Source of the DNA: Bacteroidota bacterium
Lineage (GTDB): Bacteria; Bacteroidota; Bacteroidia; B-17B0; Aurantibacillaceae
Direction of reading: 5' to 3'
NCBI GenBank assembly: GCA_017303905.1
Contig: JAFLBH010000001.1
Coordinates: 1 to 64,000, forward strand
Length of the DNA: 64,000 nt
Part shown: piece by piece, positions 1 through 64,000 of the stretch
Numbering within the stretch: position 1 is the first letter of the stretch
Layout: every line of letters starts with the position of its first letter
Notes under the pieces: model-generated
The model's database searches: none
What the model saw: only the letters and a program-made list of their open reading frames with translations
What the model was told of the DNA's origin: nothing
Program-made: the position numbers and the translations under genes

Positions 1-45
1 ATCCCAGCGGGATCACAACAGCAGAAATGCTACTTCAGTAATAGC

Positions 46-76
46 AAAGCCCCTCCACAAGAGGGGCTTTTTGTTT
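46..76 (+). terminator. Rho-independent terminator
   Basis: A 10-bp perfect inverted repeat, AAAGCCCCTC and GAGGGGCTTT, around a 5-nt loop is followed by a T-rich tract. It ends whatever transcript enters from the left edge and separates it from the lipoprotein gene that starts at 99. Confidence 0.85.
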
Positions 77-98
77 ATATTCGCTTTATCAGCCCATC

Positions 99-818
99 AT
101 GAACTTTTGCGCTCTTCATCCTTTAAAACGAATCCTACTATTTTCAATCGCTTTACTTTGGCTTAGCGGATGTAAACTCTATTACAAGAAATTTTACTCC
201 GAGCCGGATGAATGTATGGCAAAAGCTCGCCTCCAAAAACCATACGATGTGATTATTGTTCCGGGATACCCTAGTGATTCGGGAAAGATAAATATTGTTT
301 TAAGTGAACGGCTCCGTTGGGCCGCTTATCTTTATAAAAACGGCTATACTAAAAACATTATTTTTTCCGGTGCTGCAGTTTATACGCCTTATAAAGAAGC
401 TGTTGTTTTAAAACTATATGCCAAACAACTCGGCCTCCCTGAAACTATATTATATACCGAGACCAAAGCCGAACACACCACAGAAAACTTGTACTATAGT
501 TGTTTAATGGCGCAGGAATTGGGCTTTAAAAAAATAGGATTCGCTTCACAAACAGCACACACCAGCTTCATGAAAGCTTTCCCGAAAAGATATGGCCTCA
601 CCTGCGATATGTTGCCCGCAATTCTAGATAGTGTCAATACGATTCCACACCAATTTACTACGGTAAATGCGCAAGAGGCATTTGTTGCCGATTTTGTTTT
701 GATTGAAAAAAGACAGTCCAAAATACAACGCTTGAGAGGGACACGCGGACACAGAGTAAAAAAGGAGATTAGAAAAAGGAAACGCGCGCAAAGAAAATCG
801 AAAAACAAAAGCAATTAA
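99..818 (+). CDS. YdcF/SanA-like (DUF218) lipoprotein
   Basis: This 239-residue protein belongs to the DUF218 family (YdcF, ElyC, SanA), whose members are envelope-associated and whose exact reaction is mostly unknown. The N-terminus has a basic stretch, a hydrophobic helix and a lipobox LSGC with Cys25, so it should be a lipoprotein. The DUF218 core spans roughly residues 49-195, with the DVIIVPGYP strand, an RLRWAAYLY helix, a FSGAA turn and a TTENLYYS segment. The last ~35 residues are extremely rich in Lys and Arg, which is unusual for this family. It is convergent with the helicase gene and overlaps it by 4 nt. Family assignment is firm; the function is not known. Confidence 0.85.
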   Translation: MNFCALHPLKRILLFSIALLWLSGCKLYYKKFYSEPDECMAKARLQKPYDVIIVPGYPSDSGKINIVLSERLRWAAYLYKNGYTKNIIFSGAAVYTPYKEAVVLKLYAKQLGLPETILYTETKAEHTTENLYYSCLMAQELGFKKIGFASQTAHTSFMKAFPKRYGLTCDMLPAILDSVNTIPHQFTTVNAQEAFVADFVLIEKRQSKIQRLRGTRGHRVKKEIRKRKRAQRKSKNKSN

Positions 819-3124
819 GATTCTGATAAAGCGGCAGCCAGCGCGAATTTTATCTCCGTATAAGTGTATTCGTCGCCCAGAGCGTTTTTAATTTCACCCA
901 ATTTGTACGTATTCAACTTTTTGGCTACTTCCAGGATGTGACTGGACTTTTCATCACTTACAAATTGCGACGCACTTAAAAAACCCTTTGCTACATATGG
1001 AACTAAATGTCCTTCGATGGTACTCAGCGCCATGCCACGCATTTTGGCAATACTTTCCACATCGTGACCATCCTTGAATAAGAGAAAACTTTGCTCTTGC
1101 GTTGAGACTTTACTTTCTAATGTTGATTCTTCTTCTTCACTTGATTTTTCCTTTCGCTTTTTTCTTCGTTCTCTGCGTGCCTGCAATTTTTCCTCCCGCT
1201 CCATTTCATATTCGGCATCACGTTGTAAACAAGCAGTCAATTTTTGTTCTCTCGCATTAGAATTGACTAAAGCTTTTATTTCTTCTTTCTGTACAGATTT
1301 TCCCTCCGGAATATTTTTAGAAAACAAAACGGCCTTCTTTAACTCAACACTCTTGAGAAAGCATACCGCTTCAAGTTCTAATAATTCTTCTAAATACACT
1401 TTGATTCTCTTCTCCTTGTTGAGCTCTTTAACTTTATTCAATATTTGCTCTTGCAAATCAGACAAAATCGGTTCAAAATAATTGATGGCGGCTTCTATCC
1501 GCTCATTTAATAATTTGAAATCAGGAACACCCGACCCGAGTATAGCATTTATTTGTGTTAAAAATTTACTGCCATTGGTTTGCAAACTTTCTGTCTTATC
1601 CTTCAGTTGTAGTGCCCACTCTTTCTGCGGTGTTTTCGCTGATTTCTTTTTATCCTGGTCATAAGAAATGGCATGATTTTGAAACACATTATTTAAATTA
1701 TAAAAATCAAAGGCCTTGAGTAAAACATCCCGTAAATAATCCGTTTGTGAATTATCGATTTGCCTCACCAATTCTTCCTGATCTTGCTTTGAATCGGAAA
1801 ACGACTTTACATGCGCATCTGTTTCTATCCCTTTGTAATTAATCCGCTCATTTAATACCAATCCATTTAAACTCCGCAAACGCGACAAAGCCACGTATGC
1901 TTGTCCCGGCGCAAAGACCTTATCAATATCAATAATTGCTTTATCAAATGTGAGTCCTTGACTTTTATGAACAGTAATGGCCCAAGCCAACTTTAAAGGA
2001 TACTGTAGAAACTTACCCACTACCTTTTCGGTAATCTCACCGCTTGTAACATCTAAGGAATATTTAATATTTTGCCATTCATACCTTTCAACTGATATGG
2101 GTTTCGTTGAGTCATTACATGCAACCAAAATTTCTTTCTCAGTAAGATTTTCAACCACGCCAATTTTTCCGTTAAAAAACCGCTGCGCACCACTCGGATC
2201 ATTTTTCACAAACATGACTTGTGCGCCCACTTTTAATTCCATGTTTAATTCAACAGGAAAAGAATTTTCGTTGAAGTCACCCTCAATAATCGCTTTATAA
2301 AAATAGGATGAAGATTTTAATTCATTTAAATACTCCTTATTAATCCGATCCGCTTTTATATTATGTGTGGTTAAGGTAATGTAATTCTCTTCCGGCTTTG
2401 GCTTAAATCCTTCCTTATAATAAGAGTTCAGTAATGCTATATCATCCACCGTTAACTTATTACTTCGAAGATGATTTAACAGTTGTATGAAGGTTTCATC
2501 ATCTTGTCTGTAAATTTTGTTTAACTCTACATAAACCGGTTTATATTGTCGCAAAACAAGTGCATCAAAAAAATACGGACTGTTATAATACCTTTGTAAT
2601 AATTGCCATTCTTCTTCTTTCACTACAGGAGGCAGCTGTAATAAATCACCAATAAACAGAATTTGTAATCCGCCAAAAGGAGAATTATAATTTCTGCGCA
2701 CACTTCGTAAAATAACATCAATGGCATCCAATAAATCCGAACGAAGCATACTAACTTCATCAATAATCAGTAATTCTATTTCGCGGAGAAGATTCCGTTT
2801 TACAGAATTTAACTGCAGCTCCTTTAATAGAGAATTTTTGTCGTTTACTTTTATGTATTGTGACAATCCGCCTGCAGGTAAGGGTCCGGGAACGAAAGCA
2901 CCAAAAGGAAGTTGGAAAAGTGAATGCAAAGTAACACCACCTGCATTAATCGCAGCAATACCGGTTGGTGCAGCCACCACACATTTCTTGTGCGTACTGC
3001 CAACAATATGTTTTAAAAATGTTGTTTTTCCTGTTCCTGCTTTTCCGGTTAAAAAAACATTCTTATTGGTTCGGTTAATAAATGCTGCTGCTATTTCGGC
3101 CGGACTCTTCTCTACACTTTCCAT
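815..3124 (-). CDS. PIF1/RecD-like superfamily 1 helicase with C-terminal HTH domain
   Basis: A 769-residue ATP-dependent DNA helicase. Walker A is GKAGTGKTT at residues 27-35, Walker B is the DEVSM motif near residue 122, and a late helicase motif reads GQAYVALSRLRSL near residue 410. A charged linker (about 640-680, rich in Lys, Arg and Glu) leads to a helix-turn-helix segment of the HTH_40 kind near residues 690-760. This architecture is common in Bacteroidota and is usually annotated as a helix-turn-helix domain-containing helicase. It probably acts in replication or repair; the substrate cannot be read from sequence. The ATG at 3124 sits only 8 nt beyond a TACCTTTA box. The gene is monocistronic and convergent with the lipoprotein gene. 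Confidence 0.88.
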   Translation of the reverse strand: MESVEKSPAEIAAAFINRTNKNVFLTGKAGTGKTTFLKHIVGSTHKKCVVAAPTGIAAINAGGVTLHSLFQLPFGAFVPGPLPAGGLSQYIKVNDKNSLLKELQLNSVKRNLLREIELLIIDEVSMLRSDLLDAIDVILRSVRRNYNSPFGGLQILFIGDLLQLPPVVKEEEWQLLQRYYNSPYFFDALVLRQYKPVYVELNKIYRQDDETFIQLLNHLRSNKLTVDDIALLNSYYKEGFKPKPEENYITLTTHNIKADRINKEYLNELKSSSYFYKAIIEGDFNENSFPVELNMELKVGAQVMFVKNDPSGAQRFFNGKIGVVENLTEKEILVACNDSTKPISVERYEWQNIKYSLDVTSGEITEKVVGKFLQYPLKLAWAITVHKSQGLTFDKAIIDIDKVFAPGQAYVALSRLRSLNGLVLNERINYKGIETDAHVKSFSDSKQDQEELVRQIDNSQTDYLRDVLLKAFDFYNLNNVFQNHAISYDQDKKKSAKTPQKEWALQLKDKTESLQTNGSKFLTQINAILGSGVPDFKLLNERIEAAINYFEPILSDLQEQILNKVKELNKEKRIKVYLEELLELEAVCFLKSVELKKAVLFSKNIPEGKSVQKEEIKALVNSNAREQKLTACLQRDAEYEMEREEKLQARRERRKKRKEKSSEEEESTLESKVSTQEQSFLLFKDGHDVESIAKMRGMALSTIEGHLVPYVAKGFLSASQFVSDEKSSHILEVAKKLNTYKLGEIKNALGDEYTYTEIKFALAAALSES

Positions 3125-3132
3125 AATTAGTG

Positions 3133-3140
3133 TAAAGGTA
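3133..3140 (-). promoter_or_regulatory. Putative -7 box (TACCTTTA) for the helicase gene
   Basis: On the minus strand the sequence TACCTTTA matches the Bacteroidota -7 consensus TAnnTTTG except for the last base. A TTG lies 22 nt upstream (3163-3165), slightly longer than the usual spacing. The start codon is only 8 nt away, which implies a very short leader. Confidence 0.4.
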
Positions 3141-3245
3141 TAGAATACTTAAGCAGAAATTCCAAATTTTGTTTTTGAAATTTTTATTTATATTGATTAA
3201 AATTTTATAGAACTGTTATCGAAAAATAGAGAACTCTTGGTTCAA

Positions 3246-3605
3246 TTATTTATGAATAAAGGTCATTAGGTATTCAAACTCGACCGGCTTACTGAGTAAT
3301 TCAACATTTTTTATATCATCAATTTCCTTTAATGTACTTTCATAGGAATTACCTGTTGTGAAAATAATTGGGCAATTAACTCCTGACTTTCGAATATTGA
3401 ACCCTGCTTCAATTCCACTTGTATGATTTTTTAAATGAACATCCAAGATAATTAAATCGGGGTGCCATGAGTTTGCCATAAACTCGGCATCCGGAGCACT
3501 TGTTACACTGTGTACTTCAAAACCGCGTTTTTCCAATTGCATTCTTAACACTTTTGCAATCAGCAATTCATCTTCCGCCAAAAGTATTTTCTTGATACTA
3601 GCCAT
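3246..3605 (-). CDS. Single-domain response regulator (CheY-like)
   Basis: A stand-alone receiver domain of 119 residues with no output domain. The acidic pair is in LLAEDE (Glu11, Asp12), the phospho-acceptor is Asp55 in LIILDVHL, a Thr lies in IIFTTGNS, and the conserved Lys is in LLSKPVE near the C-terminus. I chose the ATG at 3605, because an upstream ATG at 3641 would add residues that lie wholly inside the kinase gene and outside the receiver fold. The start overlaps the kinase stop by 8 nt, so the two are translationally coupled and form a two-component pair. As it lacks an effector domain it probably signals by protein contact or within a phosphorelay. Confidence 0.88.
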   Translation of the reverse strand: MASIKKILLAEDELLIAKVLRMQLEKRGFEVHSVTSAPDAEFMANSWHPDLIILDVHLKNHTSGIEAGFNIRKSGVNCPIIFTTGNSYESTLKEIDDIKNVELLSKPVEFEYLMTFIHK

Positions 3606-5001
3606 TAAGTGGGATACTGATTTTATATTTTGGTGGCGCAAAACTTACCAATTCGATAGAGCCATTTAATTGCTCGGCAAAAGTATGAATTAAAGTAAGT
3701 CCTGTAGTATTAGAGTTTTTGAAATCGATGTGATTCGGAAATTCACCCTTGCAATCGCAATATTCCAAATCCAAAAACTGATCACTCACTTTTGAAACTA
3801 TTGTTGTTTTACCATCGTCGGCATTTTTAAAAGAATGCTTGAATGAATTCATCATTATTTCATTAAGCATTAGACCTAACGGCATCGCGCGCACAATATC
3901 CATTTTCACATCCGCTCCCTTAAGTTCAAGTTGAATATTATCATTTACACTTACGTGTTTAAACAGTTCTTTAATATAATCCATTAGGCTAATATCCTGA
4001 AACGATTCATTCTTATAAAGCAACTCATGTATTAATGCTGTTGATTTAATGCGTTTACGGCTATAACTTAAAGCTTCACGTGCCTCTGAATTATTGATAT
4101 TCATCTCTTGCAACTGTAGCATACTTGATACCATCGCCAAATTATTTTTTATGCGGTGATGAATTTCTGCCAATAAAACTTCTTTCTCTTTTAAAGCACG
4201 CTTAATTTCCGTTTCTTGTTTTACACGATTCGTTATATCTTTTGAAAATACACTAATTCCGGTTACATTTTTATTTGCATCGAATATTGGATGATAATTT
4301 GTTTCATTATACACCAAACCAATGGAAGTATTAAAACTCTGAACCTCGTAATGCGACTCTCCCTTCTCAATTCGTTTATAAATGTTTTTTAAATGTTGAT
4401 GTGAAGACGGTTCAACGAAGGAGAAAACACTCATTCCAATTTCCGGATCCATTTTATACCCACGATTAACCAACTGTACAAAAACACTATTAAATTCTGT
4501 TAGATTATAATTTAAGTCGATGGAGCAAATAATATCGTTTGTATTATTAATAATAGCTTTAAGCTTTTCTCCCTTCTCAAATATTTCAATTTCCTTTAAC
4601 TTACTATTGGTAATGTTTTCGGCGAGCAACATTAAGCTGGCAACAGAGTTATTGGGTCCCGGTAAAATAGAAATATAGGTGCGATACCAGGCTTTACCTT
4701 GCGCTGATTGTCCTACCGATTCAAATACTTGTGTTACATGAGAACGTTTTGCCTCCTCAAATTTTTGACGATATAATTTGGCGTATTCAGGCCACACAAA
4801 TTCATACACCTCGCGACCAATTACACTTTCCAAAGTAAAACCCGGCTCCAACTTATTAATATATTGAATCCTGTAAGTATCCGGATCAATAACAATTAAA
4901 ATATGAGGCACCGTTTCGGCAAGTCTGCGAAAATAACTATCGTTAGCCACATACTTAAGGCCTTCCAAGTATTTCTCTATTTCACTCTCTTGCATCAGCA
5001 T
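3598..5001 (-). CDS. PAS-PAS sensor histidine kinase, HisKA_2 type
   Basis: A 467-residue kinase without an obvious membrane segment, so probably cytoplasmic. Two PAS-like sensor domains lie at about residues 15-135 and 140-262. The phosphorylated histidine is in EIHHRIKNNL near residue 281, followed by the SSMLQLQ helix typical of the HisKA_2/HWE-like class. The ATPase domain follows at about 365-465, with the N-box LNEIMMNSFKHSF. The usual DNGxG loop is poorly conserved (DCKGEF), which could lower ATP affinity. Either ATG 5001 or ATG 4995 could be used. It is cotranscribed with the response regulator from a well-formed promoter at 5010-5039. The signal sensed is unknown. Confidence 0.88.
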   Translation of the reverse strand: MLMQESEIEKYLEGLKYVANDSYFRRLAETVPHILIVIDPDTYRIQYINKLEPGFTLESVIGREVYEFVWPEYAKLYRQKFEEAKRSHVTQVFESVGQSAQGKAWYRTYISILPGPNNSVASLMLLAENITNSKLKEIEIFEKGEKLKAIINNTNDIICSIDLNYNLTEFNSVFVQLVNRGYKMDPEIGMSVFSFVEPSSHQHLKNIYKRIEKGESHYEVQSFNTSIGLVYNETNYHPIFDANKNVTGISVFSKDITNRVKQETEIKRALKEKEVLLAEIHHRIKNNLAMVSSMLQLQEMNINNSEAREALSYSRKRIKSTALIHELLYKNESFQDISLMDYIKELFKHVSVNDNIQLELKGADVKMDIVRAMPLGLMLNEIMMNSFKHSFKNADDGKTTIVSKVSDQFLDLEYCDCKGEFPNHIDFKNSNTTGLTLIHTFAEQLNGSIELVSFAPPKYKISIPLNG

Positions 5002-5009
5002 GCTTTTAT

Positions 5010-5039
5010 CAAATTTATAAAAAGCTATAGGCTATACAA
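5010..5039 (-). promoter_or_regulatory. Bacteroidota sigma-A promoter, TTG-N19-TAAATTTG
   Basis: On the minus strand TTG (5037-5039) is followed by exactly 19 nt and then TAAATTTG (5010-5017), a perfect match to the TTG-N19-TAnnTTTG consensus described for Bacteroides and Flavobacterium. It lies just upstream of the histidine kinase start, so it should drive the two-component pair. Confidence 0.7.
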
Positions 5040-5150
5040 GGCTAATTCGACTAATCCGCTATATTATATACTAATTCAATTCATGTCCCTTCCAATAAGC
5101 GATTTTGAACGATTAATGCTATATTTAATTTTTATTTCCTAAAATCTAAA

Positions 5151-5375
5151 ATGAATCAGGCACCCGACCCCACTATACTATTAAGTCTTGTAAAAAGCCA
5201 AATGCCATTTGGGAAACATAAAGGCAGACTGCTTTGTGATTTACCTGTAAGCTATTTAGAGTGGTTCGCACGCGAAGGATTTCCGCAGGGTAAACTAGGC
5301 ATGCAATTACAAACTATCTACGAAATTAAACTAAACGGATTAGAAGATTTGCTTAAACCATTGAAGAATAAGTAA
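5151..5375 (+). CDS. DUF3820 family protein
   Basis: A 74-residue cytoplasmic protein of the DUF3820 family, recognised by MPFGKHKGRLLCDLP followed by SYLEWFAREGFP. This is the short conserved unit seen in many small Bacteroidota and gammaproteobacterial proteins, and its motif also occurs appended to some exonucleases. The biochemical function is unknown. Its stop codon overlaps the start of the next gene by one base (TAATG), so the two are cotranscribed and coupled. Confidence 0.82.
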   Translation: MNQAPDPTILLSLVKSQMPFGKHKGRLLCDLPVSYLEWFAREGFPQGKLGMQLQTIYEIKLNGLEDLLKPLKNK

Positions 5376-6136
5376 TGTCAATACAAAACATACTTCAAAT
5401 TTGCTATATATGGATGGGTATTGCAATTCTGGTACACATCACCATGTTTTTTGTAACGGCGCCCTTCGGAAGACACACCACTACCAAATGGGGATTTAGC
5501 ATCAATAATAAATTAGGTTGGATTATTATGGAGATGCCATCACTTAGTATTATGATTTACTTTCTAATTTATGGTACTTACTCACTAACTAATTACAGTT
5601 GGATTTTATTTTTACTCTGGATTCTTCATTACACGCATCGCACGCTTATTTATCCTTTCCGGATTAAATCAACACCAAAAAAAATGCCACTACTGATTGT
5701 TTTAAATGCAATTCTATTTAACTTAATGAATGCGGGACTCAATGGTTATTTTTTAGCGGAACTTTCAGATGGGCTTTATAATGAAAAATGGTTATGCTCA
5801 TTACATTTTTATTTTGGACTATTCTTATTTATTATTGGTGCGTACATTAATCTTAAATCAGATTCGATTTTAATACACTTAAGAAAACCGGGAGAAACAG
5901 GTTATAAAATTCCGGTCGGTTTTTTATTTAAATACATTTCTTCACCCAATCTATTTGGTGAAATAATTGAATGGATTGGCTTTGCCATCATGGCCTGGAA
6001 TATACCCGCGCTAACATTTGCTGTTTGGACATACGCTAATTTAGTGCCGCGTGCAAAGAACCATCATGATTGGTACAAAAAGCATTTTGAAGATTACCCT
6101 GACGAAAGAAAAATTGTGTTCCCCTTTATATTTTAA
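5375..6136 (+). CDS. Steroid 5-alpha-reductase-like membrane enzyme
   Basis: A 253-residue polytopic membrane protein with about six hydrophobic helices. The C-terminal third matches the 3-oxo-5-alpha-steroid 4-dehydrogenase (SRD5A) domain: a FKYISSPNLFGEIIEW segment, then TYANLVPRAKNHHDWY and a KHFEDYPDERK tail, which resemble NADPH-binding regions of the family. The bacterial substrate is not known and need not be a steroid; related enzymes act on long-chain enoyl or isoprenoid-type lipids. The ATG overlaps the DUF3820 stop, and the 3' end overlaps the convergent SpoIIE gene by 11 nt. Confidence 0.82.
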   Translation: MSIQNILQICYIWMGIAILVHITMFFVTAPFGRHTTTKWGFSINNKLGWIIMEMPSLSIMIYFLIYGTYSLTNYSWILFLLWILHYTHRTLIYPFRIKSTPKKMPLLIVLNAILFNLMNAGLNGYFLAELSDGLYNEKWLCSLHFYFGLFLFIIGAYINLKSDSILIHLRKPGETGYKIPVGFLFKYISSPNLFGEIIEWIGFAIMAWNIPALTFAVWTYANLVPRAKNHHDWYKKHFEDYPDERKIVFPFIF

Positions 6137-8117
6137 TACCAATTACACAAATATCATCTACTTGCTCAAGAGGTCCTTTCCAATTATCAAACTCTTCTTC
6201 CAACTTTGCTTGCTGTTGTTGTAAAGGTAAAACTGAAATGCTTTTCATTAACTCGACTAATTGGTGGTACTTAAATTTTTTACCGCTCGGGCCACCAAAC
6301 TGATCGGCGTAGCCATCAGTGAAAATGTACACGCAATCATTTGTTTCTAAAGCAATATTATGTGTTGTATAGTCCGACGGATTATCCACTTTACCGATAG
6401 CTTGCTTATCGGGTTTAAACTGTAAAATTTCGCCTTTACGCACAATCCAAAGCGGATTATTAGCACCAGCCCATTGCAAGGATTTATTCTTTAAATCGAA
6501 TAAACACAAACTAATATCCATTCCATCTTTTACATCCGTTTCACTACGTTCAAAAGTTTCCACCACCAATTCACGTGTTTTGTCTAAAACCTTACCCGGT
6601 TCAGAAATACTAAACTCATTTACTGCACGATTTAAGGCATTCGAACAAACCACACTCACCATCGCCCCCGGCACTCCATGTCCGGTACAATCCGCGGCAG
6701 CAATCATCACTTTACCTTTCAGCGCCTCCATCCAATAAAAATCACCGGCCACAATATCTTTTGGTTTATACAGAATGAAAGAATCCGGCAAATGCTGTGC
6801 AATTTCGTGGCGAGGAGGGAGAATAGCCTCCTGTAATCGTTTCGCATAGGAAATAGAAGAAAGTATTTCCTTCTGCTTTTCTTCAATGATAATTTTTTGC
6901 TCTTCTGTTTCTTTGTTCTTTGCTTCAATAATATTTTTCTGCTTACGAATAAAACGGAAACGATTATACATCACTCCGCCGGAAATGAGCATTAGTAAAA
7001 TTCCACCGTACAAAGCTATTTTTTGAATTCTGTCCTTTTCTATCTGTGCTTCCTTAGCAAAAATCAAGGCGTCCTTCATACTTTGTTGCTCCGCGTTTCT
7101 TAAACTATCTGCTTCCGCCTTTTTCTCATAATAAAACTGAGCTTCCATTCTTGCAATTTCCGATTCATTCTTCATTTTATTCAAAGAGTCGGTTAACTCC
7201 ATCGTTAATGAGCCGTATTTGTAAGCTTCTTTATGATTTTGTTTTTTATTGTAAGCGCTTGCCAAATATTTAACCGCCGCTAGGTGCGAATCTAAATCCT
7301 CTTGCTCTTTCGCCTCCCGCTCAGCTTGCGAAGCCAATACAATAACTTTTAACCAGTCTTCTGTTTTAATATAAACAGCGGCCAAATCTAATTTACACTT
7401 TGTAACCAGAGTAGTAATTTCATTTGCTACCGCAATTTTCAATGCTTTATTCAAATTTAAAATTGCCTCCGAATATTTATTCATATCCGAATACACGCTT
7501 CCAATATTGAGATAACCTGATGCTTGTCCGTGATAATCCTTTAAATGCTCATACATCTCAACCGCTTGCTCACCATACAAAAGAGCCTTATCAAACTGTT
7601 TCATATTGGTATAAATTACGCAGGTGTTATTTAAACTACTCGCCACACCTTCCAGATTACCCATTTCCTGTACCAGTTTCAAACATTTTAATTGATAGTC
7701 GAGCGCCACGTCGAATTTTTGCAATTCAATATAAATACTTCCAATATTTCCCAATGCGCCGGCCATGTTTGATTTATCGCCCAATTGCTCGAAAATCTTC
7801 ATCCCCTTCTGATAATGCTCTACAGCTTTTGGATAAGCCGAACGAATTTGCAATGCAGCACCCATGGCGTTATAAGCCTTCGCCTCCCACTTTTTATTTT
7901 TGGCTTGTTGAGCAAGGTCTCTTTGCATTTCTGCGATCGCGTAAGTTGAATCCGGATTTTCGTACACAAATACCCAAGCGAGATCGTATAGAGTAGCCAA
8001 ACGAATCGTGTCATGATTTTTTGCATTGTTAACTACTTTCCATAACGAATCAACGTTTTGCGACCTAACGAGAAAAGTCGTTAAATAAAGTGAAATTAAA
8101 AGTAGACTCCGAAACAT
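6126..8117 (-). CDS. TPR-repeat SpoIIE/PP2C-type serine phosphatase
   Basis: A 663-residue membrane-anchored phosphatase. A signal peptide covers residues 1-19. Several tetratricopeptide repeats follow to about residue 310 (for example AMGAALQIRSAYPKAVEHYQ and NIGSVYSDMNKYSEAI), then a basic/acidic coiled region, one transmembrane helix near 366-386 and a coiled-coil linker. The SpoIIE domain occupies about 445-663 with the metal-binding motifs GDFYW, ADCTGHGVPGA and FTDGYADQFGG. By family analogy it would dephosphorylate an anti-sigma-factor antagonist or similar Ser/Thr phosphoprotein in response to a periplasmic signal sensed by the TPRs. It is monocistronic; no partner gene is nearby. Confidence 0.9.
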   Translation of the reverse strand: MFRSLLLISLYLTTFLVRSQNVDSLWKVVNNAKNHDTIRLATLYDLAWVFVYENPDSTYAIAEMQRDLAQQAKNKKWEAKAYNAMGAALQIRSAYPKAVEHYQKGMKIFEQLGDKSNMAGALGNIGSIYIELQKFDVALDYQLKCLKLVQEMGNLEGVASSLNNTCVIYTNMKQFDKALLYGEQAVEMYEHLKDYHGQASGYLNIGSVYSDMNKYSEAILNLNKALKIAVANEITTLVTKCKLDLAAVYIKTEDWLKVIVLASQAEREAKEQEDLDSHLAAVKYLASAYNKKQNHKEAYKYGSLTMELTDSLNKMKNESEIARMEAQFYYEKKAEADSLRNAEQQSMKDALIFAKEAQIEKDRIQKIALYGGILLMLISGGVMYNRFRFIRKQKNIIEAKNKETEEQKIIIEEKQKEILSSISYAKRLQEAILPPRHEIAQHLPDSFILYKPKDIVAGDFYWMEALKGKVMIAAADCTGHGVPGAMVSVVCSNALNRAVNEFSISEPGKVLDKTRELVVETFERSETDVKDGMDISLCLFDLKNKSLQWAGANNPLWIVRKGEILQFKPDKQAIGKVDNPSDYTTHNIALETNDCVYIFTDGYADQFGGPSGKKFKYHQLVELMKSISVLPLQQQQAKLEEEFDNWKGPLEQVDDICVIGIKI

Positions 8118-8282
8118 TTAACAAGTAGAGACAGATTACTAATTTAATGATTTTTACCGAATTATGCTTTACTATTTTTCTCTTTTATATATATGATAAT
8201 CTTAGCTTCCCAATCCATGTAAATAATTGAAACCAATACAAATGATTAAATTTTGTACCTTTAAAAAGTAAAATCATCCTAT

Positions 8283-9686
8283 ATGCACATCGAACAAATT
8301 TATACCGGTTGCTTAGCGCAAGGTGCTTACTATATACGTTCAGAAAATGAAGCCGCCATTATTGACCCACTTCGCGAAACAAAACCTTATACTTCCCGTG
8401 CCGAAAAGGACGGCGTAAAAATTAAATATATTTTTGAAACACACTTTCATGCCGATTTTGTTAGCGGGCATGTAGATTTGGCAAAAAAAACCGGCGCTAA
8501 AATTATTTTCGGACCTAACGCTACTACTTCCTACGAAAGTTATGTTGCAAAAGATGGTGAAGAATTTAAAATTGGTAAAATCACCATTAAGGTTTTACAC
8601 ACACCCGGTCATACACTTGAGTCAAGTACATTTTTATTGTTAGATGAAAACAAAAAGCCGCATTGTATTTTTAGCGGTGATACTTTATTTATTGGTGATG
8701 TAGGCCGTCCTGATTTAGCTATTAAGAGTGATCTAACTCAGGAAGACCTTGCCGGAATGCTATTTGACAGTCTGAATACAAAAATCAAAACATTACCCGA
8801 TGACGTGATTGTTTATCCGGCACACGGAGCAGGCTCTGCATGCGGAAAAAACATGAGCAAGGAAACTTTTGATACATTAGGAAATCAGAAACAAAAAAAT
8901 TATGCCCTTGTAATAAATAACAAGCAAGATTTTATAAAAGAACTAACGACCGGCATATTACCCCCACCTCAATATTTTGCAAAAAATGCCTTTTTGAATA
9001 AAACCGGTTACGATGCTTTTGATGTAGTGATCGAAAAAGGCTACACCGCTTTAACACCTCACCAAGTAGAGGATTTTGCAAACGAGGCCAACTCTATGAT
9101 TTTGGATGTACGCAAACCTCAGGAATTTGCCGCTGGTCACATTCCTAATTCTATTTTCATAGGAATTGATGGGCAATTTGCACCATGGGTTGGTGCCTTA
9201 ATTACAGATTTAAAACAACCCATAATTCTAATTGCTCCAAGTGGACGTGAAGAGGAAATTATTACGCGATTAAGTCGTGTGGGTTACGATAATTGTTTAG
9301 GTTATTTAGACGGAGGAATTGAAGCATGGAAAAATGCGGGCAAGGAAATTTCTACCATTACATCTATCAGTGCTGAAGAATTTTCAAATCGCTTAAAAGA
9401 TAATGTTCGCGTACTGGATGTACGTAAGCCCGGAGAATATAACAACCAGCATATTGAAAATGTTCCTAATCAACCGTTAGATTATATTAACGAATGGACC
9501 AATAACTTTGATAAGAACACAGAATATTACATTCACTGCGCGGGAGGCTACCGCAGTATGATTGCAGCCTCCATTTTAAAAGCAAGAGGTTATGAACGTT
9601 TAGTAGATGTAGCCGGCGGATTTTCTGCGATACAAAAAACAAATGTGCCATTAACCTGCGAACAAACTTGCAGTAGCTCTAAATAA
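8283..9686 (+). CDS. Persulfide dioxygenase (ETHE1/CstB-like) with two rhodanese domains
   Basis: A 467-residue cytoplasmic sulfur enzyme. Residues 1-235 form a metallo-beta-lactamase fold with THFHADF, HTPGHT, the SGDTLFIGDVGRPDL signature of ETHE1-type persulfide dioxygenases, and YPAHGAG. Two rhodanese domains follow at about 255-355 and 365-460. The second has the expected active-site loop HCAGGYRS with the persulfide-carrying Cys. The first has Ser at that place (APSGRE), so it is probably structural. The arrangement resembles CstB, which turns low-molecular-weight persulfide into thiosulfate or sulfite. Translation starts at the ATG at 8283. It is followed 4 nt later by the DUF983 gene, so the two are likely cotranscribed. 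Confidence 0.88.
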   Translation: MHIEQIYTGCLAQGAYYIRSENEAAIIDPLRETKPYTSRAEKDGVKIKYIFETHFHADFVSGHVDLAKKTGAKIIFGPNATTSYESYVAKDGEEFKIGKITIKVLHTPGHTLESSTFLLLDENKKPHCIFSGDTLFIGDVGRPDLAIKSDLTQEDLAGMLFDSLNTKIKTLPDDVIVYPAHGAGSACGKNMSKETFDTLGNQKQKNYALVINNKQDFIKELTTGILPPPQYFAKNAFLNKTGYDAFDVVIEKGYTALTPHQVEDFANEANSMILDVRKPQEFAAGHIPNSIFIGIDGQFAPWVGALITDLKQPIILIAPSGREEEIITRLSRVGYDNCLGYLDGGIEAWKNAGKEISTITSISAEEFSNRLKDNVRVLDVRKPGEYNNQHIENVPNQPLDYINEWTNNFDKNTEYYIHCAGGYRSMIAASILKARGYERLVDVAGGFSAIQKTNVPLTCEQTCSSSK

Positions 9687-9690
9687 TTTT

Positions 9691-10080
9691 ATGCTAGAAG
9701 GAACCCGATTATACAGCATTCTTTTTAATAAATGCCCGCGATGTCATAAAGGACAATTTTTTAAAACAAATAATCCTTACAATTTAACGTCCTTTTCGGA
9801 AATGAATGAACATTGTCCGCATTGCGATGAAAGCTTTGTGCGGGAAACAGGCTTTTACTATGGAGCTATGTACATCAGCTACGGTTTGAACATTGGATTA
9901 GGAATAGGCATGTTCTTGCTGATGGTAGTATTATTAGATATAGACGTAGTAACTTATTTGTTTACTTTTCTAAGCGTAAGTTTAGTTTTATTTCCTTGGA
10001 TCTTCAGAAAATCGAGACTAGTTTGGATAAACTTGTTTGTTGGACACAAACCCGACACTGCTAAAAAAATCAATAGCTAA
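9691..10080 (+). CDS. DUF983 zinc-ribbon membrane protein
   Basis: A 129-residue DUF983 protein. The N-terminus has two CPxC knuckles, CPRC at residues 15-18 and CPHC near 42-45, that should bind a metal ion, followed by the family motif ETGFYYGAMYISYGLN and two transmembrane helices. The function is unknown. It lies directly downstream of the persulfide dioxygenase gene and overlaps the convergent acyltransferase gene by 11 nt. Confidence 0.85.
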   Translation: MLEGTRLYSILFNKCPRCHKGQFFKTNNPYNLTSFSEMNEHCPHCDESFVRETGFYYGAMYISYGLNIGLGIGMFLLMVVLLDIDVVTYLFTFLSVSLVLFPWIFRKSRLVWINLFVGHKPDTAKKINS

Positions 10081-11329
10081 GACTTGTTTCTTCTTTGAAT
10101 GGATTTCTTGGTATCCATTCACCCGGCTGAAGAAAATTAATAAAAGGCTTTAAAACAACTTTTGAAACTGTGTTTTGCGGACGCACATAACAGATTAAAT
10201 CTTGTGCCTTTGCGCCTATCGTACTCTTTATTTCTGCAGCGGTACGACCTAAGTTTAAACGATGCTTTTTTAATTCGATAGCCTGCTTTACAAAATGATA
10301 AAGTATGTTTTGATATAACTCATGTTCTTTGTTGAGTTCATAATCAAAACCAATATAGTGAGCTTCCAAACAACCTTCATTTAAATCAATACCCGAGCTA
10401 AATGCAACGGGAACGTTATTTAAATAAAATAAAGTGAATATGAATTTATCGCCGAATATTTGTTTGCATTCCGAGAAATAATTCACAGGTAGCTTTACTA
10501 ATTTAAATTTAGCGTGATTATAAACCTGCTCATACAGAGCGTAAATGGCTTTCTCTTGCTTTTGAATTTCTTCTAAACTGAGTTGCTTTACCTGTAAAAC
10601 CTCACCACTTTTTAATATGGATTTCGCTCTGTTTCTGTATTTTTTAGAAAACAATCCGATATAATTTTCCAGGGAATTTACCCCGGCAGGAATATCAACA
10701 ACCATATTAGGCTCCACGCTAAATTCCACAAATTTATCTGTATTAAAAAAACATTTAGGCGCACCTTTTACAGGCGCGTAAAAATCCTTCACCAGAACTG
10801 CCGAAATTTTCCCTCTCAATTTTTCACGCTTCCCAATTCTCTCAATCAACTCTTCGATGATTTTAAATTGGTGGGAAATAGACAATTTCTCTTTGAATAG
10901 AAACGCATGTTCTCCACTCACTATATTATTTCCGCAGGTTAATAAACGCATCACTACATCATCGCCGCTTTTATCGATATAATGCTCAAATAAACGGGCG
11001 CGATGCGATTTAATTTGATTTACTTTTGAATCAAGAATGTCGCCAAAAACAGAAGCTTTAAAATCTATTACCTGAAAATAAGCAATTGCAGCTGGCTTAT
11101 TGTTATGAAATAAAATAACGAAGCGTGACACAAAATTATTTGAAGGTGTGTTTTCAAGCAAGCCCAAATAATTTAAATCTAAATACAAATTTTTATTTTG
11201 TAACACTTCGTTCCAACTATCTACATCCACCTCAGATGCCAAATCATAGGTAATAAAATCGAAGTTCTTTTCAAGTTTCTCGCGCTTATAATGCGACTTT
11301 AACTTCTCTATTTGCTTACAAAAAAACAT
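10070..11329 (-). CDS. GNAT/FemAB-like acyltransferase
   Basis: A 419-residue protein with a GNAT-type fold in the C-terminal half, similar in layout to the peptidogalycan/FemAB-like acyltransferases. Supporting segments are FSKKYRNRAKSI near residue 230, FTLFYLNNVPVAFSSG near 310 and EAHYIGFDYELNKEHELYQNILYHFV, where family members recognise their substrate and acyl donor. The substrate is unknown. The start ATG at 11329 lies 33 nt downstream of the cysC stop, so the two probably form one transcript. No signal peptide is visible. Family assignment is moderate, because these proteins diverge strongly. Confidence 0.65.
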   Translation of the reverse strand: MFFCKQIEKLKSHYKREKLEKNFDFITYDLASEVDVDSWNEVLQNKNLYLDLNYLGLLENTPSNNFVSRFVILFHNNKPAAIAYFQVIDFKASVFGDILDSKVNQIKSHRARLFEHYIDKSGDDVVMRLLTCGNNIVSGEHAFLFKEKLSISHQFKIIEELIERIGKREKLRGKISAVLVKDFYAPVKGAPKCFFNTDKFVEFSVEPNMVVDIPAGVNSLENYIGLFSKKYRNRAKSILKSGEVLQVKQLSLEEIQKQEKAIYALYEQVYNHAKFKLVKLPVNYFSECKQIFGDKFIFTLFYLNNVPVAFSSGIDLNEGCLEAHYIGFDYELNKEHELYQNILYHFVKQAIELKKHRLNLGRTAAEIKSTIGAKAQDLICYVRPQNTVSKVVLKPFINFLQPGEWIPRNPFKEETSLSY

Positions 11330-11362
11330 GTTGGAATGATAAAGTTACCAAGTACAGAGGAA

Positions 11363-11893
11363 CTATTTAGTTAAATTTCTTAAAAAAGCGTAAAGCGCCT
11401 CAACACTCTGAGCCTCTGTTTGATTAGATGTGTCAATTGTTAAATCGGCCGACTTTGGTGTATCAAAGGGAGCAGAAATTCCGGTAAAATGTGGTATATC
11501 GCCTTTTAAGGCTTTCTTGTATAATCCTTTTACATCGCGCTCTTTACACACATCCAGTGAGGTTGAAATATGAATCAATTTAAAATGATTCCCCAATACA
11601 TTACGTGCAATATCCCTCAAATTTTCGGTGGGTGTAATGAGACTGCATATCACCACAAAATTGTTATTCAACAATAGTTTTGATACCTCTGCCGTACGAC
11701 GTATATTTTCTAATCTATCTTCCTCCGTAAAACCCAAATTGGAGTTAATCCCGCTTCGTAACACATCTCCATCCAACACTTCACACAAAATTCCTTCACT
11801 CTGTAAACGCTTCTCGAGGGCATAGGCAATAGTTGATTTTCCGGCACCCGAAAGGCCCGTCATCCATAATACAATTGGTTTTACCGGCTGCAT
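11363..11893 (-). CDS. cysC: Adenylylsulfate (APS) kinase
   Basis: A 176-residue CysC that phosphorylates adenosine 5'-phosphosulfate to PAPS using ATP. Walker A is GLSGAGKST at about residues 13-21. DGDVLRSGIN, GFTEEDRLENIRR and the FTGISAPFD loop are typical APS-binding segments. Its length matches bacterial stand-alone CysC. No sulfate adenylyltransferase (cysDN), PAPS reductase or sulfotransferase gene is present within this window, so whether PAPS is used for assimilation or for sulfation cannot be decided here. It is divergent from deoC, and the acyltransferase gene follows it. Confidence 0.92.
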   Translation of the reverse strand: MQPVKPIVLWMTGLSGAGKSTIAYALEKRLQSEGILCEVLDGDVLRSGINSNLGFTEEDRLENIRRTAEVSKLLLNNNFVVICSLITPTENLRDIARNVLGNHFKLIHISTSLDVCKERDVKGLYKKALKGDIPHFTGISAPFDTPKSADLTIDTSNQTEAQSVEALYAFLRNLTK

Positions 11894-11960
11894 AATTATT
11901 CAATAAATTTAAGCTTATACAAGCAAAAAAAGAATTATTTTTATAGTGAATTGAACAAAA

Positions 11961-12851
11961 ATGGACTTTAACAACTCTCCAAAAATAGATCAGGTCGGAA
12001 TTGAAGAAAGAGTGGCTCGCTTTAATACCAGAAGCATAAAAAAACAAAGTAAAGTACAAGCGCTCAAACTGGCTTTGAACATGATTGACCTCACTACACT
12101 GGAAGGTAAAGATACAGAGGGGAAAGTGATTCAAATGTGTTATAAAGCCATGCACCCGGCAGATGATTTGAAAGATTTACCTACTGTTGCGGCGGTGTGC
12201 GTTTACCCGAATTTTGTAAAAACAGCAAAAAAAGCATTAGGAAATTCAGGCGTTAAGGTGGCTTCAGTGGCAACTGCCTTCCCAAGCGGAAATTCAACGC
12301 TTGACATCAAGTTGAGTGATACAAAACTAGCCGTAGATGATGGCGCTGATGAAGTTGATATGGTGATTAGTCGCGGTGAATTTTTAAAAGGGAATTACAA
12401 TTTTGTATATGATGAAATTGCTGCCATTAAAAACGCTTGCGGTAAAGCTCGACTGAAAGTAATTTTAGAAACCGGCGAACTTTCTACATTAGATAATGTA
12501 CGTAAGGCCTCCGACATTGCTATTGCAGCCGGCGCCGATTTCATCAAAACTTCTACCGGAAAAATTCAGCCTGCAGCTACCATGCCAGTAACGCTAGTGA
12601 TGTTACAGGCCATCAATGATCATTATCTAAAAACAGGACAAATGATTGGCATGAAACCTGCCGGTGGAATTTCTACAGCAAAAGTAGCTCTGCAATATTT
12701 AGTGATGGTTCATGAAACATTAGGAAACAAATGGCTGAATAATGAATGGTTTCGTTTTGGAGCCAGCAGCTTAGCAAATGATATTATTTTACAATTGGGT
12801 AAAGAGCAAAAAGGAGTGTATTACAGTAAAGACTATATCAGCAACGATTAA
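11961..12851 (+). CDS. deoC: Deoxyribose-phosphate aldolase
   Basis: A 296-residue class I aldolase that splits 2-deoxyribose 5-phosphate into acetaldehyde and glyceraldehyde 3-phosphate. The Schiff-base lysine is in FIKTSTGK, and the second conserved lysine is in MKPAGGIS; DEVDMVISRGEF and KVILETGEL are also characteristic. It is longer than the ~220-residue E. coli-type short form because of an N-terminal extension. The aldehyde dehydrogenase gene starts 37 nt downstream, which suggests that the acetaldehyde formed is oxidised at once. Confidence 0.95.
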   Translation: MDFNNSPKIDQVGIEERVARFNTRSIKKQSKVQALKLALNMIDLTTLEGKDTEGKVIQMCYKAMHPADDLKDLPTVAAVCVYPNFVKTAKKALGNSGVKVASVATAFPSGNSTLDIKLSDTKLAVDDGADEVDMVISRGEFLKGNYNFVYDEIAAIKNACGKARLKVILETGELSTLDNVRKASDIAIAAGADFIKTSTGKIQPAATMPVTLVMLQAINDHYLKTGQMIGMKPAGGISTAKVALQYLVMVHETLGNKWLNNEWFRFGASSLANDIILQLGKEQKGVYYSKDYISND

Positions 12852-12888
12852 TTAATGATCACTCTTCCTTTACCAGAAAATTAACGAC

Positions 12889-14352
12889 ATGACTAAAGAA
12901 AATAAAACTGAATTCTTCACCGACTGGACTTACGCTCCGTCGCCGGAAAGTACAGATCATATTAAACTGAATAAGCAATACGATTTATTCATCAATGGCA
13001 AGTTTGTAAAATCAAACAGTAAAAAATATTTTTCTACAATTAATCCTGCTACCGAAGAGAAATTAGCAGAAGTAGCTTTGGCTGACGAGAAAGATGTAGA
13101 TGCGGCAGTTAATGCGGCAAAAAATGCTTACGATAAGGTTTGGAAAAAAATGCCGGCCGCTGAACGCGGAAAATATATTTTCAGAATTGCTCGATTATTA
13201 CAAGAGCGCGCACGTGAGTTTGCAGTAATTGAATCTTTAAATGGAGGTAAACCTATTCGTGAAAGCCGCGATGTGGATGTTCCATTGGCTGCAAATCATT
13301 TATTTTATTACGCAGGTTGGGCCGATAAATTAGAATATGCATTCCCCAATAAAAAACCGCAATCTTTAGGTGTCGCCGGACAAATTATTCCTTGGAATTT
13401 TCCTTTATTAATGGCCGCGTGGAAAATTGCGCCGGCTTTAGCTACAGGAAATACAGTGGTTTTAAAACCGGCAGAAACAACACCGCTAACTGCACTTAAA
13501 TTAGCCGAATTAATTCGTGACAGCGGATTACCGGACGGTGTGGTGAATATTGTAACCGGATTTGGAAACACCGGCGCCGCCATTGTAAATCACCCTAAAG
13601 TAAATAAGATTGCCTTTACCGGAAGTACGGATGTTGGAAAAATAATTCAGAAATCAATTGCGGGTACCAATAAAAAAGTTACTCTCGAATTAGGCGGTAA
13701 AGCAGCGAATATTATTTTTGATGATGCGCCCATCGATCAGGCGGTTGAAGGAATCATTAATGGCATTTTCTTTAATCAAGGGCATGTATGCTGCGCAGGT
13801 TCACGTTTGTTTGTACAAGAAAATGTGGCTGACGTGGTAATTGCAAAACTGAAACAACGTCTTGAAACTTTAATTGTAGGAAATCCTCTTGATAAAAACA
13901 CGGATATTGGAGCCATTAATTCACGCGAACAATTACAAAAAATTAATGATTACATAAAAATTGGAATTGACGAAGGTGCGGAAATGTATCAGAGTTCATG
14001 CAACATTCCTTCAAAAGGATTTTTCTGTAAGCCTACACTCTTTCTTCATACATCGCAATCACACCGTATCGTTCAGGAAGAAATCTTTGGTCCGGTTTTA
14101 GCTATTCAAACTTTCCGTACGATTGAAGAAGTGATTGAAAAAGCGAATAACATTCCTTATGGTTTAAGCGCAGGCGTTTGGACCGATAAAGGTTCTAAAA
14201 TATTTAATCTCACCACAAAATTACGTGCAGGTGTTGTGTGGGCGAATACGTATAACAAGTTTGATCCGGCCTCACCATTTGGTGGTTATAAGGAAAGTGG
14301 TTTTGGAAGAGAAGGCGGCTTGCATGGTTTAATGCCTTATTTGCAGTTTTAA
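12889..14352 (+). CDS. NAD(P)-dependent aldehyde dehydrogenase
   Basis: A 487-residue ALDH superfamily enzyme. The coenzyme-binding segment is GQIIPWNFPLLMAAWKIAPAL followed by KPAETTPLTAL; GSTDVGK closes the Rossmann domain. The general-base Glu is in TLELGGKAANI, and the nucleophilic Cys is in QGHVCCAGSR. The C-terminus has EIFGPVLAI and the SPFGGYKESGFGREGG loop. Position directly after deoC suggests that it oxidises acetaldehyde in deoxynucleoside catabolism. The next gene, holA, follows after only 3 nt. Confidence 0.92.
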   Translation: MTKENKTEFFTDWTYAPSPESTDHIKLNKQYDLFINGKFVKSNSKKYFSTINPATEEKLAEVALADEKDVDAAVNAAKNAYDKVWKKMPAAERGKYIFRIARLLQERAREFAVIESLNGGKPIRESRDVDVPLAANHLFYYAGWADKLEYAFPNKKPQSLGVAGQIIPWNFPLLMAAWKIAPALATGNTVVLKPAETTPLTALKLAELIRDSGLPDGVVNIVTGFGNTGAAIVNHPKVNKIAFTGSTDVGKIIQKSIAGTNKKVTLELGGKAANIIFDDAPIDQAVEGIINGIFFNQGHVCCAGSRLFVQENVADVVIAKLKQRLETLIVGNPLDKNTDIGAINSREQLQKINDYIKIGIDEGAEMYQSSCNIPSKGFFCKPTLFLHTSQSHRIVQEEIFGPVLAIQTFRTIEEVIEKANNIPYGLSAGVWTDKGSKIFNLTTKLRAGVVWANTYNKFDPASPFGGYKESGFGREGGLHGLMPYLQF

Positions 14353-14355
14353 ATT

Positions 14356-15423
14356 ATGTCGAAGGAATTTAATCAGGTTATGTTGGATATAAATCGCAGG
14401 TTATTTAAACCTGTGTATTTTCTTTGCGGAGAAGAGCCTTTTTATATTGACCAAATTTCAGACAAGCTTGAAAAAACAGTTTTAGATGAAGGTGAAAGAG
14501 AATTCAATCAGACTGTTGTATATGGAAAAGATACGGATTTAGCTTCTATATTATCGCTTGCGAAACAATTCCCCATGATGAGCGAATATCAAGTGGTGAT
14601 TGTAAAGGAAGCACAAAACATTAAAGAATTAAATAAGAGTGCCGGCGACGATGAAGATGAAGGAAAATCATCCGCATCCAAATCAAATGCCGCAGCTCAA
14701 TTTTTGCACTATGTTCAAAATCCGCAACCAACTACTATTTTAGTTTTTTGTTACAAGTATAAAACATTAGATAAACGTAGTGCCATCGCAAAGGCTATTC
14801 AGAAAAATGCCGTCTATTTAGAATTCAAACCACTTTACGACAACCAACTTCCCGACTGGATTAATTCACATATTAAAGAAAAAAAATACAGCATTAATCC
14901 GAAAGCTACTTTTTTATTGGCAGAATCACTTGGTAATGATTTATCGAAAATTGTCAATGAAATAGAAAAGCTCACCATCAATTTAAAAGAAGGCGGTGAA
15001 ATTACTGCCGAAATGGTGCAGGATAATATCGGCATTAGTAAAGAGTATAACATCTTTGAATTTCAAGATGCTTTAGCGAAGAAAGATATTTTAAAAGCTA
15101 ATCGTATCATTAATTATTTTGCGTCCAATGAAAAAGAGCATCATCCGGTTATGATTCTTGGTTCATTGTATGGTTACTTCACTAAAATTTTACGCTATCA
15201 TTTCTTAGCCGATAAAAGCAAATTTGCCGCGGCACAAGCTTTGGGTGTAAATCCATTCTTTGTTGACGGCTACGCAAAAGCTGCTGCTAATTATAATACC
15301 GGAAAATTAAAAACGATTTTCACTCTTTTAAAAGAATGTGATTTAAAAACCAAAGGTGTTAACAATGGCGGGACCTCCAATGGCGAATTATTGAAAGAAT
15401 TAGTTTTTAGAATTCTACACTAG
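14356..15423 (+). CDS. holA: DNA polymerase III subunit delta
   Basis: A 355-residue HolA, the delta subunit of the clamp loader. It has the N-terminal PVYFLCGEEPFYIDQIS start, a central AAA+-like region without a functional P-loop, and the conserved LAESLGNDLSKIVNEIEKL segment followed by an all-alpha collar domain ending in NGELLKELVFRIL. It opens the sliding clamp together with delta' and tau/gamma. It is transcribed with deoC-ALDH and overlaps the convergent protease gene by 4 nt. A short insertion rich in Lys, Ser, Asp and Glu (about residues 95-115) lies between strands. Confidence 0.92.
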   Translation: MSKEFNQVMLDINRRLFKPVYFLCGEEPFYIDQISDKLEKTVLDEGEREFNQTVVYGKDTDLASILSLAKQFPMMSEYQVVIVKEAQNIKELNKSAGDDEDEGKSSASKSNAAAQFLHYVQNPQPTTILVFCYKYKTLDKRSAIAKAIQKNAVYLEFKPLYDNQLPDWINSHIKEKKYSINPKATFLLAESLGNDLSKIVNEIEKLTINLKEGGEITAEMVQDNIGISKEYNIFEFQDALAKKDILKANRIINYFASNEKEHHPVMILGSLYGYFTKILRYHFLADKSKFAAAQALGVNPFFVDGYAKAAANYNTGKLKTIFTLLKECDLKTKGVNNGGTSNGELLKELVFRILH

Positions 15424-17111
15424 AATTTTTTACGCGGATTAAACGGACGAGTTGCTTTCTCTTTTAACGTTAGAATGCCCTTATACTTTCCTTCATTACT
15501 CAATAATTCCTGCGCGGCTTTCAATTCAATATCTGTTTTCATGTTATGTTCTATGCGGCCATTCATATAAAAATAACGCGAAATAATTTCCTCTTCTAAA
15601 TATTGTTTGATCTCAGATTTAAATTTACTTAAGTCGTCCTTTTTATCGGCTTGCATTTTTGCCACTAAAGCATCATAATCGGATTTGATATTTTGATAAT
15701 AGCTTTCTTCTTCCGATTGCTTTTTTAATTCTTCCAAAGCCCGCTCACTGTCGGTTTTATAACTCACATCTTTATCTTTTAAATAGTCTACAAACGAAGC
15801 ATATTCCTGATCGCTAAGTTGAAAATCCTTCACCGAATTAATTTTCCCATGATTTAACACATATTGAGTTGCATAATTAAAAAAGTGATTCTTATTGATT
15901 AAGGTCAATGTGATATGATTCAATTTTTGCTGTTCCATAATAACATCCGGCATAATTCCTGCGCCATCGTACACAATCCGTCCGCCTTTTGTTTTAAATG
16001 CAGTGATTAAGGAATCAGGCACTTTTTCTACGCGACCATCTTCATCCTTGTGTGTATAATCCAAAGCTTGAATACATCTTCCGCTCGGAATGTAATACTT
16101 AGCTACCGTTACCTTCAGCTTTGCATTATAGGTTAAATCGCGGGTCTGCTGAACCAATCCTTTTCCAAATGAACGCTGACCAACAATGGCAGCACGATCT
16201 AAATCTTGTAAGGCGCCGGCTACAATTTCAGCTGCAGAAGCTGAGTTCTCATCTATCAAAACAACAAGTGGCATGATTGTATCTACAGGAGGATTAACGG
16301 AAATATAGGTTTTATCCCAATCAGACACTTTACCTTTTGTAGAAACAACTTCGCGACCCTTATCGACAAATAAATTCACAATATTCACAGCTTCCAGCAT
16401 TAAGCCGCCGGGGTTACCACGCATATCAAGAATTAATGATTTACAATTTCTTTCTTTTAATTTAGTGAGAGCGTCTTTCACCATAACGCTGCAATTTTCG
16501 GTGAACTGAATTAATTTAATATAGCCCGTTTTATTATCAATCATTCCTGAATAAGGAACAGGTTTAAGTTTAATCTCTTCACGCATTAAATTAATTTCCA
16601 CCGGTGAAGTTTGCCCCGGATGAATAACTTTAATTTTAAGTGGTGATCCGGCCTGCCCTTTTAAGAGCGGACTTACATCATCTGACTTTTTACCCTTTAC
16701 ATTTTGTCCGTTGATTTCAACTATTTCATCACCGGCAATTACTCCGTTACGCTGTGCTGAAAAACCTTCGTATATATCGTAAATCATGATTTTACCATCT
16801 ACATCACCTACCCGCGCTCCTACTCCACCGTATTCACCGGTAGTCATAATCATGAAGTCCTCTAAATCATTCTCTGTAATATAATTGGTGTAAGGATCCA
16901 GCGACTCAAGCATCCCGTCAATTGCAGTCTTCATTAATTGACCGGGTTTTGTCTCATCTACATAGGATTCGTTAAGAACACGATAAAGGTTATTAAAAAT
17001 ATCGAGGTTCTTCGATACTTCAAACAAATCGGTTTTAATAAAGCCCAACGATAATACACCTACGATTGCAAAAACAAGGATGTAACGCTTTTTATTGACT
17101 GATGACTGCAT
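15420..17111 (-). CDS. S41 family C-terminal processing protease (CtpA-like)
   Basis: A 563-residue periplasmic serine protease anchored by an N-terminal hydrophobic segment (about residues 9-26). A PDZ domain spans about 85-165 (GEYGGVGARV, GVIAGDEIVEINGQ). The protease core follows, with LILDMRGNPGG, the nucleophile region NSASAAEIVAG and the lysine of SFGKGLVQ, giving the Ser/Lys dyad of the family. The C-terminal ~170 residues form a charged, mostly helical extension typical of Bacteroidota homologues. It follows rnpA on the same strand, a gene order often seen in this phylum. Confidence 0.92.
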   Translation of the reverse strand: MQSSVNKKRYILVFAIVGVLSLGFIKTDLFEVSKNLDIFNNLYRVLNESYVDETKPGQLMKTAIDGMLESLDPYTNYITENDLEDFMIMTTGEYGGVGARVGDVDGKIMIYDIYEGFSAQRNGVIAGDEIVEINGQNVKGKKSDDVSPLLKGQAGSPLKIKVIHPGQTSPVEINLMREEIKLKPVPYSGMIDNKTGYIKLIQFTENCSVMVKDALTKLKERNCKSLILDMRGNPGGLMLEAVNIVNLFVDKGREVVSTKGKVSDWDKTYISVNPPVDTIMPLVVLIDENSASAAEIVAGALQDLDRAAIVGQRSFGKGLVQQTRDLTYNAKLKVTVAKYYIPSGRCIQALDYTHKDEDGRVEKVPDSLITAFKTKGGRIVYDGAGIMPDVIMEQQKLNHITLTLINKNHFFNYATQYVLNHGKINSVKDFQLSDQEYASFVDYLKDKDVSYKTDSERALEELKKQSEEESYYQNIKSDYDALVAKMQADKKDDLSKFKSEIKQYLEEEIISRYFYMNGRIEHNMKTDIELKAAQELLSNEGKYKGILTLKEKATRPFNPRKKF

Positions 17112-17182
17112 GCCTATCTAATTATATAATTAAAATTACATATTATTTAAGCAATACTAACACCGCTCGTGTAAAATTATGG

Positions 17183-17545
17183 CTATAGATTTGTTAATAG
17201 CTTTTGTATGGCCTTATAAATAGCATCATAGGGCTGAGCCTCGTTACCTATGTAAATAAAAGCAAGATGGAGTGCGCCCTCTTGAGTGCGACCTTCATAA
17301 AAAGTAGTTTTCTGTAAACGATATGCCTCCCGCATGCGACGCTTTAACTTATTACGTCGATGCGCATCTCTGAATTTCTTTTTTGGTGCCACAAACATGG
17401 CCTTGGTTTGAGGATTTGGGTCATCAGGAAAAGCAACATAAATGAGCTTTACAGGATAGGCTGATTTAGATTTTCCCTCCTTAAACAAATACTCGATTTG
17501 CTTTTTACTGCAGAGTCTTTCGTGCTTATGAAATGAATTAGCCAG
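17183..17545 (-). CDS. rnpA: Ribonuclease P protein component, non-AUG start
   Basis: RnpA binds the RNase P RNA and helps mature the 5' ends of tRNAs. The family signature is FRDAHRRNKLKRRMREAYR, and the N-terminal helix ERLCSKKQIEYLFKEGKS is conserved in Bacteroidota. There is no ATG, GTG or TTG upstream of that helix: reading back in frame reaches TAA at 17557-17555 with only CTG (17545) as a near-cognate start. An internal TTG at 17488 would remove the conserved helix. I therefore place the start at CTG 17545, giving 120 residues, a normal family length. An A-rich leader precedes it and a TATATTTA box lies at 17559-17566. Confidence 0.85.
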   Translation of the reverse strand: MANSFHKHERLCSKKQIEYLFKEGKSKSAYPVKLIYVAFPDDPNPQTKAMFVAPKKKFRDAHRRNKLKRRMREAYRLQKTTFYEGRTQEGALHLAFIYIGNEAQPYDAIYKAIQKLLTNL

Positions 17546-17558
17546 TTTGTTTTTTTAG

Positions 17559-17566
17559 TAAATATA
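17559..17566 (-). promoter_or_regulatory. Putative -7 box (TATATTTA) for rnpA
   Basis: On the minus strand TATATTTA lies 13 nt before the proposed CTG start of rnpA, leaving an A-rich leader of about 11 nt. It matches TAnnTTTG except for the last base. I found no clear -33 TTG. Confidence 0.35.
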
Positions 17567-17649
17567 CGGATAGTGGGAAAGGAATTGCAGCAGACTATGG
17601 ATTTTTGATTTATTTTTCTATTTTTACCGGCAATTATAAAAATTATCAA

Positions 17650-17799
17650 ATGGGAAAAGGTGATCAACGTTCGAAGCGCGGTAAAATTCACATAGGAACA
17701 TATGGTGTTTTACGTAAACGCAAAAAAGCTGCTAAAAAAGCGGCAGCTGCTAAAAAAGCCGGAGTAAAAAAGAAGGCTACAAAAAAAGCAGCAAAATAA
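17650..17799 (+). CDS. 30S ribosomal protein THX
   Basis: A 49-residue, very basic small-subunit protein. The first half, MGKGDQRSKRGKI followed by IGTYGVLRKRKK, is the THX/bTHX signature; the second half is a Lys/Ala-rich tail, which is longer than the ~26-residue Thermus form but typical for Bacteroidota. THX sits in a cavity at the top of the 30S head and stabilises 16S rRNA helices. I chose the ATG at 17650; an upstream in-frame TTG at 17605 is not supported by homology. A strong terminator follows. Confidence 0.93.
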   Translation: MGKGDQRSKRGKIHIGTYGVLRKRKKAAKKAAAAKKAGVKKKATKKAAK

Positions 17800-17803
17800 T
17801 TTA

Positions 17804-17827
17804 AACCGCCAATAAGGCGGTTTTTTT
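17804..17827 (+). terminator. Rho-independent terminator of the THX gene
   Basis: AACCGCC and GGCGGTT form a 7-bp stem around a short AATAA loop, directly followed by seven Ts. It lies a few bases after the THX stop codon. Confidence 0.85.
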
Positions 17828-17833
17828 ATGCAT

Positions 17834-17864
17834 AAAAAAAGCCCAAACAAAGTTTGGGCTTTTA
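17834..17864. terminator. Bidirectional terminator between THX and Bax inhibitor genes
   Basis: AAAAGCCCAAAC and GTTTGGGCTTTT form a 12-bp inverted repeat with a 3-nt loop. On the minus strand it is followed by a run of seven Ts, which suits the Bax inhibitor-1 gene that ends at 17882; on the plus strand it is a back-up for the THX gene. Confidence 0.8.
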
Positions 17865-17881
17865 AATAACAAGATTGAATA

Positions 17882-18619
17882 TTAATCTTTACGCCCTCCG
17901 AATAAACGTAAAAGGTATAAGAAGATATTAATGAAATCAAGATAAAGGTTTAGAGCGCCCATTACGGCTAATTTTCTAAATGGTGTGCTTCCATCATCTT
18001 CAGCAGCTAAATTTTTAATCTTCTGAACATCCCAAGCAGTTAAGCCTGTGAAAATAATTACACCAAGAATACTACAGATAAAGCTCATTTTATCACTTTG
18101 CATGAAAATATTGATTACTGAAGCAATAATGATTCCAATTAAACCGATCATTAATAAACTTCCCATTTTGGTTAAATCAGTCTTGGTAGTATAACCTGCA
18201 ATGGCCATTACAGCGAATAAAGCTACAGAGCTTAGGAATACATTGAAAATTGACCCCAACTCATAAACCATGAAGATGAAACTTAAGCTGATCCCGTTAA
18301 CGGCTGAATAAGCTAAAAACACAGCGATTAATGCAGGATAAGAAAGCTTGTTAAATCCGAAAGACATTAACATAACGAATCCAAGCGGAGCAAACATAAC
18401 TACCCAGGCAAAAATGCTGAGCTTATACCCTTCTGCGGTTTCCACAAAAAGCATACGAACTAAATCCGGTACAAATGCGAAAAGCATAGATGAGATTGTT
18501 GTAATTACTAGTGCCAAAGTCATCCATGAAAAAACCGAACGTAAAAGCGTGCTGCTGTTTACAATCGTTGCATCCTGAATGTTGTTGATGTTGGTGCTTC
18601 TAAAATTTGTGTTTTCCAT
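17882..18619 (-). CDS. Bax inhibitor-1/YccA family membrane protein
   Basis: A 245-residue integral membrane protein with seven hydrophobic helices. Features of the BI-1/YccA family are the SVFSWMTLALVITT start of TM1, the NGISLSFIF helix, and the C-terminal TAWDVQKIK segment and LYLDFINIFLYLLRLF helix. Bacterial members are pH-sensitive calcium leak channels or modulators of membrane proteolysis. It is monocistronic, with a TAACTTTG box at 18636-18643 and the terminator at 17834-17864. Confidence 0.93.
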   Translation of the reverse strand: MENTNFRSTNINNIQDATIVNSSTLLRSVFSWMTLALVITTISSMLFAFVPDLVRMLFVETAEGYKLSIFAWVVMFAPLGFVMLMSFGFNKLSYPALIAVFLAYSAVNGISLSFIFMVYELGSIFNVFLSSVALFAVMAIAGYTTKTDLTKMGSLLMIGLIGIIIASVINIFMQSDKMSFICSILGVIIFTGLTAWDVQKIKNLAAEDDGSTPFRKLAVMGALNLYLDFINIFLYLLRLFGGRKD

Positions 18620-18635
18620 TTTTCTTTAATTTAAG

Positions 18636-18643
18636 CAAAGTTA
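18636..18643 (-). promoter_or_regulatory. -7 box (TAACTTTG) for the Bax inhibitor-1 gene
   Basis: A perfect TAnnTTTG match on the minus strand, 16 nt upstream of the ATG at 18619. No clear TTG is seen at the usual -33 spacing. Confidence 0.5.
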
Positions 18644-18681
18644 AGTATAATTAAGTGCTGTTCTCAGAGATTAACAAAAGT

Positions 18682-19935
18682 TTACAATCCCAATAAAATC
18701 TCTTCCGGATTTTTTCCGCCGAATAACATCTTAGTTGGGTTCTCTAACATTTCTTTCACTTTTACAAGGAATCCAACGCTTTCGCGTCCGTCGATAATAC
18801 GGTGATCATAACTTAAAGCAACATACATCATCGGACGAATTTCTACTTTACCGTTTACTGCCATTGGGCGTTCCACAACGTTGTGCATGCCTAAAATAGC
18901 GCTTTGCGGCGGATTAATGATTGGCGTACTCATCATACTTCCAAATACACCACCATTAGTTATCGTAAAAGTTCCACCTTCCATATCAGGAATAGTTAAC
19001 TTTCCGTCGCGTGCTTTAATAGCTAAATCCTTAATACCTGCTTCAATTTGCGCTAAACTCATTAACTCGGCATTACGCAACACAGGAACCATTAAACCTT
19101 TTGGTGCACTTACCGCAATACCGATATCACAATACTTATTGTAAACAATTTCTTCGCCATCAATCATCGCATTAACCGCAGGGAAATGATACAAGGCTTC
19201 TGTCACTGCTTTTGTAAAGAAACTCATGAAACCAATATTAGTTCCGTAAACTTCTTTGAATTTGTCTTTATACTTCGCACGAATCGCGTAAATAGCGCTC
19301 ATGTCAACTTCATTAAATGTAGTTAACATCGCTGTTTCATTTTTCACTGAAACCAATCGCTTCGCAACCGTTTTACGTAACGAAGTCATCTTCACTTTAT
19401 CTTTATCGCGGCCGCCTTTCCAGCTATTTGAAACAACTTCAAGAGCTGTTGGAAGACCGTTAGATAGAGCAGCTAACACATCTTGTTTTGTGATGCGTCC
19501 GTCTTTACCTGTACCGTTAATCTGATTAGATTTAATACCGTTTTCAGCCATCATTTTTGCAGCTGCGATGCTTGGTGTACCTGTAGCATAAGTACCGGCT
19601 TTTTCAACGGTAGTTGTTACAGTTTGCTTTTCTTCCTTCTTTGCTTCAACCTTTACTTCAGCCTTAGCTTCTGTTTTTGGTTTTGCTTCCGGTTTAAATG
19701 AGGTGTCAATCTTCACTACTACCTGTCCTACTTTTACCGTATCGCCTTCCGCAGCTAATACTTCAATCTTTCCGCTCTCTTCAGCGTTTAAGGTTAATGT
19801 TGCCTTATCAGAGTCAATTTCTGCTAATACATCATCTTTCTCTACTACATCGCCAGTTTGTTTTACCCAACGGGCAATGACAACTTCAGTAATTGATTCT
19901 CCGGGACTAGGTACTTTTAATTCTACGATTGCCAT
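18682..19935 (-). CDS. sucB: 2-oxoglutarate dehydrogenase E2, dihydrolipoyl succinyltransferase
   Basis: A 417-residue E2 component (also called OdhB) of the TCA-cycle 2-oxoglutarate dehydrogenase complex. The lipoyl domain is at residues 1-80 with the lipoylated Lys44 in EIDSDKA. An Ala/Lys/Glu-rich linker follows, then the peripheral subunit-binding domain near 118-155 ([23 protein letters not shown]). The catalytic acyltransferase domain fills the C-terminal half, with the active-site [11 protein letters not shown] and the conserved [11 protein letters not shown]. It lies 30 nt downstream of sucA and is surely cotranscribed. The E3 gene (lpd) is not in the window. Confidence 0.96.
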
Positions 19936-19965
19936 ATCTTATTTTTTGAATGTTTGAATTTGTTT

Positions 19966-22686
19966 TTATTTCATTAATACTTTTGAAAAGATTTTTGTCA
20001 TGATGTTTTCACTTTCCTCATTATGACGTTTACTGAATCCTGTTGCCGGTGAAGCTGATTCATCACGACCTACATATTTTAAATTCAACGAACGCAATTT
20101 TCCATCAATGTAGCGCCAAGCACCTGCATTTTCGGTTTCTTCCTGCACCCACATCAAATCTTTTGCTTTACTGTATTTCTTTAAAATTTCGTCTACTTGT
20201 TTTTGCGGGAAAGGATACAATTGCTCTAATCGTACAAATGCGATATCATCCGCATTTTCCTTGGCACGACGCTCAATTAAATCGTAATATACTTTACCGC
20301 TGCAGAAAGCAATACGTGTTACTTTTTTTGCGTCCGCTAAATTATCATCTAACACTTCATTAAACCCTCCTTTTGTAAAATCAGTGATTTTACTTACGCA
20401 TGCAGGATAACGCAACAATTTCTTTGGCGTAAAGCAAATTAATGGCTTACGGAAATCACGTTTTAACTGACGACGCAATACATGGAATTGTTGAGCCGGT
20501 GTTGTTGTGTTGACAATGTAAATATTATTATTCGCACACATTTGCAAGAAACGCTCCATACGTGCTGAAGAGTGTTCCGGTCCCTGACCTTCGTAACCGT
20601 GTGGTAATAACATTACCAATCCATTCATACGACGCCATTTACTTTCTGCCGATGCCACATATTGATCAATGATGATTTGCGCACCATTGAAGAAATCACC
20701 AAACTGCGCTTCCCAAATAGTTAAGATGCTTGGAGAAGCGAAAGCGTAACCATATTCGAAACCTAAAACACCGTACTCACTTAAGTGTGAATTGTAAATA
20801 CGTAATTGTCCGTCGGTACCTAAATTATTTAATGGTGTATATTCTTCTTCGCTATCCTCTACTTTTACTACCGCATGACGATGAGAGAAAGTTCCGCGTT
20901 CAACGTCTTGTCCGCTGAAACGAACATGATGACCTTCCTTCATTAAAGAAGCATAAGCCAACAACTCGCCCATCGCCCAATCGTAATTATCATTCGCGAT
21001 CATCGCCTTACGGTCGTCGAACACTTTTTGAATTTTATTAAAGAATTTTTTGTCTTTAGGTAATTCTGTAGTTTTTTGAGCTAACTCTAAAAATACTTTT
21101 TCGCTGATGGCTGTATCAGGAGAAGATTCAAAATCTTTATCAGTTGCCATTCGCACGCCTTTCCAGCTTCCTTCGAGGAAAGATGTAATTTTAGCCTTCT
21201 CTGTTTTCTTAGCTTCATCTAAGTTAGCATCCAACTGCGCTTTAAATCCTTTTTCAATTTCCTTCGCCTCTGCAGCTAATTCAGAACCTTCCGCTTCTAA
21301 TTTTTTTACATAGATATCTTTCGGATTAGCATGTGCCGCGATTGCCTTATACAAAACAGGTTGCGTAAAGCGAGGCTCATCACCTTCGTTATGACCGTAT
21401 TTACGGTAACACAATACATCAATGAAAACATCACGATGGAAAGTCTGACGGAATTCCATTGCTAATTTTGAAATAAAACATAGAGCTTCCACATCATCAC
21501 CATTCACGTGGAATACCGGTGATAAAACAACCTTTGCAATATCTGTACAGTACGTGGATGAACGTGCGTCTAAAAAGTTAGTTGTAAAACCAACCTGATT
21601 ATTAATTACAAAATGAACTGTACCGCCTGTTTTATAACCATCGAGCTGACTCATTTGCAATACTTCATACACAACACCTTGTCCGGCAATAGCAGCATCT
21701 CCATGTAATAACACAGGACATACCTTTGAATTATCACCATTATGAAGATTATCAATTTTAGCGCGGGCAATTCCCGTTACAACAGGATCAACAGTTTCTA
21801 AGTGTGATGGATTTGGAGTCAGACTCATGTGTGTCTTTTTACCGCCATCACTAATTTGATCCGATGAATAACCCATGTGATATTTAACATCACCGTCGAA
21901 TAAAGAATCTTCGCTTGGGCGTCCTTCAAACTCAGTGAATACATCCTTATAGGTTTTATTCATGATATTGGTAAGAACATTTAAACGCCCACGGTGCGCC
22001 ATACCGATTACATAATCCTGAATACCAAGATTAGCACCATGCTCCATTAATGCGTTCATAGCCGGAATAACTGCTTCGCCTCCTTCCAGAGAAAAACGTT
22101 TTTGTCCGACAAACTTCGTGTGTAAATAATTTTCGAAAACAACCGCCTGCGTTAATTTCTTAAGGATAATTCGCTTTTCATCTTTAGTGAAGCTAGGCGT
22201 GTTTTTATTCTTCTCCATGCGCTCTTGCAACCACTTTACAACTTGTGGCTCACGCATGAACATATACTCTGCACCAATACTCTGACAATATGTTTGATTT
22301 AAATGTGCAACTATGTCTTTTAATTTAGCCGGACCAATTCCTATTTCGTTACCCGCCTGAAAAACGGTTTCTAAATCTTTATCTGATAAACCAAAGTTCT
22401 CTAAAGCTAAAGTTGGCTCATACGTACGACGTTGGCGAACCGGATTCGTTTTAGTAAATAAATGTCCGCGTTGACGATAACCGGCGATTAAACTAATCAC
22501 CTTAAACTCTTTCGCTACATTTTCAGGAATTCCACCACCATCATCATACGATGTGCGTGCAAATTCAAAACCTTTAAAAAAATCCCTCCACGAAGCGTCA
22601 ACCGAATTGGGGTCTTGCAAATACTGATTGAATAATGATTCAATCGCATTTACATCACTGGTACCTACATAAGAAAACTTGTCCAT
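19966..22686 (-). CDS. sucA: 2-oxoglutarate dehydrogenase E1 component
   Basis: A 906-residue thiamine-diphosphate-dependent E1 subunit that decarboxylates 2-oxoglutarate and passes the succinyl group to E2. The N-terminus carries the SYVGTSDVNAIESLFNQY and DPNSVDASWRDFF segment that docks E2. The catalytic regions include GMAHRGRLNVL, HLETVDPVV, HGDAAIAGQGVVYE, CYRKYGHNEGDEPRFTQP, SHRHAVV, EAQFGDFFNGAQ and HGYEGQGPEHSSARMERFL. Length is normal for the family. It is the first gene of the sucAB operon and has a TAAATTTG box at 22709-22716. Confidence 0.96.
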   Translation of the reverse strand: MDKFSYVGTSDVNAIESLFNQYLQDPNSVDASWRDFFKGFEFARTSYDDGGGIPENVAKEFKVISLIAGYRQRGHLFTKTNPVRQRRTYEPTLALENFGLSDKDLETVFQAGNEIGIGPAKLKDIVAHLNQTYCQSIGAEYMFMREPQVVKWLQERMEKNKNTPSFTKDEKRIILKKLTQAVVFENYLHTKFVGQKRFSLEGGEAVIPAMNALMEHGANLGIQDYVIGMAHRGRLNVLTNIMNKTYKDVFTEFEGRPSEDSLFDGDVKYHMGYSSDQISDGGKKTHMSLTPNPSHLETVDPVVTGIARAKIDNLHNGDNSKVCPVLLHGDAAIAGQGVVYEVLQMSQLDGYKTGGTVHFVINNQVGFTTNFLDARSSTYCTDIAKVVLSPVFHVNGDDVEALCFISKLAMEFRQTFHRDVFIDVLCYRKYGHNEGDEPRFTQPVLYKAIAAHANPKDIYVKKLEAEGSELAAEAKEIEKGFKAQLDANLDEAKKTEKAKITSFLEGSWKGVRMATDKDFESSPDTAISEKVFLELAQKTTELPKDKKFFNKIQKVFDDRKAMIANDNYDWAMGELLAYASLMKEGHHVRFSGQDVERGTFSHRHAVVKVEDSEEEYTPLNNLGTDGQLRIYNSHLSEYGVLGFEYGYAFASPSILTIWEAQFGDFFNGAQIIIDQYVASAESKWRRMNGLVMLLPHGYEGQGPEHSSARMERFLQMCANNNIYIVNTTTPAQQFHVLRRQLKRDFRKPLICFTPKKLLRYPACVSKITDFTKGGFNEVLDDNLADAKKVTRIAFCSGKVYYDLIERRAKENADDIAFVRLEQLYPFPQKQVDEILKKYSKAKDLMWVQEETENAGAWRYIDGKLRSLNLKYVGRDESASPATGFSKRHNEESENIMTKIFSKVLMK

Positions 22687-22708
22687 CTTATATTTTTAAT
22701 GTAAGCCC

Positions 22709-22716
22709 CAAATTTA
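22709..22716 (-). promoter_or_regulatory. -7 box (TAAATTTG) for sucAB
   Basis: A perfect TAnnTTTG match on the minus strand, 22 nt upstream of the sucA ATG at 22686. The position is plausible for the sucAB promoter; the -33 element is unclear. Confidence 0.5.
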
Positions 22717-22913
22717 AGAATAATAATTGGAAGTGACGGAAACAAAAGCGTATTAATTATACTGATAAACAGCACGTTATAAAGCGCTTGCGATACCTGA
22801 GAAATGCGTGATATTTTTACAATTAAACTGGGTATAACTTAGTTCGCTTATTTTAAGATACTTTTGGCTTTGCTAAAAAAACATAAGCACAAAAACTTTC
22901 TTAAAATTTAATT

Positions 22914-22921
22914 TAACTTTG
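22914..22921 (+). promoter_or_regulatory. -7 box (TAACTTTG) immediately before the SPOR gene
   Basis: A perfect TAnnTTTG box ends only 4 nt before the GTG start codon at 22926. If the usual geometry holds, transcription starts within about 2 nt of the start codon. Confidence 0.45.
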
Positions 22922-22925
22922 AATC

Positions 22926-23321
22926 GTGAAACGATTACTTTTTTTTCTAATTATATGTATTGCGGGCACTAATTATGCGCAAGAAAATCCACACAACGAT
23001 CAAATGCAAACTCAGTTGAAAGTAAAACAACTGATGGAGAAAAAAGCTACTTACAATAAACTCAACAACGGTGAATACGATGGGTACAGAATTAAAATTC
23101 ACTTTGGTACCGACAGAGTAAAAGCCAGAGAAGTAAAAACTAAATTCTCGCAAAAATTCACCGATTACACGCCGTATGAAGATTACGATCAACCGAATTT
23201 TATCATTACGGTTGGTGATTTCAGAACTAAACTTGAAGCATTCGAAGCCTTGAAAAAAATTCAGGTTGAATTTCCAAACGGATTTGTAATCAAAAGTAAA
23301 ATCCGCCCGATGAAGGTGTAA
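22926..23321 (+). CDS. Secreted SPOR-domain protein
   Basis: A 131-residue exported protein that starts with GTG. Residues 1-18 are a signal peptide ending near TNYAQ. The rest is a short charged region and a C-terminal SPOR-like domain (about residues 50-130): YRIKIHFGT, the RAREVKTKF-like helix, then NFIITVGDFRTKLEAFEALKKIQVEFPN with the typical YxVxVGxF-type strand. SPOR domains bind denuded peptidoglycan glycan strands, so it probably sits at the cell wall in the periplasm. It is monocistronic. Confidence 0.82.
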   Translation: MKRLLFFLIICIAGTNYAQENPHNDQMQTQLKVKQLMEKKATYNKLNNGEYDGYRIKIHFGTDRVKAREVKTKFSQKFTDYTPYEDYDQPNFIITVGDFRTKLEAFEALKKIQVEFPNGFVIKSKIRPMKV

Positions 23322-23441
23322 GACTCCATCTTACTCTTGTATTTGTTTCTTGTATTTTCAAACTCCTTCTTAAAAATCCGAAAATCTATTGCCAACAACT
23401 CCGAACTATGAAGTAATTCATTACTTTTATACTCATTCTAA

Positions 23442-24977
23442 ATGAAAGTTAGTATCATAGGCGCGGGCATGTCGGGTTTAACTGCAGGTTGTTACTTGCA
23501 GATGAACGGTTTTGAAACAGAAATTTTCGAAAAGCACGCCATTCCCGGTGGTTTATGTACCAGTTGGCATAAAAACGGCTACACCATTGATGGTTGCATT
23601 CATTGGATTTTAGGCAGCGATACCGGGAGTTCCTTTCATCAAATGTGGATGGAAATTCTTGACATGAAAAAAGTGGAATTCGTAAATCACGATATCCGCA
23701 TTGAAGTTGAAGTAAAGAACAAAGACAAATACGGTAGTCATGTTTTTAAACTCTATACAGATTTAAACAAACTACATGAATACCTATTGGATTTATCGCC
23801 GGAAGATAAAAAACCAATCGACGAGTTAATTAAATCCATGCGCGTGATGCAAAAATTTGACTTACCTCCCATCATGGATGATTTGCCCTTCTTTCAAAAC
23901 ATGATAAGAGGGATAAAAATGACGCGTTATCTCGAATTTGTTTGGTGGTTTTTGAAATTAAAAAACGAAACCAATTATACATTCGCTAAGAAATTAAAGA
24001 ATCCGTTTTTAAGAGAGAGCTTTGAATTACTGTACGATGGCAATGAAGTAAATATTTTAGTGATCACCATGCCTTTATCGGTTTTTGATAAAAAAAGTGC
24101 CGGCTATCCGGTTGGAGGTTCGCTTGAATTTGCGAAAAAAATCGAGCAGGCTTATTTAAAATTAGGCGGGAAAATTCATTATAAAACACCGGTTAAAAAA
24201 ATAATTGTTGAAGACAATACCGCTAAAGGATTGTTGGTTCGTAATGATATTGTTCATCATTCTGATATTATTTTATCGGCTGCGGATTGGAATTTTAGTG
24301 TGTTTAATTTACTCGACGGGAAATATGTGAATGATAAAATTCTTCAGTTGCGCGATTTAAAAAAACTGGAAGTGTTTTATTCTATAGTTCATTTGGGATT
24401 TGGCATTAATGCCGATTTAAAAGACCATCCGCATTTCTCACGCTTCCCGCTTAAAGAAGATTTGATTTTGCCCGACGGAACTAAATACGACCGACTGGAA
24501 GTTCATATCTACAATTACGATCGCACCATGGCTCCCGAAGGAAAAACATCGGTTGTTGTGAGTTTCTATACAAAAAATGGCGACTGGTGGATTGATCTGA
24601 GAAAAAACGACCGTCCGAAATACAGAGAAGTAAAAAAGGAATTTACTCAAAAAATTATCGACTTGCTTGATGAACGACTTGGCGGAATTAAAGACAAATT
24701 AGAGATGAGTGACATGGCTACGCCCGCCACTGTTTATCGATACACCAATAACTGGAAAGGCAGTACTCAAGGCTGGCTTCCGGGAAAAAATTTGTTATCA
24801 CCGAGCCCTGTCGGTTTTACTTTACCGGGTTTGAAAAACTTTTACTATAGCAGCCATTGGAATCAACCCGGTGGTGGATTACCTATTGCCATCAAAACAG
24901 GCCGAGATGTTACTAAATACATCTGCAAAGCTGTAGGAAAGAAATTCACCACCACTACGCATTTGCGCAAGGATTAA
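23442..24977 (+). CDS. CrtI-like NAD(P)/FAD-dependent oxidoreductase
   Basis: A 511-residue flavoprotein of the phytoene desaturase/amine oxidase superfamily. The FAD dinucleotide-binding motif is IIGAGMSGLTAGCYL at residues 4-18, with the EIFEKHAIPGGLCTSW continuation. The C-terminal FAD-binding segment includes TPATVYRYTNNWKGSTQGW and LKNFYYSSHWNQPGGGLPIAI. Homologues include carotenoid desaturases, isomerases and all-trans-retinol saturase-like enzymes; no carotenoid gene is adjacent, so the substrate is unresolved. The next gene, a C45 hydrolase, starts 25 nt downstream. Confidence 0.85.
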   Translation: MKVSIIGAGMSGLTAGCYLQMNGFETEIFEKHAIPGGLCTSWHKNGYTIDGCIHWILGSDTGSSFHQMWMEILDMKKVEFVNHDIRIEVEVKNKDKYGSHVFKLYTDLNKLHEYLLDLSPEDKKPIDELIKSMRVMQKFDLPPIMDDLPFFQNMIRGIKMTRYLEFVWWFLKLKNETNYTFAKKLKNPFLRESFELLYDGNEVNILVITMPLSVFDKKSAGYPVGGSLEFAKKIEQAYLKLGGKIHYKTPVKKIIVEDNTAKGLLVRNDIVHHSDIILSAADWNFSVFNLLDGKYVNDKILQLRDLKKLEVFYSIVHLGFGINADLKDHPHFSRFPLKEDLILPDGTKYDRLEVHIYNYDRTMAPEGKTSVVVSFYTKNGDWWIDLRKNDRPKYREVKKEFTQKIIDLLDERLGGIKDKLEMSDMATPATVYRYTNNWKGSTQGWLPGKNLLSPSPVGFTLPGLKNFYYSSHWNQPGGGLPIAIKTGRDVTKYICKAVGKKFTTTTHLRKD

Positions 24978-24991
24978 GCTTTATTTATTCG

Positions 24992-24999
24992 TAAATTTG
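24992..24999 (+). promoter_or_regulatory. -7 box (TAAATTTG) immediately before the C45 hydrolase gene
   Basis: A perfect TAnnTTTG box ends only 3 nt before the ATG at 25003. If used, the transcript would begin at or next to the start codon. It lies in the short gap after the oxidoreductase gene, so the downstream gene may have its own promoter. Confidence 0.42.
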
Positions 25000-25002
25000 A
25001 CT

Positions 25003-26697
25003 ATGCTTAAAAAGCTGGGGCGCATATTGCTACGCACCTTCTTGGTGTTTTTGGTATTACTGATTGGTTTTGCCATTTACTTCATTATAGCCATTCAGAT
25101 CAGCGAGCCTGAAATAGCCGACAATTCTGCTTTAAAAAAAGAACGTACGCAATACGGCGACAATTTTTATAAAATAGAAAACAGTTTTCTTAAAAAGAAC
25201 AAACACGGTTTATGGGAGCTGTATGTAGAAGGTGATGGGTTTGAACGCGGAGCAGCTAACGGTCATCTCACCAAGGAATTGGCCAACTATCAGGAAGAAG
25301 CGTTTTTTAAGCAAATACAATTATTGATTCCTGATTTAATCTATTTGAAATTCTTAAAATACTTTGTGGCTTATTTTAATCGCCATCTACCCGACCACAT
25401 TACAGACGAATACAAAGAAGAGATTTACGGTATTTCGCGATTTGCCTCCGATAAATATGATTTTGTAGGGCCGAAATATCATCGCATTTTAAATTATCAC
25501 GGCGCTCACGATATTGGTCATGCGTTGCAAGATAAAAACATGACGGTTGGATGCACCTCCTTTGGTGTATGGAACGATAAAAGCGAAGACGGCGAATTAT
25601 TAATTGCTCGAAATTTTGATTTTTACAGTGGTGATGAATTTGCCCAAAATAAAATCATCCAATTTACAAACCCAAAGAGAGGTTATAAATTTGCGACTAT
25701 TACCTGGGCCGGATTTATTGGCGCAGCAAGCGGAATGAACGATCAGGGAATAACGGTAACTATCAATGCGGCAAAAAGTTCTATTCCCACCGACGCAGCT
25801 ACACCCATAGCATTACTTGCCAGAGAAATTCTACAATTTTCAAAAAACATTAACGACGCGATTGAAATAGCAAAAAAAAGAGATGTTTTTGTTTCGGAAA
25901 GTATTTTAATAGGAAGCGCGAACGACAATAAGGCAATTATCATTGAAAAAACACCTGATGGAATGGATGTTTACGATGCAGGCACGAATGAAATTTTATG
26001 TTCCAATCATTATCAGGGGGAAAAATTCGCATTAGAGTATACTAACTTGAAAAACCAAATTGAAAGTTCTTCGCTGTATAGAAAAGTACGTTTAAAACAA
26101 TTGATGCAAAATCATAAGCAAATAAATTACCTGGAAGCTGCGGAGATTTTGCGCAACCAATCCGGTATTAACGAAAAAAACATTGGTTTAGGAAATGAAA
26201 AAGCCATGAACCAATTAATTGCTCATCACGGAGTCATCTTTAAACCTAAGAGCCGACTCATGTGGGTTTCAACCAACCCCTATCAATGCGGAAAATTTGT
26301 GTGTTACAATTTAAACTCAGTATTTGAAAATGCTAAAGAAATGGATTCGCAAACAGAATTATATATCGATTCATTGACCATTCCAACCGACCCATTTGTA
26401 TATACAAAAACCTACCAGGATTATGTCAAGTTTAAGAATCTGAAAAATTATATTCAATATATAACAAAAGCACCCGGGCATCTTTACTTGAAGTCGAAAT
26501 TTGAAAATGTGTTTATTGAAAGTAATCCTAAGAGTTATTTTACTTACCAGATATTAGGCGACTATTATAAATCAAAATTTAATTACACAGCAGCATTTGA
26601 TTATTACAAAAAAGCTCTAGTGTTTGAAATCGCCACATTAAAAGAGGAAAATCAGATTAAAAAGGACCTTATCTATTGTTTTAACAGAATAAAGTAA
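25003..26697 (+). CDS. C45-type autoproteolytic acyltransferase/hydrolase (Ntn fold)
   Basis: A 564-residue membrane-anchored protein of the C45 (acyl-CoA:6-aminopenicillanate acyltransferase) Ntn-hydrolase family. A transmembrane helix lies at about residues 8-30. The predicted self-cleavage site is Gly183-Cys184 in VGCTSFGVW, after which Cys184 would become the N-terminal nucleophile; ARNFDFYSG and GMNDQGITVTINAAKS are the flanking family motifs. The C-terminal ~60 residues resemble one or two TPR-like helices (YQILGDYYKSKFNYTAAFDYY). The start is ATG 25003, because an upstream TTG at 24997 lies in the -7 box. Family members cleave or form amides of acyl amino acids, lipids or antibiotics; the substrate is unknown. 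Confidence 0.82.
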   Translation: MLKKLGRILLRTFLVFLVLLIGFAIYFIIAIQISEPEIADNSALKKERTQYGDNFYKIENSFLKKNKHGLWELYVEGDGFERGAANGHLTKELANYQEEAFFKQIQLLIPDLIYLKFLKYFVAYFNRHLPDHITDEYKEEIYGISRFASDKYDFVGPKYHRILNYHGAHDIGHALQDKNMTVGCTSFGVWNDKSEDGELLIARNFDFYSGDEFAQNKIIQFTNPKRGYKFATITWAGFIGAASGMNDQGITVTINAAKSSIPTDAATPIALLAREILQFSKNINDAIEIAKKRDVFVSESILIGSANDNKAIIIEKTPDGMDVYDAGTNEILCSNHYQGEKFALEYTNLKNQIESSSLYRKVRLKQLMQNHKQINYLEAAEILRNQSGINEKNIGLGNEKAMNQLIAHHGVIFKPKSRLMWVSTNPYQCGKFVCYNLNSVFENAKEMDSQTELYIDSLTIPTDPFVYTKTYQDYVKFKNLKNYIQYITKAPGHLYLKSKFENVFIESNPKSYFTYQILGDYYKSKFNYTAAFDYYKKALVFEIATLKEENQIKKDLIYCFNRIK

Positions 26698-26777
26698 AAT
26701 TGTTAATTGATTCTTAGCGGAATTTGATTCAAGAGATACATTATTTTCCTATCTTTTCAGTATTAAATCCCTAGCAC

Positions 26778-28757
26778 ATGAAACATTTCTACAAAAAATT
26801 CCTGGCAGCTGTTGCACTCAGTGTACTTGCCATAAACACTTCCAAAGCACAGGCATTTCCTGAGTCTTTTGAAGGCGCTACCTTTCCTCCAACAGGATGG
26901 GCTATGTTCGATAACGGAATTGGCACAGTTGAAAGCTGGTCAAGCTCTACGTTCACTGCACAAGCAGGTACTCAGTCGGCCTACATTCAATATGAAAATG
27001 TACCGACAGGAATTGCTGAAGACTGGTTAGTTAGTCCTTCTGTGGCTATAACCCCTACAGCAAATGTACTTTCCTTTTGGGAACGCGAAACATTTACTTC
27101 TAATTGGGGCAGCGTATATAAAATATTAGTATCCACCAGTTCTCAAACTAATACAGCTACGTTTACAACGATAGTTACTTATACCGAAACGATGACGAAT
27201 CCTACCAATTTCAGAAATCGCATTGTAAATTTAAGTGCGTTTAACGGGCAAACCGTTTACATAGCATTTATGATGGAGAACGATGACGGAGATGATTGGT
27301 ATATCGATAACATACAACTAACAGGCGGCTGCACTACCCCGCCATCAGCAGGCTCAGTAACCGGTCCAACTACAACTAATATTTTTGCTACTAATTCTTA
27401 TACAGCATCGCCTTCTGTTGGAAATATTCAATGGATTACCGCACCATCGCTAGCAGGTCCATGGACAGCTGTTCCCGGTGCAACAACAACACCACAAAAC
27501 ATTACTGCAACTACCGGCGGAACCATGTATATTGCCGTAGTTGCCAGCTCAACAGTTGGTGGTTGTTTATCTGATACCACTAATAATCCACTAGCGGTTG
27601 TGGTAAATTTCCCGGGTGACAATGTATGTAACGCAATTCCTTTGGCTATTGGTCCATCATCTACTTATTATCAATTCATGGGTGCATCGGTTCAACCCGG
27701 TGAGGTTAGTCCTACCGGCGGTATTTGCAATTCCCAATACAGTTGGTGTAATAACACACTTGATAACACACGTTGGTTCTCGTTTGTAGCTCCAGCTTCC
27801 GGTTATGTTACCATTCAGTCGCCTGACTTCGATACACAATTAGCTGTTTGGAAAGCCGCAACATGTAACGGATTACTTAGCACTTCAACTGCAACCTTAA
27901 TTTCCGCCAATGACGACGATCCTGATTATTCAACAAACAGCGGCGTGCTTTTCTCATCCTTTGTTCACGCAGGATGCTTAACTCCGGGTGCAACCTATTA
28001 TATTCAAGTCGATTCTTATTCACCTGCAACTTCAGCCGATTCTACACGAATCATCATTACTGCGGCAACTTCAGCTCTTGATGCATCCTTTAGTGGTTTA
28101 AGCAGCAGCTATTGTTTACCGGCAGCTAGCTCATCATTGATTCCTGTAACTGCAGGTGGCTTATTTACTCAAAATACATCAACAGTAGCTATCACTTCCT
28201 TCTCGCCATCAAGCTCAGGTTCATATACCATTAATTATTCTATTGGCGGATGTCAATCTTCTTCAGTTACAACTGTAGGCAACACCCCTAACGTAACTGT
28301 GGTAAGCAGTAATTCATTAATTTGCACCGGACAAACAGCAACTCTTACAGCAAGCGGTACTGCTTCAACTTATTCATGGAGTACAGGTGGCACAACATCG
28401 TCGATCGTAGTTACACCTACAACTACAACAAGCTATACCGTAACAGGTTTTGACCTTGGATGCAATAGCGCTGTTTCCATAACCCAAAACGTATCTGCTT
28501 GTACAGGTATCAACGAATTTGCTTTACAAAATTCCATCCAAGTATTTCCTAATCCAAACAACGGATTGTTTACAGTAACATCTAACAAAACGGCTGATTT
28601 AATCACTATCACTGATTTATTGGGGAAAATAATTTATCAAATTAAACCGGAGAACAATGCAGCTATCATTGATCTAAAGTCATTTAATCAAGGTGTTTAT
28701 TTTGTAATAGTAAAAGAAAGCTATAATTCAGCTACCATAAAAATCATAAAGAATTAG
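26778..28757 (+). CDS. T9SS-secreted protein with choice-of-anchor J domain
   Basis: A 659-residue cell-surface or extracellular protein. A signal peptide ends after SKAQA (about residue 25). Residues ~27-185 form a cleaved-adhesin/choice-of-anchor J jelly roll (FPESFEGATFPPTGW, EDWLVSPSV, DDWYIDNIQL). A middle beta-rich region contains GDNVCNAIPL and WFSFVAPASGYVTI, which resemble pre-peptidase-like domains. An Ser/Thr-rich Ig/PKD-like region follows with LICTGQTATLTASG. The last ~75 residues are a type A T9SS sorting domain (VFPNPNNGLFTV, DLLGKIIY, FNQGVYFVIV). It therefore depends on the Por secretion system encoded elsewhere. A terminator lies 24 nt downstream. Confidence 0.92.
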   Translation: MKHFYKKFLAAVALSVLAINTSKAQAFPESFEGATFPPTGWAMFDNGIGTVESWSSSTFTAQAGTQSAYIQYENVPTGIAEDWLVSPSVAITPTANVLSFWERETFTSNWGSVYKILVSTSSQTNTATFTTIVTYTETMTNPTNFRNRIVNLSAFNGQTVYIAFMMENDDGDDWYIDNIQLTGGCTTPPSAGSVTGPTTTNIFATNSYTASPSVGNIQWITAPSLAGPWTAVPGATTTPQNITATTGGTMYIAVVASSTVGGCLSDTTNNPLAVVVNFPGDNVCNAIPLAIGPSSTYYQFMGASVQPGEVSPTGGICNSQYSWCNNTLDNTRWFSFVAPASGYVTIQSPDFDTQLAVWKAATCNGLLSTSTATLISANDDDPDYSTNSGVLFSSFVHAGCLTPGATYYIQVDSYSPATSADSTRIIITAATSALDASFSGLSSSYCLPAASSSLIPVTAGGLFTQNTSTVAITSFSPSSSGSYTINYSIGGCQSSSVTTVGNTPNVTVVSSNSLICTGQTATLTASGTASTYSWSTGGTTSSIVVTPTTTTSYTVTGFDLGCNSAVSITQNVSACTGINEFALQNSIQVFPNPNNGLFTVTSNKTADLITITDLLGKIIYQIKPENNAAIIDLKSFNQGVYFVIVKESYNSATIKIIKN

Positions 28758-28778
28758 ATTTAATTTTTCTTTTGTCAT

Positions 28779-28806
28779 AAGCCCGGATAAATGTCCGGGC
28801 TTTTTG
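28779..28806 (+). terminator. Rho-independent terminator of the T9SS cargo gene
   Basis: GCCCGGA (28781-28787) and TCCGGGC (28794-28800) form a 7-bp stem with a 6-nt loop, followed by TTTTTG. Confidence 0.88.
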
Positions 28807-28818
28807 TATTTTATGAGG

Positions 28819-28826
28819 TAATTTTG
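28819..28826 (+). promoter_or_regulatory. -7 box (TAATTTTG) for the PaaK-like ligase gene
   Basis: A perfect TAnnTTTG match 20 nt upstream of the ATG at 28847 and just after the preceding terminator. It should start the transcript of the ligase, acyltransferase and M48 peptidase genes. Confidence 0.5.
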
Positions 28827-28846
28827 CTAATTTGGCTGTTGTATTT

Positions 28847-30145
28847 ATGAGTTACATTCCATCCATAGAAACGAAAAGTTCTTCTGAAATTAAATTATTT
28901 CAGGAGAAAAAATTACAGGAGCTTTTAAATTACTTAAACACGCACTCTAAATACTATAAAAGTTTATTTAATGCCAATTCAATCGACGTTAATTCGATTC
29001 GTTGTTTAGAGGATTTAACCAAGATTCCGGTTACAACCAAAGATGATTTATATAAATTCAACTCCGACTTTATTTGTGTGGATGCGGAAAAAATTATTGA
29101 TTATGTAACCACAAGCGGTACTTTAGGTGACCCTCTGACTTTTGCTTTAACGGATAAAGATTTAGAACGATTAGCTTATAACGAACGTATTTCTTTAGAA
29201 TGCGCCGGAGGAACCAGCAAAGACATTTATCAATTAATGACAACCCTAGACCGCCGTTTTATGGCGGGACTTGCCTACTTCATGGGCATAAAACAGATGG
29301 GTGCAGGGGTTATTAGAGTTGGTAATGGGATGCCGGAATTTCAGTGGGACACAATTAAACGCTTAAAGCCAAGCGTAGCGATTGCGGTTCCTTCATTTAT
29401 TTTAAAACTGATTGAATTTGCTGAGCAGAACAATATTGATTATAAAAAATCTTCCATAAAGAAAATTGTATGCATTGGTGAATCACTTCGCAACGAAGAT
29501 TTTAGTTTAAACACTTTAGGTCAACGTATAAAAGAAAAGTGGGATATAGAACTTTACAGTACCTATGCTTCAACTGAAATGGGTGCTGCATTTACAGAGT
29601 GTACTTCCGGCAAAGGCGGCCATCACCATCCGGAGCTTTTAATAGTTGAGTTTTTAGACGAAATCAACAAGCCTGTAAAACAAGGTGAGCCCGGTGAACT
29701 AACGGTCACCACATTGGGTGTAGAAGGTATGCCTTTACTCAGATTTAAAACAGGAGATATCTGCGCAGCACATTATGAAGCTTGCAGTTGCGGAAGAACC
29801 TCATTAAGGATCAGTCCGATTATTGGGCGAAAACAACACATGATTAAATTTAAAGGGACTACCTTATACCCGCCTTCACTCTATGATATTTTAAACAACG
29901 TACCATATATAAAAAATTACATTGTTGAAGTTTTCACTAATGATATCGGGACGGATGAAATCAGTATCACCATTGGTGTTAACTCAACTCCTCCTAACTT
30001 TGAGAAAGAATTAAAAGACCACTTCAGAGCTAAATTAAGAGTGGCGCCAAATATCAAAACGGATAATCCTGAGAATATTACTAAAAAACAATTTCCTGAA
30101 ATGAGCCGTAAAGCCATTACGTTTTTTGATTACAGAAAAAAATAA
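28847..30145 (+). CDS. PaaK-like AMP-forming acyl-CoA ligase
   Basis: A 432-residue adenylate-forming enzyme of the phenylacetate-CoA ligase (PaaK) branch. The nucleotide loop is VTTSGTLGDPLTFALT near residue 83. YASTEMGAAFTEC is the adenine-binding motif, and LLRFKTGDIC and GRKQHMIKFKGTTLYP mark the C-terminal lid. PaaK-type enzymes activate aromatic or other acids with ATP and CoA. No ring-hydroxylating paaABC genes are nearby, so phenylacetate is not a safe substrate call. I chose the ATG at 28847 over an in-frame TTG at 28832, since it follows a -7 box. The acyltransferase gene starts 3 nt after the stop, which suggests that this ligase feeds it. Confidence 0.82.
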   Translation: MSYIPSIETKSSSEIKLFQEKKLQELLNYLNTHSKYYKSLFNANSIDVNSIRCLEDLTKIPVTTKDDLYKFNSDFICVDAEKIIDYVTTSGTLGDPLTFALTDKDLERLAYNERISLECAGGTSKDIYQLMTTLDRRFMAGLAYFMGIKQMGAGVIRVGNGMPEFQWDTIKRLKPSVAIAVPSFILKLIEFAEQNNIDYKKSSIKKIVCIGESLRNEDFSLNTLGQRIKEKWDIELYSTYASTEMGAAFTECTSGKGGHHHPELLIVEFLDEINKPVKQGEPGELTVTTLGVEGMPLLRFKTGDICAAHYEACSCGRTSLRISPIIGRKQHMIKFKGTTLYPPSLYDILNNVPYIKNYIVEVFTNDIGTDEISITIGVNSTPPNFEKELKDHFRAKLRVAPNIKTDNPENITKKQFPEMSRKAITFFDYRKK

Positions 30146-30148
30146 AAC

Positions 30149-31330
30149 ATGATAATGAGAGAATTCAAGGTTGAAAAGCCTTCACATATATCAGACTTTG
30201 CAAAGGAGTTTAATTTTGAGGAACTAAGACCTTATTATGATACTGAAGTAGAATCGGTGATGCAAAAAATGGCGCAAAACCCCACTTACTTTTCTTTAAT
30301 GAAATATTTGTGGCCTGAAATGAGTGAGTCACAGGCCCGAGAAAAAGCTATCGCTACAAAAAATGTACGCGATTTTCAGGCGGGATATATGTCGCATGCC
30401 ATTTGGCACATCGTTAAAGAATCATCAAAAGGTTTAACCTGGAGCGGTATTGATAAGCTCGATAAAAACAAAGCTTACTTATTCGTTGCTAACCATCGTG
30501 ATATTTTACTGGACAGTGCCATTCTTCAAATCATATTGGAAAAAGAAGGTTTCTCCACATCTGAAATCACATTTGGTTCCAATTTAATGGACAATGGCTT
30601 TATTACTGATTTTGGTAGGCTAAACAGAATGTTCACTGTAAAACGCGAGGGAAATGCGAAAGAGCTTTATGATATATCGCGACAATTAAGTGCTTATATC
30701 AGGCATACCATACTCGATAAAAATGTCAGTGTGTGGATAGCTCAAAGAAACGGAAGAACAAAAGACGGAAATGATCTCACACAAACAGGCTTGCTTAAAA
30801 TGCTTGGATTAAGTGGCGGCAAAGATTTTGTAAAGTGCTTTTCCGACTTAAATATTGTTCCGTTAAGCATTAGTTACGAATACGAACCCTGTGATTATTT
30901 AAAAGTTCAGGAGTTATATTTATCATCACTTCATAGTAAATATGTAAAAGCGCCGGGAGAAGATTTAAATAGTATTATCACCGGTATCAAACAACCAAAA
31001 GGAAAAATACATTTAGCATTTGGCAAAGTGATTCAAGAAGAATTACCGGAAATAAACAAATCGGGTAACGATAATGAAAAGATAAAACAATTAACCGCAC
31101 TAATTGATAAGCAAATTCACAACGATTTTCAATTAAATCCTGTGAATTATGTTGCATATGACTTATCGTTTCAAACCAATGTTTTTAAGAACAATTATAC
31201 GTTAGAAGAAAAAGCAAACTTTGAAAAGTACGTAGCTGAAAAAACAAGCAATTTAAGCGGAGAACAGGAGGTTCTAAAGTCCATGTTTTATAAAATGTAT
31301 GCCTATCCGGTTGCAAACAAACTCTATTAA
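30149..31330 (+). CDS. PlsC-like glycerolipid acyltransferase
   Basis: A 393-residue acyltransferase of the 1-acyl-glycerol-3-phosphate acyltransferase superfamily. The catalytic block is VANHRDILLDSAIL near residue 114, in which the His and Asp are five residues apart rather than four; NHRD is shared with a Bacteroidota subgroup. Later blocks include NRMFTVKREGN, SVWIAQRNGRTKDGNDLTQTGLLKML (seen as two shorter blocks) and VPLSISYEYEPCDYL. It probably acylates a lipid at the membrane. It starts 3 nt after the ligase stop and overlaps the M48 gene by up to 32 nt, so the three genes are one operon. Confidence 0.8.
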   Translation: MIMREFKVEKPSHISDFAKEFNFEELRPYYDTEVESVMQKMAQNPTYFSLMKYLWPEMSESQAREKAIATKNVRDFQAGYMSHAIWHIVKESSKGLTWSGIDKLDKNKAYLFVANHRDILLDSAILQIILEKEGFSTSEITFGSNLMDNGFITDFGRLNRMFTVKREGNAKELYDISRQLSAYIRHTILDKNVSVWIAQRNGRTKDGNDLTQTGLLKMLGLSGGKDFVKCFSDLNIVPLSISYEYEPCDYLKVQELYLSSLHSKYVKAPGEDLNSIITGIKQPKGKIHLAFGKVIQEELPEINKSGNDNEKIKQLTALIDKQIHNDFQLNPVNYVAYDLSFQTNVFKNNYTLEEKANFEKYVAEKTSNLSGEQEVLKSMFYKMYAYPVANKLY

Positions 31331-33536
31331 CATAAAATTGAGTAAAGTATTTTATATTTTTCTGTTATGCGTATTGTTGGGTAAACTAAATGGACAATAC
31401 AATAAAGATTTTGAAAAAAATTATACTCCTCTAATTTCAAAAGGAAACTTACCTAAAGAACTTAACTTAATTGCTTTTGAAAAAGCAAAAAACTTAACAG
31501 ATACGCTCAACCCAAAGGCTCAAAATCATAAGATAAATAAAGATTTTTATACATTAACTACCTTTAGTGAAGATGAGATATTAAAGTCTGGTAATGTTTT
31601 ATACAATACCGAAGTAAACGATTATATAAATAAAATTGCCGATGTTTTATTGCAAAACGAACCCGTATTAAAAAGCAAACTGAAATTTTACGTACTTCGT
31701 GAAAACCTTTCAAATGCCTTTGCCTGGGACAACGGTCATATATATATAAGTCTTGACTACATAGCACGCTATAACACGGAAGCGCAGCTGGCAATGACGT
31801 TAAGTCATGAAATTATTCATTATCTGAAAAGCCATCAGTATTCAGGTTATCGAAAAAGAAATGAAATCATAAAGCAATTGAGTGGGAAATTGAATAATGA
31901 CACTATTTGGAAACAAGAACGTGAATTTAGTAAAGCACAGGAATCAGAGGCCGACATGGAGGGTTTCGAACTTCTTAAAAAATCGGGATACAATACGAAT
32001 GGAATTCCTGAAAAATTTGATTTAATGCTCCTCAGTGATTACTCATTCGAAAATACACCTTTTGAAACTGACTATTTTAACAATCAATATCTAAAAATTA
32101 ATCCCGCCATTTTCTACCAAGAAGTAAAACCCGTTAACATAGATGCAAACTATGACGACACATGGGACACACACCCTAACATTTACAAAAGAAAGAAAGC
32201 TATTGAAGAAAAAATATCCTCGCAAATAAACACGGAAGGAAAGGATTTTATTGTAAGTAAGGATGAATTTTACAGAGTTCGGGATATTTGTCGATTCGAA
32301 ACAATTTTATGCAACATAAAGGATTTTGAATTAGAAACATGTGTATATCATTGTTATTGCCTGCTAAAAAAATACCCTCAGAATATTTTTTTAAAAAATA
32401 TTATTGCTGAAGTGTTTTATCAGATAGCTGTCTATAAATCGTATCGTGATATAAACGGCGGTGTTTTCGATTATATCAACTTAAAAGATAATGACAAAAC
32501 AAACTCTAACAGAGACTCAACAATGGGGCACGTTGCGCAAACCAAAAAAATGTTTGAAAGACTGAATGGAGAAGACTTTTTGCTGTTGGCGATAAATCAA
32601 AATTATAAGCTATATAAAGAAAGTAATTTTTCTGAACAACAACTCAAAACCAATTTAGACACATTGTTTAATATTCTAAGCAAAGTTCATAATTTGAATT
32701 ACCGTGACTTTCATAAAAACGAAACAGAATACAACCAGCGAACCATATATGTTAATGATTCTATCAGTAAAAACAGAAAGTTTGTTGATGCTATTTATCG
32801 GCAGAGTGCCTTTATTCACTATATGAATGACAAAGAATTCATTTCCTTTTTTAAAGACACTAGTTCGGTAAACGAATTTGGGTTAAAATATATCTCAAAA
32901 GGAAGGTTAGGGAAAATACCAGACCCTGATATCAAGTATAAAAAATACACCGCCTATAATAAGGAGGAGATAAAAAAAATAAGTAAAATTATAATGCTGG
33001 ATCCTTATTTTGAAAAAGAAATGTATAAGATTCAAGATGTAGAAAGTTTCCCTATCGATGCATATAACAATGCTATTTACTTTAAAACCGAATTAACCAA
33101 GGCTTTTGAAAAAGAAAAAGTCCAAGTTTTCCATATAAACGATTCCCGTTTTGACACAAGTGAAACCGAAAAGTATAATCACGTGGCATTGATTAACAAT
33201 ATAATCAGTGAAAATGATATGCACTACAAATTATCATCAATGCGAACATTTGCCACAAAATCAGAAGGGGTGATTGAAACTAAATACGGCACGCCTTATG
33301 TTGTACAAGTAACAGCCAATGAAACAATATACGACAATGTGATCTTTTTAGTAAATGGGATTAAAGTACTAAGAGATATTAAAATGTTTGAATATTGTAT
33401 GGATATTGTTAACGTTGAGAAAGGAATCACTGTATATCGTATTTCATTGGAGCAGTCAAGAAAAGTTACCGAAGAAGAATTAAAAATTCAAATCGACTCT
33501 GATATTAAAAACATACTTACCATAAAAAACAATTAA
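31299..33536 (+). CDS. Secreted M48-family zinc metallopeptidase
   Basis: A 745-residue exported protein with an M48 peptidase domain near residues 95-300. The zinc motif is HEIIH at 170-174, and the third ligand lies in AQESEADMEGF about 45 residues later. A hydrophobic signal (KVFYIFLLCVLLGKLNGQ) is preceded by 13 residues that overlap the acyltransferase gene, so a TTG at 31338 may be the real start and would place the signal at the extreme N-terminus. The C-terminal ~430 residues are unlike M48 domains that I know and look alpha/beta with no repeats. It may act in outer-membrane quality control, like BepA or LoiP, but that is inference. The next gene starts 8 nt downstream. Confidence 0.8.
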   Translation: MPIRLQTNSINIKLSKVFYIFLLCVLLGKLNGQYNKDFEKNYTPLISKGNLPKELNLIAFEKAKNLTDTLNPKAQNHKINKDFYTLTTFSEDEILKSGNVLYNTEVNDYINKIADVLLQNEPVLKSKLKFYVLRENLSNAFAWDNGHIYISLDYIARYNTEAQLAMTLSHEIIHYLKSHQYSGYRKRNEIIKQLSGKLNNDTIWKQEREFSKAQESEADMEGFELLKKSGYNTNGIPEKFDLMLLSDYSFENTPFETDYFNNQYLKINPAIFYQEVKPVNIDANYDDTWDTHPNIYKRKKAIEEKISSQINTEGKDFIVSKDEFYRVRDICRFETILCNIKDFELETCVYHCYCLLKKYPQNIFLKNIIAEVFYQIAVYKSYRDINGGVFDYINLKDNDKTNSNRDSTMGHVAQTKKMFERLNGEDFLLLAINQNYKLYKESNFSEQQLKTNLDTLFNILSKVHNLNYRDFHKNETEYNQRTIYVNDSISKNRKFVDAIYRQSAFIHYMNDKEFISFFKDTSSVNEFGLKYISKGRLGKIPDPDIKYKKYTAYNKEEIKKISKIIMLDPYFEKEMYKIQDVESFPIDAYNNAIYFKTELTKAFEKEKVQVFHINDSRFDTSETEKYNHVALINNIISENDMHYKLSSMRTFATKSEGVIETKYGTPYVVQVTANETIYDNVIFLVNGIKVLRDIKMFEYCMDIVNVEKGITVYRISLEQSRKVTEEELKIQIDSDIKNILTIKNN

Positions 33537-33543
33537 TACAGCT

Positions 33544-34350
33544 ATGAAAAAAATGGTATCCTTAATAGTGCTTATTACTTCATGCAGTTTGTTTTCTCAA
33601 ATTAATTTAGCAGATTTCAAAACAGTTTATTACCAGGAAGTATCTTATGAGAATGAAGACTATAAACTCTTTATAGTACGTTCATTTTCTACGATTGAAG
33701 CCGTAAAAATAAAACTAAGAGTTTTCAATAAAACTAAGGATATTTTATTGATCAAGCCCAACGAACTCCTTTTCAATATTAAGGGAAAGACGTACACAGG
33801 AAATGGCAAACCCCTGATTATACAACCGGATGGGGCAGATGATAAAGTTATTGATGTAATCGATGAGAAAAACAATATGAAGTGTGAAGAATTTGAACTG
33901 ACGTTGAATGGTTTTTACAAAGTACCAATGGAATCAGAAGTATATCTAATCTCCAATACTTTGTTGCCACCGGAACGGAAATCAGACTTAAGCGCCGGAA
34001 GTGTTAATTGCAAACTTTTTGATTACAAAATGGACGAAGAAAAATCATTTGCAAAATATACTTGCACTTACAATGGAGATCAAATTGCTATACTCGACCC
34101 TATAAAATGCGTAGCAATAATGTCAGATGGAAAAGAAAACAAGTGTACAGTCAAAAACACTGTAACAGTGCTTGAAAACGGACAATCCGGAAACATAACA
34201 ATTGAATTTAAGCGATTAAAAGGATCCGGTGAATTAACAGACGGAATATCCATAAAATGGAATGAAACTTTTAAAATTTCAAGCCCTATTTCGTTAAAAG
34301 TCATTAAGGTACCTATGAAGATGGATCTGGAAAGATCAGAGAACAAATAA
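33544..34350 (+). CDS. Secreted two-domain protein, paralogue A (unknown)
   Basis: A 268-residue exported protein of unknown function. Residues 1-19 are a signal peptide (LIVLITSCSLFSQ). It aligns over its full length with the 270-residue product of 35141-35953: shared blocks include RVFNKT, a LxxKPxxxxFxIxGK strand pair, KVIDV, a YxCxYxGDxIxIL-type strand, TVLENG/TLLERG and KWNETFK. Within each protein the N- and C-terminal halves also look alike, as two beta-sandwich-like units. It follows the M48 peptidase gene by 8 nt and is probably cotranscribed with it. It could be an accessory or substrate-binding protein of the peptidase; that is inference. Confidence 0.72.
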   Translation: MKKMVSLIVLITSCSLFSQINLADFKTVYYQEVSYENEDYKLFIVRSFSTIEAVKIKLRVFNKTKDILLIKPNELLFNIKGKTYTGNGKPLIIQPDGADDKVIDVIDEKNNMKCEEFELTLNGFYKVPMESEVYLISNTLLPPERKSDLSAGSVNCKLFDYKMDEEKSFAKYTCTYNGDQIAILDPIKCVAIMSDGKENKCTVKNTVTVLENGQSGNITIEFKRLKGSGELTDGISIKWNETFKISSPISLKVIKVPMKMDLERSENK

Positions 34351-34396
34351 ATAATATACCCACCACACGGTATAGTTTAAAATTCAATTATATATC

Positions 34397-34404
34397 TATA
34401 TTTG
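34397..34404 (+). promoter_or_regulatory. -7 box (TATATTTG) for the 202-residue secreted protein gene
   Basis: A perfect TAnnTTTG match, with a 15-nt gap to the ATG at 34420. It suggests that this gene has its own promoter, separate from the upstream operon. Confidence 0.5.
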
Positions 34405-34419
34405 TAAAAAAACATCACC

Positions 34420-35028
34420 ATGAAAAACTTTAAAAATTTATTCGTTGCAGCCATTATGATTTTGGCATTAAACGTAAGCGCTCAAAAATGGACAGAAGGC
34501 AAAGACTTATCTTACCTAAAAGGTGAAAAAGAACTCCTTTTAAAATTCACTTATGATAACATGACTGCGGGTCGTAAAAAAGCTGAGGCAGAATATGTAA
34601 AAGAAAAAACGGAAGAGTATAACAAAAAAGAAGCCGGTAAAGGTGATAAGTGGGCAAAAGACTGGGTAGAAAACCGTGCAGGTATCTACGAACCAAAATT
34701 TGAAGAATTATTCAATAAAGAATCTGGAGATATCGCTTGCGATCGTAACAAAACAAGTGCAAAATACACTTTAATTGTTCATACAGTTCGTATGGAGCCG
34801 GGTTGGAATATCGGGATTTCTAAAATGCCGGCGTCTTGTGATTTCGAAGTAATGATTGTTGAAACCGCTAATCCAAGTGTTGTAAAATCAAAAGGTATGA
34901 TGTACAATATTCCGGGTTCTCAATATGGCGGATTCGATTTCGAAGTAGCTGTTCGTATTAAAGAGTGTTATGCTAAAGCAGGTAAAGATTTAGGCAAAAA
35001 ATTAGGTAAAGCCGCTAAATCAAAATAA
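34420..35028 (+). CDS. Small secreted protein of unknown function
   Basis: A 202-residue exported protein. The signal peptide ends after LNVSAQ (about residue 22). The mature part begins with a charged, helical, Lys/Glu-rich segment (about residues 35-80), followed by a beta-rich half containing KYTLIVHTVRMEPGWNIG, a single-Cys strand and a GGFDFEVAVRIKECYAKAG tail with a Lys-rich end. I do not recognise a named family. It lies between the two paralogous secreted genes and has its own -7 box and a strong terminator, so it may be expressed at a high level. Codon choice looks regular (many GTA, GCT, AAA), consistent with good expression. Confidence 0.7.
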   Translation: MKNFKNLFVAAIMILALNVSAQKWTEGKDLSYLKGEKELLLKFTYDNMTAGRKKAEAEYVKEKTEEYNKKEAGKGDKWAKDWVENRAGIYEPKFEELFNKESGDIACDRNKTSAKYTLIVHTVRMEPGWNIGISKMPASCDFEVMIVETANPSVVKSKGMMYNIPGSQYGGFDFEVAVRIKECYAKAGKDLGKKLGKAAKSK

Positions 35029-35048
35029 CATCTTTTCTATTATCTATT

Positions 35049-35076
35049 TAAAACCCCGCTTAGCGGGGTTTTTTTA
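35049..35076 (+). terminator. Rho-independent terminator
   Basis: AAACCCCGCT and AGCGGGGTTT form a 10-bp perfect stem with a minimal loop, followed by a run of Ts. It ends the transcript of the 202-residue secreted protein gene. Confidence 0.88.
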
Positions 35077-35140
35077 TTAAAAATTGTTTAAATACAGATT
35101 ATATAAATCATTCTTACTAAATTTATTGTAAAATAATATT

Positions 35141-35953
35141 ATGAAAAAACTTTTTAGTCTTTCACTGATTATCTGTTCAACTTTAATTTTCGCGCAGAAA
35201 AAAAAGAATGTTGATCCGGGTTACAAATACATTTACAAGGAAACTTCTTTTGAAACGGATGATTATAAAATTTACATCGAGGATGCTACCGCTATCGATG
35301 CATGGAGCAAATTTAAAGTGAGAGTATTTAATAAAACAAACGACTACCTCATCTTAAAACCAACGGATATTACTTTCAAAATTGACGGGAAAGAAATTCA
35401 AGGAACCGATAAACAACTTATCATTGTTCCTAACGACGAAGCCAGTAAAGTTATTGATGTAAAAGGTAAAGGATGCCAGGTAGACAACTATTCAGTCACC
35501 ATTAAAACGCTTTATAAAGTGGCGGCTAATTCGCCGGCTCTAAAAGCAGAAGATTTCGTGATTCCGGTTGCAAAAAATGATTTCAAAGCCGGTAATTTCA
35601 AATGCACACTGAAAAAGCACGAATTAAAAACCGATAAATCTCTTTTTAAATTTGTTTGTCAATACGAAGGTGACGGAATAGGAATTCTAGCTCCTACACA
35701 AATCTCTGCTGTAACTCCAAAAGAACAAGACAATGCGAATTATAACCGCAATAAGGGAACCTTATTAGAGCGCGGTAAGTCGGATGATTTTATTGTTGAT
35801 ATCAGAGAAATACCAAATTCAGGCGATATGCAAAAAGAACCATGGAAATTAAAATGGAACGAAACGTTTAAAGAATCAAAAATAGAAATGATATCAGGCG
35901 GCAACATCAACCTCGAACTCGATCCGGCTAAAACAGCAGAAAAAAACAAATAG
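35141..35953 (+). CDS. Secreted two-domain protein, paralogue B (unknown)
   Basis: A 270-residue exported protein, paralogous to the 33544-34350 product (see that entry for shared blocks). The signal peptide ends after TLIFAQ, followed by a short KKKN stretch. First half: DDYKIYIEDA, KVRVFNKTNDYLILKP, KVIDVKGKG. Second half: FKFVCQYEGDGIGILAP, TLLERGKSDDF, KLKWNETFKES. A Cys pair is placed much as in paralogue A (one near each half), which may form a disulfide. No known domain is recognised. It is transcribed alone, between two terminators. Confidence 0.72.
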   Translation: MKKLFSLSLIICSTLIFAQKKKNVDPGYKYIYKETSFETDDYKIYIEDATAIDAWSKFKVRVFNKTNDYLILKPTDITFKIDGKEIQGTDKQLIIVPNDEASKVIDVKGKGCQVDNYSVTIKTLYKVAANSPALKAEDFVIPVAKNDFKAGNFKCTLKKHELKTDKSLFKFVCQYEGDGIGILAPTQISAVTPKEQDNANYNRNKGTLLERGKSDDFIVDIREIPNSGDMQKEPWKLKWNETFKESKIEMISGGNINLELDPAKTAEKNK

Positions 35954-35971
35954 AGAATTGCTTAAACAAAA

Positions 35972-36000
35972 AAAATCCCGCTTAATGGCGGGATTTTTTT
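35972..36000. terminator. Bidirectional terminator shared with gatA
   Basis: AAATCCCGC (35974-35982) and GCGGGATTT (35989-35997) flank a short TTAATG loop, with a run of Ts on the plus-strand side and a run of Ts on the minus-strand side. It ends the paralogue B gene; on the minus strand it starts inside the gatA stop codon region (gatA ends at 35999). Confidence 0.82.
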
Positions 36001-37417
36001 ATTTAATTCCTGACGAAAATTCAAAGAGTTTACTTTCATCAAAATAATTCGCCATAATCTGTATTCCCATCGGTAATCCGTTACTGTGATTGCCACACGG
36101 AACAGAAATGGCAGGAACACCTGCAATATTTGCTTGCACAGTGAAAATATCTTCCAGATACATCTTGATAGGATCTGCGCTATTCTTCCCAAACTCAAAT
36201 GCCGTACCCGGTGTAGAAGGAGTAACTATAAAATCGTAATTCTTTAAAATCTCAAAAGTCTTTTCTTGCAATAACTTTCTTACTTTTTGCCCTTTGCTGT
36301 AATAAGCATCGTAATACCCTGCACTTAACACAAATGTTCCAAGCATAATACGTCGCTTTACTTCTTTACCAAAACCTTCGCTGCGTGATTTTTTATATGT
36401 ACTCTCCAAATCCGTTGCGTTTTGACTGCGGTAACCATAATGCACACCGTCAAATCGCGACAAATTAGAAGAAGCCTCAGCTGTAGTTAATACATAATAA
36501 ACCGGCACCAAATAATCTAAATATGGAAAATCAACCGCCTCTACTGTATGTCCGGCCGCTTTAAAATTCTCCAATTGTTTACTTACTGCTGACTTAACCT
36601 CTGGGTCCAGACCGTTAGCCTCTAAACAATCCTTTAAATAAGCGATTTTATATTTTTTACCTGAAGGTTTTATTTCATTAGAATAAGATGGAACCGGCTT
36701 TTGTGAAGCTGTACTGTCAAACTCATCAGCACCGGCAATAACTTCCATTACCAACGCTGCATCGGCCACTGTTTTAGTAATCGGACCAATTTGATCAAAG
36801 GATGAGGCATAAGCTATTAAGCCCCATCTCGAAACTCTGCCATATGTTGGCTTAAACCCAACAACGCCACAAAAAGAAGCAGGCTGACGAATAGAGCCTC
36901 CTGTATCTGATCCTAAAGCCACATGACATAATCCTGCAGCAACAGAAGCTGCAGCTCCTCCGGAAGAGCCACCGGGTACATACTTTTCGTTTAGCGGATT
37001 TAATACATTACCCTTCGATGAGTTTTCATTGCTACTTCCCATCGCGAATTCATCGCAATTCGTACGACCGATGATAATTGCATCTTCAGCGATTAAACGC
37101 TCAACCACAGTGGAAGAATAAAGTGATTCGAAACCTTCCAATATTTTTGACGATGCAGAAACCTTATGATTTTTATAACAGATGTTATCCTTTAAAGAAA
37201 CAACAACGCCCGCCAACTTTCCGGCATTACCCGATTTTATTTTTTCATCAACCTTCTTCGCTTGTTCTAAAGCATCCGCTTCAAATACTTCCAAATAAAT
37301 ATTGAGATTCTTTTTTGAAGCAATATGTTTCAATAAACCGCTTACCAAATCAACACAATTGGTTTTTCCGGCTTTTAAATCTTCCTTTAGCTGTGCTATG
37401 CTTGTAAAAGTGTACAT
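35999..37417 (-). CDS. gatA: Asp/Glu-tRNA amidotransferase subunit A
   Basis: A 472-residue amidase-signature enzyme that supplies ammonia from glutamine to GatB for conversion of Glu-tRNA(Gln) or Asp-tRNA(Asn). The Ser-cisSer-Lys triad regions are visible: VVSLKDNICYK (Lys near residue 71), then GGSSGGAAASVAAG and GSDTGGSIRQPASFCG. The C-terminus has TPSTPGTAFEFG and the VSVPCG-like AISVPCGN. Length is normal. gatB and gatC are not adjacent, as is common in Bacteroidota. The gene upstream on the same strand is tatA, with a terminator between them. Confidence 0.95.
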   Translation of the reverse strand: MYTFTSIAQLKEDLKAGKTNCVDLVSGLLKHIASKKNLNIYLEVFEADALEQAKKVDEKIKSGNAGKLAGVVVSLKDNICYKNHKVSASSKILEGFESLYSSTVVERLIAEDAIIIGRTNCDEFAMGSSNENSSKGNVLNPLNEKYVPGGSSGGAAASVAAGLCHVALGSDTGGSIRQPASFCGVVGFKPTYGRVSRWGLIAYASSFDQIGPITKTVADAALVMEVIAGADEFDSTASQKPVPSYSNEIKPSGKKYKIAYLKDCLEANGLDPEVKSAVSKQLENFKAAGHTVEAVDFPYLDYLVPVYYVLTTAEASSNLSRFDGVHYGYRSQNATDLESTYKKSRSEGFGKEVKRRIMLGTFVLSAGYYDAYYSKGQKVRKLLQEKTFEILKNYDFIVTPSTPGTAFEFGKNSADPIKMYLEDIFTVQANIAGVPAISVPCGNHSNGLPMGIQIMANYFDESKLFEFSSGIK

Positions 37418-37461
37418 CTTATTTTTTTCCGAGAATAATTAATCACGGTATTTTAAATAAT

Positions 37462-37494
37462 AAAGCGTCACTCTGTATAAAAGAGTGACGCTTT
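37462..37494 (-). terminator. Rho-independent terminator of tatA
   Basis: AAAGCGTCACTCT (37462-37474) and AGAGTGACGCTTT (37482-37494) form a 13-bp perfect stem with a 7-nt loop just downstream of tatA on the minus strand. The T tract after it is weak. Confidence 0.75.
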
Positions 37495-37510
37495 AATTTG
37501 AATCAAAAAA

Positions 37511-37702
37511 TTATTTTTTATCCGACTCAGCTGAGTCAACTCCTTTTGAAGCGTCTTTAAATTCTTTAACGCCGCGGCCTAAACCTTTCATTAACTCAGG
37601 TATTTTTTTGCCACCGAACATTAATAAAATGATAACCAAAATGATAATGATTTCCGGAGCACCAAGTCCGCCTAAAAATCCAAGAATAAGTGATGTTGTC
37701 AT
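37511..37702 (-). CDS. tatA: Twin-arginine translocase subunit TatA/TatE
   Basis: A 63-residue TatA-type protein. One transmembrane helix ([16 protein letters not shown]) is followed by the amphipathic helix [17 protein letters not shown] and a short acidic tail, the classic layout of the pore-forming Tat subunit. It works with TatC, which is not encoded in this window, to export folded proteins across the inner membrane. A TACCTTTA -7-like box lies upstream within 37703-37730 on the minus strand. Confidence 0.93.
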
Positions 37703-37867
37703 CGTAATTAAATTAGATGCGTAAAGGTAACAATTTTTTACAATTACCTAAAATGTCTAAAAATCACTAACTTGCGGACATTATAGAGCTTTTTGACGGC
37801 ATAAACCGCTCTAAATAAGGCTCAAAGCACGAAGTAAAACCCAATTGAAATAACCAACATTTGTACC

Positions 37868-38272
37868 ATGCTTAAGAAAGTAGAACATATTGGCATTGCC
37901 GTTAAAAACCTTGAGAACTCAAATAACTTATTTGCGAAACTCTTTGGTAAGGATCATTATAAAGTTGAGAAAGTAGAGAGCGAAGGTGTTAGTACCAGTT
38001 TTTTTATGTTAGGCGAAACTAAGATTGAGCTATTGGAAGCGACTGATCCGGATAGTGCCATTGCAAAGTTTATTGAGAAGAAAGGTGAAGGCATCCATCA
38101 TATAGCTTATGAAGTTGAAGACATTTATGCGGAAATGGAGCGCTTAAAAAAAGAAGGATTTGAACTAATACATCAGCAACCAAAAGAAGGCGCGGATAAT
38201 AAATTGATTTGCTTTTTACATCCAAAAAGTACTAATGGTGTTTTGGTTGAACTGTGCCAGGAGCGAAAATAA
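37868..38272 (+). CDS. mce: Methylmalonyl-CoA epimerase
   Basis: A 134-residue vicinal-oxygen-chelate fold enzyme that interconverts (R)- and (S)-methylmalonyl-CoA for propionate metabolism. It has the metal ligands His7 in VEHIGIAVKNL and a second His in GEGIHHIAYEVEDI, with the KIELLEAT strand supplying the Glu-containing face. Length is typical. It stands alone between divergent tatA and convergent oxidoreductase genes. The start is very close to an AACATTTG element at 37856-37863, so the leader may be nearly absent. Confidence 0.93.
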   Translation: MLKKVEHIGIAVKNLENSNNLFAKLFGKDHYKVEKVESEGVSTSFFMLGETKIELLEATDPDSAIAKFIEKKGEGIHHIAYEVEDIYAEMERLKKEGFELIHQQPKEGADNKLICFLHPKSTNGVLVELCQERK

Positions 38273-38274
38273 TT

Positions 38275-39609
38275 TTACTTTGCTCCAAAAACATTAAACG
38301 ACTTAGAAGTTAATGTTCCTAACATGGCATGTAAAGGATGCTTTGGATTTCCCTCGACTTGGGAAATGATTTTTTCCATCGCTTTTAATAATGGGGGATT
38401 TTCTTCATCATACACATCGCCTTGCAAAAATTTCAAAACATCTAAACGGTATTCGGGCGTATCTACGAAATAGGTGAATAAAATATTTAAGCGGTAATAC
38501 ATTTGAATAAACCGATACCAATTATTTACGCCGCGTTTTAAGGTACTCTCATAATTTGCAAAAGAACTTTTCTCGTAATTATTGTTTTGCAATGCTTTGA
38601 TTATATCTACGGATGCAAATCGTGCGCTATTTAAGGCAATACTTACTCCACTTGAAAAAATCGGATCCACAAAACGTGCAGCATCACCGATCAATACCAA
38701 ATTATCCTTCACTAATTCAGTCATCGCGTAACTGTAATCTGCTTCAACTGTAAAATCCCGTATCTGCTTTGCTTTCTTTAACTCAGCCAAAAGCTCAGGT
38801 CGTAATTCTGCACACTCCCAAAAAAACTTTTCACGTCCTTCCTTTGTATTCGGAAAATTCTGTTTTTGACTTACTAATCCCACACTGGTAATTTCATCCG
38901 TTATTGGTATCTGCCACATCCATGAATTGGAAACAGGAATAAAATGTATATAGATAAAGTCAGGATCTTTAAACGCATTACGGTTAAATCCGCTGAACCA
39001 GGTATGTACCGCGCACTGATTAAAAACAGGGTCTTTTACTTTAATTTTTAATTTGTTTCCCATGAAGGTGTGTCGTCCGCTGGCGTCTACTAATATTTTA
39101 CAGCCAAATTTTTCTTCTTGCCCATCCTTCATTCTTACGCTTACATGTACATTTCTTTTATCAATAAAGTCAACATGAAAAACATCCGCCTCCTGAAAAG
39201 TTGATGCGCCCATTTCGGCAGCATGTTCTAACAATAATTGATCGAAACGCCCACGGTCAACATGATAGGTGTGTGGCTCATGTATATCTTTTTGCTTTCT
39301 CTCATTAAATAATATATCTACATCACTTCCCTTAAATTCTGCAAAATCATGATTGTAAATATTTGCCGAGTTATAGGTTGTCCAAGCAGCGCCAAACTTT
39401 TTCAAAAATCCCGCCGCTTCCATTTTTGGAAAGAAATTAAGATCATTGAACACGCGATTACTGGCGGGTACAAGCGATTCTCCTACATGCGGGCGAGGAA
39501 ATTTTTCTTTTTCAAATACGATACATGAAGCACCGGATCTAGCTATGTAACAAGCCATGGCACTTCCGGCCGGACCACCACCAATAATTATTACATCCGC
39601 TTGTTTCAT
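38275..39609 (-). CDS. Flavin-dependent halogenase-like FAD oxidoreductase
   Basis: A 444-residue FAD enzyme related to flavin-dependent halogenases and geranylgeranyl-reductase-like proteins. The FAD motif is IIGGGPAGSAMACYIARSG at residues 8-26. VGESLVPASN follows near residue 43, the stretch that aligns with GExxxP of halogenases, and LIGDAARFVDPIFSSGV binds FAD later. The halogenase WxWxIP motif is present as SWMWQIP near residue 228. These motifs support a halogenase-type fold; a halogen-handling Lys cannot be placed with confidence. It is the last gene of a six-gene operon with RimB, RimK and an AstE-like enzyme, starting 2 nt after the AstE-like gene stop. Confidence 0.78.
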   Translation of the reverse strand: MKQADVIIIGGGPAGSAMACYIARSGASCIVFEKEKFPRPHVGESLVPASNRVFNDLNFFPKMEAAGFLKKFGAAWTTYNSANIYNHDFAEFKGSDVDILFNERKQKDIHEPHTYHVDRGRFDQLLLEHAAEMGASTFQEADVFHVDFIDKRNVHVSVRMKDGQEEKFGCKILVDASGRHTFMGNKLKIKVKDPVFNQCAVHTWFSGFNRNAFKDPDFIYIHFIPVSNSWMWQIPITDEITSVGLVSQKQNFPNTKEGREKFFWECAELRPELLAELKKAKQIRDFTVEADYSYAMTELVKDNLVLIGDAARFVDPIFSSGVSIALNSARFASVDIIKALQNNNYEKSSFANYESTLKRGVNNWYRFIQMYYRLNILFTYFVDTPEYRLDVLKFLQGDVYDEENPPLLKAMEKIISQVEGNPKHPLHAMLGTLTSKSFNVFGAK

Positions 39610-39611
39610 GA

Positions 39612-40559
39612 TTAATCTTCCATCCCTAAATGAATGAGGGCATCTCCTTCATTCACTATTGGTTGGTTATTTATTCCTACTATATAGGCATCAACAGGTG
39701 AAAGGATTTTATGTTCAATTTCACCGAATGGATTACATATCACACCCAATAAATCATCTTTGCGCACATGTGCACCATTATTCGCATTCATATGAAACAA
39801 ACCGCTCGCCTTAGCGCGAATCCATGAATCACGAATTACTTTTACATGCGGATTATTGGGAATCTCCATTGAAATCATTTGATGTGATTTCATTAAGCGT
39901 AAACAGCCATTAATCCCTTCGTTGATGGATAAATAATCAAAGCGCATACTTTCACCACCTTCAAAAACAAGAATAGGTTTATTCTTTTTAGCGGCTTCCT
40001 TTCTTAATGTTCCTTCACGGTATTTGCTATCAATAATCAGTGGAGCTGAAAACTTTTCTGCTATGGATAAATTTTCAGGGAAATCGAATACGCAACGAAT
40101 TTGAGGATAGTTGCTGATCTTCGCTCCACCTGTATGAAAGTCAACACCGAAATCAATAAGCGGAATAATATGCCTCATTAAATCGTAAGCAATTCTGCTT
40201 CCTAAAGAACCATTTTTACTTCCGGGAAAACAACGATTCAAATCACGTCCATCGGGTAAATCGCGTGTTGAATATAAAAAAGAAACAATGTTAATGACAG
40301 GAATAGCGATGATGGTTCCGCGTTTTAAATTCACCACTTCTTCATGATTCACTAACCTGCGGATAATTTCAACACCATTGGTTTCTTCACCGTGCATACC
40401 CGCACTAAACATAATGGTTGGTCCCGGATTTACGCTTCGAATAACATGAACAGGAATTTTAATATATGATTTGGTGTGCAACTCGTAAGAGTTTAGCACC
40501 ACTGTTTTATTTTCTCCTGCCGATACTTGCTGACCGTTTATGGTAATGGTTTCCTGCAT
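39612..40559 (-). CDS. Succinylglutamate desuccinylase/aspartoacylase-family zinc hydrolase
   Basis: A 315-residue M14-like zinc hydrolase. Zinc ligands are visible in SAGMHGEETNG (His56, Glu59) and in the DFHTGG segment near residue 147. GRDLNRCFPG is the substrate-binding Arg/Asn region, and FEGGESMRFD lies near the catalytic Glu. The last ~70 residues form a barrel-like C-terminal domain. Members deacylate N-acyl amino acids or trim peptides. It lies 2 nt after rimK, and this rimB-rimK-AstE-like order recurs in many marine Bacteroidota and Proteobacteria by my recollection. That suggests it acts on the same glutamyl-modified target, but this is inference. Confidence 0.83.
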   Translation of the reverse strand: MQETITINGQQVSAGENKTVVLNSYELHTKSYIKIPVHVIRSVNPGPTIMFSAGMHGEETNGVEIIRRLVNHEEVVNLKRGTIIAIPVINIVSFLYSTRDLPDGRDLNRCFPGSKNGSLGSRIAYDLMRHIIPLIDFGVDFHTGGAKISNYPQIRCVFDFPENLSIAEKFSAPLIIDSKYREGTLRKEAAKKNKPILVFEGGESMRFDYLSINEGINGCLRLMKSHQMISMEIPNNPHVKVIRDSWIRAKASGLFHMNANNGAHVRKDDLLGVICNPFGEIEHKILSPVDAYIVGINNQPIVNEGDALIHLGMED

Positions 40560-40561
40560 AC

Positions 40562-41458
40562 CTATTCGCCGGGCTTATTAAACTCGTTACGCTCAACATA
40601 CTCAATTATTTTTCCGGCAATATCCAATCCGGTAGCGCCTTCAATTCCCTCTAATCCCGGAGATGAATTCACCTCCATGACTAATGGTCCACGTGAACTT
40701 TGTAACAAATCCACACCGGCGATTCCCAAACCTAATTTCTTTGCCGCTTTAATGGCAGTTGCTCTTTCTTCCGGTGTCAGGTTTATAACGGTCGCCGTCC
40801 CTCCCCTATGCAAATTACTTCTGAATTCACCTTCACGCGCCTGACGCTTCATCGCACCAACAACTTGTCCGTCTACAATAAATACACGCAAATCGGCGCC
40901 GCCGGCTTCTTTAATAAATTCCTGCACCAACATGTTCGCTTCTAATTTCAAAAACGCTTCAATAACTGATTTAGCTGCTTTTTGATTTTCCGCCAAAATC
41001 ACACCAATGCCTTGAGTACCTTCCAATAATTTCACTACGCAAGGAGCGCCACCAATTGCATCGATTACGCTATCAATATCTTTATCCTTTGGTGAAGACG
41101 CAAAAGCTGTTTTAGGAATTCCTAAGCCTGCTCGTGCTAAAATTTGCAAGCTGCGTAATTTATCACGTGAACGAACTAAGGCTTGTGACTCAACAGCTGT
41201 AAATATTTTCATCATTTCAAACTGACGAACAACGGCTGAACCATAGAAAGTAGCAGATGCACCAATCCGTGGTATCACCGCATTAATATCAGTCACTTCT
41301 TTTCCGCCATAATAAATATGTGGACGACCCTGTTCGATAACCAGAACGCATTTCATATGATCGAGCAATAACATTTCATGGCCACGCCTTTCACCTGCTT
41401 CCAAAATACGTTTGGTAGAATACAGATTTTTATTTCGAGATAATACAGCTATTTTCAT
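40562..41458 (-). CDS. rimK: RimK-type ATP-grasp glutamate ligase
   Basis: A 298-residue ATP-grasp ligase that adds glutamate residues to the C-terminus of ribosomal protein S6 or a similar acceptor. N-terminal [18 protein letters not shown], the [19 protein letters not shown] block and the ATP-binding [15 protein letters not shown] are typical. The Mg site is in [14 protein letters not shown] with the ATGLDIAG tail. Length and sequence match bacterial RimK closely. It lies 10 nt downstream of the RimB-like gene. Whether the substrate is S6, which is not encoded here, cannot be told. Confidence 0.93.
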
Positions 41459-41468
41459 AATGAGTTAA

Positions 41469-41939
41469 TCAAATATAATCGTTTAATGATTTTTTAATTC
41501 GTTGTCCATTAATGTGTATTTTATTGACATCTACAATAAACTTACCTTTTAGTAATCGTCGTCCTATTAAAACAGGATAGCGCATGTTTTCGCGATCGCT
41601 TAAGGAAAGTGTGGTTAAAATATTTTTCTTTCCGATTTTCACACGTGTTTTAATAATGTAACGTTCCTCCATTTCACCGAAAGAGTTTTTGATTTTCTTT
41701 CTGTAAAATTCAGAAAACTCGTGTACTTGCTCCGAATACTCGGGATGTGTGTTATCTAATAACTTAAAACATAAAACCTGCTTACCATTCGCTGTTTTAA
41801 GTTGAATGTCTTTGCAATGAATAGCTGAAGTATAGGCGCCGGTATCAATTTTTGCTTCAATTGAAAATAATTTAAGTTGAGGAAAATCCACAAACTCTCG
41901 TCGGCCAATCAACCTAATTTTATTTTTTTTGAGCGCCAT
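41469..41939 (-). CDS. RimB-like retropepsin-fold (ATP-dependent zinc protease) protein
   Basis: A 156-residue protein of the RimB/putative ATP-dependent zinc protease family, which has a retropepsin-like aspartyl protease fold. The active-site loop is IDTGAYTSAIHC with Asp32-Thr33-Gly34. LSDRENMRYPVLIGRRLLKGKF is the second conserved block. In Pseudomonas RimB is a partner that activates or trims RimK-modified ribosomal protein S6. It is transcribed 10 nt before rimK and 21 nt after the DAO-type oxidoreductase gene. Confidence 0.86.
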   Translation of the reverse strand: MALKKNKIRLIGRREFVDFPQLKLFSIEAKIDTGAYTSAIHCKDIQLKTANGKQVLCFKLLDNTHPEYSEQVHEFSEFYRKKIKNSFGEMEERYIIKTRVKIGKKNILTTLSLSDRENMRYPVLIGRRLLKGKFIVDVNKIHINGQRIKKSLNDYI

Positions 41940-41960
41940 TCGCTATGGTAAAAGCTGGCT

Positions 41961-43019
41961 TTAATTTACAAAAAATTGATTAAACCGGGCAATATCCACC
42001 TCTTTATTCAGATTTTTATTCAGTGTTATGTGTTCTATCAAATGATTCGCGAAAAAAGGAGCCAGCATAACGCCTTTCGTGCCCATTCCGTTAAAAACAT
42101 ACACGCTTTTAAATGCCGGATGAGAGCCCAAAACCGGTCGACGATCAATAACGGAAGGTCTAACGCCGGCTTCATGACGGATTACAACACCTTCTAATTC
42201 CGTGATTCGGTTCAATTTACTCAACAACTCCTGTTTTCCCTCTTCAGTAGGAGAATCAGATAAATCATTCCAATTGTAGGTAGCGCCCACCTTAAATAAA
42301 TTATTCTCCAAAGGCATGATGAATGCGTTCTTATTGAGGATATCCCTCTCTAATTTTAAATCATCCATTTGCAGCGTTAAAACCTCTCCCTTAGCCGGTT
42401 TCATTGGGATGTATTTAAATAAAGGATTCTTACTGATTAAATGTCCCTCACAAAAAACGATATGTTTTGTTTCAATGTTTTTGTATTGCATGGTCGAGGG
42501 AGAAAACGCCGAAAAATCAAATTTCTCCGGAAGATACATTCCCGTCGATTGTAAATGCTTTGTGACAGCACTTAAAAATAAAGGTAAATTCAAATTACCG
42601 GCATTTAGCACCTTTGCATAACCAACATCTAGCAACTTAATAGTTTTTGGTAATCCATTTTGAGAAATTTCTTTATCTAAATAATTCGACATATCAGCCG
42701 ATGCTTTTTTAAACCAAAGATTGACTTCTTGCAATTCACTGAATAATTTGATAATGTTTCGGTGATGTAATAATTGAACTCCAAATTTTTTCTCCTGGGC
42801 TTGGTAAAATTCAAGCATGACAGGAAGAATTTCATCGGCCATCCAGCTTTTTGTAAGACGCTTAAACACCACAGGATTCCATATGCCCGCAGCAACACGG
42901 GAACAAGAAGACCCATTTGGCTCATCAATTACAATAACGTTAAATCCTTTCTCAATAAGTTGTAATGACAGAACGGAACCTGCCAAACCTTGTCCAACGA
43001 TTATAAAGTCTGTTTTAAT
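41961..43019 (-). CDS. DAO-type FAD oxidoreductase, non-canonical start
   Basis: A flavoprotein of the D-amino-acid oxidase/glycine oxidase superfamily, 352 residues if it begins at ATT 43019. Reading upstream in frame, no ATG, GTG or TTG precedes the FAD motif: a TAA at 43047-43045 blocks further extension. The FAD-binding stretch IIVGQGLAGS lies directly after ATT AAA ACA GAC. A TTG at 42986 falls inside the motif and would destroy it. Later segments, GMGTKGVMLAPFFA and the RHEAGVRPSVIDRRPVLG block, are family features. It starts 1-2 nt after the stop of the upstream barrel gene, so translation may be coupled to it. The substrate is unknown. Confidence 0.78.
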   Translation of the reverse strand: MKTDFIIVGQGLAGSVLSLQLIEKGFNVIVIDEPNGSSCSRVAAGIWNPVVFKRLTKSWMADEILPVMLEFYQAQEKKFGVQLLHHRNIIKLFSELQEVNLWFKKASADMSNYLDKEISQNGLPKTIKLLDVGYAKVLNAGNLNLPLFLSAVTKHLQSTGMYLPEKFDFSAFSPSTMQYKNIETKHIVFCEGHLISKNPLFKYIPMKPAKGEVLTLQMDDLKLERDILNKNAFIMPLENNLFKVGATYNWNDLSDSPTEEGKQELLSKLNRITELEGVVIRHEAGVRPSVIDRRPVLGSHPAFKSVYVFNGMGTKGVMLAPFFANHLIEHITLNKNLNKEVDIARFNQFFVN

Positions 43020-43020
43020 T

Positions 43021-43638
43021 TTACTTTGGTTTGGTTTTAAAACCTCTTTTTATGCCGCGATAAGCACCTGAAAAAAAGAACACCACTCTGGCTCCGGCCT
43101 GCTTTTGCTCAGCCGAGATATCACCGAATAATTCGATACCCAATCCTACATCATACTTGATTTTATAAACTGCAGAAAGGCACATGTAACCACCCAACAC
43201 ATTATGCGATTGAATGGTGGTAACGCCGGCTGTATCCGTCGTGCCGGTCACAAAATAGGAATAAGAAGGGCCAATAAAGCCGGCTAGATTGTATTTTTCT
43301 CTTTCGATACGATAGCCATAACAGAGATGGCCTTGTAAATTATTATTTCTTAAAAAATCATCGCCGCTCATAATCACTCCTACTTGAAAATACTCGCGCT
43401 GAAGATGAAACTGAAAATCAACATTAATATAACTTTGGTCGATTCGCCTGACATCCGAAAAACCCTTTCCGAAACCAAAAGTTAAATAATTGTTGTATTT
43501 ACGATAGCGTTTACTGTCATAGACAATTTCTTCTTTCCGGTTATAAGGTAAAGTATCGCGTTGAGCCGACAAGTCGGCAAAACAGATTAAGAAAAAAAAT
43601 ATGACAATAATCCTTTTCAATACTGCTAATTTACGCAC
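43021..43638 (-). CDS. Outer-membrane beta-barrel-like protein of unknown function
   Basis: A ~205-residue exported protein. After a signal peptide (IVIFFFLICFADLSAQ) the sequence alternates polar and hydrophobic residues in beta-hairpin-like stretches (YLTFGFGKGFSDV, INVDFQFHLQREYFQVGVIM, LGIELFGDISAEQ), as in small outer-membrane barrels. The C-terminus is basic (KRGFKTKPK). The frame opens with GTG 43638, but the TTG at 43620 gives a more typical signal peptide start (MKRIIVIFF). It is the first gene of the minus-strand operon that runs down to 38275. No named family is recognised. Confidence 0.62.
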   Translation of the reverse strand: MRKLAVLKRIIVIFFFLICFADLSAQRDTLPYNRKEEIVYDSKRYRKYNNYLTFGFGKGFSDVRRIDQSYINVDFQFHLQREYFQVGVIMSGDDFLRNNNLQGHLCYGYRIEREKYNLAGFIGPSYSYFVTGTTDTAGVTTIQSHNVLGGYMCLSAVYKIKYDVGLGIELFGDISAEQKQAGARVVFFFSGAYRGIKRGFKTKPK

Positions 43639-43658
43639 TATCCAATAATTATTCTAAG

Positions 43659-43666
43659 TATATTTG
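43659..43666 (+). promoter_or_regulatory. -7 box (TATATTTG) for the lipoprotein gene at 43674
   Basis: A perfect TAnnTTTG match ending 7 nt before the ATG. It lies in the short divergent intergenic region 43639-43673. Confidence 0.5.
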
Positions 43667-43673
43667 TAATAAT

Positions 43674-44171
43674 ATGAGAACCTTCGCAATAATTTCTTTT
43701 TTTGCTTTATTATTTGCAGGATGCAATAATGAATCGGAAATTATAAAGAATTTGACACCACAAAATAAGATAACCTCCTGGATTGAAGGAAAATATTTAT
43801 TTAACGATGGAGATACCGGTTTTTATTTCGAAGAATGGAGCAAGAAAGACAGCACTGAATATATTGGAAAAGGGTTTTATTTAACCAGGGATTATGTTGA
43901 CACTTTGTTTCAAATGAAGATGCGTTTGCTTCTGGATTCAAAAAAGACAACAATGTTTTACGATGTAAAAGGTCAAAATGAAAATAAGGAAACCGAATTT
44001 GTTTTAACTAACAATACCGACAATAAATTTGTCTTTGAAAATCCATTCAGAGATTTTCCATCAATAATGGAGTATCGTTTATTAGGAGATACACTTATCG
44101 AAGTAACCGAGCGCGGTTTCGTCAATAACAAAGAAAAAATCAGACACTTCAGCCTTACTAAAATTGATTAG
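43674..44171 (+). CDS. DUF6265-like lipoprotein
   Basis: A 165-residue lipoprotein: the signal ends in LLFAGC with Cys17. The mature part starts with a helical stretch and then SWIEGKYLFND, a motif that resembles DUF6265 proteins (typically WLxGxW...E.W...), followed by beta-strands including FEEWSKKDSTEYIGKGFY and the C-terminal HFSLTKID. The function is unknown. It is transcribed alone and its 3' end overlaps the convergent outer-membrane protein gene by 4 nt. Confidence 0.68.
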   Translation: MRTFAIISFFALLFAGCNNESEIIKNLTPQNKITSWIEGKYLFNDGDTGFYFEEWSKKDSTEYIGKGFYLTRDYVDTLFQMKMRLLLDSKKTTMFYDVKGQNENKETEFVLTNNTDNKFVFENPFRDFPSIMEYRLLGDTLIEVTERGFVNNKEKIRHFSLTKID

Positions 44172-47100
44172 AAAAAAGCCCTTACTTGTGCGCCACCAAT
44201 ATGCACAATCTTTGAATTCGGCATTTTTCTTCCTTCATAATTAATACTTACTTGTATGTTGCCTGTTAAATTGCGCTGGTAATTTAAGTTCCAGGTATAA
44301 TTATACCCCGGCTTTAGAGCATTGAGCATTTCATATGCGATTGGAGAACTTTCCACATCGTTATATAAAATCGTTAAAAAGTCGGCTCTTAAATTAAAAC
44401 TACCTTTCTCCGATTCATTATATCTTAACTCAACCGCATAGTCGTTAATCTGTGATTTCTGAAATCCTCCTTCATTGATGTTTTGCTTTTGAGCATACTT
44501 ATATATTAAACTAATCCTAAACGCTGTACTTGGCTGATAGTTTAACTTTTGTTCGGCATCGTAATATTCGATTTTATAATTACGAGATGAAAAGAACTGT
44601 GAGGCATAATATTTTATACCTGTTGAATTATTGCTTAAAATACTCCACGACTTTTTAAAGTTTAAACGCCATCTTAACTCATGGGAAAAATTATCCCTTG
44701 AATCGAATCCGTTTAGTAAAAGCTGTTTATTTTTATTATTCAGAAAAGTATAATCCATTCCGAATACAGTCGCGGTTTGATTGAAAAACAAACTTTGACG
44801 TAAAGCATAATTTGCCGACAACAAAGCCGTATCATTAACATCACTGCTATAGAAATCGTAATTAAAAAATTGTCCATTATCGTAGGTTTTATTGTCAACC
44901 CTGAAAACTGATTGTGTAGAAAAACGACCCATAAATTTTCCGAACGCGCCTGTATTTTCCTTTACTAAAACAGATGGGCGTAAATTAAATGAAAAGCTCA
45001 TCTGATTGTGCAGCACTTTCACATATTGATTGGTGGGTGTGAAAATGCGAATGAATCTGGCCTGATCGGGATACAATGCAATTTCAAATTCATTGAGTTC
45101 TTTAATATTGTTGTTATTATAATCATTCCATGCATATTGTCCCTGGCCCGGCGCAACTTCCAAATAATAAAACTCTTTTCTGTTTTCTAAACCGTAACCG
45201 CTTTCGTAAAACAAAGTTGAAGTAATAAATCCTTTCATTAACCGCGGACTATACTCTACACGCGTTAATAATGAATTATCAGGTTTTAATGCAGTGCTGA
45301 TTACATTTTTTAAGTGCAGCTCACGGTAAGTAAAGTAAAAAGTAATGGGATGATTTTTTATAGAATAAATTCCTAACTGCGCGCCAACATTTTGTGCGTA
45401 TGTACTGTCTTTTAAAACATTATTATACGCTTGCATATCTCTGCGTTCACGATAAAACAATTTTATGTTATTACGGGAGGAATCCGCATTACTTATACTT
45501 GCTTCCCAATCCCAAAATTGATACGTACGCGGCATAAGGGTATTCGTAAAAGCAGACTTAAATAAATTGTTTTCGAATTCGTCGGTTACGGTTAATTTAA
45601 ATTTACCGATACCCTGAGAAATAGTTGTTTTATGTCGATAAAACTCAGTATTAACCGGTGAATTAGCTGTAGTTAGGTAAGAACCGTTATAATCAGAATA
45701 AAATCTCCTTTTGGTAAACCGGCCGTTTAATTGCTGCTTGTAACCTGAAAAATAATTTCCTTCCAAAAAGGAGTTAAAACCATAAACCAATCTATATGAA
45801 TTCATTTTCTCTACTCCTATTTCAGCTGTAGCAATGTGTTGATCGGTATTAATTACATCTACCAAAGGGCGGTTCCAATCGCGCTGAAATTCTATAGAGC
45901 GAAAGCGTTCGACTTGATTGAAGTTTTTCTGAACATATTCATAATTGAAATTATAAATTGCCTTCGCCGCAATTTTATCACCGGTATCCCGCTTTAAAAC
46001 GGTTTTGTTTAAACTCTTCAATTTATAACCATAACCTTCATCGTTATAAGTATCGTACGGACTAAATGTATTAATATCATTACGCGTATAAACACCTTCC
46101 ATTTGTAAACTGTGATTTGAATTAAATTTATAATCGAAACCCGCAGTTAACATTTGATTTTGCTTTGGCGTAACCAAAGGAATTATTGGCTCAAAATTTC
46201 CTTGCGGTACGCCGCCAACAGGTTCTAACCATTTGTATACTTTTCCATTCGCGGACGAAGAAACCTGAATATAATTTCCATTGCCTGCACCTACATTCGA
46301 AAACCTAACACGGTATTTGGCGCTATCCGGATTTGTAGAGTAAACAAAAATTCCCGGATATGTTATCATTCCGATTGTTGTGTCCTTTTTCCAATAAAAA
46401 ACTTCTGAATTATTAAAGGTAGCAAGCTCTGCCCCCGAATAAAACGCTTTGGTTAAAGTATCACCAATATCAAACATCACCGACTTTTGATCTTGCGTTA
46501 ATGTTTGTTGAAGGGATCTGTTCTTATTGTCCTGCTCACTGTAAATATTCGCAAACACCTTTAATTTTCCGGCTTCAATTTCTTCACCAAAGAAAAATAA
46601 AGAGCGACCGTAATTTCTTTCGGCATACTGAAACTCGGCTACAATGCGCTTATCTTTTGTAATAATTTGTTTTGCAGTAAAGGTTAACTCTGCCGTATTA
46701 TAATCAATAATATAATCGTTTTCTTGTCCGCGCTGCATCAGCTTTCCGTCAATGTAAATTTTTTCGGTACCTGATAAGACAATAATGAATGGCTCATTAT
46801 TGGCACCGGTTAATCTATACGGACCTTGATTGTTTTCTGTTCCGAAAATTACATTGCGTGCAAATTTACCTTTTGAAACAGCGCCAGCCAATTGCGTTTT
46901 AAACGTGATTGGTTTTTTTCCAACACTATCCTTATAGGCATTCGCAATATAAGCGCCTTGTGCACGCTTATAATAATTCATGAAATAGCTATTTGCAGGT
47001 TTTGAAAGTTGATAATCGCCAACAATCAGCTTCGTGTTTTCATTGGAGAGTTGAATAAATACTTTATCAAACTCTTGTAATTGAGCGGTAGTTCCGTCGG

Positions 47101-47659
47101 CCTGAAAAGGAATATTATTATCGGTAGCCGCCATTACCATATCAATTTCAGGCGTTAGTTTTCCGCTTACTTGAAGGTTGAGATTTGAATTAACGACAAC
47201 ATCTTGATTATTTCCAAAGGTGATACCTCGACTGATACTTCCGTTTTTATTTAAGCCGTCGTTTAAAAATAAATCATTGGTATTAACGGGTTCGTTAAAC
47301 GTAATAGTGTATGGATTTTGCGGACGCGACAAATCGGTAAACACAAATTCGTCGGCGTTTTTATGAAAATACTTTTTTTCAAAATTGTAAGGAAAAGTTT
47401 TATAGCTCAACTTAATTGAAGCTGGTCGTAAAGAATCCTTTTTAAAAATTAGCGCGTGAAGTTTGTAATCAATCGAGTATTTATAAAGACTGTCGTTTTC
47501 AATTTGCAGACTTCCCGGAACCAAACTCAACGAATCAATAACCAGTGTGTCGGAAACCAAATTGAAAATTTTACTTTTTAAGGCATTGTTGGTTTGAGAA
47601 TAAACTTCACCAACAAATGGAACAAAAATTAATATGAGCAGAATCTTTCTGAATCGCAC
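44168..47659 (-). CDS. Large outer-membrane beta-barrel protein (1163 residues)
   Basis: A very large exported protein with a signal peptide (LLILIFVPFVGEVYSQ) and a GTG start at 47659. The first ~500 residues contain Ig- or plug-like strands (FQADGTTAQLQEFDKVFIQLS, IDGKLMQRGQENDYIIDYNTAEL), and the remainder is a long succession of amphipathic beta-strands rich in Tyr, Phe and Asn that should form a barrel. Around residue 850 lies an Asn/Asp-rich loop, NDYNNNNIKELNEFE, that resembles a calcium-binding turn and continues with the YPDQARFIRIFTPTNQYVKV block found in other large Bacteroidota outer-membrane proteins. The C-terminus ends in Phe (VRAFF), as expected for BAM-inserted barrels. The role is unknown; it is not SprA by the segments I can see. 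Confidence 0.72.
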   Translation of the reverse strand: MRFRKILLILIFVPFVGEVYSQTNNALKSKIFNLVSDTLVIDSLSLVPGSLQIENDSLYKYSIDYKLHALIFKKDSLRPASIKLSYKTFPYNFEKKYFHKNADEFVFTDLSRPQNPYTITFNEPVNTNDLFLNDGLNKNGSISRGITFGNNQDVVVNSNLNLQVSGKLTPEIDMVMAATDNNIPFQADGTTAQLQEFDKVFIQLSNENTKLIVGDYQLSKPANSYFMNYYKRAQGAYIANAYKDSVGKKPITFKTQLAGAVSKGKFARNVIFGTENNQGPYRLTGANNEPFIIVLSGTEKIYIDGKLMQRGQENDYIIDYNTAELTFTAKQIITKDKRIVAEFQYAERNYGRSLFFFGEEIEAGKLKVFANIYSEQDNKNRSLQQTLTQDQKSVMFDIGDTLTKAFYSGAELATFNNSEVFYWKKDTTIGMITYPGIFVYSTNPDSAKYRVRFSNVGAGNGNYIQVSSSANGKVYKWLEPVGGVPQGNFEPIIPLVTPKQNQMLTAGFDYKFNSNHSLQMEGVYTRNDINTFSPYDTYNDEGYGYKLKSLNKTVLKRDTGDKIAAKAIYNFNYEYVQKNFNQVERFRSIEFQRDWNRPLVDVINTDQHIATAEIGVEKMNSYRLVYGFNSFLEGNYFSGYKQQLNGRFTKRRFYSDYNGSYLTTANSPVNTEFYRHKTTISQGIGKFKLTVTDEFENNLFKSAFTNTLMPRTYQFWDWEASISNADSSRNNIKLFYRERRDMQAYNNVLKDSTYAQNVGAQLGIYSIKNHPITFYFTYRELHLKNVISTALKPDNSLLTRVEYSPRLMKGFITSTLFYESGYGLENRKEFYYLEVAPGQGQYAWNDYNNNNIKELNEFEIALYPDQARFIRIFTPTNQYVKVLHNQMSFSFNLRPSVLVKENTGAFGKFMGRFSTQSVFRVDNKTYDNGQFFNYDFYSSDVNDTALLSANYALRQSLFFNQTATVFGMDYTFLNNKNKQLLLNGFDSRDNFSHELRWRLNFKKSWSILSNNSTGIKYYASQFFSSRNYKIEYYDAEQKLNYQPSTAFRISLIYKYAQKQNINEGGFQKSQINDYAVELRYNESEKGSFNLRADFLTILYNDVESSPIAYEMLNALKPGYNYTWNLNYQRNLTGNIQVSINYEGRKMPNSKIVHIGGAQVRAFF

Positions 47660-47782
47660 AGCCTTAAACGTTTTTAAATATAGAAAATAACCTGCTCAGT
47701 TTATAGGGAAGGTATTTGTAAAAAACGCTCAACACTGCTTAAAATTGTGCTAAATTTAGAGGCGAAATCATAAATTTCAATT

Positions 47783-48550
47783 ATGCCAAGAATTATTACT
47801 TACAACGTAAACGGAATACGGGCCGCCATGGGAAAAGGCTTGATAGATTGGATGAGAGCAGCCAAACCTGATATTTTATGCGTTCAGGAAATAAAAGCTA
47901 ATCCCGAACAAGTTGGTGTTTTTGAATTTGAAGAGTTGGGTTATCATCATTATTGGTATCCGGCTCAAAAAAAAGGCTATAGCGGTGTTGCCATATTTTC
48001 CAAAATTGAGCCCGATAAAGTGGAGTATGGATGCGGTATTAAAGAATACGATGATGAAGGGCGGTTTATCCGGGCCGATTATGGAGATATTTCGGTTGTA
48101 AGTGCTTATCACCCAAGCGGAAGTAGCGGCGATGAGCGCCAAGCATTTAAGATGAAGTGGTTGGCCGATTTTCAGGATTACGTTAACAATCTCCAAAAAA
48201 AACGCCCAAAACTCATATTATCAGGCGATTACAATATTTGCCATAAAGCAATTGATATTCATAATCCGGTTTCTAATGCCAATACCTCGGGGTTTTTACC
48301 TGAGGAGAGAGAATGGATGGAACAGTTTATTAATTCAGGATTTATTGACAGTTTTAGATACTTCAATCAGTCTCCTCATCAATATAGTTGGTGGAGTTAC
48401 AGAGCCAATGCAAGAGCTAAGAATTTAGGCTGGCGGATTGATTATAATATGGTTACAAAGAATTTGGAAAAAAATCTAAAACGTTCCATCATTCTTCCCG
48501 AAGCAATGCACAGCGACCACTGTCCGGTTTTACTCGAAATCGACTTTTAA
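47783..48550 (+). CDS. xth: Exodeoxyribonuclease III
   Basis: A 255-residue exonuclease III/AP endonuclease of the EEP (endonuclease-exonuclease-phosphatase) fold that cuts abasic sites and removes 3' blocks. Motifs: YNVNGIRAA at the start, CVQEIKA with the metal-binding Glu, SAYHPSG, LSGDYNICHKAIDIHNP, WWSYRANARAKNLGWRIDYNMV and HSDHCPVLLEI at the end. Length is normal. It is monocistronic, divergent from the large outer-membrane protein gene. Confidence 0.95.
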   Translation: MPRIITYNVNGIRAAMGKGLIDWMRAAKPDILCVQEIKANPEQVGVFEFEELGYHHYWYPAQKKGYSGVAIFSKIEPDKVEYGCGIKEYDDEGRFIRADYGDISVVSAYHPSGSSGDERQAFKMKWLADFQDYVNNLQKKRPKLILSGDYNICHKAIDIHNPVSNANTSGFLPEEREWMEQFINSGFIDSFRYFNQSPHQYSWWSYRANARAKNLGWRIDYNMVTKNLEKNLKRSIILPEAMHSDHCPVLLEIDF

Positions 48551-48625
48551 TACTACTATAAAACCACTAGTAAAAATCCCCCTTTATTTTTTACTTAAAA
48601 AATTAGTTTTTTATACCGAAAAGGT

Positions 48626-48633
48626 TAATTTTG
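48626..48633 (+). promoter_or_regulatory. -7 box (TAATTTTG) for the peptide-binding lipoprotein gene
   Basis: A perfect TAnnTTTG match, with a 34-nt gap to the ATG at 48668, so this gene would have a normal-length leader. Confidence 0.5.
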
Positions 48634-48667
48634 TGAGGTATTAGATTATTTATTTAGCTCTGTATTT

Positions 48668-50434
48668 ATGAATAAAATTTTAGGTGCGATTATTATTCCT
48701 GCTTTAACCCTTGGCTTACTAAGCTCATGTGGTGGCGGTGATAACAAAGGCCAAGGCACATCAGCCGAAGCAAAAGGTGGTATTTTCTTAGGTGGAATTG
48801 CCCGATTAAATGAAGTGGAAAGCTTTAAGAGCTTATATCCAATAGCTATTAACGATCAGGTAAGTTATCACTTGGCTGCTCAGGTATATGAGGGTTTGGT
48901 TAAATACAACCAAAACGATATGACTTTACTTCCTGGCATCGCTTACAAGTGGGAATTGAGTGCTGATAATTTAGAATACACTTTCCATTTGCGTAGTGGC
49001 GTTAAATTTCAAGATGACGCTTGCTTTGCTGAAGGAAAAGGTCGTGATGTAAAAGCATCTGATTTCAAATATTGTTTTGATCAATTGTGTTCTGCTGATC
49101 CGGCAAACAGTCAGTTTGACGTTACATTCAAAGATAAAGTAGAGGGCGCTAACGCAAGTTTTGAAGCTTCTAAAACCAGCAAAAAAGGAAATGTAAGCGG
49201 TGTGAAAGTAGTGAACGACTCTACATTAACAATTAAGCTTACACATCCAATTCCGGGCTTCTTAAATATTTTAGCAATGCCTGGCTGTTATTTATACGCG
49301 CAGGAAGCACATGCAAAATATGGTGCTGAAATGCGTACTAAAACAGTTGGTACCGGACCATTTGCTATTGAAACAATTAAAGAAGGTGAAGTTATTATCA
49401 TGAAGAAAAACCCTAACTATTGGGGTGTTGATGAGCATGGAAATAAATTACCTTATTTAGATGGTATTAAATGGACTTTCATCCGTGAGAAGAAGTCTGA
49501 AATTCTTGAATTCAAACGCGGTAACTTAGACATGGTATATCGTATACCGGTTGAAATGTTCCATGAATTAATGGGTGATTTAGCAAGCGCTAAAGAACGC
49601 AAGAGTGATTTCAACATTTTAAGCTCTCCGGCTTTAAACACAAACTATTTAGGATTTAATATACAAAGTCCACATTTCTCTAAAAAAGAAGTGCGTTTAG
49701 CATTTAATCACGCTATCGATCGTCAGAAAATTGCAGACTTTACCATTCAAGGTGAAGGTAATGCTGCTGAGTATGGAATCGTTCCTTACACTGAAACTTT
49801 TGAAAAAGAAGGTTACGATTATAAAACAGTTGGTGGTTATAAATACGATCCTGAATTAGCAAAAGAATACATGAAGAAAGCCGGATACCCTGATGGTAAA
49901 GGCTTCCCGAAAATCACTTTAGAAATTAACAGTGGTGGTGGTGACAGAAATATTTTAGTGGCAGAAGTAGTTCAGAAAATGTTGAAAGAGCATTTAAATG
50001 TAGATGTGGAAATCAACACAGTTCCATTCGCTGAACATTTAGATAACATCCATACTGCAAAGGTTGACTTCTTCCGTGCCGGCTGGATTGCTGATTATCC
50101 GGATCCTGAAACTTTCTTAACCTTATTCTACGGTGGTCACGTTCCGAAATCAATGGGTGAGAAATCATACATTAACTATACACGTTATGTAAACCCTCGT
50201 TTTGATTCATTATTCCTTGCTGCCGGAAAAATTTCTGATAACAAAGAACGTTTTGCTTTATTAGCGAAGGCTGAAAAAATGATGTTAGAAGATGCGCCTT
50301 TCATGCCTATTTTCTATGATGAAAACTTCCGCTTAGAGCAATTAAACGTAAGAAACTTACCTGAGAATATTATGAACTACATTAATCTGGAAACAACCTA
50401 TTTGATTCCTCCGGATAAAATGAAGAAGAAATAA
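48668..50434 (+). CDS. ABC-type peptide substrate-binding lipoprotein (SBP family 5)
   Basis: A 588-residue solute-binding lipoprotein with lipobox LLSSC and Cys21. It has the family 5 (OppA/DppA) layout: YEGLVKYN, WELSADNLEYTFHLRSGVKFQDD, the FNHAIDRQKIADFTI helix and the DYPDPETFLTLFYGG segment. It should deliver oligopeptides or similar ligands to an ABC importer. The matching permease and ATPase genes are not in this window and no partner gene is adjacent, so it works as an orphan here. A strong terminator follows. Confidence 0.9.
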   Translation: MNKILGAIIIPALTLGLLSSCGGGDNKGQGTSAEAKGGIFLGGIARLNEVESFKSLYPIAINDQVSYHLAAQVYEGLVKYNQNDMTLLPGIAYKWELSADNLEYTFHLRSGVKFQDDACFAEGKGRDVKASDFKYCFDQLCSADPANSQFDVTFKDKVEGANASFEASKTSKKGNVSGVKVVNDSTLTIKLTHPIPGFLNILAMPGCYLYAQEAHAKYGAEMRTKTVGTGPFAIETIKEGEVIIMKKNPNYWGVDEHGNKLPYLDGIKWTFIREKKSEILEFKRGNLDMVYRIPVEMFHELMGDLASAKERKSDFNILSSPALNTNYLGFNIQSPHFSKKEVRLAFNHAIDRQKIADFTIQGEGNAAEYGIVPYTETFEKEGYDYKTVGGYKYDPELAKEYMKKAGYPDGKGFPKITLEINSGGGDRNILVAEVVQKMLKEHLNVDVEINTVPFAEHLDNIHTAKVDFFRAGWIADYPDPETFLTLFYGGHVPKSMGEKSYINYTRYVNPRFDSLFLAAGKISDNKERFALLAKAEKMMLEDAPFMPIFYDENFRLEQLNVRNLPENIMNYINLETTYLIPPDKMKKK

Positions 50435-50452
50435 TTTTATGTTATTTTAAAG

Positions 50453-50487
50453 AAACCCCGACCATTTGGTTGGGGTTTTTTGTTTTT
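50453..50487 (+). terminator. Rho-independent terminator
   Basis: AAACCCCGACC and GGTTGGGGTTT form an 11-bp stem, with one G-T pair, around an ATTT loop; a T-rich tract follows. It ends the peptide-binding lipoprotein gene. Confidence 0.88.
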
Positions 50488-50509
50488 ATATCGTTAAATT
50501 TATAGGGAA

Positions 50510-51178
50510 ATGAATACACCAAAACATTTAATAATTGTAGCTGGAGGAACCGGGAGTAGAATTAAAAATGAATTGCCTAAACAGTTTATTGAAATTAACG
50601 GCACACCCATTATCGTACATACACTCCGGAAATTCTTACAGTACAACGCATCTATTCATATATATATAGCGGTTCACAAAGATTATGAAGCGCATCTTAA
50701 ATTAGTTCTACATAAATTTCTTCCAAATCAAAAAGTGGAAATTACAGTTGGTGGTGAAACACGTTTTCATTCAGTAAAAAATGCATTGGCACTTGTACCC
50801 AATACCGGCATTGTAGCGATTCATGATGCTGCCAGACCCATGGTAAGTAATGACACCATTTCACGTTGTTTCAAAGCTGTACAAGCGCAAGGTAACGCTA
50901 CACCCTGCGTTCCGGTTAACGACAGCTTAAGAGAAGTAAACGGTAAACAGAATAAATCAGTATTACGTAGTGATTATAAAATCATACAAACACCTCAATG
51001 CTTTAAAGTAGAGCTCATCAAAAAAGCCTTTGAGCAAAACTATAGTGAAAGTTTTACTGATGATGCTTCCGTTTTTGAAACGGCAGGCAATACTATAACT
51101 TTAACGGAAGGCAACGTAGAAAATATAAAAATTACTTATCCTATCGATCTCATCCTTGCACAACATCTTTTAAAATGA
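50510..51178 (+). CDS. ispD: 2-C-methyl-D-erythritol 4-phosphate cytidylyltransferase
   Basis: A 222-residue nucleotidyltransferase of the MEP isoprenoid pathway that couples CTP to methylerythritol phosphate. The nucleotide-binding GGTGSRIKNELPKQF, the conserved AIHDAARPMVS and the FTDDASVFE block are diagnostic. Length fits. The TGA overlaps the start of the PolX-like gene by 4 nt (ATGA), so the genes are translationally coupled. A TAAATTTA element precedes the ATG at 50495-50502. Confidence 0.95.
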   Translation: MNTPKHLIIVAGGTGSRIKNELPKQFIEINGTPIIVHTLRKFLQYNASIHIYIAVHKDYEAHLKLVLHKFLPNQKVEITVGGETRFHSVKNALALVPNTGIVAIHDAARPMVSNDTISRCFKAVQAQGNATPCVPVNDSLREVNGKQNKSVLRSDYKIIQTPQCFKVELIKKAFEQNYSESFTDDASVFETAGNTITLTEGNVENIKITYPIDLILAQHLLK

Positions 51179-52785
51179 ACACCGGTGATATTGCAGATAT
51201 TCTAGAACTAACTGCTAAACTAATGGAGTTGCATGAAACAAATCCATTTAAAGTAAAAGCGGTGAGCAATGCTGCCTACAAATTATCTAAGACGAGAATT
51301 AATTTAGAGGGCAAGAGCTTAGAAGAACTTGAGCAAATTGAAGGCATTGGAAAAGGTATTGCTGCCAAAATACACGAAATACTTAATAACGGTACCACGC
51401 AAGAACTTGAAGAGCTTCGCGAGAAAACTCCGGATGGCGTTATTGAAGTAATGGGAATAAAAGGACTGGGGCCAAAAAAGGTAAGACAACTTTGGCAAGA
51501 ATTAGGCATTGAAAGTATAGGCGAATTACTTTATGCATGTAATGAAAATCGTTTGGTTGATTTAAAAGGGTTTGGAGCAAAAACGCAGGAGTCGATTAAA
51601 CAAAACATTGAATTCACTCTTAAGAACGCGAATAAATTTCATTACGCAGCCATAGAGTCATATGTGGAACAAATTTTAGAACTACTGAATAAAAACAATA
51701 ACGGTTGTCGCATTACTGTTTCGGGTGATTACAGAAGAAAATGCGAGGTAATAGATAAATTAGTTTTTATTCATACCTCTGCTAACTTAAATTATCAGGA
51801 CGACGCTACGAAGTTAAGTCCTGTACCTGTTGAGTTTATTGCAACAAGTGAAAACGACTATGAGAAAACATTGTTTGAAACAACAGCAAGCAAAGAGCAT
51901 TTAGAGATTATTTCTTACACCAATTCAAATCTTACAGATGAAAAGGAAATCTATCAATCGCTCGGACTAAGTTATCTCGAACCGGAATTGAGAGAAAATT
52001 TACCGCAGATTATTGATGCCGCTAAAAAAAATGCAATTCCTACATTAATAACAGATAAAGATTTAAAAGGCATTTTACATAATCATAGCACTTACAGTGA
52101 TGGTATGCATTCGCTGGAAGAAATGGCTGTTTACTGCAAAGAGTTAGGCTATGAATATCTCGGCATTTGTGATCACTCGCAATCGGCTTTTTATGCGAAC
52201 GGATTAAAACCGGATGTTATAGAAAAACAACATAAGGAAATTGAAAAACTAAATAAAGCATTGGCGCCCTTTAAAATTTTCAAAGGTATTGAAAGTGATA
52301 TTTTAAATGACGGAAATTTAGATTATGAAAAAGATGTCTTATCATCTTTTGATTTTATAGTTGCTTCTGTACACTCTAACTTGAAAATGAATGAAGAGAA
52401 AGCTAATCAGCGTTTGATTAAAGCCATTGAAAATCCTTTCACCACCATACTAGGACATCCAACAGGAAGATTATTATTAGCCCGAAATGGTTATCCCATC
52501 GATCATAAAAAAATAATTGATGCTTGCGCTGCCAATGGTGTCATCATAGAGCTCAACGCGCATCCTTACCGTTTGGATATTGATTGGCGATGGATACCTT
52601 ATTGCCTCGAGAAAGGTGTAAAAATTTCCATCAATCCTGATGCGCACCAAAAAGAAGGTTATGCTGACATGAAATATGGTGTAAACGTTGCGAGAAAAGG
52701 CATGCTCACCAAAGAAAATTGCTTTAATGCTCTCAGTCTTCAGGAAATAGAAGCTTATTTTAATATCCGAAAAAGCAAGGTGTAA
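51175..52785 (+). CDS. polX: PolX-like protein: HhH + degenerate polymerase + PHP domain
   Basis: A 536-residue member of the PolX family. Helix-hairpin-helix motifs lie near residues 50-110 (LEQIEGIGKGIAAKI, IKGLGPKKVRQLW). The polymerase domain is shortened and lacks its catalytic signature: the usual GSxRRGxETxGDxDxL appears as GDYRRKCEVIDKLV at about residues 184-197, so the metal-binding Asp pair is missing. The C-terminal PHP domain is intact, with HNHSTYSDGMHSL near residue 301, ICDHSQSAF, VHSN, LGHPTGR and NPDAH. It should keep PHP-type phosphoesterase or 3'-5' exonuclease activity but not DNA synthesis. It overlaps ispD and is followed directly by the GH3 gene. Confidence 0.86.
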   Translation: MNTGDIADILELTAKLMELHETNPFKVKAVSNAAYKLSKTRINLEGKSLEELEQIEGIGKGIAAKIHEILNNGTTQELEELREKTPDGVIEVMGIKGLGPKKVRQLWQELGIESIGELLYACNENRLVDLKGFGAKTQESIKQNIEFTLKNANKFHYAAIESYVEQILELLNKNNNGCRITVSGDYRRKCEVIDKLVFIHTSANLNYQDDATKLSPVPVEFIATSENDYEKTLFETTASKEHLEIISYTNSNLTDEKEIYQSLGLSYLEPELRENLPQIIDAAKKNAIPTLITDKDLKGILHNHSTYSDGMHSLEEMAVYCKELGYEYLGICDHSQSAFYANGLKPDVIEKQHKEIEKLNKALAPFKIFKGIESDILNDGNLDYEKDVLSSFDFIVASVHSNLKMNEEKANQRLIKAIENPFTTILGHPTGRLLLARNGYPIDHKKIIDACAANGVIIELNAHPYRLDIDWRWIPYCLEKGVKISINPDAHQKEGYADMKYGVNVARKGMLTKENCFNALSLQEIEAYFNIRKSKV

Positions 52786-54294
52786 ATGTCAATACTCAAT
52801 TCCATAGCATCTTGGCTCATGAAGAAGCGCATGCATCAAATTGAGCTCTTCATTAAATATCCGCATGATGTACAAAACGAGTGGATGCATCAATTGGTGA
52901 AGGAAGCACAAGGAACTGAATTTGGAAAACGTTACAATTTTTCAGGCATCAAAAATTACGAGCAATTTAAAAGAGAAATTCCCCTGCAGGATTATGAAAG
53001 CCTGAAGCCTTTAATAGAACGAACTCGACGAGGCGAACAAAATCTGTTATGGCCCAGCGAAATTAAATGGTTTGCAAAAAGTAGCGGTACCACCGATAAA
53101 AGTAAATTTATACCTGTAAGTGTAGAATCTCTTGATGGCTGTCATTACAATGGAGGCCGCGATATGGTAACCTTGCACTGCATCAACAATTCCGAAACTC
53201 AATTATTCACCGGAAAGAATTTAGCGCTTGGCGGCAGTTTTAAAACAGACGATTTTGACGGACACAATTCATTTCATGGTGATGTAAGCGCCATTATTAT
53301 TCAAAATCTTCCAATGTGGGCCGAATTTTTTAGAGCCCCCGACGTTAATATTGCTTTAATGGATGAGTGGGAAAGTAAGCTTACTAAAATTGCCGAGAGT
53401 ATGGCGCATGAGAATGTAACAAGCTTGGCCGGTGTACCGAGTTGGATGTTGGTGCTTCTTAAAAAAGTGATGGAACTTAGAAACGCGAGAACCATCAGAG
53501 AGGTGTGGCCAAATCTGGAAGTATATTTTCATGGCGGTGTAAGCTTTACGCCTTATAAAGATCAGTTCAAACAATTATTTGATAACGATAAAACAAATTA
53601 CATTCAGCTTTATTCTGCTTCAGAAGGATTTTTCGGAATTCAGGATCAATTAAAAAGCGATGAAATGCTTTTGATGCTTGATTATGGTATTTTCTATGAA
53701 TTTATTCCGGTAGATGATTTAAATGAAAACAATCCCCGCACTTACTCCTTATCCGAGGTAAGTACAGGTATTAATTATGCAGTGGTAATTAGCACCAATG
53801 CCGGACTGTGGCGATACCAATTAGGTGATACCATCCGCTTTACAAATACTGACCCTTACAGATTTATTATCTCCGGACGTACTAAACATTACATAAATAC
53901 GTTTGGAGAAGAGTTAATGATACATAATACCGATCAGGCATTAGCGATGGCATGCGAAAAAACACACGCGCAAATTAGTGAATACACTGTGGCGCCTGTA
54001 TTTATGAATGAAAGCAATGGAGCTCATGAATGGTTAATAGAATTCGAAAAAGAACCTAATAATTTTGATTACTTTGTACATGTGCTTGACAACAGTTTAA
54101 AACAACTGAATTCTGATTACGAGGCGAAACGGTATAATGATTACGTTCTTAAATTTCCGGTTGTAAAACAAATGCCAAAGGGAACATTTTACAATTGGTT
54201 AAAATTAAATAACAAACTGGGCGGACAGTTTAAAGTTCCGCGATTGAGCAATAACCGAACTATATTAGAAAGTATTTTAAATTCTGCTTCTTGA
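52786..54294 (+). CDS. GH3 superfamily acyl-adenylate synthetase
   Basis: A 502-residue protein of the GH3 family, known in plants as amino-acid conjugating enzymes for auxin and jasmonate and widespread in bacteria with unknown substrates. Adenylation-type blocks are FAKSSGTTDKSKFIPV near residue 99, LYSASEGFFGIQ near 274, GLWRYQLGDTIRF and the C-terminal lid start FIISGRTKHYINTFGEELM. It is expected to activate an acid with ATP and join it to an amine or thiol. It begins directly after the PolX-like stop, and the next gene overlaps its stop by 4 nt. Confidence 0.88.
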   Translation: MSILNSIASWLMKKRMHQIELFIKYPHDVQNEWMHQLVKEAQGTEFGKRYNFSGIKNYEQFKREIPLQDYESLKPLIERTRRGEQNLLWPSEIKWFAKSSGTTDKSKFIPVSVESLDGCHYNGGRDMVTLHCINNSETQLFTGKNLALGGSFKTDDFDGHNSFHGDVSAIIIQNLPMWAEFFRAPDVNIALMDEWESKLTKIAESMAHENVTSLAGVPSWMLVLLKKVMELRNARTIREVWPNLEVYFHGGVSFTPYKDQFKQLFDNDKTNYIQLYSASEGFFGIQDQLKSDEMLLMLDYGIFYEFIPVDDLNENNPRTYSLSEVSTGINYAVVISTNAGLWRYQLGDTIRFTNTDPYRFIISGRTKHYINTFGEELMIHNTDQALAMACEKTHAQISEYTVAPVFMNESNGAHEWLIEFEKEPNNFDYFVHVLDNSLKQLNSDYEAKRYNDYVLKFPVVKQMPKGTFYNWLKLNNKLGGQFKVPRLSNNRTILESILNSAS

Positions 54295-55091
54295 AAATAA
54301 AAAATTACATAGTCGTATTTTTTGCTGTTATCGGACTTGGATTCACACTTCAGTCGGATAAAGAACTATTTACCATTAAGCAATCGTTTAATTATTTTAC
54401 AACAGATAATTTTAACAACACCTACTTGATTAACGGAGAAGAAATTTCCAAATTTAATAATGCCGGTAAATTATTTTTAAAATTTAGCAGTAAACGCTAT
54501 GGCAATATCACCTCCGTTGATGCCACTAACTCACTTAAAATACTTTTATACTATAAAGATTTCCAACAACTCATTTTCTTAGACAGTCAGCTTTCACAAA
54601 ATGGTGATGCCATCTCACTTGAAAATCTAGGTTACGAACAAACAGATTTAGCGTGTACTTCATTTAATAACAGTTTCTGGATTTACAACAAACAAAACAA
54701 CGAACTACTAAGATTCAATGAAAACTCGGAAGTAATCGCCAAGACCGGAAATCTTAAACAGATTCTTGAAACGGATATTAAACCTAATTTCATGATTGAG
54801 CATAATAGCTATTTATATCTGAATTGTCCAAACAATGGCGTTTATGTTTTCGATATGTATGGAACCTTCAACAAAATCATAAGCATAAAAAATCTTGCAG
54901 CATTTCAGGTTAGTAACGGCATTCTCTATTTCTTTAAGAACAAGAATTTCTGCTCGTATGATGCGAAAACTTTCAATGAAAAGTGCATTTCATATAATGA
55001 TTCATTGGTTAAAAATGTACGTATTGAGAAAGACCGCCTTTATCTCCAGTATACCGATTCGGTTAAAGTGCTTGATAACCAGCTAAAATAG
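54291..55091 (+). CDS. Exported beta-propeller-like protein of unknown function
   Basis: A 266-residue protein with an N-terminal hydrophobic signal or anchor (IVVFFAVIGLGFTLQ). The body is a series of short beta-strand repeats of about 40 residues, such as NTYLINGEEISKFNN, NSFWIYNKQNNELLRFN, GVYVFDMYGTFNKI and DRLYLQYTDSVKVLDN, as in a small propeller. No known domain name is assigned. It starts with TTG 54291, overlapping the GH3 stop by 4 nt (TTGA), so it is cotranscribed and coupled with the GH3 gene. It is probably a periplasmic protein. Confidence 0.65.
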   Translation: MKIKNYIVVFFAVIGLGFTLQSDKELFTIKQSFNYFTTDNFNNTYLINGEEISKFNNAGKLFLKFSSKRYGNITSVDATNSLKILLYYKDFQQLIFLDSQLSQNGDAISLENLGYEQTDLACTSFNNSFWIYNKQNNELLRFNENSEVIAKTGNLKQILETDIKPNFMIEHNSYLYLNCPNNGVYVFDMYGTFNKIISIKNLAAFQVSNGILYFFKNKNFCSYDAKTFNEKCISYNDSLVKNVRIEKDRLYLQYTDSVKVLDNQLK

Positions 55092-55092
55092 A

Positions 55093-55114
55093 CTGATTTA
55101 CATCAGCTTTTTTT
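55093..55114 (+). terminator. Weak rho-independent terminator
   Basis: CTGAT (55093-55097) and ATCAG (55102-55106) form a 5-bp stem with a 4-nt loop, then CTTTTTTT. It could end the ispD-polX-GH3-propeller operon, although the stem is short. Confidence 0.4.
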
Positions 55115-55115
55115 A

Positions 55116-55146
55116 TTGTCCGAAAGCTTAAAAAACAGTATTTTTG
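55116..55146 (+). promoter_or_regulatory. Promoter TTG-N20-TATTTTTG for the PaaE-like reductase gene
   Basis: TTG at 55116-55118 is followed by 20 nt and then TATTTTTG at 55139-55146, one base off the N19 spacing of the Bacteroidota consensus. The ATG at 55164 lies 17 nt further on. The TTG also opens the reading frame upstream of that ATG, but it is better explained as the -33 box than as a start codon. Confidence 0.6.
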
Positions 55147-55163
55147 AACCTTATTATTTTTTA

Positions 55164-56231
55164 ATGGCTAAGTTCAATTCTCTTAAGGTTAAAGACATCC
55201 GCCGCGAAACGGCCGATGCAGTTTCTGTTGCTTTTGACGTACCTCCTACTCTTCAAATTGCTTATCAGTACAAACAAGGACAATACATTACTTTAAAATT
55301 AAAAGTGAATGGTGAAGAAATTCGCCGTTCCTATAGTATTTGTACTAGTCCGTATACCGAAAAAGAATTACGTGTAGCCATAAAAGAGGTTGAAGGCGGA
55401 AAAGGTTCAACTTATATCAACCGCAATCTAAAAGTGGGTGATATGATTGAAGTGATGACACCAATGGGAAATTTCAATTCTATCTTATCAGGTAACAACA
55501 AAAAAAATTACGTGTTATTTGCAGGAGGAAGCGGAATAACTCCGATGATGAGTATTCTAAAAAGCGTACTTCACATTGAGAAACAAAGTCAGGTTACATT
55601 AATTTACGCCAACCGTGATGAAAACTCCGTGATATTTAAAAACGAGTTGGATAAAATTGCAGCTGAGCATTCTGCTAATTTTAAATTAGTAAATGTTTAC
55701 GATAGCACCTCATTAGCTTTACCTGAAATTCAAAAAGGATTAATGACTCCAGAACGTACAAAAGCGTTGTTGGAAAATTATGGAGGTGTAAATGCCGATG
55801 AATATTTTATTTGCGGTCCGGGTCCTTTAATGGAAAACATTAAATCTGCTTTAGAGAATTTAAAAATAGCGAAAGAAAAAATTCACATTGAGTATTTCAG
55901 CAGTGTGATTGACGCGGTAAATAAAGCCGAAGGTGGCGGAGAAAATGTAAAAAGCAAAATCACAGTTATACAATATGGTATTGAAACCGAATTTGATTTA
56001 GAAACTGAAGGCTCTACCATTCTTGATGCTTCTATCGATGCCGGCGTTGATGCGCCATTCAGTTGTAAAGGAGCTGTATGTTGTACCTGTCGCGCAAAGG
56101 TGATGGAAGGTAAAGTAAAAATGGACGCTAATTTTGCTTTAACAGATGCCGAAGTGGCTGAAGGATTTATTCTAACTTGTCAGGCACATCCGCTTACTGA
56201 AAAAGTAATCGTTGATTTCGACGCGATTTAA
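55164..56231 (+). CDS. PaaE-like NAD(P)H:ferredoxin reductase with fused 2Fe-2S domain
   Basis: A 355-residue electron-transfer protein with an FAD/NAD(P)H oxidoreductase module fused to a plant-type ferredoxin. RRSYSICTSPY is the FAD-binding motif, FAGGSGITPMMSIL binds NAD(P)H, and EYFICGPGPLM closes the reductase. The ferredoxin cysteines are Cys301, Cys306, Cys309 and Cys339 (C-x4-C-x2-C-x29-C). The fold and order match PaaE of the phenylacetyl-CoA epoxygenase, but paaABCD are absent here, so it may serve another oxygenase. The ATG at 55164 follows a clear promoter. It is convergent with the barrel protein gene, which starts 1 nt later. Confidence 0.9.
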   Translation: MAKFNSLKVKDIRRETADAVSVAFDVPPTLQIAYQYKQGQYITLKLKVNGEEIRRSYSICTSPYTEKELRVAIKEVEGGKGSTYINRNLKVGDMIEVMTPMGNFNSILSGNNKKNYVLFAGGSGITPMMSILKSVLHIEKQSQVTLIYANRDENSVIFKNELDKIAAEHSANFKLVNVYDSTSLALPEIQKGLMTPERTKALLENYGGVNADEYFICGPGPLMENIKSALENLKIAKEKIHIEYFSSVIDAVNKAEGGGENVKSKITVIQYGIETEFDLETEGSTILDASIDAGVDAPFSCKGAVCCTCRAKVMEGKVKMDANFALTDAEVAEGFILTCQAHPLTEKVIVDFDAI

Positions 56232-56993
56232 TTACAATCTTATTCCCAAACCTAAATTGAGATGATGGCCCGTTATGTAAAGTGACGAGGCTGTGAAATC
56301 ATCTTTTAGTAAATAGGGAGAAAATCCATAACGAAAACTTAGCTCGGCAAAAAATCCCATTTTATTTTTATCGGGATTATTCTTTTGCATGCCAAGTGTA
56401 AGACTAACGAAAGGATTATACTTTTCATTTAATAAAGGATTTTTAAAAGTAATTTTCTCCGGCTTCTTCTCAATCACATTTCCATCTTGCTTTACTTTCA
56501 AATCTCCCTGTAACAAAACACGTAAATGATAGGCCATTGCCATATAAGGCGAGTATTGGGCATTATTTTCACGGTTGAATGAAATTCTCAACTGTAAAGG
56601 AAAATCCAATTCGTGTATATACAAGCTGTAAGCATAATTCATTTCGCCATCGTATAAACGAATGGTATCCGGCCGAAAATAATAGGAATTAAAATTCATG
56701 CCGTGTATCATGTACTCCGCTCCCAACGACAAGAACATATTATGCGATTGATTGAGCCTCACTTCTTCCTTAATAGAAAGAAGTCCCGACATTTTTTGAG
56801 ACGGTGTTGTTGCGTGATTTTTATTTATTTTATAAAAATTAATGAGTGGTGCAATGGTAATACGCGTCCTGAAATTACGCACACGCTTGTTACTTAAATC
56901 ACCGCGTCGTACCGGAAAAAAAGGATCCGCAGAAAAAGCATGAAGCGTTAATCCGGTTAAAAATAAAAAGAGAATATTTTTTACTATTCGCAT
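56232..56993 (-). CDS. Outer-membrane barrel protein of unknown function
   Basis: A 253-residue exported protein with a signal peptide ending near LTLHAFSA. It is rich in amphipathic beta-strands (ITIAPLINFYKI, SHNMFLSLGAEYMIHG, FFAELSFRYGFSPY, HHLNLGLGIRL) and ends in a hydrophobic strand, as in PorT-like or OMP_b-brl barrels. I see no named family motif. The start overlaps the stop of the upstream SDR gene by one base (TAATG), so it is the last gene of the long minus-strand run. Confidence 0.62.
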   Translation of the reverse strand: MRIVKNILFLFLTGLTLHAFSADPFFPVRRGDLSNKRVRNFRTRITIAPLINFYKINKNHATTPSQKMSGLLSIKEEVRLNQSHNMFLSLGAEYMIHGMNFNSYYFRPDTIRLYDGEMNYAYSLYIHELDFPLQLRISFNRENNAQYSPYMAMAYHLRVLLQGDLKVKQDGNVIEKKPEKITFKNPLLNEKYNPFVSLTLGMQKNNPDKNKMGFFAELSFRYGFSPYLLKDDFTASSLYITGHHLNLGLGIRL

Positions 56994-57748
56994 TAAGCGT
57001 TACGTTTCACTGTCGTAGAATTAGCTTGTGCGGCCGGCATAATAATCACATCGTTAATATTTACGTGTGCCGGACGATTAGAAATCCAGAAGATAGTTTC
57101 AGCAATATCCTCAGGTCTTAAAGGCTCAAACCCTTCGTATACTTTCTTTGCACGTGATTCATCACCATCAAATCTTACAATGCTGAATTCAGTTTCAACC
57201 ATGCCGGGATTAACGGCCGATACTTTAATATTGTGTGGCAATAAATCTATACGCATTCCCTTATTTAATGCATCAACCGCATGTTTAGTGCCGCAGTACA
57301 CATTACCGTTAGCGTAAGCTTCTTTACCTGCAATGGAGCCAACATTAATGATATGTCCCTTTTTTCGCTCTATCATCAATTTGCTTACGCATTTTGTAAC
57401 AAATAGCAAGCCTTTGATATTAGTGTCAATCATTCTCTCCCAATGATCTACATTGCCATCCTGAATCGGAGCCAATCCTGCAGCTAATCCTGCATTATTT
57501 ACGAGCACATCAATTGCCTTAAATTCACCCGGTAAATTAGAGATGGCGCTTTCTACTTCACTTAATTTACGAATATCAAAACAAGCAGTATATACTTTTA
57601 CTTTATACTTTTCCTCCAGCTCTTTTTTAAATTCCTGCAAACGATCATTACGACGACCGGTGATAATTAAATTATAATTGTGTTTCGCAAATTCCTCTGC
57701 AGTACATTTACCTATGCCGGAAGTTGCTCCTGTAACGAGTGCAATCAT
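56993..57748 (-). CDS. Short-chain dehydrogenase/reductase (SDR)
   Basis: A 251-residue NAD(P)-dependent oxidoreductase of the classical SDR family, close in motif pattern to YdfG-type 3-hydroxy acid dehydrogenases. The cofactor motif is TGATSGIGKCTAEEF at residues 6-20, the NNAG motif is LVNNAGLA, and the catalytic residues appear in NVGSIAG (Ser) and YANGNVYCGTKHAVD (Tyr, Lys). PGMVETEF marks the substrate loop. It follows the amino acid permease gene by 3 nt. The substrate is unknown. Confidence 0.92.
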   Translation of the reverse strand: MIALVTGATSGIGKCTAEEFAKHNYNLIITGRRNDRLQEFKKELEEKYKVKVYTACFDIRKLSEVESAISNLPGEFKAIDVLVNNAGLAAGLAPIQDGNVDHWERMIDTNIKGLLFVTKCVSKLMIERKKGHIINVGSIAGKEAYANGNVYCGTKHAVDALNKGMRIDLLPHNIKVSAVNPGMVETEFSIVRFDGDESRAKKVYEGFEPLRPEDIAETIFWISNRPAHVNINDVIIMPAAQANSTTVKRNA

Positions 57749-57751
57749 TGT

Positions 57752-59386
57752 TTATACATTAAGTTTACTTTTTCTGTAGCCGTATGCAAAATAGACAACT
57801 AAGCCAATTAATAACCATACGCTGAACCAAATCCAATTGGACGCTTCCATTCCTGTAAGTAAATAACAACAGGAAATCAAACCAAGCACAGGTATGAGGG
57901 ATAAATTTCTCATGAATGACAAGACTGCCATTACCACACATAACAAAAGGAAAACCAACATCGGAATGTTTTTTGCAGCATTGTCGGATGAGATTGAAAA
58001 TAAACTTGAAATGTAATCCGGATTTAAAGAAAAAATAAGAATGAATGTGATCAGTATAATTACCGGAAAAATAAACTTCGCATTGATGTAAGGTAAATGA
58101 AACTTTCCTTGCTCCTTCTCCCTTACCGGCAATGTTAGCACACCACCACAAACAAGAACAAATGCAAACAATGTTCCGATACTTGTAAAATCCAAAACAA
58201 ATTTCGGATCGGTAAAGAAAATTGGAATACCTACAACTAATCCCGTCATGATAGTTGAAAATCCTGGCGTTTTATATTTTGGATGTATGCTTGCGAATTT
58301 ACGTGGCAATAATCCATCGCGACTCATGCTCATCCAAATACGTGGTTGTCCCATTTGAAAAACCAAAATAACACTGGTCATTGCTACTACAGCAGCAATT
58401 GAAACAACAAACAACATCCATTTAACGCCCTTCTTCGAAAACACTTCTGCTAATGGATCGGAAACATTTAGTTCGGAATAAGAAACCATGCCGGTTAACA
58501 CTAATGCAAGTATTACAAACACAACTGTACAAATTACCAGTGAATAAATCATGCCACGCGGCAAGTCACGTTGAGGATTTTTACTTTCTTCCGCTAAAGT
58601 AGAAACGGCATCAAAACCAATGTAGGCGAAAAACACTGCGGCAACCCCACCCATTACTCCTCCAAATCCATTTGGCATGAATGGTGACCAATTATCAATA
58701 TCAATGTAAAAAACACCCACTAAAATCACCAACACAATAATCGCAAGCTTTACAAGCACCATAGCATTACTCACATTACGTGATTCTTTCGTACCTACAT
58801 AAACTAACCAGGTAACAATAATATTGATAAATACGGCGGGTAAATCAAAAATGATTCTCAGTCCGCCGATTTGAGGTGCAGTTAACCAAGCTTGCATACC
58901 CTCTCCCTCCACATTTTCTGCAAACGACTTAGATGCTTCAGAATAATTAATAGTTAACCATGCAGGAATATGAACATGAAAGCCTTCCAATAAATTGGTA
59001 AAGTATCCGCTCCACGAGAAGGCAACATAAATATTCCCAATAGAATATTCCATTAATAAAGCCCAACCTATAATCCACGCAAACATTTCTCCAAAAGAAA
59101 CATATGCATATGTATAAGCGCTCCCTGAAGCAGGCACACGAGACGCAAACTCTGCATAACACATCGCAGTGAATCCACATGCAACCGCACAAATAATAAA
59201 CAGGAATACCACACCCGGTCCTCCGCTAAAACAGGCCGAACCAATACTGCTGAAACTACCTGCTCCAATAATGGCGGCAATGCCAAAAAACGTAAGATCG
59301 CGTACGCTTAATACTTTGTGCATAGCTTCATGAGTGGCCTCAATGTTGCTAATGTGACTAAGTGGTTTCTTTCTGAATATGCTCAT
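57752..59386 (-). CDS. APC-family cationic amino acid permease
   Basis: A 544-residue transporter of the amino acid-polyamine-organocation superfamily, most like the CAT-type subgroup. It has about 12-14 hydrophobic helices; the TM1 break GIAAIIGAGSFSSIGSA, the conserved GFTAMCYAEFASRVPASGSAYTY (as two adjacent blocks) and FFAYIGFDAVSTLAEESKNPQRDLP are diagnostic. It should import amino acids driven by ion gradients. The start is 30 nt downstream of the polytopic protein gene, so it may belong to the same transcript. Confidence 0.92.
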   Translation of the reverse strand: MSIFRKKPLSHISNIEATHEAMHKVLSVRDLTFFGIAAIIGAGSFSSIGSACFSGGPGVVFLFIICAVACGFTAMCYAEFASRVPASGSAYTYAYVSFGEMFAWIIGWALLMEYSIGNIYVAFSWSGYFTNLLEGFHVHIPAWLTINYSEASKSFAENVEGEGMQAWLTAPQIGGLRIIFDLPAVFINIIVTWLVYVGTKESRNVSNAMVLVKLAIIVLVILVGVFYIDIDNWSPFMPNGFGGVMGGVAAVFFAYIGFDAVSTLAEESKNPQRDLPRGMIYSLVICTVVFVILALVLTGMVSYSELNVSDPLAEVFSKKGVKWMLFVVSIAAVVAMTSVILVFQMGQPRIWMSMSRDGLLPRKFASIHPKYKTPGFSTIMTGLVVGIPIFFTDPKFVLDFTSIGTLFAFVLVCGGVLTLPVREKEQGKFHLPYINAKFIFPVIILITFILIFSLNPDYISSLFSISSDNAAKNIPMLVFLLLCVVMAVLSFMRNLSLIPVLGLISCCYLLTGMEASNWIWFSVWLLIGLVVYFAYGYRKSKLNV

Positions 59387-59416
59387 ATAACTAAGCTTTA
59401 AAGATAAAATTTAATT

Positions 59417-60964
59417 TTAATTATTTGATGCGTTTTTAAAGAATTTAGATGCAGATAACTGCCAATTTCCTCTATATAAAAGCGCCGCGCACATAAACAA
59501 AAAAGGAATTACTAAAACCCGGTAACGCTGTATGGCTCCAAGATTAGGAGAGGTAATACCAATAAGCAATAAAACAACCAGAACAATGCTTAAAAAATAC
59601 CAAATCCAGTGTGATGAAAATTTATAACGAAAACCAAACAACAACATTAAGACTAAAGTTGCCAAAATGAGCACGTTCTCAAATGAAGTCATTATATCCA
59701 TTAGGTTTCTGGCATCGTAGAACATTGGCTTGGCAATGGTGATGTAAATGGCATAAGGTATCGCTCGTAAAAATTCCGGCAGGCTTCCGTTTTGCAATGG
59801 CACATGCAGTGTAGCTTTTGCCTTTTTGATCGCATAAAACAACTTATAAACTGATATTGTGTCTTTATTTGATTCGCAAATTAATGTATCCTTTTGATGC
59901 GAATGCTCCCAATACATAAATTTTGCACCAGGTTTTATCGTCACGTAGGCTGTATCGTTAGCAGCTCTGCTTATAGTATTTACTAAAGTTGTATCATAGG
60001 GCAGTCTTACAAATTTTGTACTGTCTAGTAAGAACAATCCTCCTTCCGACATATCCAAAAAAGCCCGCTGACGTTCGGCTACCACTTCAATAATAGTTTT
60101 GCCTTTAATACTCTTTAAAGAAAAGTTAAGTAAGAGGAAAGTAGAAGCTATTAATACACTATAGATAAGTCCTGCCGAAACTTTTGGTTTCATTCTGAAA
60201 ACAATGCTGTAAAAAAGAAGTGAAAACAAACACAATGGTATCATGACATACTGCTTGAAAAGAAAGGAAAGCACAATTGCCATACAGAACATGAGCACGT
60301 TCTTAAAATTGATTTGATTCAATCCAATTACACGATAAAATGAAAGGGATAACATCCCCATACAGAATAATGCAGGTCCCTCTTTTAAAAAAGCCGACGA
60401 CCAAAACCATAATCCCGGGAATAACAACCAAACACTAAATAGTAAAAGCTCTTTACCGACAAATAAATGTTTAAATGACTTATATATCCAGTTAATCCCA
60501 ATGAACCCAAGGAAACTGCAAACCAAAGCGTGTACATAATAATTTCCAAACGATATAAATTGAATTAAGGCATGAAAACGCAACATCAATCTGTTATCGT
60601 TGTACAACAATTCCTCTTTACTTTCGTCCCAAACTGTTGTTCGTCCTAAATAATCCTGAAAGAGCTTTGTGCCGGGGCCATCATCCTGCAAACCGAATAT
60701 CACCTTTAAGAATTCACCAATATCCCACTGCGCAATGGAATGAATCACTTTTGAATCTCTGTAATAATCATAAGTATCAGAATATAAAACTGTACCGTAA
60801 AGCTTGGAATATACGAGGTGAAAAAGTAACAGTCCGGATATCTTTATAAAAAAAGCAAGAAGATAGAATCGCTTATTTAAGATATCATCTTTAAGAATAC
60901 CAAAAAACTGGTTCTTATAAATTAAAAAAACCAGTATTAAAAAATATGCAGCAAATACAATCAC
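59417..60964 (-). CDS. Polytopic membrane protein, oligosaccharide polymerase-like (unknown)
   Basis: A 515-residue protein with about ten to twelve hydrophobic helices and one large extracytoplasmic loop (about residues 285-390) that is polar and contains several Asp/Thr-rich stretches. The helix arrangement with a long loop resembles glycosyltransferase or O-antigen polymerase-type enzymes, and the LFPGLWFWSSAFLKEGPAL helix is shared with PMT/DUF-type membrane proteins of Bacteroidota. I cannot name a family. It starts at GTG 60964, overlapping the GNAT stop by 4 nt (GTGA). Confidence 0.6.
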   Translation of the reverse strand: MIVFAAYFLILVFLIYKNQFFGILKDDILNKRFYLLAFFIKISGLLLFHLVYSKLYGTVLYSDTYDYYRDSKVIHSIAQWDIGEFLKVIFGLQDDGPGTKLFQDYLGRTTVWDESKEELLYNDNRLMLRFHALIQFISFGNYYVHALVCSFLGFIGINWIYKSFKHLFVGKELLLFSVWLLFPGLWFWSSAFLKEGPALFCMGMLSLSFYRVIGLNQINFKNVLMFCMAIVLSFLFKQYVMIPLCLFSLLFYSIVFRMKPKVSAGLIYSVLIASTFLLLNFSLKSIKGKTIIEVVAERQRAFLDMSEGGLFLLDSTKFVRLPYDTTLVNTISRAANDTAYVTIKPGAKFMYWEHSHQKDTLICESNKDTISVYKLFYAIKKAKATLHVPLQNGSLPEFLRAIPYAIYITIAKPMFYDARNLMDIMTSFENVLILATLVLMLLFGFRYKFSSHWIWYFLSIVLVVLLLIGITSPNLGAIQRYRVLVIPFLFMCAALLYRGNWQLSASKFFKNASNN

Positions 60965-61407
60965 TTCGAATGATAGTCTTCAAAGAATTTTATTTCCATT
61001 ACGTTCTTAGGAACAGCTAAGCTTTTAAATCCGTATTTTTCGTACAAGGAATGTGCGTCGCGGGTAGCCAGCATAAATTTTCTTATTCCCTTTATTTCTT
61101 CACACTCCATAATGAACTGCATAAGATTTTTTGAGACGCCCTTTTTTCTGTAAGCTTCAATTACGAACACATCTGCCAGATAAGCAAACGTTGCTTTATC
61201 AGTAACTACACGCGCAAACGCGATCTGTTTATTGTCATGATACGCCGCAAAACACAAACTGCCCTCAATCGACTTTCGCACAATCTCCTCAGGTATTCCT
61301 TGCGACCAATAACTTTCCTGACTCAAATAAGCATGAATAACATTCAACTGCAATAATTTCTTATCGGAAGAATATAAAATTCCATCTATAGTTTTATCCT
61401 TAGACAT
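60961..61407 (-). CDS. GNAT family N-acetyltransferase
   Basis: A 148-residue acetyltransferase. The acetyl-CoA loop is VIEAYRKKGVSKNLM near residues 80-94, after FAYLADVFV, and the C-terminal FMLATRDAHSLYEKYGF completes the typical GNAT fold. The acetyl acceptor is unknown. I chose the ATG at 61407 over an in-frame TTG three bases upstream. Its first base is the last base of the stop codon of the preceding TolB-like gene, so the genes are coupled. Confidence 0.87.
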   Translation of the reverse strand: MSKDKTIDGILYSSDKKLLQLNVIHAYLSQESYWSQGIPEEIVRKSIEGSLCFAAYHDNKQIAFARVVTDKATFAYLADVFVIEAYRKKGVSKNLMQFIMECEEIKGIRKFMLATRDAHSLYEKYGFKSLAVPKNVMEIKFFEDYHSK

Positions 61408-62273
61408 CAATTATTATCTACAATTACAAGTTGTTTGTTCTTACTATCGAAACTAAAACGCGTTATTTTTTTTATGCCATAGGATGAAAAATCAAAAAGT
61501 GTTAACCATGCTTTTGAAGTAAGGTCGTAACGCAACAGCTGAGAACCTTCTGATTTTACCAAGCCCCATTCGCTGTTAAACACAAAGTCCTCACTCAAAC
61601 TCTTGTGCGATGCATACACCAAACTTTTTTGCGTCACCGTATTATAAATCCTGTATTGAATGGAAGAAGAATCTTTAATCGCATACATAAATTCATTTCC
61701 TCCGCTTTTCTTTATTGCTCGAGATGGCGCATTGCAAATCCATACATCACCGCCTGAAGTCATTAAATTCATACGGAGAGAATGAGGCTCGGTTAATTTG
61801 TAATACAAAAGAGTATCTACACTTAACCATGAATAATATCCTATAGAATCAATTGACTCAGTCATACATTTAATAAAACTTCCATCGGGATAATATTGCC
61901 AGATGCGTTGCGCAGAATCACTTTCTACTACTACGCAAGTAATAAATTTATTATCAGGTGTAAATTGCGGCGAATATTCACTCACTTTAGTTTTTGTCAA
62001 CTGAACACTTTCGCCTTTTGAAACAGAATAAGAATAAACATCTGATTGGTTGTCTTCGCGAATACTCACATATAAAATAGATTTATCGTCGGGTGTAAAA
62101 ACAGGTTGATTGTCGTACCCTTTCCGCGAAGTGATGTTTTTGCCTTCTGTCAATTGTAACAATCCATCTTTGCTTTTGATCTTAAAATGCCACAAATCCG
62201 TTTCAGGCAACTGGGCTTTTATCATTCCGGTTACAAAAACAATAAATAAGATATGATAGATTCTACTCTGCAC
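61407..62273 (-). CDS. Exported TolB-like beta-propeller protein
   Basis: A 288-residue exported protein with GTG start at 62273 and a signal peptide (HILFIVFVTGMIKAQ). It carries PD40/TolB-type repeats: QPVFTPDDKSILYVS, YSPQFTPDNKFITCV and a later SFDSKNKQLVIVD, each about 42 residues with the T-P-D turn. Such propellers usually bind other proteins or carbohydrates in the periplasm. The C-terminal strands complete a probably six- or seven-bladed propeller. It overlaps the PAP2 gene by 11 nt. Confidence 0.75.
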   Translation of the reverse strand: MQSRIYHILFIVFVTGMIKAQLPETDLWHFKIKSKDGLLQLTEGKNITSRKGYDNQPVFTPDDKSILYVSIREDNQSDVYSYSVSKGESVQLTKTKVSEYSPQFTPDNKFITCVVVESDSAQRIWQYYPDGSFIKCMTESIDSIGYYSWLSVDTLLYYKLTEPHSLRMNLMTSGGDVWICNAPSRAIKKSGGNEFMYAIKDSSSIQYRIYNTVTQKSLVYASHKSLSEDFVFNSEWGLVKSEGSQLLRYDLTSKAWLTLFDFSSYGIKKITRFSFDSKNKQLVIVDNN

Positions 62274-62835
62274 TTTGTCGTTTATATATATATCTAAACA
62301 ACTGATAAGCTAAATACCCAAATAATAATCCATCCGCAAAGCCAAACAAAATGTCACTCGGATAATGTACGCCCAAATAAATTCGACTGTACCCTACCAG
62401 CACCGGCCATAAAAATAAAAGATAACGATAGCGAGGTCTTAACCACGCTAACATAAAAAACAAAAACGAAGCGACACCAAATGTATTTGCTGCATGGCCG
62501 GAGAAAAATCCGAACTTACCACCTCTGTAATCATTAACGGTATGCACCTTGCCGCCAATCTCCGTATTGTGGGTCGGACGGTATCGTTGTACTGCCTTTT
62601 TTATTCGCGTAGAGGATTGATCTGTAAAAGCGATTAAAACAATCATGCATACAATTCCTGTAAGAAGAAATTTTAAGCTTTTAATTTTGAAAATATAATA
62701 AGCAATGAATAGCCACAATGGAGTAAAAACCCAACCAGCCGATACCAACCAGAAGAACTCATCTGCTAATGGCGCATGAAATCCATTAATAGCTAAAAAT
62801 AAATCGCGGTCAATATGTTTAAACCATTCTATCAT
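62263..62835 (-). CDS. PAP2-family membrane phosphatase
   Basis: A 190-residue integral membrane phosphatase. The three PAP2 motifs are visible: KKAVQRYRP (K-x6-RP), FFSGHAANTFG (PSGH-type) and SRIYLGVHYPSDI (SR-x5-H-x3-D). Such enzymes dephosphorylate undecaprenyl pyrophosphate or phosphatidyl phosphates at the membrane. Five to six helices are predicted. Its ATG overlaps the rnr stop by one base (TAATG). Confidence 0.92.
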   Translation of the reverse strand: MIEWFKHIDRDLFLAINGFHAPLADEFFWLVSAGWVFTPLWLFIAYYIFKIKSLKFLLTGIVCMIVLIAFTDQSSTRIKKAVQRYRPTHNTEIGGKVHTVNDYRGGKFGFFSGHAANTFGVASFLFFMLAWLRPRYRYLLFLWPVLVGYSRIYLGVHYPSDILFGFADGLLFGYLAYQLFRYIYKRQSAE

Positions 62836-64000
62836 TAACGTCTTCTTTTCTTTTTAGAACCTTTACCACCCTGATCCATTTGTTGCTTATCTGAATCATC
62901 GATAAACGCGTAATCCAATTGCTTCTTTAATAAATCAGCTTTCCTTACCTTAATCATTACTTTATCCCCCAGCGCGTACACTTTTCCTTTGTGTCTACCA
63001 ACGTAACGATAATTTTCCTCATCAAAAATGTAAGCATCATCATTCATCTCTCTGGCCTTGATCATCCCCTCACATTTATTTTCAGTAATCTCTACATAAA
63101 TTCCCCACTCTGTCACTCCACTAATGACACCTTCAAATACTTGTCCGATTTTATCCGACATATATTCTACTTGTTTGTATTTAATGGAAGCCCGCTCTGC
63201 CTCTGCAGCCAACTTCTCCATTTCAGAAGAATGCTTACATAACAACTCCAATTCATCCTTCGACGCATAATGCGTACCATTTAATTTTGCTTCCAACAAA
63301 CGGTGCACCATCACATCGGGATAACGACGGATTGGTGATGTAAAATGTGTATAGTAATCGAAGCCCAATCCGTAATGTCCAGCATTTTTCGTTGAATAGA
63401 TTGCTTTTGGCATACTACGAACAGCTAACAATTCTATCATCCCTGCTTCCTTTTTATTTTTTACATCCACCAATAATTTATTGATTGATTGTGCTGTCTT
63501 TTGTTTGTTACCCAAACTCATTTGATAACCAAAGCGCGCTACAAAATTACTGAGCTCCGTCATCTTCTCATCGTTAGGTGTATCATGCACACGATAAACA
63601 CTTACCGGACCATCATTCTTTTTCTTCGATTTATTTTGCGTTAAGGGCTGTCCGCTTGTTCCAATATCGCTGAGATACTCAGATACTTTTCGGTTAGCCA
63701 ATAACATAAAATCTTCAATGAGTTTATGCGCGTCCTGTTGTGTTTTGAAATAAACGCCTGTAGGATTTCCTTCTTCATCCAGGTGAAATTTAACTTCTGC
63801 TTTATCGAAAACTATCGAACCTTTTCTCAAACGATCGGCACGCAATTTTTTCGCCAACTTATCTAAAACAAGAATCTCATCCTTGTATTCGCCCTCTTCC
63901 GTTTCAATGATTTTCTGCACTTCTTCATAAGCAAAACGATGGTCGCTATAGATAACAGTGCGCCCAAACCATTGATCGTGAATTTGCGCATCATCATCCA
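62835..64000 (-). CDS. rnr: Ribonuclease R, C-terminal part (cut by window edge)
   Basis: The open frame runs off the right edge of the window, so only about 388 C-terminal residues of a ~700-residue RNase R are seen. It includes the RNB catalytic domain (QWFGRTVIYSDHRFAYEE, LLANRKVSEYL, YGLGFDYYTHFTSPIRRYPDVMVHRLL in pieces) and an S1 RNA-binding domain (FEGVISGVTEWGIYVEI). The C-terminus is a basic GSKKKRRR tail that may help bind RNA. The enzyme degrades structured RNA 3' to 5'. The apparent GTG at 63920 is not the true start, because the reading frame and family residues continue upstream. Confidence 0.93.
   Translation of the reverse strand, partial: DDDAQIHDQWFGRTVIYSDHRFAYEEVQKIIETEEGEYKDEILVLDKLAKKLRADRLRKGSIVFDKAEVKFHLDEEGNPTGVYFKTQQDAHKLIEDFMLLANRKVSEYLSDIGTSGQPLTQNKSKKKNDGPVSVYRVHDTPNDEKMTELSNFVARFGYQMSLGNKQKTAQSINKLLVDVKNKKEAGMIELLAVRSMPKAIYSTKNAGHYGLGFDYYTHFTSPIRRYPDVMVHRLLEAKLNGTHYASKDELELLCKHSSEMEKLAAEAERASIKYKQVEYMSDKIGQVFEGVISGVTEWGIYVEITENKCEGMIKAREMNDDAYIFDEENYRYVGRHKGKVYALGDKVMIKVRKADLLKKQLDYAFIDDSDKQQMDQGGKGSKKKRRR

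Follow-up and report, generated by a model that had tools for sequence, protein, structure and literature searches.

What is known about envelope M48 proteases comes mostly from E. coli studies of single clients. For the peptidase, the closest described system is BepA (YfgC), an M48 enzyme with which E. coli controls the quality of its outer-membrane proteins; the LptD barrel is reported to be assisted or degraded by it (PMC8423444). The outer-membrane assembly machine of Bacteroidota differs from that of E. coli, and the words BepA, peptidase, and M48 are all absent from the available portions of the two papers that document this (PMC12611786, PMC12578637). Among the literature matches listed, neither an M48-barrel gene pair, nor the A/B proteins described below, nor a fusion of A/B to a caspase-like domain appeared in the titles or the starts of the abstracts.

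In the window, that is, the whole stretch of 64,000 nucleotides that was analyzed, a BepA-like M48 gene is followed by the genes of two paralogous, probably secreted proteins, A and B, with a third gene, X202, between them (Table 1). The sequence-only reading had described this order, and the open reading frames were found where it had placed them, all four on the forward strand: 7 nt separate the M48 stop from the start of A, and the start of B lies 1,597 nt after that of A. Secretion of the M48, A, B, and X202 products was judged by eye from their hydrophobic N termini; the M48 protein is probably exported and located in the periplasm. We tentatively favor an envelope M48 protease whose dedicated partner or client can be exchanged, with A in the place of a barrel. 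The exported peptidase would probably supervise or trim outer-membrane or surface proteins. Its Bacteroidia relatives would as a rule be paired, as a two-gene unit, with the product of the gene directly downstream, mostly small, barrel-like, and probably a client, and in the source genome a divergent M48 would be paired with A, a predicted two-domain beta-sandwich protein, in the barrel's slot. A would most likely be a dedicated partner of M48, either a client under M48-controlled maturation or turnover or an adaptor that brings substrates, and B would stand outside the unit though at the same locus. Both the M48-A contact and the client or adaptor role are what we infer from the sequences.

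Table 1. Features of the M48-A locus and its surroundings (positions in the window)
Feature	Position	Strand	Remarks
Terminator-like hairpin	28779-28802		before AMP-binding gene
AMP-binding (adenylate-forming) enzyme	28832..30145	+	PF00501, E 1.4e-12; probable first gene of the unit ending with A
Acyltransferase	30149..31330	+	PF01553, E 1.1e-5, 25.7 bits vs cut-off 23
M48 gene (probably exported M48 zinc metallopeptidase, BepA-like)	31299..33536	+	745 aa; PF01435
Segment missing from near relative G052	31312..34368	+	3,057 bases; covers A entirely and M48 almost entirely
A (probably secreted two-domain protein)	33544..34350	+	slot that most examined relatives fill with a barrel-like gene
X202, third gene (202 aa, probably secreted, unnamed family)	34420..35028	+	homologues recur beside M48
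Terminator-like hairpin between X202 and B	35050..35072	+	
B (A paralogue whose two beta-sandwich halves resemble each other; no tie to M48)	35141..35953	+	alignment and predicted structure
Terminator-like hairpin after B	35969..36000	+	before convergent amidase gene

The window M48 protein matched the Pfam family Peptidase_M48 with 50.5 bits, compared with a gathering cut-off of 20.3. The HExxH zinc motif and the third-ligand glutamate, E215, both of which it has in common with BepA, are present, and in an alignment of 26 rows H170, E171, H174, E215, and H292 are invariant columns; judged by these residues, its catalytic site is intact. The invariant downstream histidine may correspond to the regulatory His-246 of BepA. 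BepA (6ait) was the top solved-structure match of the M48 alignment profile (E 9e-16). Against the NCBIfam BepA equivalog (NF052400), the window protein scored 50.6 bits, well short of the cut-off of 570, and no Pfam TPR family, such as would mark the C-terminal TPR domain of BepA, was matched by the 26 M48 members at E 0.1. It further differs from BepA in its length (745 aa), in its long C-terminal part, and in being encoded beside its presumed partner. In the tree, the window M48 forms a long branch of unsure placement, and the M48-A pair may therefore be recent or decaying.

M48 and A/B genes were sought in 87 genomes of the same family and in a sample of 395 genomes of the class Bacteroidia; M48 relatives occur in 98 of the latter. 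The fetched loci held 91 M48 frames at E 1e-4, all distinct, of which the 53 scoring >480 were called full-length. Thirty of these come from all 29 own-family genomes that passed a best E of 1e-45, and the other 23 from 20 class regions that were among the best-matching ones in the 98 class genomes, which biases the sample toward close relatives. Genes were called with a simple ORF picker (at least 50 aa), which misplaces some starts and may overlook short or overlapping genes; own-family members supplied the profiles of neighbor groups c3 and c4.

BepA acts on barrels, whereas the M48 lineage of the window is tied to barrel-like proteins through gene neighborhood alone: the next gene downstream, on the same strand, belongs to the barrel-like group c1 in 38/53 cases (23/30 in the own family, 15/23 in other families), and a c1 gene is found within 5 kb in 43/53. 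A C-terminal phenylalanine is a mark of outer-membrane barrel proteins, and it is the last residue in 44 of 57 c1 proteins. PF13505 was matched by one of 20 c1 members (E 0.012), and no PDB sequence match was found for the group. On the strength of the terminal residue we regard c1 as small outer-membrane-barrel-like proteins. Neither c1 nor c12, a protein of ~556 aa often encoded upstream of M48, has a match in the source genome. The gene directly 3′ of M48 is an X202 homologue in two of the 53 cases (L277, L283) and an A/B gene only in the source genome, the one genome in which M48 is directly followed by A. This swap of the barrel for A suggests that the dedicated partner of the protease can be exchanged. 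The gene after M48 is a candidate client in most of the cases examined, and client choice is therefore directly testable in Bacteroidota.

Conserved linkage of M48 and A among relatives, which the sequence-only reading had proposed to look for, did not emerge: just 5/53 full-length M48 genes have an A/B gene at a distance of up to 5 kb, and none of these is outside the own family. In the class lists, with two M48 and six A/B candidates scored per genome, no A/B place within 5 kb of an M48 place was seen outside the own family, and the regions fetched from the class, 20 around M48 and 20 around A/B, contained no such neighborhood. Weaker M48 genes were also considered as A/B partners and set aside; the 38 distinct genes scoring <=480 include four frames with A/B within 5 kb (one each in G003 L155 and G054 L169, both divergent, and two frames of a split M48 in G057 L132), which is not a pattern. 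The same reading would have suffered had A/B occurred without the peptidase in most genomes. This is not the case: a full-length M48 is lacking from 14 of 35 own-family A/B genomes (best E 1e-45) and, among the class genomes with A/B, from 23 of 50 (E 1e-25; two M48 candidates scored per genome), counts in which kinship is not weighed and which speak of co-occurrence, not linkage.

Their spacing and their joint absence from a near relative suggest that M48 and A make up a single unit. In G052, 41 nt replace the segment between flanks that align at 91.6% and 90.5% DNA identity; G053, where M48 and A are absent, has X202 directly after the acyltransferase gene. B is kept at the locus in both genomes; by this comparison it is a paralogue in its own right, placed at the same locus as M48-A but outside the unit. 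The earlier view of A and B as peptidase partners is supported as far as a link of M48 with A, which is adjacent to M48 and present or absent together with it, and is not supported for B. In G067, a relative of A lies 284 bp from an M48 gene, divergently oriented, and this M48 retains its own barrel-like gene. A was grouped at 100/100 with this protein, which is a long branch. The GC content of the M48+A segment (31.4%, compared with 36.3% for the window) and its own branch would fit a foreign insert; loss in G052 and G053 would fit as well, because G067 holds M48, the A relative, and X202 together.

The best-surviving alternative, which we consider somewhat unlikely, is that the neighbors are incidental, with A/B as general-purpose secreted beta-sandwich proteins and the 3 kb M48+A segment at a locus tolerant of gain and loss, A having no protease role. 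A/B genes are indeed scattered, for example beside genes that we take to be TrmD- and FtsX-like in L068, L100, L107, L118, L124, L128, L140, and L142. The source genome holds five A/B copies, few full-length M48 genes have A/B nearby, as counted above, and the locus holds differing genes in differing relatives. Against chance proximity speak the 7-nt spacing, the joint absence in G052 and the same gene order in G053, and the fact that the only protein other than A's own to group with A in the trees built, that of G067, itself adjoins an M48 gene.

It is quite improbable that the AMP-binding enzyme (which we take to be PaaK-like), the acyltransferase, M48, c12-like and barrel-like proteins, X202, and A/B belong to one pathway at a larger envelope locus of lineage-variable membership, for example one that produces an acylated surface component and puts it in place. 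An AMP-binding homologue lies within 5 kb of 17/53 full-length M48 genes but is missing from that range in the other 36, some of them near contig ends. Another family of the class has the gene orders AMP-k7-AcT-AB-AB-X202 (G303, X202 on the opposite strand) and AMP-k7-AcT-AB-AB (G277), and AMP, X202, and M48 lie close together in G274, G325, G149, and G106; the AMP-binding enzyme and the acyltransferase may, however, be ordinary lipid metabolism, without a known common substrate. The proposal that A and B act together as chaperones, inhibitors, or ligand-binding subunits of the peptidase is very improbable, since beyond paralogy and proximity it has to face B without adjoining M48 or A in G052 and G053, the terminator-like hairpin that splits B from X202, and the 14/35 own-family A/B genomes without a full-length M48.

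Several claims about A and B themselves held up. They had been described as end-to-end paralogues of an unrecognized family, each with two similar halves that arose before the gene duplication. A and B align with 35% identity over 249 columns (E 7e-46), and no Pfam or NCBIfam match above cut-off and no PDB sequence match was found for A/B. Profiles of the N- and C-terminal halves, built from 48 family members, are colinear over 94 columns with 15% identity (E 0.006, HHalign probability 6%); the score was reached by 2/200 block-shuffled controls, neither over at least 90 columns, and a reversed profile scored 13.2, compared with 20.5 for the true alignment. An AlphaFold2 model of B (8 sequences, mean pLDDT 85.6) has equal strand order in both halves, the fourth strand being followed in either half by a helix of one turn; A is judged via its homology to B. 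The N-half of A is far more like the N-half of B than N-half is like C-half, and the domain duplication is therefore older than the gene duplication. An Ig-like beta-sandwich fold is modestly supported.

Structure comparison placed B nearest to Bacillus subtilis YcdA (4r4g, Z 9.6) and YjhA (3cfu, Z 8.4), both presumably telokin-like, over ~110 residues each; the aligned ranges run across both halves of B, and these scores are little over the best Z of 7-8 usual without a relative. Vibrio RbmA, which we take to be a tandem FnIII protein, heads the Foldseek list (E ~5e-5), in which whole-chain TM-scores are ~0.2 and rmsd is near 20. None of the three has a sequence match to A/B, and families missing from these lists are not thereby excluded. 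Membership by sequence in the telokin-like/DUF4352 families and their kin was rejected: B matched no Pfam family at E 0.1, and the commonest across the 48 members, DUF5067, was found in 2/48 (best E 0.054).

The A/B module was also found N-terminal to a C14 (caspase-like) domain in nine proteins, one of them in the source genome, counting distinct proteins of >500 aa without stops in the fetched loci and leaving out further frames of 580-590 aa. A histidine and a cysteine, presumably the C14 catalytic residues, are conserved in 9/9 aligned fusions, and the two scanned with Pfam matched PF00656 (E 3.6e-15 and 3.1e-22). The C14 domain is common to these fusions and the prokaryotic caspase homologues (Peptidase_C14, metacaspases/orthocaspases), whereas a peptidase domain is absent from the window's own A and B. 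Neither "Ig-like" nor "fibronectin" occurs in the available part of the main text of a 2012 survey (PMC3501461). The fusions would constitute a separate tie of the module to peptidases, giving the unnamed two-domain family two such ties, as M48 neighbor and as C14 fusion. A broader reading, in which the slot is held usually by a barrel, sometimes by X202, and here by tandem Ig-like A, of a family joined elsewhere to an exported caspase-like peptidase, and in which unrelated envelope peptidases have recruited the Ig-like module for recognition, is rather unlikely.

X202 matched no Pfam family above cut-off, and none was common to two of the 11 members of its alignment; a single-sequence model of its fold (mean pLDDT 46.0) was set aside. 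The 3′ end of the acyltransferase gene overlaps the start of the M48 ORF by 32 nt, and the genes from 28832 through A might be co-transcribed. TAnnTTTG matches lie ahead of the AMP-binding gene (28819) and of X202 (34397), among five found compared with 3.4 expected, the other three being inside genes. A scan for E. coli type promoters returned chance numbers (36, compared with 31.4 expected) and was not used. M48 and A have no terminator-like site between them. None was found between A and X202 either, and read-through from A into X202 is therefore possible. Terminator-like sites numbered six, compared with 4.0 expected, one of them inside the AMP-binding gene.

The five genes of the locus, from the acyltransferase gene to B, lie on one strand, those from M48 to B in the order that the sequence-only reading described (table). 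At its start, the M48 metallopeptidase reading frame overlaps the end of the acyltransferase gene by 32 nt. A follows M48 after 7 nt; the gap from A to the third gene, X202, is 69 nt, and that from X202 to B, the paralog of A, is 112 nt. Terminator-like hairpins, at a number of sites near chance, were found upstream of the AMP-binding gene and downstream of both X202 and B; the M48-A and A-X202 intervals had none. The Bacteroidota promoter element TAnnTTTG had five matches, also near the chance number, and the two outside genes precede the AMP-binding gene and X202. The simplest reading of the sequence would place the AMP-binding, acyltransferase, M48, and A genes in one transcription unit, X202 in the next, and B in another; given the lack of a hairpin after A, transcription may run on into X202.

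Coordinates of the locus genes and of related features in the same and other genomes
Feature	Position	Strand
AMP-binding gene	28832-30145	
Acyltransferase gene	30149-31330	+
M48	31299-33536	+
A	33544-34350	+
X202	34420-35028	+
B	35141-35953	+
Five genes, acyltransferase to B	30149-35953	+
A/B-C14 fusion, own genome (G000), outside the window	G000:C1:1335610-1336359 (L126:5611-7350)	
Split M48, G057	L132:5691-7759	
c12	L133:7866-9533	
Tandem M48 and c1 genes, G050	L137:5872-13673	

M48 matches Pfam Peptidase_M48, and residues H170, E171, H174, E215, and H292 are invariant across 26 aligned relatives. Its closest relative of solved structure is BepA from E. coli, which, according to two reports, aids maturation of the barrel LptD or degrades LptD when stalled (PMC8423444, PMC7950410). 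Most of the M48 relatives examined have an adjoining gene, c1, for a small barrel-like protein, and a BepA-like protease beside such a gene suggests a protease-client pair. Among 53 full-length M48 relatives (30 from Aurantibacillaceae and 23 from other families, the class part being taken from the strongest matches), the same-strand gene directly downstream was c1 in 38 (23/30 and 15/23, respectively), X202 in two (G274 and G325), and A in one, the window itself. An opposite-strand acyltransferase gene followed in two, and another gene, another M48, or the contig end in 10. Within 5 kb, c1 was found in 43/53, an AMP-binding gene in 17/53, and A/B in 5/53. The c1 protein is ∼270 aa long. In 44 of 57 cases it terminates in F, as outer-membrane barrels usually do; profile searches gave weak support for a barrel. 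A further protein of ∼556 aa, c12, had no Pfam match; its gene immediately precedes M48 in many genomes, and 17/53 M48 genes have a c12-like gene within 5 kb. In G050, two tandem M48 genes with c12 upstream are followed by four consecutive c1 genes.

Among relatives whose neighborhoods were examined, the makeup of the locus varies. Four genomes of the genus (G054, G055, G056, and G058) have c12, M48, and c1 as consecutive genes next to the acyltransferase gene. In G057, M48 lies between B and the amidase gene as two separate frames of 469 and 221 aa and looks like a decayed copy; c1 had no match in this genome. In G052 and G053, X202 directly follows the acyltransferase gene. The DNA of G052 is 91.6% identical to the window up to 31311 and, beyond 41 nt of intervening sequence, 90.5% identical from 34369 onward; M48 and A are thus missing as a unit. 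The proposal that both paralogs are peptidase partners was therefore half right: A is absent along with M48, but B stays, as does X202.

Because A occupies the slot of c1 and is present or absent together with M48, gene order makes it most likely the partner of this M48, as either a client or a substrate adaptor. If A is a client, the M48 protease would not be confined to barrels; if an adaptor, fusions of the A/B module to the caspase-like Peptidase_C14 domain (C14) would be a parallel. The locus would thus join a probable envelope protease of the known M48 kind to a two-domain protein family that has no name.

The M48-A pair may have come in from elsewhere, or it may survive from an older arrangement since lost in G052 and G053. 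In the tree, the window's M48 forms a long branch that does not join the other M48 proteins of the genus, and neither c1 nor c12 had a match in the window's genome. In the A/B tree, A pairs with one G067 protein (100/100, long branch) as sister to a group of B and its relatives, a placement that recurs in an 80-row FastTree. The G067 gene lies 284 bp from a divergently oriented M48 gene and 30 bp before X202, and c1 is on the opposite side of that M48.

A and B are 35% identical. In line with the sequence-only reading, which did not recognize the family, neither matched Pfam, NCBIfam, or solved-structure families by sequence. The two similar halves that this reading had noted are supported, if weakly, by a colinear alignment of N-half and C-half profiles (HHalign probability 6%, E 0.006), whose score was reached by 2/200 shuffled controls over shorter stretches. 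In an AlphaFold2 model of B built from eight sequences (mean pLDDT 85.6), residues 35-127 and 147-260 are predicted to share a similar strand order, in which a one-turn helix follows strand four. Vibrio RbmA topped the Foldseek list, and VIA-align gave YcdA (Z 9.6) and YjhA (Z 8.4), all β-sandwiches, as the model of B appears to be. Since these values barely exceed background and the aligned ranges cross both halves, the model supports the β-sandwich fold class for B and no closer relationship.

A/B proteins were found in 35/87 Aurantibacillaceae genomes by single-sequence search and 37/87 by profile. In the class sample, A/B occurred in 50/395 genomes (E 1e-6), M48 in 98/395 (E 1e-25), and both in 27/395 against 12.4 expected; as this statistic ignores descent, it is only a hint of association. 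Tandem A/B pairs occur across several families of the class, their neighbors differing (L259, L261, L264-L266, and others). Both G303 and G277 have a tandem pair after genes for an AMP-binding enzyme and an acyltransferase, and X202 adjoins in G303. Other families of the class also have AMP-binding, acyltransferase, X202, M48, and A/B genes close together in shifting combinations (L262, L263, L277, L283, L286, and L292). The A/B module is fused to C14 in nine examined proteins, with the C14 His and Cys conserved. One such fusion is encoded in the window's own genome (table), and similar ones occur within the class in other genera and other families (L162, L163, L207, L208, and L255-L258).
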